A stretch of DNA of 38,640 nt from positions 1-38,640 of the forward strand of contig JAGBFB010000028.1 of NCBI GenBank assembly GCA_017936665.1, in the 5' to 3' direction. The stretch is from Spirochaetaceae bacterium. GTDB taxonomy: Bacteria; Spirochaetota; Spirochaetia; Treponematales; Treponemataceae. This document shows positions 1-38,640 of this stretch, piece after piece. The translations under genes and the position numbers were made by a program. Every line of letters starts with the position of its first letter. Position 1 is the stretch's first letter. The notes under the pieces are model-generated. The model saw only the letters and a list, made by a program, of their open reading frames with translations. It did not search any database and was not told the DNA's origin.

Positions 1-1
1 A

Positions 2-268
2 AGAAGTTGTACAGTATGTGGATATACAGCAACAGAAGCAATTGCAAAACTAGCACATACACATAAGTTTGCAAAAGACTGGACAAAAGATGAAACTCAC
101 CATTGGTATGCCGCAACTTGCGAACACACAACAGAAGTAAGCGATAAAGCAGAACACAGCTTTGGCGAGTATGTTTCCAACAATGATGCCACAACAGAGG
201 CTGATGGTACTAAAACAAGAGAATGTAGCGTATGTGGATATAAAGACACAGTAACAGAATCCGGTACA
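2..268 (+). repeat. ~216-bp tandem coding repeat (CxVCGY/HW module), partial
   Basis: TGT codons of the CxVCGY motif fall at 8 and 224, exactly 216 bp (72 codons) apart. The flanking DNA (gtatgtggatat and gtatgtggatata) is near-identical. Between them are conserved His, Trp and Cys positions (HTHKF, DETHHWYAATCEH, AEHSFGEY, DGTKTREC). At least one more unit probably precedes the window. The Cys/His pattern suggests a small metal- or disulfide-stabilised extracellular module, but this is inference. Confidence 0.7.
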
Positions 269-1216
269 ATGATTCTAGTTCCTAACATGGTAACTATAAC
301 AGGAGCAACCATAGTAGGAGCACCTTATCTTGACAAAGATTGTACAGGTGTATTTATTGAAGGTCGTACAGTAACTCTAAGTGATTTTTACATTGGAAAA
401 TATGAAGTAACCCAAGAAGAATACGCATTTGTAATGAAAGATCAAAAAGTAACTGTAAATGGAACAGAATATTTATTAGAAAGTAATCCATCTTCTTGTA
501 CAAGCGACAGTAAAAATTATACTTTATTTGAAGGTGAAGAACAGGGGAAACGGCCAGTAGAAGGGGTAACTTGGTATGACGCGATATGGTACTGTAATGC
601 CTTAAGCGAAAAGGAAGGCTTAACAAAAGCATATAACATAGTTGTAACAACAGTTAAACAAGCAAGTGGAAAAACTGGCTACTACATATATGAAGCAACA
701 GTAACACTAAACGAAAATGCAAATGGCTACCGCTTACCAACAGAAGCAGAATGGGAATTTGCAGCTAGAGGTGGTGATACAAAAGCTGTTGATTGGAACT
801 ACATGTATAGTGGAGCCGTTACAGCAACAGAAGAACTATATTTACAGGCCAAATTATCTGATTTAGATGCTATTGCTTGGTATAAATACAATAATATTAA
901 TGGTATAACACAACAATACCCTGTAACAGATACTGTTGCAGGAAAGGGTTCTCACCAGGTAGGAAAAAAATCACCAAACAAACTAGGTTTATACGATATG
1001 ACAGGAAATGTAAATGAATGGTGTTATGACTGGCATGGAACAGTTAACGCAGGTACAGAAACAGATCCTATTGGTCCAGTTGAAGGTTCTAATCGTGTAT
1101 TGCGTGGTGGTGCTTGGAATAGTTATGGTTATGACTCAACTGTTTCTAAGCGTTCTTTTTACGACCCATTTGGTCGTTTTGGCTACTTTGGTTTCCGCGT
1201 AGCACGTTCTAAATAA
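2..1216 (+). CDS. Secreted repeat protein with SUMF1/C-type-lectin-fold domain (5'-truncated by window)
   Basis: The frame is open through the left window edge, so the ATG at 269 is internal and the true start lies outside. Positions 2-268 encode parts of a ~72-residue tandem repeat: two CxVCGY motifs begin at 8 and 224, and between them lie HxHxFAxxW, HHWYAATCEH and HSFGEY. The rest is a DUF323/SUMF1-type domain with GKYEVTQEEY, PVEGVTWYDAIWYCN, GYRLPTEAEWEFAARGG, GLYDMTGNVNEWCYDW, RVLRGGAW and FGFRVARS. The paired copper-binding cysteines of genuine formylglycine-generating enzymes are absent near the C terminus, so a binding (lectin-fold) role is more likely than catalysis. The final segment (1118-1189) is rich in Y, F, G, S and D, as in the variable regions of DGR target proteins such as Treponema denticola TvpA. 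The signal peptide is not visible. Surface location is inferred. Confidence 0.85.
   Translation, partial: RSCTVCGYTATEAIAKLAHTHKFAKDWTKDETHHWYAATCEHTTEVSDKAEHSFGEYVSNNDATTEADGTKTRECSVCGYKDTVTESGTMILVPNMVTITGATIVGAPYLDKDCTGVFIEGRTVTLSDFYIGKYEVTQEEYAFVMKDQKVTVNGTEYLLESNPSSCTSDSKNYTLFEGEEQGKRPVEGVTWYDAIWYCNALSEKEGLTKAYNIVVTTVKQASGKTGYYIYEATVTLNENANGYRLPTEAEWEFAARGGDTKAVDWNYMYSGAVTATEELYLQAKLSDLDAIAWYKYNNINGITQQYPVTDTVAGKGSHQVGKKSPNKLGLYDMTGNVNEWCYDWHGTVNAGTETDPIGPVEGSNRVLRGGAWNSYGYDSTVSKRSFYDPFGRFGYFGFRVARSK
1118..1199 (+). other. Candidate DGR-type variable region at 3' end of lectin-fold gene
   Basis: After GGAW the codons aligning with the Asn-rich positions usual in this family are AAT, AGT, TAT, TAT, GAC, TCT, TTT, TAC, GAC, TTT, GGT, TTT, GGC and TAC. 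All end in T or C, as expected if AAY codons of a template repeat had been randomised at adenines. Fixed positions (TVS, R, P, R, GFR) separate them. No template repeat or reverse transcriptase is present in this window, so the call rests on pattern and fold only. Confidence 0.4.
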
Positions 1217-1261
1217 TACAGGTGGTCAAGGAATACGACACATTCAAGTCATTGACTCACC

Positions 1262-1311
1262 TTAGTTTCGGTTCTCCAACATTGTAGAACCGAAACTAAT
1301 TCATAGTTTTT
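1262..1311 (+). terminator. Intrinsic terminator of the lectin-fold gene
   Basis: There is a perfect 14-bp inverted repeat, TTAGTTTCGGTTCT (1262-1275) and AGAACCGAAACTAA (1286-1299), with a 10-nt loop. It is followed by a T-rich stretch ending in TTTTT (1307-1311). It sits 46 bp after the stop codon. A weaker bulged inverted repeat (GGTGGTCAA 1221-1229 / TTGACTCACC 1252-1261) directly precedes it. Confidence 0.75.
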
Positions 1312-1329
1312 AGCGTCCGAAAGGGCGCT
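1312..1329 (+). other. GAAA-tetraloop hairpin downstream of candidate variable region
   Basis: AGCGTCC (1312-1318), loop GAAA (1319-1322) and GGGCGCT (1323-1329) form a 7-bp stem with one T/G pair. It is GC-rich against an AT-rich background. Hairpins with GNNA-type tetraloops downstream of variable regions are known from DGR target sites. Here the distance is ~100 bp, so any such role is speculative. It could also be part of a second terminator. Confidence 0.4.
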
Positions 1330-1355
1330 TGAGTTAAATTATTAAAAAAAGAGAA

Positions 1356-1364
1356 TGCTATAAT
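1356..1364 (+). promoter_or_regulatory. Candidate extended -10 promoter element (TGCTATAAT)
   Basis: TGCTATAAT is a perfect TGnTATAAT extended -10 element, with no convincing -35 upstream. Predicted transcription would start near 1371 and run through repeat copy 1 towards the radical SAM gene, giving a ~415-nt leader or a separate small RNA. Confidence 0.4.
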
Positions 1365-1420
1365 GCGTTCAATCCTTTGCAAGTTCTAATTTCTCGTCCT
1401 TTAGAATCTTTGTAGATAGA

Positions 1421-1730
1421 AGTTGAACCAATCCCTGCCCACAAATGCCTTTGAGATTTTCGCTTACATCTAAATTTCGTCCCATCTACCCACATGTCGC
1501 AAACGCAAAATTCTATGAAAAATCGCAAAAAAAATGTGAATTAGCAAATCCGTGAAAAATCCGTAGACAGAAAAGCACACCGACCTGCCTTGACGAACGA
1601 AGTGAGGAGCCGCAGGTCGCGGGGGATTTTCTGTCGAAAGGATTTTTGTACGAATTTTCTAAATACACAATACCTATGCGATTTTTGTCTAAATTCTGCA
1701 CTCACAAAATTTCTTCTTGCTTTATTTGTA
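1421..1730 (+). repeat. Dispersed intergenic repeat, copy 1
   Basis: This copy shares ordered blocks with 2733-3118 and 33655-34026. The blocks are a left block around CCACAAATGCCTTT, a block around AAATGTGAATTAGCAAAT, a right block GGAGCCGCAGGTCG...GAAAGGATTTTTGTACGAATT, and a right edge ACAAAATTT...CTTGCTTTAT. It lacks the twin hairpins of copies 2 and 3, and has CGACCTGC (1581-1588) pairing with GCAGGTCG (1612-1619) instead. It has no coding capacity I can support. Confidence 0.75.
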
Positions 1731-1788
1731 CAACCTACCTTTGTTAAATATATTTATTTTTTTCTCATTTTATTTTATTCTTTTATTT

Positions 1789-2730
1789 ATGAAAGAATCT
1801 TTTCTAACTGCATCAGAATACTATAAAAAGATTTTTGGTTGTAAAGTTTATAAAATTTCTTTAGACGCAGGATGTACTTGTCCTACAAGAGATGGAACTA
1901 AAGGTTTTGGTGGTTGTATCTTTTGTAGTAGTTCTGGTTCTGGTGATTTTACTGCTTCACGAAAATTGTCTATCAATGAGCAAGTTGAACAGGCAAAAAA
2001 ACTTGTAGAAAATAAACTTAATAAAAATAGAGATTTTTTATACATTGCATATTTTCAGAATTTTACAAACACCTATGGTGATGAAAATGAACTTTTAGAA
2101 AAATTTACTCAAGCAATAAATCAAAATGAAATTGTAGGGCTTTCCATTGCAACAAGACCAGATTGTTTATCAGATAAAATGATTTCTTCTATTTCTAAGT
2201 TAAAACCCAAAAATTACCCTGCCAATAAAGAATTTTATATTTCTATTGAATTAGGATTTCAAACAAGCAAAGAAAGTTCTGCTAATTTTATCCGTAGAGG
2301 ATATGAAAATTCAATTTATACTGATGCAGTGGCTCGTCTACACAAAATTGCACCAGAAATTCATGTTGTAACTCATTTAATTTTTGGTTTACCAGAAGAA
2401 TCTTTTGAGGATATGATTAATTCTGTTAATTTTGTACTAAAATCACAAACAGATGGCATAAAATTTACTGTTTTACATGTTTTAGAAAATACTGATTTAG
2501 CAATTTTATGGAAAGAGGGAAAATTTCAAACTATGTCACAGGATGAATATTTTGAAGTGCTAAAATCTGCCTTGCAACATATAAACGAATTTTACTTAAA
2601 AACAAAAAAACAGATTGTTGTACATAGGTTTACTGGCGATGGCGCAAAAAAAATTCTACTAAGCCCAATGTGGACCGCAAATAAGAAAAAGGTACTAAAC
2701 GATATAAAAAAATATATATTGCAAAATTAG
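1789..2730 (+). CDS. YhcC-type radical SAM protein (TIGR01212 family)
   Basis: The 313-residue product has the family's N-terminal cluster region, CTCPTRDGTKGFGGCIFC (residues 29-46), with C31, C43 and C46 as likely [4Fe-4S] ligands and the typical CPxRDG...GGCxFC spacing. Downstream motifs include YFQNFTNTYG, GLSIATRPDCL and ELGFQTS, then RGYEN and HLIFGLPEES, as in E. coli YhcC. It binds SAM and an iron-sulfur cluster. The substrate of this family is not known to me. I chose the ATG at 1789; the frame extends to a TTG at 1717, but that prefix lies in the repeat and AT-rich DNA and has no family similarity. No Shine-Dalgarno precedes the ATG, and a TATTCT sits 7 nt upstream, so transcription may begin close to the start codon. 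The gene stands alone between two copies of the dispersed repeat. Confidence 0.88.
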   Translation: MKESFLTASEYYKKIFGCKVYKISLDAGCTCPTRDGTKGFGGCIFCSSSGSGDFTASRKLSINEQVEQAKKLVENKLNKNRDFLYIAYFQNFTNTYGDENELLEKFTQAINQNEIVGLSIATRPDCLSDKMISSISKLKPKNYPANKEFYISIELGFQTSKESSANFIRRGYENSIYTDAVARLHKIAPEIHVVTHLIFGLPEESFEDMINSVNFVLKSQTDGIKFTVLHVLENTDLAILWKEGKFQTMSQDEYFEVLKSALQHINEFYLKTKKQIVVHRFTGDGAKKILLSPMWTANKKKVLNDIKKYILQN

Positions 2731-2732
2731 AT

Positions 2733-3118
2733 GAAAATCGCAAATAACTGTGAATTAGCAAATCCGTGAAAAAATCCACAGGCAAAAATGACACAAGCCC
2801 TGCCCACAAATGCCTTTGACATTTCGCCCATATCTCATACAGCCCCATCTACCCACATGCCCAAAAACAAAGCAAGAAACAATGTCGCAAACGAAAAATT
2901 CAGTGAAAAATCGCAGCAAAATGAATACTAGTAAATCTTGTGAAGAAAATACGTAAGTCAAAATTGAAACGCCTGCAAGTTTTGTGAAACAAAACTTGAT
3001 TGTAAGCCGAAGGCTTACTAATCTTGCAAGCGAAGCGCAGCACTAACGAACTGGGACATTTTTCGTCGAAAGCGTTGGCTGAAAATTATTCATTTACAAA
3101 ATTTCATCTTGCTTTATT
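2733..3118 (+). repeat. Dispersed intergenic repeat, copy 2 (with partial internal duplication)
   Basis: It begins right after the radical SAM stop codon. A first partial block (AAAATCGCAAATAACTGTG..., 2733-2777) resembles the middle block of copy 1. The left block (CCTGCCCACAAATGCCTTTG, near 2800-2819) and a second middle block (2903-2960) follow. Next come two perfect hairpins: CAAGTTTTGT-GAA-ACAAAACTTG (2976-2998) and GTAAGCC-GAA-GGCTTAC (3002-3018). The right edge is ATTTACAAAATTT...CTTGCTTTAT. The duplicated middle block suggests rearrangement between repeat copies. Confidence 0.75.
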
Positions 3119-3198
3119 TTGTGCAAAACTATATAGAAGTTTTTTCTTATTTTTTGTATAATCTCAGCAGAGTAATTTATCAAATTTTTTTTATAGAG

Positions 3199-3350
3199 TT
3201 TAAATGAAATGTTCGGCACAAATGGTGCCTCTCATTTCATTTAAAGTTTGCTGTTAGCAAACTTTCATATTTACTGCTGTTTCTCATTTTATTGCGAAAC
3301 AGCAAAAAAAAGTCAATTCCTAAAACTGAAGTTTTACTCATTGACTTTTT
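3199..3350 (+). promoter_or_regulatory. Four consecutive stem-loops in the EF-G 5' leader
   Basis: Hairpin 1 is a 13-bp perfect stem, TTTAAATGAAATG (3199-3211) with CATTTCATTTAAA (3233-3245), enclosing an inner GGCAC/GTGCC stem. Hairpin 2 is AAAGTTTGCT (3243-3252) with AGCAAACTTT (3256-3265); it shares three bases with hairpin 1, so the two compete or stack. Hairpin 3 is TGCTGTTTC (3275-3283) with GAAACAGCA (3296-3304). Hairpin 4 is AAAAAGTCAAT (3307-3317) with ATTGACTTTTT (3340-3350), with an inner AAAAC/GTTTT stem; its T-rich 3' arm makes it terminator-like. It ends 12 nt before the ATG, which has AGAGG at 3353-3357. This suggests an attenuator or a structured regulatory leader. It matches no riboswitch class I recognise. 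Confidence 0.65.
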
Positions 3351-3362
3351 ATAGAGGTATAT

Positions 3363-5402
3363 ATGCTTTCAAAGATGAGAAATATTGGCATCATGGCACA
3401 CATTGATGCAGGAAAAACTACAACAACAGAGCGTATCTTATATTATACAGGAAAAATTCATCGCATTGGCGAAATTGACGATGGGGCTGCCACAATGGAC
3501 TGGATGACACAGGAACAAGAACGTGGAATCACAATTCAAAGTGCTGCAACCACAACCTATTGGCGTGATTATCAAATCAATATTATTGATACTCCCGGCC
3601 ACGTAGACTTTACAGCCGAAGTTGAGCGTTCTTTGCGTGTTTTGGACGGAGCTGTTGCTGTTTTGTGTGCTGTAGGTGGTGTTCAACCTCAAACTGAAAC
3701 TGTTTGGAAACAAGCCGATGAATACAAAGTTCCTCGTTTATGTTTTGTAAACAAAATGGATAGAGCAGGGGCTGATTTCTTTGGAGCAATGAAGGATGTG
3801 CAAGAAAAATTTGGTGCCGTTCCACTTGCAATTCAAATTCCAATTGGTGCAGAAAGCAATTTTGAAGGCGTAATCGACCTTCTTAAAATGAAGGAATATC
3901 GCTTTGATCCAGAAACTGAAGGTGAAAAAATCACAGAAAGCGAAATTTCTGCCGAACGACTTGAACAAGCTCAAACTTGGCGAGAAAAAATGATTGACGA
4001 AATTGCTTCTCACAATGATGAAATTGCAGAACTTTTCTTAATGGGCGAAGAAATCCCACTTGAAACTTTGAAAGCAGAAATCCGTCGTGGAACAATCAAT
4101 CGTGATTTTATCCCATTCCTTTGTGGTTCAGCCAGAAAAAATACAGCAGTTCAGCCTTTAATTGATGCTATCGTTGATTATCTTCCTGCACCAGACGAAG
4201 TTCCGCCTGCAAAAGCTTTTCATACAAAAAAAGAAGAAGAAGTTGAAATTCCATGTGTAACTTCAGGAACTCCATGTGGTTTAGTTTTTAAAATCCAATA
4301 TGATAGAGAAGCAGGTTCACTTTGCTATGTAAGAATGTATTCTGGAAAATTTAAGCCAGGTGAACAAGTTTTCAATGTTGGAAAGAAAAAACGCGAGCGT
4401 GTAAATCGAATTTTGCGAATGCACTCAAATAAAAGTGAACCATTGGATTGTGTAGAAGCAGGTGATATTGCTGTTTTTATCGGTCTAAAATTGGCACAAA
4501 CAGGTGATACAATCGGAAGCGAAGGAATGCCAGTTTTACTTGAAGATTTGCACTTTCCAGAGCCAGTAATTTCAGTTTCAATTGAACCAGAAACTTTGTC
4601 AGATAGAGATAAATTAAAAGAAACTTTGGAAATTCTTTCAAAAGAAGATCCAACTTTTACTTCTCGTGATGATGCTGAAACTGGACAGTTGATTATTTCT
4701 GGAATGGGGGAACTTCACCTTGATGTTCTTGTTACAAGAATGAAAGATGATTTTAAAGTTGGTGCTAGAGTAGGAAATCCTCAGGTAACTTATCGAGAAT
4801 CAATTACTCAAAGTACAGATCATACAGAAACTTTTGATAGAGTAATTGGTGGAAAGCAAAATACAGCGCAAATTTCTATTCATGTTGAACCAAATCAAAA
4901 TGCTGGAAATACTTACACTTGTAATGTTAAAAAAGGTGATATTCCAGGTGAAATTTTTGACGCAATCGAAAGTGGTATTGTAAATTCTTTTGGTTCTGGA
5001 ATCCAATACGGTTATCCATGTACAGATATTGCTGTAACAGTAACTGATATTAAATACGATCCATTAACTTCAACAACTTTTGCTTTTGAAGCCTGTGCTG
5101 TAGCCGCCTTTGATGAGGCTTGTCGTAAATCTTCGGCACAAATTTTAGAGCCAGTTATGAATGTAGATATTTTGTCACCAAAAGAATTTGTTGGAGATGC
5201 AATGAGTTTGGTAACTCAACGTGGTGGAATTATTCAAAGTATGGAATCAAAACCTTCTACAGAAGTTGTTCATGCTCAAGCACCAATGGCTCAAATGTTT
5301 GGATTTTCCACAAGTTTGCGTTCTGTTTCTCAAGGTCGTGCTTCGTTTGGTATGGAATTTAGCCATTTTCAAATTAAGCCAGGTGGATTAAATAATTTTT
5401 AA
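3363..5402 (+). CDS. fusA: Elongation factor G paralogue (translational GTPase)
   Basis: This 679-residue EF-G family GTPase carries the P-loop AHIDAGKTT (12-20), switch region RGITIQSAA (54-62), DTPGH (76-80) and NKMD (130-133). Domains II-V are complete and end in [15 protein letters not shown] drives tRNA-mRNA translocation and, with RRF, ribosome recycling; spirochaetes often carry two EF-Gs that divide these jobs. In domain IV the usual KQxGGxGQ-type loop is missing: [20 protein letters not shown] replaces it just after [10 protein letters not shown]. This copy therefore looks like a specialised paralogue, and the gene symbol is only the family name. The start at 3363 is supported by AGAGG five bases upstream. 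The gene follows the four-hairpin leader and is followed 23 bp later by uvrA. Confidence 0.9.
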
Positions 5403-5425
5403 TCTCTAGTAGGTGTTTTTATAGA

Positions 5426-8293
5426 ATGAGTATTTCAGAAAAGAAACTTATTATAAAAGGTGCAAGAGAACACAACTTAAAAAACGTTGATTTAGAAATT
5501 CCTAGAAACAAGTTGGTTGTGTTTTCAGGTCTTTCAGGTTCTGGAAAAAGTTCTCTTGCCTTTGATACTATTTTTGCTGAAGGTCAACGACGCTACATGG
5601 AAAGCCTTTCTTCTTATGCTCGGCAGTTTTTAGGAAGAATGGATAAGCCTGATGTGGATTATATCGAAGGACTTTCACCTGCGATTTCTATTGAACAAAA
5701 AACTACTCACAATAATCCTCGTTCTACAGTTGGTACTGTAACTGAAATTTACGACTATTACAGACTTCTATTTGCCAGAATTGGTCAGCCTCATTGTCCA
5801 AAATGTGGTCAAGAAATAAAAGAACAAAGTTCTGACCAAATTATCAATACGATTTTAAGTTGGCCAGAAGGAACAAAAATTCAAATTCTAGCCCCAGTAA
5901 TTCGGGGTAAAAAAGGTGAACATCAAAAAATCATTGAAGATGCAAAGAAATCAGGTTTTATTCGTGCAAGAATTGATGGTGTAATGGTAGAACTTGATGA
6001 AAATATAAAACTTGATAAACAAAAAAAACACACAATTGAACTTGTTGTAGATAGAATAAAAATTTCATCTGATGTAAGAAAGCGAATTGCTGAATCTGTA
6101 GAAACTGCCATCGAAAATGCTTGTGGAATTATTTTAGTAATTAAAAGTGGTGAACTTTTGCCAGATTCAGAAACAAAATCTCCAGATACGGAACATTTTT
6201 TCTCTCAAAAAAATGCTTGTCCAGATTGTGGAATTTCAATTCCTGAACTTCAACCTAGACTTTTTTCTTTTAACAATCCTTTTGGTGCTTGTCCTGAATG
6301 TACTGGTCTTGGTGAAAAAATGGAATTTGATATAGATTTGATTATTCCTGATAAATCTCTTTCTTTTAATGAAGGGGCAATTCAGTGGTATAATCCAGAT
6401 TCTGCTTGGAATCGTGCACGATTTGAAAGTCTTGCAAAATATCTTGGTTTTTCACTTGATGAGCCAATTTCAAACTTAAATAAAAATCAGTTTAATCAGT
6501 TGATGAATGGAACTTTAGAGCCAATTCAATATATTTACGAAAAATCTGACGGTTCTGGTTCTTTTAAATATAATCAACCTTGGCCAGGTTTGTTTTCAGA
6601 TTTAAAAAGACGGTATAACGAAACTTTTTCAGAAGCTCAACGAGAAAGTTTGCAAAGATTAATGAGTCATAAAATTTGTACTTGCTGTAATGGTCAAAAA
6701 TTAAATCCCTCAGCGTTAGCTGTAACAGTTGGTGGAAAAAATATTCATGATTTAACTTTGCTTTCTGTTGAAGATTCAATTAAATTTTTTGAAAATTTAA
6801 GTCTTACAGAAACTGAAAAACAAATTGCTGCCCAAATTGAAAAAGAAATAAAAAATCGTCTTGGTTTTTTGAAAAATGTTGGGCTTGAATATCTTACTTT
6901 AGAACGACAAGCGGGAACTCTTTCAGGTGGAGAGGCTCAACGAATTAGGCTTGCTACACAAATTGGTTCTAGTTTAACTGGAGTTTTGTATATTTTAGAT
7001 GAGCCTTCTATCGGTTTGCATCAGCGGGATAATCAGCGACTTATTGATACTTTAACTTATTTGCGTGACATTGGAAATACAGTTATTGTTGTAGAACATG
7101 ATGAACAAACTTTGCGTACAGCCGACTGGATTGTAGATTTAGGTCCAGGGGCTGGTGTTCATGGTGGCGAAATTGTGGCTTCTGGAACTCCAGAACAAGT
7201 TATGAAAATAAAAGAATCTCTTACTGGTCAATATCTTGCAGGAATTCTATCTATGGAAGTTCCAAAAGAACGCCGAAGTGGAAATGGAAATTTTATCAAA
7301 TTATCTGGTGTAACAGAGCATAATTTAAAAGATGTTTCTATCGAAATTCCTTTAGGAAAATTTACTTGTATTACAGGTGTTTCTGGTTCTGGAAAATCAA
7401 CTTTGATAAGTGATGTTTTATTTCCTGCAATTTCTAATCAAGTGATGAGGTCAAAACATCCTGTTGGTGCATATAAAAAATTAGAGGGAATTGAAAATAT
7501 CGATAAGGTAATAAATATTGACCAAAGTCCTATCGGTAGAACTCCTCGCTCAAATCCTGCAACTTATGTTGGCGTTTTTAATGCAATTCGTGATTTGTAT
7601 GCAAATTTACCAGAATCAAAAGCTCGTGGTTTTAAGCCTGGCAGATTTAGTTTTAATGTGAAAGGTGGAAGGTGCGAAAATTGTCAAGGTGCTGGTACTA
7701 TCACTATTGAAATGAACTTTTTACCAGATGTTTATGTTTGCTGTGATGTTTGCCACGGAAAGCGTTTTAATCAAGAAACTTTGGATGTTCGCTACAAAGG
7801 AAAAAATATTTCTGATGTTTTGGAAATGACCATCGAGGAAGCCGCCCTTTTCTTTGAAAAAATTCCACAGATTGCAAATAAATTAGAAACTTTAGTTTCT
7901 GTGGGCTTAGGCTATATTCAGCTTGGTCAATCAGCACTTACTCTTTCTGGAGGAGAGGCTCAGCGAGTTAAACTTGCAAATGAACTTGCAAAGCGTTCTA
8001 CAGGAAAAACACTTTACGTTATGGATGAACCTACAACAGGACTTCATTTTGCCGATGTTAAGCAACTTATGGATGTTATTAACCGTTTGGTAAATCAAGG
8101 AAACACTGTTGTGATGATAGAACATAATCTAGATGTTATTTTGCAATCAGATTATATTATTGATTTAGGACCTGAAGGTGGAACAAAAGGAGGAACTATT
8201 ATTGCAACTGGAACTCCTGAAGAAATCGCTAAGATAAAAAATTCACACACAGGATATTATTTAAAAGAATTATTGGATAGGGCAACTTTATAG
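5426..8293 (+). CDS. uvrA: Excinuclease ABC subunit A
   Basis: At 955 residues it is full length for UvrA, the damage-sensing ABC ATPase of nucleotide excision repair, which loads UvrB at lesions. Walker A motifs are GLSGSGKSS (35-43) and GVSGSGKST (near 650). ABC signatures LSGGEAQR occur near 498 and 839. The three zinc-binding regions are all present: CPKC (124-127), CPDC...CPEC (near 265-300) and CENC...CDVCHG (near 750-780). Also visible are LSPAISIEQK, DEPSIGLHQRD and DEPTTGLHFAD. Nothing is missing. The gene starts 23 bp after the EF-G stop and its TAG overlaps the next GTG start by one base, so the three genes are probably cotranscribed. Confidence 0.97.
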   Translation: MSISEKKLIIKGAREHNLKNVDLEIPRNKLVVFSGLSGSGKSSLAFDTIFAEGQRRYMESLSSYARQFLGRMDKPDVDYIEGLSPAISIEQKTTHNNPRSTVGTVTEIYDYYRLLFARIGQPHCPKCGQEIKEQSSDQIINTILSWPEGTKIQILAPVIRGKKGEHQKIIEDAKKSGFIRARIDGVMVELDENIKLDKQKKHTIELVVDRIKISSDVRKRIAESVETAIENACGIILVIKSGELLPDSETKSPDTEHFFSQKNACPDCGISIPELQPRLFSFNNPFGACPECTGLGEKMEFDIDLIIPDKSLSFNEGAIQWYNPDSAWNRARFESLAKYLGFSLDEPISNLNKNQFNQLMNGTLEPIQYIYEKSDGSGSFKYNQPWPGLFSDLKRRYNETFSEAQRESLQRLMSHKICTCCNGQKLNPSALAVTVGGKNIHDLTLLSVEDSIKFFENLSLTETEKQIAAQIEKEIKNRLGFLKNVGLEYLTLERQAGTLSGGEAQRIRLATQIGSSLTGVLYILDEPSIGLHQRDNQRLIDTLTYLRDIGNTVIVVEHDEQTLRTADWIVDLGPGAGVHGGEIVASGTPEQVMKIKESLTGQYLAGILSMEVPKERRSGNGNFIKLSGVTEHNLKDVSIEIPLGKFTCITGVSGSGKSTLISDVLFPAISNQVMRSKHPVGAYKKLEGIENIDKVINIDQSPIGRTPRSNPATYVGVFNAIRDLYANLPESKARGFKPGRFSFNVKGGRCENCQGAGTITIEMNFLPDVYVCCDVCHGKRFNQETLDVRYKGKNISDVLEMTIEEAALFFEKIPQIANKLETLVSVGLGYIQLGQSALTLSGGEAQRVKLANELAKRSTGKTLYVMDEPTTGLHFADVKQLMDVINRLVNQGNTVVMIEHNLDVILQSDYIIDLGPEGGTKGGTIIATGTPEEIAKIKNSHTGYYLKELLDRATL

Positions 8294-11200
8294 TGAAAAA
8301 AAATTTATTTTTACTATTTTTAATTTTCTCATTCTTTTTAACACATATTTTTGCGGAAGAGCAAAAAGTAGTTGAAACAAGTGAAAGTGCAGTTCAAGAC
8401 ACTTCTTTAATTTCAGAAAAAAAAGTTGAAACTGAAGTTACACCTACTGAAAATATTACAGAAATATCAGAAAATGCTGAAACTGATAATTCTAAAACAC
8501 AAACTTCTGAAAAAACAGAAAATTCTGATGAATCTAAAAAAAATAAAAAATCTACAAAAAAAGATAATGAAGAAACTAAAAAAACAAAATCCTCAAGTAC
8601 AATTTCAATTTTATCGGCACAGAAAACTGAATATTCTAAATCTGAAATTGGTTCTGATGTTATTATTTTAACAGGTGATGTAAAAGTTAAAATTGAACAA
8701 GGTGGAACAGGTTCAATGATTTATGCAGATAAAGTGAGCTATGAAAGAAAAAGACAGCGTTTATTTGCAGAAGGAAATGTTGTTATTGAACGGCTTTCTG
8801 GTTCAACAGTAACAGAAACATTAACTGCCACATCAGTTTTATTTAATGCAGAAACTCAAGAAGGTGTTTTTTCTGAAGGACGCATTGCACAAGCTAATTC
8901 TGATATGTTTAAACTTGATACAAATTCAAAATTAGTTGTTGATTCAGACATTTTTGGTAGAGACGATTCTGGTGTTATTGGTTTTAAAAATGGTTCTTTA
9001 ACATTTTGTGATGAAGAAGATCCCCATTGGAAAATTGATGCAAGTAGAATTTGGCTTTTACCAGGAAATGAATTTGCTTTTGTAAATGCTCGGTTCTTTG
9101 TAGGAAGTTTACCTACTTTGTGGTTACCATTTTTCTATTATCCTAAAGATGAAATGATTTTTAATCCAGTTATTGGTACTGATGATAGAAAAGGTTACTT
9201 TGTACAAACCTCAACTTATCTTGTGGGTAGAAAACCTCTTGATACATCTTCAGGTGGAGAAGATGATTATCTAAGTTTTTTGAAACCAACATCATTAAAA
9301 AAACAAGTAAGAGAAGGTCTTTTTTTACATAACCTTGAAGAAGACGCTTCTGGTGTTGGTTCAAATTATCTAAAATTCATGGCAGATTATTACACTAAAT
9401 TAGGTGGCTTTTTAGGTCTAGATGGAGTTTTTAAGCCTAAAAAAGTGTTTACAGATATTACTTTTTCAACACTGTTAGGATTTTCAAATACGTTATACAA
9501 AGATTTAGGTAAATATACTCCTTATAACAAAGAAAATAATAATCAAATTACAAATGATAAGGGATATTTTTTAGGATTTGAATTACCTTTTAGATTTTAT
9601 GTAAATCTAAAAACTACGTTATCTTATTCTCCATTTTCACTTTCTTTATCTATTCCTATTTATTCTGATGCTTATTTTAAATCAGATTTTTTTACAGACA
9701 GAAGTGAAACAATGGATTGGTTAGGTTTACTTACAAGTGGATTAACAGATGAAGATACAACAACATCATCTACTTCTGGAGTTACTTCTTATACTTGGTC
9801 AGCAAATGCTTCTTTTTCACCTAAAATAAGTTTTTTAAGTCCATTCATTTCAACTTTATCAATAAGTAACGTAAAATCTTCCATAGCATTTTCTTCAAAA
9901 AATAATGAATCATTAAAAGGTGCAGATGCAACTTATAGTCCAAATAGACAATTTTTTTATCCGTCACAAATTGTGCCTGTTGGGGTAAATTTAAATATTT
10001 CTGGTACGATTTTTTCATATCCGTTTAAGAAAAAAACAGAAAAAAAAGAAACTAAGACAGAAAAAAAAGAAAGTTCAGTTTCTAAAAGTGCATTGGCAAA
10101 AATATCCATTCCAGAAGAATTAAGCGAACCTGAAGAAAATCCAGAAGAACCTGAAGAAAATTCTGTCGAAACTATAGAGATTTCAGAAGAAGAAAAAAAA
10201 CACAATAAGGAACTAGAAAATCAACTAGTGCCAACCGTTACAACAAATGCTTATAAAAATTCTTCTAATAGTTCGCCTGTAAGTTATTCTTTAACTTATT
10301 CTATTACTCCAACTTACGATTCTTTGATATCATATAATTCAAATAAAACAACTTCGCCTGAAGAAATTAGTTTTACAGAAGAAAATTTTCAATCTACATA
10401 TTATAAAGTTTCTGCACCAACTCAACTTTCTAGTTCATTAAATCTTTTTAGAAATATTTTAAGTTTAAAAAATACATTGAAATTTTCGCCTCAGATGCAA
10501 GAACATCCATTTATTTCTGAGGAATATTATTCAACTGAATCTTCAAGAAATCAAATTGTGTTAAACGACCTTGCTGCAAAATCAATGGATCTTGTAAATA
10601 CAAATTCTTTAAGTATAAAACCATTTAGTAATTCACAGTTATTTGGTTCTACAACTTTATCATGGAATTCAACTGTTCAAATTATTGATACTGAATTTTT
10701 AGGTTCTGTAGATAATCCTGAATGGGAATACAAAAAAGCAAAATGGGACGAAGATGGAATTAAAGCTCATAACTTAAATTTAAATTTGGCTTACAATGGA
10801 GGAAATTCTTATTCACAATCTTTGTCCTTTACTTCAAACTTACCTCCAAGACTTGATACTTACACTGCAAGATTTAAATTTTCTTTTCCTTTTATGAATT
10901 TTTCTATGGAAACAGGAATTGCAGAAATTGATTCTGATACCAATAATGATGGCGAAATTGATGATGAAGTTAAAATTGGTAAGTATCTTGATACGTTTGA
11001 ATTTAATCCTTTGAAGCAAAGTTTAAGTCTTAGCTTTTTTGATAAAAAACTTTCACTTTCGCAATCATTTCAATATGACATAGAAGAACAGCATCCAACT
11101 TCTTTGTCTTTTTCTGCTTCAATTTGGGGAATTTCATTATCTTTTTCAATGAATTATACAATTCCATATAAATTAGATGAAAATAAAGGATGGGTAGCTC

Positions 11201-11769
11201 AAAAAGAAAAAGAATTCTTACCTAACGCAATAAATTTTAATTACAACGTTCCTTCTAAGAAATTTTCTTTCTGGAAAAATCGTATTTCATTAACTCCTGG
11301 TTTATCAACTTCGATAAAACTTGATATGGTTAGACCTACAAATAGTTATTTTATTTTTTCACCTTCAATTACTTTTAACATAAATGAATTTTTGAACATT
11401 AGTTTTAAATCTACATCAAGAAACGATGTTATTTTTAGATATTTCCAAGGAATGTTTGATTACGGAATAGAAGTTCCAGGTGAAAAAAATGTTATAAAAG
11501 ATTTATTGTATTCTTTTGATTTCAAAAATGAAGAAAATCGTAAATTATCTGGTTTTAAATTAAAAAGTTTTTCGATTATTTTAACACATGATTTACATGA
11601 CTGGGATTTTAAATCAGAATTTTCGATTGAACCAAAACTTATAACTGATGAAATTCCATATAGATATGATTTTAGTCCATATTTTTCAATATCTGTAGTT
11701 TGGAAACCTATGAATATGTTTAAAACTCAAATAGAAGACGAGGATGGCGAGATAACATTGAACCCTTGA
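8293..11769 (+). CDS. lptD: OstA/LptD-type outer-membrane assembly protein
   Basis: A 1158-residue protein starting at a GTG that overlaps the uvrA stop. Residues 1-22 form a signal peptide ending in FAEE. Residues ~25-105 are a Ser/Thr/Glu/Lys-rich linker, followed by an OstA (LptA-like) jellyroll at ~108-200 (GDVKVKIEQG, IYADKVSYERKRQRLFAEGNV). The segment LPTLWLPFFYYPKDEMIFNPVIG is typical of LptD at the entry to the beta-barrel. The remaining ~850 residues alternate aromatic and polar strands as in an outer-membrane barrel. A charged, repetitive insert (~residues 577-645) probably forms a loop. In proteobacteria LptD places LPS in the outer leaflet. Treponemes are generally considered LPS-free, so the cargo may be another glycolipid. 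The assignment is by domain order and is divergent from the E. coli protein. Confidence 0.8.
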   Translation: MKKNLFLLFLIFSFFLTHIFAEEQKVVETSESAVQDTSLISEKKVETEVTPTENITEISENAETDNSKTQTSEKTENSDESKKNKKSTKKDNEETKKTKSSSTISILSAQKTEYSKSEIGSDVIILTGDVKVKIEQGGTGSMIYADKVSYERKRQRLFAEGNVVIERLSGSTVTETLTATSVLFNAETQEGVFSEGRIAQANSDMFKLDTNSKLVVDSDIFGRDDSGVIGFKNGSLTFCDEEDPHWKIDASRIWLLPGNEFAFVNARFFVGSLPTLWLPFFYYPKDEMIFNPVIGTDDRKGYFVQTSTYLVGRKPLDTSSGGEDDYLSFLKPTSLKKQVREGLFLHNLEEDASGVGSNYLKFMADYYTKLGGFLGLDGVFKPKKVFTDITFSTLLGFSNTLYKDLGKYTPYNKENNNQITNDKGYFLGFELPFRFYVNLKTTLSYSPFSLSLSIPIYSDAYFKSDFFTDRSETMDWLGLLTSGLTDEDTTTSSTSGVTSYTWSANASFSPKISFLSPFISTLSISNVKSSIAFSSKNNESLKGADATYSPNRQFFYPSQIVPVGVNLNISGTIFSYPFKKKTEKKETKTEKKESSVSKSALAKISIPEELSEPEENPEEPEENSVETIEISEEEKKHNKELENQLVPTVTTNAYKNSSNSSPVSYSLTYSITPTYDSLISYNSNKTTSPEEISFTEENFQSTYYKVSAPTQLSSSLNLFRNILSLKNTLKFSPQMQEHPFISEEYYSTESSRNQIVLNDLAAKSMDLVNTNSLSIKPFSNSQLFGSTTLSWNSTVQIIDTEFLGSVDNPEWEYKKAKWDEDGIKAHNLNLNLAYNGGNSYSQSLSFTSNLPPRLDTYTARFKFSFPFMNFSMETGIAEIDSDTNNDGEIDDEVKIGKYLDTFEFNPLKQSLSLSFFDKKLSLSQSFQYDIEEQHPTSLSFSASIWGISLSFSMNYTIPYKLDENKGWVAQKEKEFLPNAINFNYNVPSKKFSFWKNRISLTPGLSTSIKLDMVRPTNSYFIFSPSITFNINEFLNISFKSTSRNDVIFRYFQGMFDYGIEVPGEKNVIKDLLYSFDFKNEENRKLSGFKLKSFSIILTHDLHDWDFKSEFSIEPKLITDEIPYRYDFSPYFSISVVWKPMNMFKTQIEDEDGEITLNP

Positions 11770-11795
11770 CGGATTCATATAAATGCTTGTAAAAT
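11766..11795 (+). promoter_or_regulatory. Candidate phoH promoter overlapping the lptD stop
   Basis: TTGACG (11766-11771) and TAAAAT (11790-11795) are separated by 18 bp. The predicted transcription start, about seven bases downstream, coincides with the GTG start codon at 11803. There is no Shine-Dalgarno sequence in between, so the mRNA may be leaderless. Confidence 0.45.
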
Positions 11796-11802
11796 TTTTA
11801 TA

Positions 11803-12765
11803 GTGGATTGTACGTATACAATTGTAGTTCCAGATACTGATTTGTTATATAAAGTATGTGGTTCTAATGACAGTAATTTGCGTCTCATAGAAGAATATTT
11901 AGGAACTCCGATTTTTATTCGTGGAAATGAACTTTCAATTCAATCTGAAGATGAACAAATAAATCAGAAGTTCAAACATATTATCGATAGGATTCTTGAT
12001 GAAACTAGTGAAGGTATGGAACCTTGTTCTGATATGGTTAATTCAATTTTGCAAACTTCTTCAGATGTTAGTTTGCAAGACGAAAAAGCCTTTTTTAATC
12101 AAGCGGTCATAAAAGTTCCTGGTGGAATAAAGACGATTTTTCCAAAAACAAAAGCACAAGCAAAATTAATTCATTCTATGCGAAAATCTTCTTTGGTGTT
12201 TGCTTCTGGTCCTGCAGGTTCTGGTAAAACTTTTCTTGTGGTTGCAGAAGCTTTATCTCAACTTTTATCTCAAAAGAAAAAAAGTTTAATTTTAACAAGA
12301 CCTGTTGTAGAAGCTGGCGAAAGTTTAGGGTTTTTACCAGGAGATTTTGAGCAAAAGATAAATCCTTATTTACGGCCATTGTTTGATTCTTTAGAAACTT
12401 TACTACCACGAGAAGCCTTGCGTAAAATGCTAGAATCGGGGATAATAGAAATAGCACCTTTAGCTTATATGCGAGGAAGAACTTTATCTGATTGCATTAT
12501 AATTTTAGATGAGGCTCAAAATACTACCGTTCAACAAATGAAGATGTTCTTAACTAGAATTGGTGAAAATTCTAGAATTTTTGTAACTGGGGATGCAACT
12601 CAATCAGATTTGCCAAAGAGAATTTCGTCTGGTTTAGTTAATGCATTGGAAATTTTAAAAGATATAGATGATATTAGTATTTGTCATCTATCTGAAGAGG
12701 ATATCGTGAGAAGTCCTCTTGTAAGGAAGATTATACAAGCCTATGAAAAAGCAGAAGACATTTAG
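11803..12765 (+). CDS. phoH: PhoH-like ATPase
   Basis: This 320-residue protein has an N-terminal KH-like portion and a PhoH P-loop domain. Walker A is GPAGSGKT (136-143), Walker B is IIILDEAQN (near 230-238), and the family motifs LTRPVVEAGESLGFLPGD and FVTGDATQSDLP are also present. PhoH proteins are linked to RNA metabolism and usually sit next to ybeY, as here. The only sensible start is the GTG at 11803: the in-frame upstream region is closed by a stop, and the nearby ATG at 11783 runs into TAG. There is no Shine-Dalgarno, and a promoter-like pair ends seven bases upstream. Its last 23 bases overlap the next gene. Confidence 0.93.
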   Translation: MDCTYTIVVPDTDLLYKVCGSNDSNLRLIEEYLGTPIFIRGNELSIQSEDEQINQKFKHIIDRILDETSEGMEPCSDMVNSILQTSSDVSLQDEKAFFNQAVIKVPGGIKTIFPKTKAQAKLIHSMRKSSLVFASGPAGSGKTFLVVAEALSQLLSQKKKSLILTRPVVEAGESLGFLPGDFEQKINPYLRPLFDSLETLLPREALRKMLESGIIEIAPLAYMRGRTLSDCIIILDEAQNTTVQQMKMFLTRIGENSRIFVTGDATQSDLPKRISSGLVNALEILKDIDDISICHLSEEDIVRSPLVRKIIQAYEKAEDI

Positions 12766-14452
12766 TAGTAATTCTACTAATCTACATGAAAAAAATTATT
12801 TTTTAAATCCCTTTAATTTTATCAATAAAAATAAAGGTGCTTTTTTTGTTATTTTAGCTACTTTTATTTCACTTTTGGTAATTACTTTCTTTGATGTTGC
12901 AACAAGAGAAACTGTTGCAAGTTTTGCTTTGTCAGAATATCAAATTGGACAAATTGCTGACAGAACAATTATTGCAGAAAAATCTTTACCTGCTACAGAA
13001 TACGATCCAATTCAAGTTAATAAAGATGAAAAAATAATTAGAAAAGGTTTCCCTATAACAGACGAAAATTATGCAAAACTCAGAAAAATTGCAGAAGCTC
13101 CTTCATATATTGATTTTAGAGCTTTAGCAAATGCTTTTTTATATCTGTTTTTATTAGTTGTATTAACAGTATTTTTGTTTTCTCCATATATGTTAGGAAG
13201 AGAAATAAAATTAAAAGAAATGATTTTTATTGCAGTATTGTATGTTATTGTTTATGCCGTAACAACATTTGCAACTAAGGTTCCAGCATTTTTATCTCAG
13301 TTTTCATTAACAACAATAATTCCTTCAACATTTGCGGCAATGTTAATAACAGTGCTTTTTAGTCAATCTTCGGCAGTGTTCTTTTCAATTTTAATGGCAT
13401 TAGGTGTTTTGTTTATATCATCTTTTCAGCCTGTGCCTTGTTTGTTTGTTCTTTGTTCATCGATTGCATCAGCAAAAATTGTAAGTAAAACAGAAAAACG
13501 AATAGATATGGTATTTGCCTCAGTTATTTTGGCAATTTTAAATATAATTTTCTTGTTTGCTTTAAGCATTATTGTAAACGATGATGCAGAGTTTGGTGGT
13601 TTTGTTTTGTTTGGAGTTGCATTAAATGCCTTTGTATCTGGAATTTTTGCCTTAGGTTTTTTAACTCCATTGGAATCAATTTTAAATACAGCTTCTGTGT
13701 TTAGACTTATGGATTTGTCTGATTTAAATAATCCAATGATGAGACGGATGTTGATTACTGCTCCTGGAACATATAATCATTCAATGATGGTTGCAACTTT
13801 AGCAGAAACAGCTTGTAACGAAATTGGGGCAAATGCTCTTTTAGCAAGGGTTGGTTCTTATTATCACGATATAGGAAAGTTGGAACAACCTGAATATTTT
13901 GTTGAAAATCAAACAGAAGGTAATAAACATGATGATATAAATCCAAGTTTGTCAGTTTCTGTTATTAAAAGTCATGTAAAAAAAGGTGTAGAAAAAGCTA
14001 ATCAATTAAGATTACCACAAGAAGTTACAGATATAATTGCTGAACATCATGGTAATGGATTAATATATTATTTTTATCATAAAGCAAAACAACAAGAAGA
14101 TAATAATATCGATCCTGAGTATTATACATACACTTACAATGGAGATTCTCCTTCTTCAAAAGAGGCTGCCGTTGTAATGTTAGCTGATACAGTTGAAGCT
14201 GCTTGTAGAACTTTGGTAAAACCATCTGTTCCAAGATTAGAAAAATTTATTAGACAGTTAATTATGGATAAAGTTGAAAATCATCTTTTAGATAAATGTC
14301 AACTTAGATTTTGCGATTTAGATGTAATTCAGGATTCTTTTGTAAAAATTCTTGCAGGATATTATCATTCTCGAATTGAATATCCAAATCAGAAGAATTC
14401 AGAATTAGACGAAGTTGATTCAGAACAAGAAAAGGATTCAAAAAAGGATTAG
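12743..14452 (+). CDS. 7TM-HD family phosphodiesterase (PgpH-like)
   Basis: The 569-residue protein has TM1 at ~34-54, a short extracytoplasmic segment, several further membrane helices (~122-310), and a C-terminal HDIG domain with NHSMMVA (near 343), SYYHDIGK (near 373), EHHG and LADTVEAACR. Relatives such as Listeria PgpH hydrolyse c-di-AMP. Those proteins carry a large extracellular 7TMR-HDED domain. Here only ~70 residues lie between TM1 and TM2, retaining little more than the tail motif (KDEKIIRKGFPITDENYAKL), so ligand sensing must differ. A charged C-terminal tail follows the HD domain. The gene overlaps phoH by 23 bp and is followed two bases later by ybeY. c-di-AMP as substrate is inferred from the family. 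Confidence 0.85.
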   Translation: MKKQKTFSSNSTNLHEKNYFLNPFNFINKNKGAFFVILATFISLLVITFFDVATRETVASFALSEYQIGQIADRTIIAEKSLPATEYDPIQVNKDEKIIRKGFPITDENYAKLRKIAEAPSYIDFRALANAFLYLFLLVVLTVFLFSPYMLGREIKLKEMIFIAVLYVIVYAVTTFATKVPAFLSQFSLTTIIPSTFAAMLITVLFSQSSAVFFSILMALGVLFISSFQPVPCLFVLCSSIASAKIVSKTEKRIDMVFASVILAILNIIFLFALSIIVNDDAEFGGFVLFGVALNAFVSGIFALGFLTPLESILNTASVFRLMDLSDLNNPMMRRMLITAPGTYNHSMMVATLAETACNEIGANALLARVGSYYHDIGKLEQPEYFVENQTEGNKHDDINPSLSVSVIKSHVKKGVEKANQLRLPQEVTDIIAEHHGNGLIYYFYHKAKQQEDNNIDPEYYTYTYNGDSPSSKEAAVVMLADTVEAACRTLVKPSVPRLEKFIRQLIMDKVENHLLDKCQLRFCDLDVIQDSFVKILAGYYHSRIEYPNQKNSELDEVDSEQEKDSKKD

Positions 14453-14454
14453 TT

Positions 14455-15000
14455 ATGGCAAGTATAATAAATGTTCAAAACGAAGAAACTTTAAAAAATC
14501 CTTATTCTGAAAAAAGAATTGAAAGTATAAAAAATTTTGTGCAAGAAATTTTATTTCATCAAAACTTAGAAAACTGGGAAGTTAATATTCTATTTTCTTC
14601 TGATGAATTTATACGTGATTTAAATAAAAATTATCGTAACATTGATTCACCTACAGATGTTTTATCTTTTGAGCAAGGTGATTTTTACATGGGCGAAGAT
14701 GAAAAAGAATATTTTTGTGCAGGAGATATTGTCATTTCTGATGAAACACTTACTTTCAATGCAGAAAAATTTAACATACATAAGGATGATGAATTAAAAC
14801 GTTTGATAATTCACGGAATTTTACATCTTTCTGGTTTTGACCATGGTGAATATCATGTTGATGCCAACGGAAATATTTTAGATGGAAATTCTACTGTTGT
14901 AGTTTTAAATGATGAAACAAAAACTAATGAAGAAATACAAATGCTTGTGTTACAAGAAGATATTTTTAGTAAATTTAATGATAGAATTTTAGAGGTATAA
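14455..15000 (+). CDS. ybeY: Endoribonuclease YbeY (16S rRNA maturation)
   Basis: This 181-residue protein carries the YbeY zinc motif HGILHLSGFDH, with H120, H124 and H130 as ligands, and the upstream family motif NKNYRNIDSPTDVLSFEQG. YbeY acts in 16S rRNA 3'-end maturation and ribosome quality control. AAGGA lies nine bases before the ATG. It is slightly longer than typical (~155), with extra residues after the zinc motif (DANGNILDGNSTVVVLN). It sits in the widespread phoH - 7TM-HD - ybeY - corC order. Confidence 0.93.
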   Translation: MASIINVQNEETLKNPYSEKRIESIKNFVQEILFHQNLENWEVNILFSSDEFIRDLNKNYRNIDSPTDVLSFEQGDFYMGEDEKEYFCAGDIVISDETLTFNAEKFNIHKDDELKRLIIHGILHLSGFDHGEYHVDANGNILDGNSTVVVLNDETKTNEEIQMLVLQEDIFSKFNDRILEV

Positions 15001-15002
15001 AA

Positions 15003-15788
15003 ATGGCTTTTTTAAAATCAGTGTTTTCAAAGAAAAAAAATAATAATCAAGAAAATGATATAGATGAAGAACTGCAAGAAGAAAAACAGGATATGATTCA
15101 AGGAATTGAAGATTTGCCTGAAACTTCTGTAAAAGAGGTTATGATTCCACGAATTGATGTTGATTTTATAAATATTCATGTTTCAGAACAAGAACTTTAC
15201 GAAAAAATTGCCGAAAGTGGACATTCAAGATTTCCTGTTTATAGTGATTCAATTGACAATGTTATTGGTGTTTTGTATGTAAAAGATTTGATAAAAGTAA
15301 TTGCAAAAAAAGAACCAGTTGACCTTGAAAAAATTGTTAGAAAAGCTTTTTTTGTTCCTGAATCAAAAAGAATCGATTCTCTTTTACGAGAATTTAAAAG
15401 ACGCCATGTTCATATTGCTATTGCTATTGATGAATATGGTGGAATTTCTGGAATTGTTTGTCTTGAAGACATTATCGAAGAAATTGTAGGTGATATTCAA
15501 GATGAATTTGATAATGAAAACGAAGATATTTTACCAGTAGATGAAAAAGTATGGATTTGTGATGGAAGGGTAAATCTTGGAGATTTAAATGATCAGATAG
15601 AAAGTAATTTTCCTAATGATGAATTTGATACTTTAGGTGGCTTTGTTTTTGATTTATTTGGAAAAATTCCAGTTAAATATGAAAAAGTTTCTTGGAAAAA
15701 TTATGATTTTATTATTCAAGATATGGAAGGTCATAGAATAAATCTTATTAAAATTGTAGAAAATGACCGTGAGTGCGATATTGAATAA
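15003..15788 (+). CDS. CorC/HlyC-like CBS-pair protein
   Basis: The 261-residue protein contains two CBS domains (~40-165: VMIPRIDVDFINI, SRFPVYSDSIDNVIGVLYVKDL, IDEYGGISGIVCLEDIIEEIVGDI). A C-terminal CorC_HlyC domain (~175-258: VWICDGRVNLGDLND, FDTLGGFVFDLFG) follows. There is no DUF21 membrane domain, so it matches the short soluble CorC form associated with magnesium/cobalt efflux and often annotated as hemolysin TlyC. That annotation is historical, and a haemolytic role cannot be inferred. AGAGG precedes the ATG by seven bases. It begins two bases after ybeY. Confidence 0.88.
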   Translation: MAFLKSVFSKKKNNNQENDIDEELQEEKQDMIQGIEDLPETSVKEVMIPRIDVDFINIHVSEQELYEKIAESGHSRFPVYSDSIDNVIGVLYVKDLIKVIAKKEPVDLEKIVRKAFFVPESKRIDSLLREFKRRHVHIAIAIDEYGGISGIVCLEDIIEEIVGDIQDEFDNENEDILPVDEKVWICDGRVNLGDLNDQIESNFPNDEFDTLGGFVFDLFGKIPVKYEKVSWKNYDFIIQDMEGHRINLIKIVENDRECDIE

Positions 15789-15812
15789 AAATAAGGATGG
15801 AATAAATCATCA

Positions 15813-17798
15813 ATGAAAAAAATTATTTGTAGTTTTGTATTATTTTGTGTTACAGTTTCTTTTTGTTTGGCAAATTCTACTGCACTTGACTATTATAGAG
15901 AAGGTAAGTTTTTTCAGCAAAGAGATGATTTTACTAGTGCAATAGAACAATATCAAGAGGCTTTGTTAGTTAATCCTGATTATGCTGAGGCTTGGATTGC
16001 TCTTGCTGAATGTGCTTATGAAATGGACGAATACAAAAGGGCATTATCTTGTTTAGAAACTGCAAGTAAATATTATAAATATAATTTGAAAATTCAACAT
16101 TTAAAAGGTTTTTGTTTAATAGGGCTAGGAGACTTACAAAAAGCAACTGAAGTTTTTAACAATATTTTAATTGATTACCCTAATGATATAGAATCTTTGT
16201 TTGGGCTTGCTCAGTTGCAAGCTTTTGAAGGAAAATTTTCTGCTGCCGAAAAATATTACGTCGAAGCACTTTCTAGAGAATCAACTAACAAAAAAGCCTT
16301 GTTGTCTTTGGCTTTGATTAGTTTAAAATTAGATAAAATTGAGCAGGCTGAAAATTTTATAAATCAAGCAATTTCTCATCATAATAATAATCCAGAAGTG
16401 TATTATTACGCATCATATATTAGTTTACAAAAAGGAAATCTTGAAGAATCTGAAGGTTTTATTCGTACTGCATTAAAATTAAATCCTAAATATGATAAAG
16501 CAAATGCATTGTTGGCTTATATTTTATACGCAAAAGGAAAATACGAACAGACAGTTGAAGTTTGTGATTTTAGAATTTCTCAAAATCGTAATAATTCAGA
16601 AGCTTGGTATTTAAAATCTTGTGCAATTTACAAATTAGGTGCCATTGAACAAGCTATTAAATCTTTAGAAACTGTTTTAAAAATTAATCCTCAAGATGAA
16701 GTTGCTAGATATTTTTTAGAACAACTAGTTTGTGAAAATTTAGAAATTGAAGATGCTCGTAGAAAAAACTATGCTCTTTATCATGTAAACTCTGCTCAAG
16801 AATCTGTGGAAAAATTTAATTCAAATTCTGCTTTATTTGAATACATTAAAGCATTGAAAATTCATCCATTGAATTTAGAAGTTAGATTGTCTTATGCAAA
16901 TTGGCTATTAAACGAAGGTTATCCAGAAGCGTTTTTATCACAACTAAAATTTATTGAAACTCAAGGTGTGGTATCTCAAACTGTTTCTGATAAAATTGAA
17001 TCTTATGACTCTCTTTTAGAAAATACTATTGCAAATCGTTGGGATTTAGATCCTTTTTATCTAGATAAAAGTAGAATTTCAATTGGTTTGTACTATAAAA
17101 ACGATAATGTTACTTTATTGCATCCAGATTCATCAAAGGTTTGTGCAAGTTTAATTGCTGACAGTTTTTCTGCTTTTCCATATTTTAATGTAAGTGCTTA
17201 TCAAAATTCTGTAAAATCTTATTCTCAGGCTTTTAATAATGCAAGAAAATCAAATTACGATTATTTTGGAATTGTAAATTTTGATGAAAATGAAAGAGAA
17301 AATTCAATTTCAATTGATTTATATGTTACTGCCACAGGAAGTTTGGCAAAAAAATGGAATGTTTACAGAACTGGTAACAAAAAATTATTTGCTGCTGTAG
17401 AAAAACTTGTACTAGATATGGTTTCATCTTTTGAAACTCGAGGAAAAATTTTACAGCGAAAATCCAATCAAGTTCTTATTGATTTAGGAAAAAGAGATGG
17501 AATTACTTTAGATAGTTATTTTGTTGTTGCAAAAAAAGACGAGGTAAAAATAGCTGATTCTGGAATTGGATTAATTTTATCAGAAGATATGGAACTTGGA
17601 TTTGTAGAATTGATAGAAGTTGGTGAAGATATTTCTGTTGGAACTTTTGTACAAAAAGGTTTTTACGATAAAATGAATCCAAATGACGAGATTTTTCTAG
17701 TTGCCAAAGATACTGATAAAGAAAAATCAAGTAATCTTAAGGCACAACCAGAAAAAACTTCTCCTGAATTATTAGAAATGCTTAATTCAATTAAATAA
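15813..17798 (+). CDS. Exported TPR protein with FlgT/CsgG-like C-terminal region
   Basis: This 661-residue protein starts with a signal peptide (KKIICSFVLFCVTVSFCLA). About eight TPRs occupy residues ~25-330 (for example YREGKFFQQRDDFTSAIEQY, AWYLKSCAIYKLGAIEQAI). The middle (~415-540) looks like a nucleotide-binding-like alpha/beta fold (YDYFGIVNFDENERENSISIDLYVTATG). The C-terminal region (~545-640) has the pattern of FlgT-type C domains (GKILQRKSNQVLIDLGKRDGI...FVVAKK). It probably scaffolds a periplasmic or envelope complex; the partner is unknown. AGGATGG lies ~13 bases before the ATG, wider than usual. It is the last gene of the phoH-ybeY-corC run and ends 7 bp from a convergent gene. 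Confidence 0.75.
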   Translation: MKKIICSFVLFCVTVSFCLANSTALDYYREGKFFQQRDDFTSAIEQYQEALLVNPDYAEAWIALAECAYEMDEYKRALSCLETASKYYKYNLKIQHLKGFCLIGLGDLQKATEVFNNILIDYPNDIESLFGLAQLQAFEGKFSAAEKYYVEALSRESTNKKALLSLALISLKLDKIEQAENFINQAISHHNNNPEVYYYASYISLQKGNLEESEGFIRTALKLNPKYDKANALLAYILYAKGKYEQTVEVCDFRISQNRNNSEAWYLKSCAIYKLGAIEQAIKSLETVLKINPQDEVARYFLEQLVCENLEIEDARRKNYALYHVNSAQESVEKFNSNSALFEYIKALKIHPLNLEVRLSYANWLLNEGYPEAFLSQLKFIETQGVVSQTVSDKIESYDSLLENTIANRWDLDPFYLDKSRISIGLYYKNDNVTLLHPDSSKVCASLIADSFSAFPYFNVSAYQNSVKSYSQAFNNARKSNYDYFGIVNFDENERENSISIDLYVTATGSLAKKWNVYRTGNKKLFAAVEKLVLDMVSSFETRGKILQRKSNQVLIDLGKRDGITLDSYFVVAKKDEVKIADSGIGLILSEDMELGFVELIEVGEDISVGTFVQKGFYDKMNPNDEIFLVAKDTDKEKSSNLKAQPEKTSPELLEMLNSIK

Positions 17799-17805
17799 TT
17801 TAATG

Positions 17806-18702
17806 CTATTCAATTTCAAATTCTTCTAAAACTTCATCTATCCATTGTCTTGATTCAATAGGGTAGTTATTTAATGATGTCATAAAAGAATTTAGGGCGT
17901 TTTTACTTTTTCCTTGATAATAATAAATTTGACCCAAGTAAAAATTTGCTCTACTAACTGTTTCTTCTGTTCTATTAATTTTTAAGAATTTTAAAAATTC
18001 TGATTCAGCTGTATTCCAATCTGCTTTTATGAAAGAAGTATTTACTATTGTACTAAGCAAATATTGGTCTCCAGATTCTGGTTTTTTGTCTTGTGGTAAT
18101 ATTTGCAAAGGTTTTGATTTTTTTTCAGTTTTTTTTGCAGATAATTTTTTTGCAATTTCAATATTTTTTTTGGGTATTGCTTTTTTTTCAACGTAAGAAT
18201 TGTCTTCTTCGTTTAAATATGGAAGTGGAATTAACTCTCGTTCATTTTCTCTTGTTTCAATTCTTCCTGGTTTATTTATGTTTTCAGAAAATACTGTTTT
18301 TTTAGGCTTAGGAATAACAGGATTAACAGTTGCGTTTACTGTAGGAATAATTATGTCAAAAAAATCTCCATTTCTTGTTTTAGTAAGCACGGCATAATAA
18401 TATTCATCTGAAAGATTTGTAACTGTATCAAAATATGATGTATATTTTCCTGTAAGGATTTCTATTGGTTTTAATAAAGAAAGATTTTCTTTTAAAATTT
18501 GCTTGTTATCTCTATAAATAATGAATTCTGTAATATCATTTTTTTGTGGAATTTTCCATTTTAGGCTTATTGTTGCAAAATCTTCAGATGTGTTATTTAT
18601 TGTTGCTCGTAAATTAGAAATTACTGAAGAAACTGAACTTTGTGTAAAGCAAGAAAATGTGAAAATTAGAAATAAAAGTGTATTAAAAATAAATCTTTTC
18701 AT
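17806..18702 (-). CDS. Exported protein with FN3-like domain and C-terminal TPRs
   Basis: The 298-residue protein has a signal peptide (KRFIFNTLLFLIFTFSCFTQS). A fibronectin type III-like segment follows at ~25-110 (ATISLKWKIPQKNDITEFIIYRDN, YYYAVLTKTRNGDFF), then a Lys/Pro-rich linker (~125-205) and two TPR-like helical hairpins at the C terminus (WNTAESEFLKFLK, ANFYLGQIYYYQGKSKNAL). The function is unknown; a periplasmic or cell-surface binding role is likely. It is convergent with the preceding TPR gene, with only 7 bp between the stops, and divergent from the Cas2-like gene. No Shine-Dalgarno precedes the ATG, and AT-rich -10-like DNA (TTATAT/TATATA) lies immediately upstream. Confidence 0.75.
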   Translation of the reverse strand: MKRFIFNTLLFLIFTFSCFTQSSVSSVISNLRATINNTSEDFATISLKWKIPQKNDITEFIIYRDNKQILKENLSLLKPIEILTGKYTSYFDTVTNLSDEYYYAVLTKTRNGDFFDIIIPTVNATVNPVIPKPKKTVFSENINKPGRIETRENERELIPLPYLNEEDNSYVEKKAIPKKNIEIAKKLSAKKTEKKSKPLQILPQDKKPESGDQYLLSTIVNTSFIKADWNTAESEFLKFLKINRTEETVSRANFYLGQIYYYQGKSKNALNSFMTSLNNYPIESRQWIDEVLEEFEIE

Positions 18703-18705
18703 ACA

Positions 18706-18764
18706 TATATAATGCTTTAAAATTTATGATTTGACAAGATATGCGTATTACTTTATTCTATAAT
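18706..18764. promoter_or_regulatory. Back-to-back promoters sharing one -35 region
   Basis: On the + strand, TTGACA (18731-18736) is followed after 17 bp by TATTCT (18754-18759), with a second AT-rich box TATAAT at 18759-18764; the ATG is at 18766. On the - strand, TTGTCA (18737-18732) is followed after 19-20 bp by TTATAT/TATATA (18712-18706), close to the ATG at 18702. The two -35 elements overlap in TTGACAA. Confidence 0.5.
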
Positions 18765-18765
18765 T

Positions 18766-19044
18766 ATGTTTGTTTCTGTAGTTTTAGATCCAGGTGAAGT
18801 TGATTCTGCTAAAGCATTGGCTACATTGTTAACTCAATATGGTTTTACAAAAATTCAAAGAGCTTGTTGGGAACATACTGCAATGACAGAAAAAAAACTA
18901 TCACTTTTAAAAAAAGATATTGACAGAGTAACTGATTATTACGACACTGTTAGATTATATCAGTTTCCAGTAGAAGGTATGTTTGCTATAACAGAACTTT
19001 GTAAGAAAAAATGGAAACGATGTATGTTAAAAAGCCAACAATAA
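18766..19044 (+). CDS. Orphan Cas2-like small protein
   Basis: The 92-residue protein follows the Cas2/VapD ferredoxin-like pattern. A first strand ends in Asp (MFVSVVLDPG, D8), then a helix leads to YGFTKIQRACWEH (cf. GxxRVQxSVFE in Cas2), a second helix (LSLLKKDIDRVTD), and the strand DTVRLYQFPV (cf. DSVRIYPL). The Asp that binds metal in nuclease-active Cas2 is present. There is no cas1, other cas gene or CRISPR array in the window, so it is unlikely to be an adaptation protein here. It may be a housekeeping Cas2-fold nuclease or a toxin-like protein. The prfB Shine-Dalgarno overlaps its final codons, suggesting cotranscription and coupled translation. It has no Shine-Dalgarno of its own. 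Confidence 0.7.
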   Translation: MFVSVVLDPGEVDSAKALATLLTQYGFTKIQRACWEHTAMTEKKLSLLKKDIDRVTDYYDTVRLYQFPVEGMFAITELCKKKWKRCMLKSQQ

Positions 19045-19053
19045 GAGGACATT

Positions 19054-20170
19054 ATGTTAGAAGATTATAAAATTCCCTTATCAGATATAAAATCTGAAAT
19101 TTTGGAAATTTGGGGGCGTCTTTGACGTTGCCTCTGTAGAAGCAAAAATTGCAGAAAAAGAAGAACTTTCCGGTCAAAGTGGTTTTTGGGATGACCCTAG
19201 CAAAGCCGAAAAAGTGATGACAGAAATAAAAAGTCTCAAAAATCGAATTGAACCTTGGAAATATTTGATTCAGCAGGTTGAAGATACTCAAACTCTTTAT
19301 GATTTAGCAGAAGAAAGTGGTGATGCTTCTTTGGAATCAGAAATTGCTAATGAATTTGAAAAAATTAAGCAAGAATTTGAACGATTAAGTATTTTGAATC
19401 TTTTATCAGATGAAGTTGATAGAAATGGTGCGTTTTTAACAATTCATGCTGGTGCTGGTGGAACAGAAGCTTGTGACTGGGCTCAAATGCTTTGTAGAAT
19501 GTATACCCGTTGGGCAGAAAATAAAGGATACAAAATCGAAGTTGTAGATATTCTTGAATCAGAAGGTGGAATAAAATCTGTAACCTTACAGATTTCTGGT
19601 GATTATGTATTTGGATACTTAAAATCTGAAGCTGGAGTTCATCGCTTGGTAAGAATTAGTCCATTTGATTCAAATGCCCGTAGACATACTTCTTTTTCCT
19701 CTGTTTATGTTTTTCCTGTTCTTGATGATACAATTGAAGTTGAAATTCGTCCTGAAGATTTACGTGTTGATACTTATCGTGCAGGTGGTGCTGGTGGTCA
19801 GCATGTAAATAAAACAGATTCTGCTGTTCGTTTTACTCACATTCCAACGGGAATTGTTGTTGCTTGTCAGTCTGAAAGAAGTCAAACAATGAATAGAGCA
19901 ACTGCAATGAGTATTTTGAAAGCACGTCTTTACGAACATTATCGCGAAGAAAAAGAAAAGGAAAACGCAAAGTTTGCTCAAGAAAAAAAAGATATTTCTT
20001 GGGGAAATCAAATTCGTTCCTATGTATTCCAGCCATATACAATGGTAAAAGATCATCGCACAAAATGTGAAACAGGAAATATTCAAGCTGTTATGGATGG
20101 TGCTATCGATAATTTTATTGAGTCTTTCTTGTCAGCAAAGTGGAAAGGTTTACCAATGGGAGAAGACTAA
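19054..20170 (+). CDS. prfB: Peptide chain release factor 2, via programmed +1 frameshift
   Basis: AAGAGGA (19043-19049) precedes the ATG at 19054. The first 23 codons end in GGG CGT CTT, then in-frame TGA (19123-19125). A +1 shift at CTT TGA C continues with Asp (GAC at 19124) into the 348-residue remainder, 371 residues in total, the normal RF2 length. Both class-specific motifs are present: SPF for UGA/UAA recognition (VRISPFDSN) and GGQ for peptidyl-tRNA hydrolysis (AGGAGGQHVNK). RF2 regulates itself: when it is scarce, the TGA is read slowly and the shift occurs. This is not a broken gene. The ATG at 19214 is internal. Confidence 0.97.
19112..19126 (+). promoter_or_regulatory. prfB +1 programmed frameshift site
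   Basis: The sequence is GGGGG CGT CTT TGA C. The internal anti-SD-binding G run ends three bases before the slippery CTT, the same spacing as in the E. coli site (AGGGGG TAT CTT TGA C). The in-frame UGA followed by C is the poor-termination context used for RF2 autoregulation. Confidence 0.96.
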
Positions 20171-20173
20171 GTA

Positions 20174-21943
20174 ATGAAAAGAACTTTACTTTTTGTTATT
20201 TTAATTATTCTTAATTTTAGTTTTTTATTCTCAGAAGATTGGACTTTAGCAGCTACAAAGTTTGAAATAAATGAATCTATATTAACAACTGAGGCAGAAA
20301 AATCTGGATTAGAAATAATTTCTGAACAGTTGCCATCTTTAATTTTAGATTATTTACCTCAAAATATAACTAGAACTGTTTTTCCAGAAGAAATGTTTCA
20401 GCGAGATAGATATAAAATTTTAAGAGAAAGACAATCTTTATATTCATCATTATCTAGTCAAATTAAAAGTCGTGATGCTTTGGTTTTTAACCATACAGAT
20501 TTAGAATTAAAACGAAAAATAGAAAACTCAGAAAGAACTATTGAAAATACAGTTAAAAAAATTAATGAATCAAAAAATGAAGAATTATTACTAATAAAAA
20601 ATTTTGAATCGGATAAAAAAGAGAAAAATAAAATTACCGATGTTGTTTTATACCAAAATGATAGTACAAAATTATTTAATGTTGATGACTCAAAATCAAT
20701 TGATAAAATAAATTCAGCATCTGTTCATGGATTGATTACAGGAAAAATTTTTCCATATGGAAATTATGTAAAAGTTGAATCAACTTTAACCTTGTATCCA
20801 GAAGAAAAAGTTTTAGCAACAGTTACAGAAGTTGGTTTAGTTTCTGAAGTTGAATATATTGCTAGTTCAATCAACAATCAATTTTTGAGTTTTATAATAA
20901 ATGATGAATTGGTTAATACAGATATTTTGATTTATCCTCCAGACGCAGGAGAAAATGCAACAGTTTACATTCAAGATTATGTATTACATGGAAAAACTGT
21001 TTCAACAAAATTTATTCCAGGAGAACATTCAATTAGAATTGAATCTCCAGGATATGAAACTGTTTATTTTTCACACAATTATGTTCCAAAGCAGGATAAG
21101 ATAATTTCTATAAATATGAAAAAAATTAATCAAGTGAATTCATATTTTTTCATCGAAGATAAAAAGAAAAATTCTCAATTTGATTTGAGTTCTCAAATTT
21201 TCTTGAATTCTGAACTTATTGGAAATAATCCTATTTCTGTAATGATAAGTGATAAAACATATCTCGGTGAAGTTGTTTCAAATTCTGACAAAGATATTTT
21301 TTCATTTTTTGTGTTGAAGAATGGTTTTACTTCTGAATCAATAATGAGAGAAAGTCAAAGTGAAGATGAAGTTGCTTTGCAAATAAATTTACCAGAAGCA
21401 AAACATAATTTATCAAAAAGAATAGATAAAAGCCGAAAACGAATGTACTGGTCTTATGGTGGATTAATTTTAACGTTGCCAATTTATTATTTTTCAAAAG
21501 GAACTTATGAACTTTGTGTAGAAAATAGTTCAATTGTAAATCCATCTTCAATAAATACTTGGAAGAAGGCTTCTGATATTTCTTTGTACACAGTTATTGG
21601 TGCTGGGGTAAATTTTGCTGTTCAATTTGTGTTGTACTTAATAGATGCAAATAAAGTTGTTCCAAAAACAGTAGAACCAAAAATTGTTAATCAAAATGAG
21701 ATTGAGTCTTTAAATTCACAAATAGAAGAAACTCGTAAAGCAGAAGAAGATGCAAAGACAAGAGAATTGGAATTAAAAAAATTAGAAGAAGAAAAAAAAC
21801 TACAAGAAGAAATGAATAATGAAAATTCTTCTTTAGATGAAAAAACTGAAGCAAATAATTTAAATACTGATGAACTAGATGAAATTTTAGATTCTAGTGA
21901 AAATATTGATTTTCAAGAATTAAATCAAGATAAAGAAGGTTAG
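20174..21943 (+). CDS. Exported membrane protein with PEGA-like domain and coiled-coil tail
   Basis: This 589-residue protein of unknown function begins three bases after prfB, with GGGAGAAG upstream of the ATG. A signal peptide (1-~21, LFVILIILNFSFLFSEDW) leads into a helical region (~70-155). A PEGA-like segment lies at ~260-320 (TDILIYPPDAGENATVYIQDYVLHGK, PGEHSIRIESPGYE). Two hydrophobic helices follow (~427-447 and ~478-500). A Glu/Lys-rich coiled coil (~520-560) and acidic tail end the protein. PEGA domains are extracytoplasmic and associated with cell-wall or surface complexes. The topology would place the tail opposite or beside the PEGA domain depending on cleavage of the signal. Confidence 0.7.
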   Translation: MKRTLLFVILIILNFSFLFSEDWTLAATKFEINESILTTEAEKSGLEIISEQLPSLILDYLPQNITRTVFPEEMFQRDRYKILRERQSLYSSLSSQIKSRDALVFNHTDLELKRKIENSERTIENTVKKINESKNEELLLIKNFESDKKEKNKITDVVLYQNDSTKLFNVDDSKSIDKINSASVHGLITGKIFPYGNYVKVESTLTLYPEEKVLATVTEVGLVSEVEYIASSINNQFLSFIINDELVNTDILIYPPDAGENATVYIQDYVLHGKTVSTKFIPGEHSIRIESPGYETVYFSHNYVPKQDKIISINMKKINQVNSYFFIEDKKKNSQFDLSSQIFLNSELIGNNPISVMISDKTYLGEVVSNSDKDIFSFFVLKNGFTSESIMRESQSEDEVALQINLPEAKHNLSKRIDKSRKRMYWSYGGLILTLPIYYFSKGTYELCVENSSIVNPSSINTWKKASDISLYTVIGAGVNFAVQFVLYLIDANKVVPKTVEPKIVNQNEIESLNSQIEETRKAEEDAKTRELELKKLEEEKKLQEEMNNENSSLDEKTEANNLNTDELDEILDSSENIDFQELNQDKEG

Positions 21944-21945
21944 AA

Positions 21946-22830
21946 ATGGCTAAATTTAATTTTAAAGAAAAATTACAAAAAATTTTTGGTGGTAAAACAA
22001 ATTTTGATGATGACTTTTTTGATGAAATGACAGATGTTTTAATTGAGAGTGATATAGGAGCAAAATTAGCTTTTGAGCTGATTGAAAAATTAGAAAAACA
22101 ATGTAGAGAATTAAAACTAAAAGAAACTTCTGAAGTACAAAATCTTTTAAAAGAATTGTTAACTGAATATGTTTTAGAAACAACTTTAACTCCAGAGCGA
22201 AATAAAATAAATGTATTTTTAGTTTTAGGTGTAAATGGGGTTGGAAAAACTACATCAGTTGCAAAAATGGCAAATTTTTATAAAAAAGAATTTTATGATG
22301 TTGATAATTTTGTAACACTTGCAGCTGCAGACACTTTTAGGGCTGCTGCAATCGATCAATTAAAATATCATGGTGAAAAAGTTGGAGTAAGAGTTGTTGC
22401 TCATAAAGATGGAGCAGATCCTTCTGCTGTTGTTTTTGATGCTGTGGAATCTGCAAAATCAAAAGGTGAGGGGCTTGTTTTAGTTGATACAGCAGGTCGT
22501 TTGCATAATAAAGAAAATCTTGTACGTGAGTTACAAAAAATTGATAGGACTGCAAAACAAAAGGCTAGTGAAGGATGCTATAAAAAAATTTTAGTTTTGG
22601 ATGCAACAACTGGACAAAATGGATTACGACAAGCAGAAGTATTTAATGATGCAGTTGGAGTTGATGCAGTAATTTTAACAAAGTATGATTCAACTGCTAA
22701 AGGTGGGATGATTGCAACTTTAGGAAAAGATTTAAAACTTCCTGTAGCTTTTGATTGCTTTGGTGAAACTTATTCTGATATTGAAATTTTTAATAAAGAA
22801 AAATTTCTATCAGAATTGTTGGGTAATTAA
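21946..22830 (+). CDS. ftsY: Signal recognition particle receptor FtsY
   Basis: The 294-residue SRP GTPase has an N domain at 1-~80 and a G domain with GVNGVGKTT (95-103), AAADTFRAAAIDQL, LVDTAGRLHN (near 180) and TKYDSTAKGG (near 244). It docks SRP-ribosome complexes at the inner membrane for cotranslational insertion. It has essentially no acidic A domain, unlike E. coli FtsY, and is like the short forms in many other bacteria; FtsY is preferred over Ffh because there is no M domain. It starts two bases after the preceding stop, with AAGG upstream. Confidence 0.95.
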   Translation: MAKFNFKEKLQKIFGGKTNFDDDFFDEMTDVLIESDIGAKLAFELIEKLEKQCRELKLKETSEVQNLLKELLTEYVLETTLTPERNKINVFLVLGVNGVGKTTSVAKMANFYKKEFYDVDNFVTLAAADTFRAAAIDQLKYHGEKVGVRVVAHKDGADPSAVVFDAVESAKSKGEGLVLVDTAGRLHNKENLVRELQKIDRTAKQKASEGCYKKILVLDATTGQNGLRQAEVFNDAVGVDAVILTKYDSTAKGGMIATLGKDLKLPVAFDCFGETYSDIEIFNKEKFLSELLGN

Positions 22831-22850
22831 TTTTTTTTAAGGTTAGAGTT

Positions 22851-23834
22851 TTGAAAAATAAAAAACATTTATTTGTTAAATTTTTTATCGTTTCCTCAAT
22901 TTTAATTTTTCAGAGTTTAAGTGTTCATTCGCAATCTGTATTAAATAAAAATTTTAAAAATTATTTTGATAAAGACATTTTTATAAAATTTCCAAATTGG
23001 ATAAATGGATTTTTGTTTACTGAAAAAAAAGATGAAACAAAATTAGATGAAATAATTTCTTTCGATAACACAGAAAATATTGAAATGAAATTTTCTCATT
23101 TGCCACGAATACCAGTTTCTGAAGATTTGATTAACGAAAATTCAATTTATAAATATCAACAAGATTTACAAATGCGTTTTTTTAAATCAGATGAATCTTT
23201 GATAAGTATTTATGAAAATCCTTTAGGACAAAAAACTCGAGTTTACAAAGAAGATGAATTAATAAAATACAAAAAATATGATGAAAAAGAAAGAATCTTT
23301 GTTGAAAAAATTTGGAAAGATGTAAATAAAAAATACGAATTGGTTTCTGAAAAAAAATATGAGTATAAAACTTTAGAAGATAAATTTCCTTTTAAAACAG
23401 AACTTCTTCATTATGAAAAATTAATTAATGTTGTTGAATATTTTAATGAAAATAATTTTGTTACAAAAAAAGAAACTTATACAATTTCAAAAGATAAAGA
23501 AGAAAATATTTTGCAAAAAATTTTTAGTACAGAATCTTTCCTTTATGATTTTGAAAATCGTGTAACAGATTATGTTGTGAAAAAAAATGATTTTACAATA
23601 AAAACAAAATATGATTATTCAAAGAATTTAAAAAATCCTGATGAAATTATTTTTGAAAACGAAATAAAAAAATCAGAAAAAAAATATTCTTCAGATTTTG
23701 ATTATATTTATACAGTTTATCTTGATGAAAAATATTCAATTAAATCTGAATATAAAAATTCAATTAAGATTGATGAATCAATTTATCTTGATGGAAATAA
23801 AATTAGGACATCATCTGGAGTAAAAAATGAATAA
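22851..23834 (+). CDS. Exported protein of unknown function preceding the Lol genes
   Basis: The 327-residue product is not recognised. A TTG start (22851) with AAGG ~9 bases upstream is the only start that includes the signal peptide (KKHLFVKFFIVSSILIFQSLSVHSQS). No cysteine follows it, so a free periplasmic or outer-membrane protein is expected, not a lipoprotein. The mature part is rich in Lys, Glu, Tyr and Phe and has repeated strand-like stretches such as LYDFENRVTDYVVKKN and TIKTKYDYS, reminiscent of YD/RHS-like beta repeats. It overlaps the following lolC/E-like gene by 8 bp, so a role in lipoprotein trafficking is possible, but only by context. Confidence 0.65.
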   Translation: MKNKKHLFVKFFIVSSILIFQSLSVHSQSVLNKNFKNYFDKDIFIKFPNWINGFLFTEKKDETKLDEIISFDNTENIEMKFSHLPRIPVSEDLINENSIYKYQQDLQMRFFKSDESLISIYENPLGQKTRVYKEDELIKYKKYDEKERIFVEKIWKDVNKKYELVSEKKYEYKTLEDKFPFKTELLHYEKLINVVEYFNENNFVTKKETYTISKDKEENILQKIFSTESFLYDFENRVTDYVVKKNDFTIKTKYDYSKNLKNPDEIIFENEIKKSEKKYSSDFDYIYTVYLDEKYSIKSEYKNSIKIDESIYLDGNKIRTSSGVKNE

Positions 23835-25128
23835 TAATTTTTTGTCTAAATTTAATTGGATTTTATTTTTATCAAAAAAGTTTTCTCGAGTTGATTCTTC
23901 TAGTAGACTTGTTGCAACAAAAATTTTTCCTTCATTGGGAATTGGTTTTGGTGTAATGGCTTTGATTGTAATAATTTCTGTTATGAATGGTTTTCAAAGT
24001 ACATCAATTGATACTCTGATGGAAATAAGTTCACATCATGTTCGTGTTAAGATAAACGAAAAATCTAATGAACAAGAATTTTATAATTATTGTATAAATT
24101 CTCAGCAAGTAACATCTGTTACAGAATTTTTAGAAGCTCAAGGTTTGTTAGTTGGTAAAAGAGGAAAACAACAAGCTGCACTTTTACTAGCTGTTCCTAA
24201 TTCAATCATCTATGAAGATTTAGGATTTGCAAATGAAGTTGACGTTTATGCTGGTGAATTTGATTTAGAAACTCCTATGTCAATTTGTTTAGGTTCTGAG
24301 CTTGCACGAAATCTTGGTGTTACTGTTGGTGATAAAGTTTCTATTCTTGCTTTATCTGGAAATTCTTCTGTTGATTTATTTTCTGATGATAGAGTTTTTA
24401 CTGTTACAGGATTATTTTTTACTTCTAATTTAGAAATAAATAGTTTTTATGCTTTTATATCTTTTCAAGATGGACGAAAAATTTTAGGTGGCGCAACTGA
24501 TTCTTTTTATGGAATTAAATTAAAAGATTATAATAGAGATAAATTATTTATTCACGAAATTGAAAAAAATAATTTTAAAGTTGAGTGTCAATCTTGGAGA
24601 GATTATAATCGTTCAATTTTTAGTGCGTTACGAATTGAAAAAAATGTTTTGATGATTTTAGTTTTGCTTATTTTTATTGTAGTTGGTGTAAATATTTTTA
24701 ACGGAATGCGTCGTATGGTTTTTGAACGACGAGAAGAAATTTGTGTTTTGCGTGCATTAGGTGCTGATGCAAAAAGTATAAAATATGTTTTTGTTTTGCA
24801 AGGTTTATCTGTTGGATTGTTAGGTTCAATTCCTGGTTTGGTTTTAGGTTTGCTTTTATGTGTTAAGATGGATGTTGTTTTTTCTTTAATCGCAAATATA
24901 AGTTATGGAATGCAATATTTTTTTACAATGTTAATTAATCCTTCTTACATATCTTATCTTTCGCAAAATTTAATTTATTTGCAATACGCTTCAATTCCAG
25001 CTAAGGTAAATTTTGGGGAAGTATTTTATATTTCTATGTTTGGAATTATTTCTTCAGTGATTTCTGCTTGGTTGGCTAGTAGAAAAATTATGAAGTTTCA
25101 AGTTTCGGAGGTTTTAAGAGATGAATAA
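23827..25128 (+). CDS. Lipoprotein-releasing ABC transporter permease (LolC/LolE family)
   Basis: The 433-residue membrane protein has the LolC/E-MacB layout. An N-terminal helix (~35-58) includes VMNGFQS, the MNGF motif typical of LolC/E, and is followed by a periplasmic domain (~60-265). Three C-terminal helices come next (from LMILVLLIFIVVGVNIFNGM at ~275), with the cytoplasmic coupling stretch RREEICVLRALGA. With LolD it extracts mature lipoproteins from the inner membrane. Its start overlaps the preceding gene by 8 bp and its end overlaps lolD by 8 bp. Which paralogue corresponds to LolC or LolE cannot be decided here. Confidence 0.88.
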   Translation: MNNNFLSKFNWILFLSKKFSRVDSSSRLVATKIFPSLGIGFGVMALIVIISVMNGFQSTSIDTLMEISSHHVRVKINEKSNEQEFYNYCINSQQVTSVTEFLEAQGLLVGKRGKQQAALLLAVPNSIIYEDLGFANEVDVYAGEFDLETPMSICLGSELARNLGVTVGDKVSILALSGNSSVDLFSDDRVFTVTGLFFTSNLEINSFYAFISFQDGRKILGGATDSFYGIKLKDYNRDKLFIHEIEKNNFKVECQSWRDYNRSIFSALRIEKNVLMILVLLIFIVVGVNIFNGMRRMVFERREEICVLRALGADAKSIKYVFVLQGLSVGLLGSIPGLVLGLLLCVKMDVVFSLIANISYGMQYFFTMLINPSYISYLSQNLIYLQYASIPAKVNFGEVFYISMFGIISSVISAWLASRKIMKFQVSEVLRDE

Positions 25129-25825
25129 TTCTTATGTTTCAGGAAATGTAATTTTAAAAATTGAAAATTTGAAAAAAACTTATAAAGATAATATTTCAGG
25201 TGAATCATTAACTATTCTTAATAATCTTTCAGTAGATATTTTTGAAGGTTCAAAAAATATTATTATTGGAGAAAGTGGAAGTGGAAAAAGTACTTTGCTA
25301 AATATTATTGGTGCTTTAGATTCTATAACTTCTGGAACTGTAAAAGTTGGGGATTATGATTTGTCATCAATGGATGAATCTTCTTTAGAAAAATTTAGAA
25401 GTAAATTTTTAGGATTAATTTTTCAATTTCATTATTTGTTAAAAGATTTTACTGCTTTAGAAAATGTTTTTCTTCCTGCATATATGATAGGATGTTCAAA
25501 AAAGGAAGCAATGGAAAAAGCAAAAAGTTTATTGGTGGATGTTGGATTGGAACATCGTATGAATCATATTCCTGCAAAACTTTCTGGCGGAGAGCGGCAA
25601 AGAGTTGCTGTTGCTCGTTCTTTAATAAACGATCCAAAATTAATTTTAGCAGATGAACCTACAGGTAATTTAGATCCTGTAAACGCAAAAGTTATAAGTG
25701 ATTTGCTTTTTTCAGTTGTAGATAAATATAAAAAAACTTTGATACTTGTAACTCATGATAAAGAAATTGCTACTAAAGGTGATTTTTGTTATAAAATTGT
25801 TGATGGAAAATTGGAAACAGTATGA
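25121..25825 (+). CDS. lolD: Lipoprotein-releasing ABC transporter ATPase LolD
   Basis: A 234-residue ABC ATPase with Walker [10 protein letters not shown] (50-58), [16 protein letters not shown] as in the LolD/MacB group, signature LSGGERQRV (near 153), Walker [13 protein letters not shown] and the switch His in LVTHD. It powers lipoprotein extraction by the two flanking permeases. GGAGG lies nine bases before the ATG, inside the end of the preceding gene. It overlaps the next gene by 4 bp. Confidence 0.93.
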
Positions 25826-27156
25826 ATTTAAACTCTTCAATCTTACTTGCAATTAAATTTTTATTACCCAAAAGTGATTCACCTTCTAATGCCAGAAAGA
25901 GTGTTCTTGGTGCAATTCTTTGTATTGCTTTAAGTTTAATTCCTTTAATAGTTGTTCTTGTTGTTTCAGACGGAATGATTGAAGGAATTACAGCAAGAAC
26001 AATTTCACTTTCAAGTTTTGATTTGCAAGTTGTTCCTTATGGAACTTCTGGAGTGGATGCTTCTAAATATAAAGAATATGAATCTTTGGCAGATATTATA
26101 AATCAAGTAGAAGGAGTAAAATCTGTTTGTGTAGAAAGACAAGGTGTTGCTTTAGCTGCAAGTATGAATGGAAGGACTGGCGCAACTGTGCGAGGTGTTT
26201 CTCCTAACTTATATTTAGAAAACGAATCCTTTAGGAAGTATTTAAATATTCTTGATGGTGAATTTGATATTTCATCAAGTAAAGATGCGGTTATCGGTTC
26301 AAAGTTAGCAAAGGATTTAAATCTAAAAGTTGGAGATACAGTTAGAATTATTTCTTCTAGAAAAAACACCAATGATAAAATAGTTCCACGATTTACAACT
26401 TTTAAAGTAAAAGGAATTTGTTCTAGTGGTTATCAGGAACTTGATGCTTTATGGTTTTTTATAAACGCAGAAACCGCTTTCGATTTATTTTCTACAGCTT
26501 CTTCAAAAATTGTTTTAGGCGTAGAAACTGAAAATCCTTTTGAAAATGAATTATATAAAACAGCAAATTTAATAGAAGATGAACTTGATAAAAAAAATCT
26601 TTTTGCAAGTGTTTATACTTGGCAAGAATTAAATTCATCACAACTTGAAAACTTTGCAACAACAAAAATGTTATTACTTTTAATTATGTCTTTGATTGTT
26701 CTAGTTGCAAGTATAAATGTTTCATCCTCTGTTATTATGTTCGTAATTGAACGAAATAAAGAGATTGCAATTCTAAAAAGTATTGGAGCTTCTTCTCAAG
26801 GAATTACATTTTCATTTTTATTAATTGCTATGTTTATAGGATTTTGTGGTGTTTTGATTGGATTCCCTTTAGGATTGTTATGTGCCGTAAATGTAAATTC
26901 TATATTAAACTTTTTTGAAAATGTTATAAATTTTGTATTATCATTAGGATATAACCTTTTTACAAATTCGCAAGGTTTTGTTCCTGTTTCAGTAATGAAT
27001 CCAGAGTATTACCTTGAAAATATTCCAATTGTTTTACCTTTTGGAGAATTGTTAGCGATTGTAATTTTGGTTTTAGTTTTATCGATTGTTGTATCGATAG
27101 TTCCTTCTGTAAAAGCGGGTAAAGAAAAACCTTTATCCTTGTTACGTAAATTATAA
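25822..27156 (+). CDS. Second lipoprotein-releasing permease (LolC/LolE family)
   Basis: The 444-residue FtsX/MacB-type permease has an N-terminal helix (~30-50, SVLGAILCIALSLIPLIVVLVVSDGM), a periplasmic domain with DGEFDISSSKDAVIGSKLA and LKVGDTVRI, and three C-terminal helices starting near 290 (LLLLIMSLIVLVASINVSSSVIMFV), followed by ERNKEIAILKSIGAS. It pairs with the upstream permease and LolD to form a heteromeric complex. The start overlaps lolD by 4 bp. It is more diverged from the canonical MNGF motif (SDGMIEG) than its partner. Confidence 0.87.
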   Translation: MNLNSSILLAIKFLLPKSDSPSNARKSVLGAILCIALSLIPLIVVLVVSDGMIEGITARTISLSSFDLQVVPYGTSGVDASKYKEYESLADIINQVEGVKSVCVERQGVALAASMNGRTGATVRGVSPNLYLENESFRKYLNILDGEFDISSSKDAVIGSKLAKDLNLKVGDTVRIISSRKNTNDKIVPRFTTFKVKGICSSGYQELDALWFFINAETAFDLFSTASSKIVLGVETENPFENELYKTANLIEDELDKKNLFASVYTWQELNSSQLENFATTKMLLLLIMSLIVLVASINVSSSVIMFVIERNKEIAILKSIGASSQGITFSFLLIAMFIGFCGVLIGFPLGLLCAVNVNSILNFFENVINFVLSLGYNLFTNSQGFVPVSVMNPEYYLENIPIVLPFGELLAIVILVLVLSIVVSIVPSVKAGKEKPLSLLRKL

Positions 27157-27174
27157 TTTAGAATAGGTAAGATT

Positions 27175-27678
27175 ATGAAGTGTGATTTTTGCCATGAAAA
27201 TGATGCAATAATTTTTGTAAGACAGGTAACAAATAATTCTACAAAAGAACTTTATCTTTGTGCTGAATGTGCAGAAAAGAGAGGAATTTCAGAAAGTTCT
27301 TCTAAAATGGATTTAAATTTTAGTGGACTTTTAGGAGATTTAATCGGTAAGCAAAGAGAGGAACGTAATAAAGTTTGTCCAACTTGTGGACGTAGATTGC
27401 AAATTATTTTAAAAGAAAAAACTGTAGGTTGTGCAGAATGTTATAATGTTTTCAAAAAAGAAATAACTGAAATTTTAAAAGGTTTGGGTGTAACAAAATC
27501 CTATACAGGAAGTTTACCTAATAGAATTGAAAATTTTAAATCTTCTCTTACTGATAGAGCACTTTTACAAGAGAAATTACAAAATGCAATTCAAGAAGAA
27601 AATTATGAAAAGGCAGCAGTTTACAGAGATAAATTAAAGATGTTGGATAATCCATCAATAGAAGAGGCAAGTGAATGA
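27175..27678 (+). CDS. mcsA: McsA-like zinc-finger/UVR protein
   Basis: The 167-residue protein has two pairs of CxxC at C3/C6 and C29/C32 and another two at C68/C71 and C86/C89. It ends in a UVR helix pair (~128-160, LLQEKLQNAIQEENYEKAAVYRDKLKML). McsA activates the arginine kinase McsB and links it to ClpC in Firmicutes. AGGT precedes the ATG. It overlaps mcsB by 4 bp. It lies 18 bp after the lol genes, so the quality-control genes probably share their transcript. Confidence 0.92.
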   Translation: MKCDFCHENDAIIFVRQVTNNSTKELYLCAECAEKRGISESSSKMDLNFSGLLGDLIGKQREERNKVCPTCGRRLQIILKEKTVGCAECYNVFKKEITEILKGLGVTKSYTGSLPNRIENFKSSLTDRALLQEKLQNAIQEENYEKAAVYRDKLKMLDNPSIEEASE

Positions 27679-28763
27679 GAAAAACAGAAATTTCTGATGC
27701 ATGGTATGGATCTAATGGTCCAGATAATGATGTTGTGCTTTCTTCTAGAGTTAGACTTGCTAGAAATTTAGCAAATTTTCCTTTCCCACAAGGATTTAAA
27801 AATTCTGATGGGGATAGAGTTCAATCTTTAGTTTTTGATGCCTTCCATAAAATTGATGAGAACGAAACATATCAGTCCTTATTAATTTCTGAACTTGATT
27901 CTTTAGGTCAAAAAATTTTATCAGAAAGAGGTGTTATTGAACCTGATTCAATTTTGCAAACTTCATCTGGTTTGATTTTACGTGGTGATGGAAGAGTTTC
28001 ATGTACTGTAAATTGTTATGACCATATTAGATTGTCTTCGTTTGTTACTGGTTTAGATTTGTCTAATGCAAAAAAACTTGTAAAAGAAATTGATGATAAA
28101 CTTCAAAAACATTTACAGATTGCAGGTTCTGTTGAATTTGGTTATTTAACTTCTGCAATAAAAGATGCAGGTAGTGGAATGAAAATATCTTTACTAGTTC
28201 ACCTTCCTGCTATAAGTTATGGCGGCATGCTAGATAGAGTTTTAAAAGAAATCATGTCCGAAGGTTTTTCTGTTATTGGATATTATGGTTCTGGCATGAC
28301 ATTAGGTTCTTCCCTTGGTGCTTTTTATAAAATTTCAACGGAAGTTTCTTTTTCTGAAGATGAAGAAATTCAATTAGAAAAAATTAATAATTTAGGAAAA
28401 AAAATAATTGATTTTGAAAGAAAGGTTCGCCTTGAAATTGCCGATAATAAACCAACCTTTGTAAGAGATTTAGTTTATAAAGCAATTGCAATGGTAAAAT
28501 ATAGTCGTTTTATTGATAGTAGAGATGGAATTGATTTAATATCAAAAATCAAATTTGGGCTAGATTTAGGATTGTTAACTGGAATTGAAACAAATGTTTT
28601 ATTTTCGTTACTTTATCGTGTTCAAAATGCTCATCTTTCCTATGTAATTCGTTCAAGTGATTTGTCTTATGAAAAGGATGTAAATACAGAAGAACTTAAA
28701 ATTGAAAGATTACGTTCTTTGATTTTACAAGAAACCCTGAACACAATGCAAATTACAGCATAA
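27675..28763 (+). CDS. mcsB: McsB-like guanidino kinase homologue with altered active site
   Basis: The 362-residue length and domain order match McsB, the protein-arginine kinase that marks ClpCP substrates in Firmicutes. The ATP-site segment VLSSRVRLARN (21-31) is intact. The catalytic NEEDH loop of phosphagen kinases reads N113-C114-Y115-D116-H117, so both glutamates are lost. The active-site cysteine of the CPTN motif is Ala161 in GYLTSAIKDAGSG. The flanking sequence aligns without gaps, so this is substitution, not frameshift. The C-terminal McsB domain is present (FGLDLGLLTGIETNVLFSLLYRVQ). It may therefore be a pseudokinase or a ClpC adaptor that binds but does not phosphorylate. GAGG precedes the ATG within mcsA. 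clpC follows after 20 bp. No ctsR is present. Confidence 0.88.
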   Translation: MRKTEISDAWYGSNGPDNDVVLSSRVRLARNLANFPFPQGFKNSDGDRVQSLVFDAFHKIDENETYQSLLISELDSLGQKILSERGVIEPDSILQTSSGLILRGDGRVSCTVNCYDHIRLSSFVTGLDLSNAKKLVKEIDDKLQKHLQIAGSVEFGYLTSAIKDAGSGMKISLLVHLPAISYGGMLDRVLKEIMSEGFSVIGYYGSGMTLGSSLGAFYKISTEVSFSEDEEIQLEKINNLGKKIIDFERKVRLEIADNKPTFVRDLVYKAIAMVKYSRFIDSRDGIDLISKIKFGLDLGLLTGIETNVLFSLLYRVQNAHLSYVIRSSDLSYEKDVNTEELKIERLRSLILQETLNTMQITA

Positions 28764-28783
28764 ATTTTTATTAAGGAATTTTC

Positions 28784-31354
28784 ATGATTAAAGGATTAAC
28801 AAAACGTGCATATAAACTTTTAACTGTTTTGGCTCAAGATGAAGGCAGAAGAAATTCTAGTACAGTTTTATTGCCTGAACATATTCTTTTGGCTTTAATA
28901 AAGTCTGGAGATGGTATAGGTTATGAAGTTTTAATAAATTTAAAAGTAAATATTTTGAATTTACAACTTGTTTTAGAACAAAGTTTAAAGTCTGAAAAGG
29001 AAAATGTATCTTTTGCAGATTTGCCACCATCAAGACGATTGAGAACTTTATTAGATTCTGCCTCAATCGAATCACGAACTTTACGAAATGAATATGTTGG
29101 AACTGAACATTTGTTAATTGCTGCTGCTAAAGAAGATTCTTCAGTTTTTAATGAATATATAAAAAAATGCAATATAAAAATTGATGATTTAAGAAGGGAA
29201 GCCTCTTTACTTAATTCTTCAAGACCCATGCCACAAATTTCAAAACCATTTAATACAGAAGGTGTTTCTGTTTTTGCAAATTCAAATAAAGGTTCTAGTA
29301 AACCAAACAGCCAAAGTGCTTCTATTTTGCAAGAATTTAGTAAGGACATTACAGAAAAGGCAAAAAATGGTGAAGTTGATCCTGTAATCGGTAGGGATAA
29401 AGAAATAAATCGTGTTGTACAAATTTTGTGTAGGCGTACAAAAAATAATCCAGTTTTAATTGGTGAACCTGGCGTTGGAAAAACAGCAGTTGTAGAAGGT
29501 TTAGCAATTAAAATTGCTTCAGGGGAAGTTCCAAAAATTTTGCAAAAAAAGAGGCTTTTAATTTTAGATTTAGCCCTTGTAATTGCTGGAACAAAATTTC
29601 GTGGTGAATTTGAAGAAAGAATTAAACGAATAATGAAAGAAGTAAAAGAACAGAAAAATATTATTTTGTTTATTGATGAACTTCATACGATTGTTGGTGC
29701 TGGTGGTTCAGAAGGTTCTATGGATGCTTCAAATATGATAAAGCCAGCCCTTTCTCGTGGGGAACTTCAGTGTATCGGAGCAACTACTTTAAATGAATAC
29801 AGAAAATATTTTGAAAAAGATTCTGCTTTAGAACGCCGATTTCAAACAGTTATTGTTGACGAACCATCTGTAAAAGAAACCATCGATATTCTCGAAGGTA
29901 TAAAAAGTAAGTACGAACAATTTCATGGTGTAAAATACGAAGATAATCTTATGGAATTTATTGCAAAAATTTCTAAGCGTTATATTACAGGTAGATTTTT
30001 ACCAGATAAAGCCATTGATGTTTTAGATGAAGCTGGTTCTGTAAAAAAAATTCAAACAGATACAGAACCTACACTTTATGATTTTTATGAAAGTAAAATT
30101 GAAGAACTAACAAAAATGAAGCATAATCTTGTTCAATCTCAAGATTATGAAAAAGCCGCAAGTGTAAGAGATGAACTTTATAAAATCAGAGATGAGTTTG
30201 AGCAATTTAAAAATAATCCAGAATCTCAAACTGCAAACTTTACAGGCATTGTAACTAAAAAAGATGTTTGTGATGTAATTTCTACAATGACTGGAATCCC
30301 TCTTGAACAACTTGATGAAGATGAATCACAGCGTTTAATCAATATGGAAAAAGAACTTCATAAAACTATTGTAGGACAAGATGTAGCTATCAATCTAATT
30401 TCATCAGCAATTAGAAGGTCAAGAGCAGGTGTTTCCTCTTTTAATCGTCCAACAGGTTCTTTTATCTTCCTTGGTCCTACTGGTGTTGGAAAAACTTTAC
30501 TTGCAAAAACCTTGGCAAAATTTTTGTTTGGAAAAGAAGATGCTTTAATTCGTGTGGATATGAGCGACTACATGGAAAAACATAATGCAAGTCGTCTTGT
30601 GGGAGCTCCACCAGGATATGTTGGATACGAAGAAGGTGGCGTTTTAACAGAAAAAGTTAGACGAAATCCTTATTCTGTAATTCTTCTTGATGAAATTGAA
30701 AAAGCACATCCTGATGTATTTAATCTTTTACTTCAAATTTTAGAGGAAGGTGAACTAAAAGATAATCTTGGTCATACTGTAAACTTTAAAAATACAGTAA
30801 TTATTATGACAAGTAATGCTGGGGTTCGACAAATTTCAAATGAAAGCCGCTTAGGTTTTAGTTCTAATGAAAATGCGATTTTAGATTATTCTGAAATTAA
30901 ATCAAGTGCCATGGCAGAATTGAAAAGAATAATGAGTCCAGAACTTTTAAATCGTATTGACGATATTGTAGTTTTCAGTGCCTTATCAAAAGCAGAAATT
31001 TCTACGATTTTGGGAATACAAATTTCTGAGTTAGCAACTCGCCTTGAAGAGCAACATTTATCAATTCAGTTAACTAACAAAGCTCGGGATTATCTAATTG
31101 AAAACGGATATGAACCTTCCATGGGAGCTCGTCCAATGCGTCGTCTTATTCAGCGTGAAATTGAAGATGAACTTGCAACAAAAATCATTAATGGCGAATG
31201 TTCAAGTGGAGATATTGTTAGTGTTGAATATCGTAATTCTAAATTGCAAGTTAAGATAAAGAAAAATTCTTCTTTGCTAGAAAATGAAAATTTGGAAGCA
31301 AATTTAGAACAAGAAAATTCCCAAGAAAAAGATACTTCTCTTGTTATAAACTAA
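28784..31354 (+). CDS. clpC: ClpC-type AAA+ unfoldase
   Basis: This 856-residue Hsp100 protein has a Clp N domain (~1-145), AAA module 1 with GEPGVGKTAVVEG (near 227), and a UVR-containing middle segment (~440-470, MKHNLVQSQDYEKAASVRDEL), diagnostic of ClpC rather than ClpA. AAA module 2 has GPTGVGKTLLAKTLA (near 564) and LLDEIEKAHPDVF. An LGF tripeptide (near residue 690, SRLGFSS) matches the ClpP-docking loop, so partnership with ClpP is likely. AAGGA precedes the ATG. The C terminus carries a nonconserved acidic/Ser-rich tail. It follows the mcsA-mcsB pair, suggesting a ClpC adaptor system. Confidence 0.95.
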   Translation: MIKGLTKRAYKLLTVLAQDEGRRNSSTVLLPEHILLALIKSGDGIGYEVLINLKVNILNLQLVLEQSLKSEKENVSFADLPPSRRLRTLLDSASIESRTLRNEYVGTEHLLIAAAKEDSSVFNEYIKKCNIKIDDLRREASLLNSSRPMPQISKPFNTEGVSVFANSNKGSSKPNSQSASILQEFSKDITEKAKNGEVDPVIGRDKEINRVVQILCRRTKNNPVLIGEPGVGKTAVVEGLAIKIASGEVPKILQKKRLLILDLALVIAGTKFRGEFEERIKRIMKEVKEQKNIILFIDELHTIVGAGGSEGSMDASNMIKPALSRGELQCIGATTLNEYRKYFEKDSALERRFQTVIVDEPSVKETIDILEGIKSKYEQFHGVKYEDNLMEFIAKISKRYITGRFLPDKAIDVLDEAGSVKKIQTDTEPTLYDFYESKIEELTKMKHNLVQSQDYEKAASVRDELYKIRDEFEQFKNNPESQTANFTGIVTKKDVCDVISTMTGIPLEQLDEDESQRLINMEKELHKTIVGQDVAINLISSAIRRSRAGVSSFNRPTGSFIFLGPTGVGKTLLAKTLAKFLFGKEDALIRVDMSDYMEKHNASRLVGAPPGYVGYEEGGVLTEKVRRNPYSVILLDEIEKAHPDVFNLLLQILEEGELKDNLGHTVNFKNTVIIMTSNAGVRQISNESRLGFSSNENAILDYSEIKSSAMAELKRIMSPELLNRIDDIVVFSALSKAEISTILGIQISELATRLEEQHLSIQLTNKARDYLIENGYEPSMGARPMRRLIQREIEDELATKIINGECSSGDIVSVEYRNSKLQVKIKKNSSLLENENLEANLEQENSQEKDTSLVIN

Positions 31355-31367
31355 AATTTTGTATAAT
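31341..31367 (+). promoter_or_regulatory. Candidate avtA promoter with perfect -10
   Basis: TATAAT (31362-31367) lies eight bases before the ATG at 31376. TTGTTA (31341-31346) could act as a -35, with a short 15-bp spacer. It overlaps the end of clpC. There is no Shine-Dalgarno, so transcription would start at or beside the start codon. Confidence 0.45.
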
Positions 31368-31375
31368 ATGTTCTC

Positions 31376-32650
31376 ATGTATTTGTCAGATTTTGGAAAAA
31401 AACTCGCTGAACAATCAGGTATTCAGCAACTTATGGATGATTTAGGACAACCTATACCTGAAGGAGTAAAATCATATCAACTTGGTGGAGGAAATCCTGC
31501 TAGAGTTCCTGAAGTTGAAAAAGCATATCGCTTAGAAACAGAAAAACTTTTATCTCGTTCTGATGATTTTGAAAACGCAATTGCAAGATACGATACTCCA
31601 CAGGGGCGTGTAAGTTTTATAGAAACTTTGTCTGCATTTTTTAAACGGGAATACGGCTGGGATATCGGTCCTGAAAATATTGCTATTACAAATGGAAGTC
31701 AATCTGCATTTTTCTTTTTGTTCAATATGTTTTCTGGAACTTTTTCACAACCAGGAAAAGAACCTCTAAAAAAAACAGTTGTATTCCCCCTTGTTCCTGA
31801 ATATGTAGGATATGCAGACCAAGGAATTGAAAAAGATACTTTTGTGGGTATTCCTGCAAAGTGTGTTTATTATCCTGATAATACATTCAAATATTTTATC
31901 GACTTCGATGCTTTAGAAACTTATCTTGAAAAACATAGGGAAGTAGGGGCAATGTGCGTTTCTCGTCCTACAAATCCTACTGGGAATGTTTTAACAAACG
32001 ATGAAATTAGACATCTTTCTGCTTTGGCTTACAAATATAATATCCCTCTTTTTGTGGATAATGCTTACGGTTTGCCTTTCCCAAATATTATTTTTACAGA
32101 GGACGCAAAACCTTATTGGGATTCTTCTGTAATTCTTTCAATGAGTCTTTCTAAAATTGGTTTGCCATCCTTACGAACAGGAATTGTTGTGGCAAAACCT
32201 GAATTGATAAAAGCTCTTGCTTCCGTAAATTCAATTGTTGCTTTGGCTTCTGGAAGTTTAGGACAAGTAATTTCTCAAGATTTGTTTGCTACAGGAAAAA
32301 TGAAAACTCTAGCAGAATCTTATGTTAGACCATTTTACCAACAAAAATCTTTATTTGCACAAAGTTGTTTTAAAGAATATTTTGCAGGAACAAATTATTC
32401 AGTTCATAAAAGTGAAGGTGCAATTTTTAACTGGATTTTAATGAACGATTTGAAAATTCCTACAAAAGAACTTTATGTAAAACTAAAAGACCAAGGTGTA
32501 ATTACAGTTCCTGGTGAATACTTCTTCTTTGGAACGCCAGAACACGAGCACTACGATAAATGCTTACGAATAAATTACTCTCGCCCAGAAGATGAAGTAA
32601 GAGAAGGTATTAGAATCATCGCAGAAACTTATAAGAAATTTAGCAAATAG
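31376..32650 (+). CDS. avtA: Valine-pyruvate aminotransferase
   Basis: The 424-residue fold-type I PLP enzyme is clearly AvtA-like throughout, including SGIQQLMDDL, YQLGGGNPARVPE, ITNGSQSAFFFLFN, FPLVPEYVGYAD, CVSRPTNPTGNVLT and DNAYGLPFPNIIF. The PLP-binding lysine lies in SLSKIGLPSLRTG (near residue 259), and GAIFNWILMND also matches. It transfers amino groups between valine/alanine and their keto acids in branched-chain amino acid metabolism. It is probably a single-gene unit. Its stop is 40 bp from the end of the convergent Rpn gene, with no obvious terminator between them. Confidence 0.93.
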   Translation: MYLSDFGKKLAEQSGIQQLMDDLGQPIPEGVKSYQLGGGNPARVPEVEKAYRLETEKLLSRSDDFENAIARYDTPQGRVSFIETLSAFFKREYGWDIGPENIAITNGSQSAFFFLFNMFSGTFSQPGKEPLKKTVVFPLVPEYVGYADQGIEKDTFVGIPAKCVYYPDNTFKYFIDFDALETYLEKHREVGAMCVSRPTNPTGNVLTNDEIRHLSALAYKYNIPLFVDNAYGLPFPNIIFTEDAKPYWDSSVILSMSLSKIGLPSLRTGIVVAKPELIKALASVNSIVALASGSLGQVISQDLFATGKMKTLAESYVRPFYQQKSLFAQSCFKEYFAGTNYSVHKSEGAIFNWILMNDLKIPTKELYVKLKDQGVITVPGEYFFFGTPEHEHYDKCLRINYSRPEDEVREGIRIIAETYKKFSK

Positions 32651-32690
32651 ATAATTAGCAAAGTTCTTATATTGCGGGTAGAAAAAGGGG

Positions 32691-33521
32691 CTATTTTGTT
32701 AATGCGTTTATATCTTCTACAGAAAGACCTGTTGCTTTTGCTATATTTTCTACAGTTAGAGACATTGTTAATAAATTTTTAGCAGTTTCGATGGCTTTTT
32801 GTTGAGAACCTTGTGAGATGCCTTGCTGGATTCCTTGTGAGATACCTTGTTCAATTCCTTCTTTAAGTCCACGTCGAAAGTTGTCTCTGTCATGTAAATT
32901 CATACTTTGATACTCCTTTTTGTTGACTTCGTGTTTTTTGATTTTTTCAACGATAGAAGAAAGTTTTTCTGTAAAATCGTCAACAGGCTTTTGATTACAA
33001 ATATACTGTAAAAAAGCTGAAATTTCTAGGTCTTTTTCAATTTTAAACGAAGTTGCGTTAAAAATCTTTTTTATGGATTTATCACTCAAAACTAAATCGT
33101 AATTTTCATCACAGCGGTTTTGAAAAGTATAAATCGGTAAGCCTAAATGGAATGGATCGAATTTACAAATAAAAATTACAAAACTTGTGGGTAGTTCTGA
33201 ATAATCTTGTCCTTTAAGTAAATTATCGCAATCTAACATTGACTGATAAAAACGAGTTCTTAAAGGAATGTTATCATCAAGTGCGTTTTGTAGTTCAATA
33301 TCGAATATTTTATCGCTGTCTTTCACATAAACATCAAGACGTACGCCTTTACTTTCGTAATATGGTGAAATCGTTTTTTCAATTTCAGGATAAGTGATGT
33401 GGTCAATTTTGATTTTTAACAATCTTTCAAGTAATTCTTGGCAAATATCTTGGTTTTCATGCAAGACTTTTTCAAACATGTAATGGTCTGCAAATGTTAA
33501 ATCTTCAAATTTCTTAAACAT
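32691..33521 (-). CDS. Rpn/PD-(D/E)XK nuclease family protein
   Basis: The 276-residue protein belongs to the Rpn (YhgA-like transposase/PDDEXK_2) family. It begins FKKFEDLTFADHYMFEKVL, and the nuclease core RLDVYVKDSDKIFDIELQ places D63, E76 and Q78 at the metal site. The C terminus has the glutamine/glycine repeat typical of the family (GIEQGISQGIQQGIS). I start it at 33521, where GAGGAG stands nine bases upstream on the minus strand; an in-frame ATG at 33581 has no ribosome binding site and adds an unrelated 20 residues. Rpn proteins have been linked to recombination-promoting nuclease activity and phage defence. Mobility is not evident here, as no terminal repeats flank it. Confidence 0.88.
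   Translation of the reverse strand: MFKKFEDLTFADHYMFEKVLHENQDICQELLERLLKIKIDHITYPEIEKTISPYYESKGVRLDVYVKDSDKIFDIELQNALDDNIPLRTRFYQSMLDCDNLLKGQDYSELPTSFVIFICKFDPFHLGLPIYTFQNRCDENYDLVLSDKSIKKIFNATSFKIEKDLEISAFLQYICNQKPVDDFTEKLSSIVEKIKKHEVNKKEYQSMNLHDRDNFRRGLKEGIEQGISQGIQQGISQGSQQKAIETAKNLLTMSLTVENIAKATGLSVEDINALTK
32809..32856 (-). repeat. 24-bp tandem repeat encoding the QG-rich Rpn tail
   Basis: Two imperfect copies, 32809-32832 and 32833-32856 on the + strand, each begin CCTTGTGAGAT and encode an eight-residue GIxQGISQ-like unit. Copy-number change would alter tail length without shifting frame. Confidence 0.7.
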
Positions 33522-33629
33522 AAATTTTTTCTCCTCAAAAATAATTTTTTTTACATCTTTATTATTGAGAAAAAATTGCATTTTTTAGCAAAAACTATGA
33601 AAAATTTTGAAATTTTTTTGCGTTTATAG

Positions 33630-33650
33630 ATCCTGAATCAAGTTCAGGAT
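33630..33650. repeat. Short palindromic element (ATCCTGAA/TTCAGGAT)
   Basis: ATCCTGAA (33630-33637) and TTCAGGAT (33643-33650) form an 8-bp stem with loop TCAAG. Very similar CCTGAA...TTCAGG palindromes occur as small interspersed repeats in several bacterial groups. Only one copy is seen here. It is between the Rpn start and repeat copy 3 and may mark the left edge of the inserted DNA. Confidence 0.55.
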
Positions 33651-33654
33651 GACA

Positions 33655-34026
33655 AGAAGAAGTGCAACCTGTCCACAAATGCCTTTTACATTTCGTTCAT
33701 ACCTCATACAGTTCCATCTATGCCACTTGTTGCAAACAAAGCAAAAACCAATGTGCTAAAGCAAAATTCAGCCAAAAATCGCAAGAAAAATGTGAACTAG
33801 CAAACCCCATGAAGAAAACACGTAAGTCAAAATTGAAATACTCCAGCAAGTTTTGTGAAACAAAACTTGATTGTAAGCCGAAGGCTTACTAAACGACTGA
33901 AAGGAGGAGCCGCAGGTCGTGGGGCATTTTTCTGTTGAAAGGATTTTTGTACGAATTATCTAAATACACAATTTCAATGCGATTTTTGTATCAATTTTTG
34001 CATTTACAAAATTTTTACTTGCTTTA
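33655..34026 (+). repeat. Dispersed intergenic repeat, copy 3
   Basis: It is the most complete copy. It combines the left and middle blocks, the twin hairpins identical to copy 2 (33847-33869 and 33873-33889), and the right block of copy 1 (GGAGCCGCAGGTCG near 33906, GAAAGGATTTTTGTACGAATT near 33938). The right edge is ATTTACAAAATTT...CTTGCTTTAT. It has the same orientation as copies 1 and 2, and like them its right end faces the start of a + strand gene. Confidence 0.75.
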
Positions 34027-34159
34027 TATAACTTTGGGATTTATAATATCAGTTAAGTATTATAATAATAAAAATAATTTCCTGTAAAAATGTATTCCAT
34101 ATTTTGTAAAATAATATTGCTTTTTTTTTGTTGGTAATATAAAAGGTGTCTAACTAATT

Positions 34160-34210
34160 ATGAAGTGAACTGCACCCAAATTATTGGACACTTCATTAGA
34201 TAACTTTTTT
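34160..34210 (+). promoter_or_regulatory. Amylase leader hairpin containing an IS3/IS150-like end sequence
   Basis: ATGAAGTG (34160-34167) pairs with CACTTCAT (34189-34196) around a 21-nt loop, and a T6 run follows at 34205-34210, giving a terminator- or attenuator-like form. The enclosed GAACTGCACCC...TTGGACACTT resembles the terminal inverted repeat of IS150-group IS3 elements. No transposase or second end is present. TAATAT at 34135-34140 could be the -10 of the amylase promoter, making this part of the leader. Confidence 0.45.
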
Positions 34211-34230
34211 GTTAAATAAAAGGGGGAATT

Positions 34231-37200
34231 ATGAAAAAACTATGGATTCCAATATTTATAATATTGGTATTAACAATGACTTTTACAGTTTTTAGCTGTA
34301 AAGACCCAGAACCAGAACCTGGAACTGGTGTAGAAAATCCAACACAAACACCAGATAATAGTGATCAGAGTGATGAAACGACTCAACCTGGTGATTCAGA
34401 TTCTGATAAAGAGGATTCTAGTACGGGGGGGGGTACAACTCCTGTAGCTACTTATACTGTTAGATTTTTGTATGATGAAAGTACAAAAATTAGTGACGAT
34501 ATAACAGATAAAAAAGTAGGAGAAAAAATCAATTTACCAACCGTAAAAGATGTTGAAAGAAAAGGTTTTTCAGGTTGGTTTACTTCAAATTCAAACACAG
34601 GAACACCTATTACAACAGAAAAAGCAGGTGGTGTTTATACTGTAGATTCAAAAGATGCTATTAATAATGTTATAACTCTTTATGCTCTCTATTACGATTT
34701 AGCAAATGAAATCCCAGTAACTGCAATTAAAATTCAAAACGAAAATGAAATTAATTTATCAAAATTAGATATTGGAAATACAGTTACATTCAATATTACA
34801 TACGAACCAGAAAATGCAACTGTAAAACCAAGTGTAAATTGGTCTGTAAGTGATGCTTCAATTTTTGATTTAACTGAATCAAATGGAAAAGTAACAATTA
34901 AAGCAAAAAAAGTTGGAAGTGCAACTTTAAATGCAGTTCTTTCTACAAATGATACAATAAAGGATAGTGTTTCTGCCACAGTTATAAAATCTTTACTAAG
35001 TTTAAGTGTTGCTAAAACAACAGATTATGATTCATCTTCTCCAAGTTTTACAGCAACTGCTAGATATTCAGATAATTCAACAGAAGATGTAACATCAAGT
35101 GCAACATGGACTTCTTCAAACGAAGATGTTGCTACAGTTTCTGCTGGTGTTGTTACTTTGAAAGCTGCTGGCGAAACAACAATTTCTGTATCATATACTT
35201 ATGAAGGTGTTACAAAATCTGGCGGAAACCAAATTATAACTGTAAAATCTAGTGGTGGAACAACAAATAGTTATGTGTTTTATTTCTTATCAAGCTACAA
35301 TGAAGTTTCTGGTGGTGGATATCTTTATGGTTGGAAAGATGGAGATGTTAAACCTTTTGGTGAGTGGCCAGGAACAAAAATGAGCCTCACAGATGCAGAA
35401 AATGCTTACTATCTTATTGTTGAAGATATGTCTGGAATGAAAGGCTTGATTTTTAATAATAATGGTTCAAACAAAACAGGCGATATTACTTCTTTCCCTG
35501 CAAGTGCAGGACACTGGTTGTATTGGCATAACGGTAATAATTGGGAATGGAAAGAATACACAGATTCTCCTGTATCTGTTCCAGGTTCTTCAGGTGGTTC
35601 TTTATCTGGTGATGTAACTGTAGAACCTTTACCAGATGACGATGGTTCAGATGAAGGTGATAATTCAGGTTCTGGCAGTGGAAGTTCTTCAGGAAATACA
35701 GGTTCTTCTATAACAGATAGAATTATTCTTCATGCTTATGAGTATGTAAATGTTTATGTTTGGGATACTTCAGATTCATCTTTGAACGCAAAGCATAAAA
35801 CAATGGATCAAGAAGGTGATTCCAACTGGTATACCGCAACATTAAATGTAACAAGTGCTTCTATTATCTTTACAAAATCTGCCGGTGATTGGGATTCCCA
35901 AACAGGTAACCTTTCACGAGAGGCAGGTGAATGGTGGTATAAAAATGGTACTTGGACAGACTATAATCCAGATGACACAGTTGTACCAGAAATTTCTAAA
36001 TTAACAGCTAATAAAACAGGAGTAATCTCTGGAATCGTAGAATTTACAGTTTCTGCAACAGATAATTTAAAACTTGCAACAGCCACATTCTATTGTGATG
36101 AAAAACAGATTGGCTCTGTAAATATGACTTCAACAAGCGATACTCAAACTTTTGATTGGGATTCTAGATATTGTTCAAATGGAAACCATATAATAAAAGT
36201 TGTTGTAGCTGATGTTGGAGGAAATACTTCTGAAAAAACTCTTTCTATTACAACAGAAAACGAAAATCTTCCACCTGTTCCTTCTATGACAGGTGCTAAA
36301 GTAGCAAAATTTGGTGATACAAAAACATTCAAGAGTACTTCAACTGATCCAAACGGAACAATATCAGCTTATGCTTGGTCTGTAACTGGAGGTGCAACTA
36401 TTGAAGGTTCTACAACAAGTGAAAGTGTTCAAATTAAATTCCCAGAAACAGAAACAACTTGTGTTATTACATTAGTCGTAACTGATAATGATGGTGCAAA
36501 ATCAACTGTTACAAAAGAAGTTGAAGTAAAAAATCTAACAGTTACAGACTTCCGTGAAGAAACAATTTACTTCTTGATGACAACACGTTTCTATGATGGT
36601 GATCCTACAAATAACCAATATTCTTGGGACGAAGGTGGAGATTATCTAAAGAAAACAGAAGGTGACTATGCTTGGCGTGGAGACTTTGCTGGAATTATCG
36701 AAAAACTTGACTATATCAAAGCTCTTGGATTTAGTGCAATTTGGATTACTCCTGTTGTAGAAAATTCATCTGGTATTGACTATCACGGATATCATGCCTC
36801 TGACTTTAGTAGAGTTGATCCTCGTTATGCAAAAACAGGTCAAGATCCTATGGCTGCATATCAAGAATTGATTGATGCTTGTCATGCAAAAGGAATCAAA
36901 GTAATTCAAGATATCGTATTGAACCATACAGGTAACTTTGGTGAAGCAGGCTTGTTCAAAATGTTCGATACAAGAAAAACTGATGTTGATGAAAATGGTC
37001 ATACAAACTTTGTAACTCTAGATCCTTATGGTGGATATGGATATGAAGCATTGAAAAAAGCTCTTGCTGGAAGTGATTACGATAGTCTTCCTGGTGAACA
37101 GCAATATGGTGCTCGTATCAATGCCATGAAAGAAGATACAAATGATACAAACTTGATTTATCATCATGCAAAAATGATTGATTGGAATAGCGAAAACTGT

Positions 37201-38421
37201 CAATTAGGTCAAATGGCAGGAGACTGTGTAGACTTAAATACAGAAAATCCAACTGTTTATAATTACTTAATTAATTGCTATAACAACTATATTGATATGG
37301 GTGTTGATGGTTTCCGTATCGATACAGTAAAACATATTTCTCGTTTGACATTTAACAAAACATTCTTGCCAGCATTTAGAGAAACAGGTGGTGATAGTTT
37401 CTTCATGTTTGGTGAAACTTGTGCAAGATATCGTGGTCGTTGGAACGAAGGTGTTCCTGCTCTTTCTCCTTCATTCTATACTTGGGCAGAAACAGAAAAC
37501 TTTGCTTGGAGTGATACAGATGCCGCTACAAACAGTGCTTCTGCAACAAAACATTTTGGTACTTACAATAGTGATTTTAATCCTCCAAAAAATTCAATTG
37601 CTAACCACAAATTGAACGGAAATGAATATCATACTCCAGATTACTCAAAACGTTCTTATCTTGACCAAATTGACTTCCCAATGCACTGGGCTTTCAATAG
37701 TGTAAATGATGCTTATAATACTTGTCTATCTTATGATGATGACTTTAATGATGCAACTTGGAATGTAACTTATGTTGATAGTCATGACTACGCTCCAGAT
37801 GGTGCCCCAGAAAATCAACGATTTGCAGGTTATTGGCCAGATAAACTTAACTTGATGTTTACTTTCCGTGGTATTCCTTGTATTTATTACGGTTCTGAAA
37901 TTGAATTCAAGAAAGGAATGCCTATTGATCCTGCTAACACAAGAACTTCTCTTGAAGAATCTGGACGTGCTTACTTAGGAACACATCTTGAAGGAACAGT
38001 TACAGCAACAGATTATGGTGAATATGAAGCAACAGGTGCTGTTGCAGAAACTTTGAATCATGATTTGGCACAGCACATCATTCGTTTGAACAAAATTCGT
38101 CGTGCAGTTCCTGCATTGCAGAAAGGTCAGTATTCTACAGAAGGATGTAGCGGTTCTATTGCATTTAAGCGAAGATTTACAGATGCAGAAACTGGTGTTG
38201 ATAGTTTTGTTTGTGTAACAATCAATGGTGGTGCTACATTCTCAAATATTCCAAATGGAACATATAGAGAATTGATTACAGGTAAAACTGTAACAGGTTC
38301 TTCAATTACATCTGATTCTATTGGACAAGGTAATATGCGTGTTTATGTTCTTCAAAATGCAACTGCTGATGCTTATGGTGCAAATTGCAAAATTGGAACT
38401 GATGGTGCATATCTCAATTAG
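34231..38421 (+). CDS. Multidomain lipoprotein alpha-amylase (GH13)
   Basis: This 1396-residue lipoprotein has AAGGGGG five bases before the ATG, a signal sequence and lipidated C23 (TVFSC), and an acidic Pro/Ser/Asp tether. An InlB-type repeat (~72-155), two Big2-like Ig domains (~158-345) and a CBM26-like starch-binding module (~346-444; WPGTKM, WLYWHNGNNWEW) follow. Next come a G/S linker, a second CBM26/25-like module (~495-580), an Ig-like domain (~582-675) and a PKD-like domain (~678-769). The catalytic (beta/alpha)8 barrel follows from ~771. GH13 regions: DIVLNHTG (D894, H899), GFRIDTVKH (R1029, nucleophile D1031), FGETC (acid/base E1062) and VDSHD (D1186), so the site is complete. It hydrolyses alpha-1,4-glucans at the cell surface. 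A G9 tract lies at codons 65-68. A Gly/Asp-rich C-terminal beta-domain closes it. Confidence 0.93.
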   Translation: MKKLWIPIFIILVLTMTFTVFSCKDPEPEPGTGVENPTQTPDNSDQSDETTQPGDSDSDKEDSSTGGGTTPVATYTVRFLYDESTKISDDITDKKVGEKINLPTVKDVERKGFSGWFTSNSNTGTPITTEKAGGVYTVDSKDAINNVITLYALYYDLANEIPVTAIKIQNENEINLSKLDIGNTVTFNITYEPENATVKPSVNWSVSDASIFDLTESNGKVTIKAKKVGSATLNAVLSTNDTIKDSVSATVIKSLLSLSVAKTTDYDSSSPSFTATARYSDNSTEDVTSSATWTSSNEDVATVSAGVVTLKAAGETTISVSYTYEGVTKSGGNQIITVKSSGGTTNSYVFYFLSSYNEVSGGGYLYGWKDGDVKPFGEWPGTKMSLTDAENAYYLIVEDMSGMKGLIFNNNGSNKTGDITSFPASAGHWLYWHNGNNWEWKEYTDSPVSVPGSSGGSLSGDVTVEPLPDDDGSDEGDNSGSGSGSSSGNTGSSITDRIILHAYEYVNVYVWDTSDSSLNAKHKTMDQEGDSNWYTATLNVTSASIIFTKSAGDWDSQTGNLSREAGEWWYKNGTWTDYNPDDTVVPEISKLTANKTGVISGIVEFTVSATDNLKLATATFYCDEKQIGSVNMTSTSDTQTFDWDSRYCSNGNHIIKVVVADVGGNTSEKTLSITTENENLPPVPSMTGAKVAKFGDTKTFKSTSTDPNGTISAYAWSVTGGATIEGSTTSESVQIKFPETETTCVITLVVTDNDGAKSTVTKEVEVKNLTVTDFREETIYFLMTTRFYDGDPTNNQYSWDEGGDYLKKTEGDYAWRGDFAGIIEKLDYIKALGFSAIWITPVVENSSGIDYHGYHASDFSRVDPRYAKTGQDPMAAYQELIDACHAKGIKVIQDIVLNHTGNFGEAGLFKMFDTRKTDVDENGHTNFVTLDPYGGYGYEALKKALAGSDYDSLPGEQQYGARINAMKEDTNDTNLIYHHAKMIDWNSENCQLGQMAGDCVDLNTENPTVYNYLINCYNNYIDMGVDGFRIDTVKHISRLTFNKTFLPAFRETGGDSFFMFGETCARYRGRWNEGVPALSPSFYTWAETENFAWSDTDAATNSASATKHFGTYNSDFNPPKNSIANHKLNGNEYHTPDYSKRSYLDQIDFPMHWAFNSVNDAYNTCLSYDDDFNDATWNVTYVDSHDYAPDGAPENQRFAGYWPDKLNLMFTFRGIPCIYYGSEIEFKKGMPIDPANTRTSLEESGRAYLGTHLEGTVTATDYGEYEATGAVAETLNHDLAQHIIRLNKIRRAVPALQKGQYSTEGCSGSIAFKRRFTDAETGVDSFVCVTINGGATFSNIPNGTYRELITGKTVTGSSITSDSIGQGNMRVYVLQNATADAYGANCKIGTDGAYLN
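34425..34433 (+). repeat. G9 homopolymer tract in the amylase coding sequence
   Basis: Nine consecutive G residues (ACG GGG GGG GGT, codons 65-68) lie in the tether just after the signal peptide. Gain of one G brings TAG within about ten codons. Loss of one G brings TAG after about five codons (GTA CAA CTC CTG TAG). Slippage would thus switch the enzyme off cleanly. Poly-G tracts are known phase-variation sites in Treponema pallidum. Confidence 0.8.
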
Positions 38422-38457
38422 GTTTTAATTCACAAATAAAATAAAGGGGGAAAATAA

Positions 38458-38509
38458 GAAAGGGAAAGTCTAATAAGTTCATATATAGGACTTGTTAGAC
38501 AACCCTTTC
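38458..38509 (+). terminator. Strong hairpin after the amylase gene
   Basis: GAAAGGG (38458-38464) pairs with CCCTTTC (38503-38509). Separated by a small A-rich internal loop, GTCTAATAAGT (38468-38478) pairs with ACTTGTTAGAC (38490-38500) with one G/T pair, leaving an 11-nt AT-rich loop. The following TTGTTTGTG is only moderately T-rich. It may terminate amylase transcription, or act as a leader structure for the next gene. Confidence 0.65.
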
Positions 38510-38522
38510 TTGTTTGTGTAAA

Positions 38523-38640
38523 ATGAGAAAAATATTATCAATTATGCTAAGCTTGTTGATGGTAACAAGTTTTATGTTTGTAGGCTGTAAGGATCCAGAA
38601 CCAGAGCCAACACCACCTGCAGTAAACACACCTAATAATG
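38523..38640 (+). CDS. Lipoprotein N terminus (3'-truncated by window)
   Basis: The ORF opens MRKILSIMLSLLMVTSFM and continues FVGCKDPEPEPTPP to the window edge (39 codons visible). This is a signal sequence with a spirochaetal-type lipobox (FVGC) and a lipidated C22. The tether CKDPEPEP is identical to that of the preceding amylase, so it is probably a second surface lipoprotein, perhaps also for polysaccharide use. No Shine-Dalgarno lies close to the ATG; the nearest G-rich run (AAAGGGGG, 38443-38450) is 72 bases upstream beyond the hairpin. The function of the mature protein cannot be told. Confidence 0.75.
   Translation, partial: MRKILSIMLSLLMVTSFMFVGCKDPEPEPTPPAVNTPNN

Follow-up and report, generated by a model that had tools for sequence, protein, structure and literature searches.

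A predicted McsB pseudokinase encoded between mcsA and clpC in the class Spirochaetia

The window (the whole stretch of DNA analysed here, 38,640 nucleotides from a Spirochaetaceae bacterium) carries an intact mcsA–mcsB–clpC operon, at the locus that the first-pass annotation had described (Table 1). The mcsA and mcsB genes overlap by ATGA, and the zinc ligands of McsA are Cys3, Cys6, Cys29 and Cys32 and Cys68, Cys71, Cys86 and Cys89. ClpC possesses Clp_N repeats, two conserved N-domain Glu motifs (PEH and GTEH), two Walker A motifs, a UVR/M-domain and an LGF ClpP loop. Among loci longer than 8 kb, mcsA adjoins mcsB upstream in 86 of 90 and clpC adjoins it downstream in 84 of 90.

Table 1 Genes of the operon and active-site motifs of the window McsB
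Feature	Position	Strand	Description	Match
mcsA	27175..27678	+	167 aa; a pair of zinc-binding CxxC domains, with a UVR motif at the C terminus	PDB 8wtb McsA, E 2.5e-17
mcsB homologue	27675..28763	+	362 aa; predicted catalytically dead (pseudo-McsB)	PF00217
SSRVRLARN, residues 23–31	27741..27767	+	Retained phosphate-binding Arg motif; R25, R27 and R30 correspond to Gs R29, R31 and R34	
NCYDH, residues 113–117	28011..28025	+	Replaces NEEDH; both Glu gone, N, D and H retained	
SAIKDAGSGMK, residues 160–170	28152..28184	+	Replaces SCPTNxGTGLR; Cys to Ala161, Arg to Lys170	
IGYYGS, residues 201–206	28275..28292	+	Replaces RGTYGE; ATP-site Arg to Ile201, lid Glu to Ser206	
IERLRS, residues 343–348	28701..28718	+	Replaces RDxxRA, the phosphoarginine-reading pocket; R337 to Ile, D338 to Glu, R341 retained	
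clpC	28784..31354	+	856 aa	S. aureus ClpC, E 9e-238

The reading frame of mcsB is undisturbed over its 362 codons, in agreement with the earlier claim. The product matches the ATP:guanido phosphotransferase catalytic domain (PF00217) with an E-value of 1.5e-32, above the curated cut-off, and the solved McsB structures of Geobacillus and Bacillus with E-values down to 1e-47. An AlphaFold (AF2) model, for which 40 treponeme sequences served as input, has a pLDDT of 91.1 and matches PDB entry 6tv6 chain B (VIA Z of 41.1 and rmsd of 2.2 over 337 residues), so that the predicted fold is that of a complete two-domain McsB, including the C-terminal dimerisation domain. Against the NCBIfam protein arginine kinase equivalog the window McsB scores 235.6 bits, below the cut-off of 385, as do residue-complete spirochaete McsBs (338–346 bits). 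The possibility of an additional, active McsB in the genome is ruled out by a single PF00217 match in an assembly that is 99.2% complete.

McsB of Bacillus phosphorylates arginines, so tagging proteins for destruction. The active-site residues of GsMcsB are R29, R31, R126, E122, E213 and C168 (PMC12387690). B. subtilis McsB is kinase-inactive as the C167S mutant and loses activity upon a single Arg-to-Lys change at R29, R31, R34, R125, R176, R207 or R337; the phosphoarginine pocket motif is defined as RDxxRA (PMC7235348). Residues of the window McsB were matched to these positions by realignment with GsMcsB and 119 homologues, the alignment being less certain in the pocket (the RDxxRA region) than at the active site. 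C114 and Y115 correspond to Gs E121 and E122, A161 (codon at 28155–28157, within TSAIKDAGSG) to C168, K170 to Gs R177 (Bs R176), I201 to Gs R208 (Bs R207), S206 to Gs E213 and I343 to Gs R338 (Bs R337). Translation and alignment, the latter with McsBs of Bacillus, Geobacillus and other spirochaetes, confirm the two catalytic losses that had been called before, namely NEEDH to NCYDH at residues 113–117 and the Cys of SCPTNxGTG to Ala161. The accompanying statement that the Arg-containing ATP-site motif is kept stands in part: SSRxRLAR and the HIR motif (R119, equivalent to Gs R126 and Bs R125) are present, and the ATP-site arginines Bs R29, R34 and R125 are retained, but the changes of R176 to Lys, R207 to Ile and the lid Glu213 to Ser had been overlooked.

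The window McsB thus combines three changes, R176 to Lys, R207 to Ile and R337 to Ile, at positions where B. subtilis McsB does not tolerate Lys. R337 is also absent from active-type spirochaete McsBs, in which it is not conserved, and R176 is Lys in 15% of them. Since the equivalents of R176 and R337 vary in some residue-complete spirochaete McsBs, weight is placed on E122, C168, R207 and E213 together. As judged from these residues, the window McsB has very probably lost arginine kinase activity.

The loss extends well beyond the window genome. McsB was found in 145 of 294 genomes of the order by protein search and in 241 of 393 genomes of the phylum by PF00217 search; the survey was confined to the phylum, outside which lies, for example, Chlamydia. 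The set for the class Spirochaetia comprised 157 sequences (110 from the window's family, 25 from the rest of the order and 22 from the rest of the class). E122 and C168 are both present in none of these 157, versus 33 of 66 sequences sampled from other classes of the phylum, a sample enriched for best-scoring matches, from which no frequency should be read. The active-site Cys (Bs C167, Gs C168) is retained in 0 of 47 sequences of the order and class and in 1 of 108 of the family. Restriction of the loss to the window genome is ruled out, as it is class-wide among the homologues examined, and the earlier pseudokinase reading, which has good support, holds for the class as a whole. Among the carriers with species names are Treponema socranskii, T. 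parvum, T. porcinum and T. berlinense.

In a tree of 132 rows, from which the active-site columns were excluded, the window's family is recovered as a single clade (96*), and every class member has an McsB of the inactive type. The active or inactive label changes at least six times over the phylum. The simplest reading is that the loss took place once at the base of the class and again in other parts of the phylum, the deep branches being weakly supported. Several families outside the class, including those of loci L167, L201, L202 and L204, also carry inactive-type McsBs, apparently through separate losses. Two genomes labelled as the window's genus (G579 and G586, loci L229 and L230) encode inactive-type McsBs (NVDDH) only 23–28% identical to that of the window, a divergence well above expectation within one genus.

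Purifying selection maintains pseudo-McsB, presumably because it is McsA's partner. For close pairs, the median dN/dS of McsB is 0.074 in the family (49 pairs, including some in which one genome comes from two collections) and 0.060 for the active type (8 pairs); the corresponding ClpC medians are 0.045 and 0.038. At equal ClpC divergence, McsB of the family is conserved about as well as active-type McsB, which rules out a general relaxation of constraint in the family; McsB at the level of the order evolves faster. Frames are intact in nearly all genomes, with breaks confined to single genomes (G153 and G161, for example). Chance, sequencing error and pseudogene formation are ruled out as sources of the losses because the identical pattern recurs in more than 150 homologues, with intact frames and a dN/dS of about 0.07.

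In PDB entry 8wtc, it is the second zinc finger of McsA that touches the kinase domain of McsB (PMC12387690). In the family, the Cys residues of the second zinc-binding domain are 100% conserved, and those of the first about 79%. McsA is absent from 13 of 13 McsB-less genomes of the family and present in 15 of 15 McsB-bearing ones; full-length ClpC is retained in most of the 13. This joint loss of McsA and McsB while ClpC mostly stays indicates that the two behave as one accessory module. In another family of the order (f3), McsA and inactive-type McsB are fused in one open frame at five loci (L112, L115, L118, L119 and L123). A sub-clade of the window's family has lost the first McsA zinc finger while retaining all four Cys of the second (loci L078, L081–L083, L087–L091, L093, L094, L099, L102 and L104).

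CtsR and YwlE, partners in phosphoarginine signalling, were also sought. CtsR (PF05848) was detected in 0 of 118 genomes of the family, and in the Lactococcus control. The window genome has two LMWPc phosphatase genes, with the signatures CHGNICRS and CVHNSCRS; the YwlE signature is CTGNTCRS. Neither gene is a clear YwlE-type phosphatase, a signature alone being unable to prove specificity. The N-domain Glu residues of ClpC were considered as a sign of phosphoarginine reading and set aside as undiagnostic, being conserved in all groups compared.

We consider it moderately probable that the window McsB is a pseudokinase that binds ClpC together with McsA and thereby acts on it. The complete McsB fold would persist in a protein no longer able to phosphorylate arginine, a catalytic loss presumably common to the class Spirochaetia. 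McsA would join pseudo-McsB through its second zinc finger, and the resulting module would bind ClpC, switching or targeting it by protein–protein contact as an adaptor or an allosteric regulator. What we infer here is contact with McsA and with ClpC, and the sense in which ClpC would respond; ClpC is the putative target by virtue of the operon and by analogy with Bacillus McsB, a partner and adaptor of ClpC. Control of ClpC by binding would fit the operon, the co-retention and fusion of McsA and McsB, and the missing CtsR and clear YwlE-type phosphatase. For the class as a whole, the proposal that McsA–McsB serves ClpC as an adaptor or allosteric switch independent of phosphorylation is evenly poised. 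In B. subtilis, a kinase-competent McsB was required for the stimulation of ClpC and for adaptor function (PMC5506225), and we therefore only infer ClpC control without catalysis. B. subtilis McsB released from McsA by oxidation still takes CtsR off DNA, without kinase action (PMC5506225).

Alternatively, pseudo-McsB may be a passive anchor that does no more than stabilise McsA, sequester it or fend off ClpC, with no delivery of substrates. The joint loss of McsA and McsB from genomes that usually keep ClpC agrees with this, as does the strong binding and silencing of McsB by ClpC in unstressed B. subtilis (PMC5506225), but a constraint equal to that of active-type McsB goes beyond the obvious needs of a mere anchor, and we regard this reading as unlikely. 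Rather less plausible is a nucleotide or phosphoarginine sensor, in which ligand binding without catalysis would set the grip on McsA or ClpC. The phosphate-binding SSRxR is present in most of the family (R29 in 80% and R31 in 69%), the pocket residue R341 is retained in 100% and the D338 position is often Asp or Glu; however, R337 is lost and the equivalents of R31 and R126 are absent from many family members and from most of the order, which makes ligand binding improbable as a conserved function of the whole clade.

Residual or altered catalysis, a slow phosphate transfer or one to another acceptor relying on the arginines still present and a surrogate base, is improbable. Some activity can survive single Glu or Cys changes in phosphagen kinases, the window McsB keeps the equivalents of R29, R31, R34 and R125, and the family retains R34 in essentially all sequences and E122 in about 20%. 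Against this, E121, E122, C168, R208 and E213 are replaced jointly with no substitute residue conserved across the family, B. subtilis McsB is inactivated by comparable single changes, and the same positions are variable, as released sites should be. Decay of a former arginine kinase into a relic, suggested by the long branches seen within the order and the class and by the fast divergence of order-level McsB relative to ClpC, is scarcely credible given the intact frames, the conserved operon and the McsA–McsB fusions, and is refuted for the family by the low dN/dS.

Pseudo-McsB is homologous to the McsB kinase and lies in the same gene setting. It shares with the McsB kinases (Geobacillus 6fh1-3, Bacillus 6tv6/8wtb and S. 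aureus 8gqd) the full-length fold of kinase and C-terminal domain, the McsA partner gene, the neighbouring clpC and the SSRxRLAR and N..DH motifs. In contrast to them, it is devoid of the Glu pair, the Cys, two ATP-site arginines, the lid Glu and the pocket R337, and should therefore not be called a protein-arginine kinase; nor was CtsR found in the genomes of its family. The B. subtilis C167S protein is likewise kinase-inactive and retains part of the McsB role in MgsR turnover (PMC7235348), but it is a laboratory single mutant in an otherwise present phosphoarginine system, whereas pseudo-McsB is natural, multi-residue and class-wide. MecA-type adaptors activate and target ClpC by binding (PMC13125188), a mode that pseudo-McsB, a different protein, shares only as a proposal. 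Bacterial Ser/Thr pseudokinase families are similarly conserved and keep their fold, which is not that of pseudo-McsB, without catalysis; the review describing them leaves arginine kinases aside (PMC12599244).

The literature searched describes no pseudokinase of the phosphagen fold. The open-access literature, subscription journals being outside the search, yielded no report of a dead McsB in Spirochaetia, and for McsB together with Treponema only an unrelated drug-target list.

In Bacillus, the adaptor and kinase roles of McsB are hard to dissect, as kinase activity is required (PMC5506225). A large natural clade in which the chemistry is gone while the protein and McsA, and mostly the operon too, persist lets the separation of these roles be tested directly. 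Annotations as 'protein arginine kinase', and inferences of phosphoarginine signalling of any kind, are unsafe in treponemes and their relatives. If the proposed mechanism is correct, McsB can serve as an adaptor without phosphorylating arginine, and a phosphagen-fold branch would be added to the known pseudokinases.

Three further open reading frames of the window were noted. One of the PD-(D/E)XK transposase family (PF12784) lies shortly downstream of the clpC region (32691–33581, minus strand). Another encodes 1,158 residues with no Pfam match (8293–11769, plus strand) and is flanked by uvrA and phoH. The third encodes 1,396 residues (34231–38421, plus strand), with a Big_2 domain and a CBM26 starch-binding module in the first 500.
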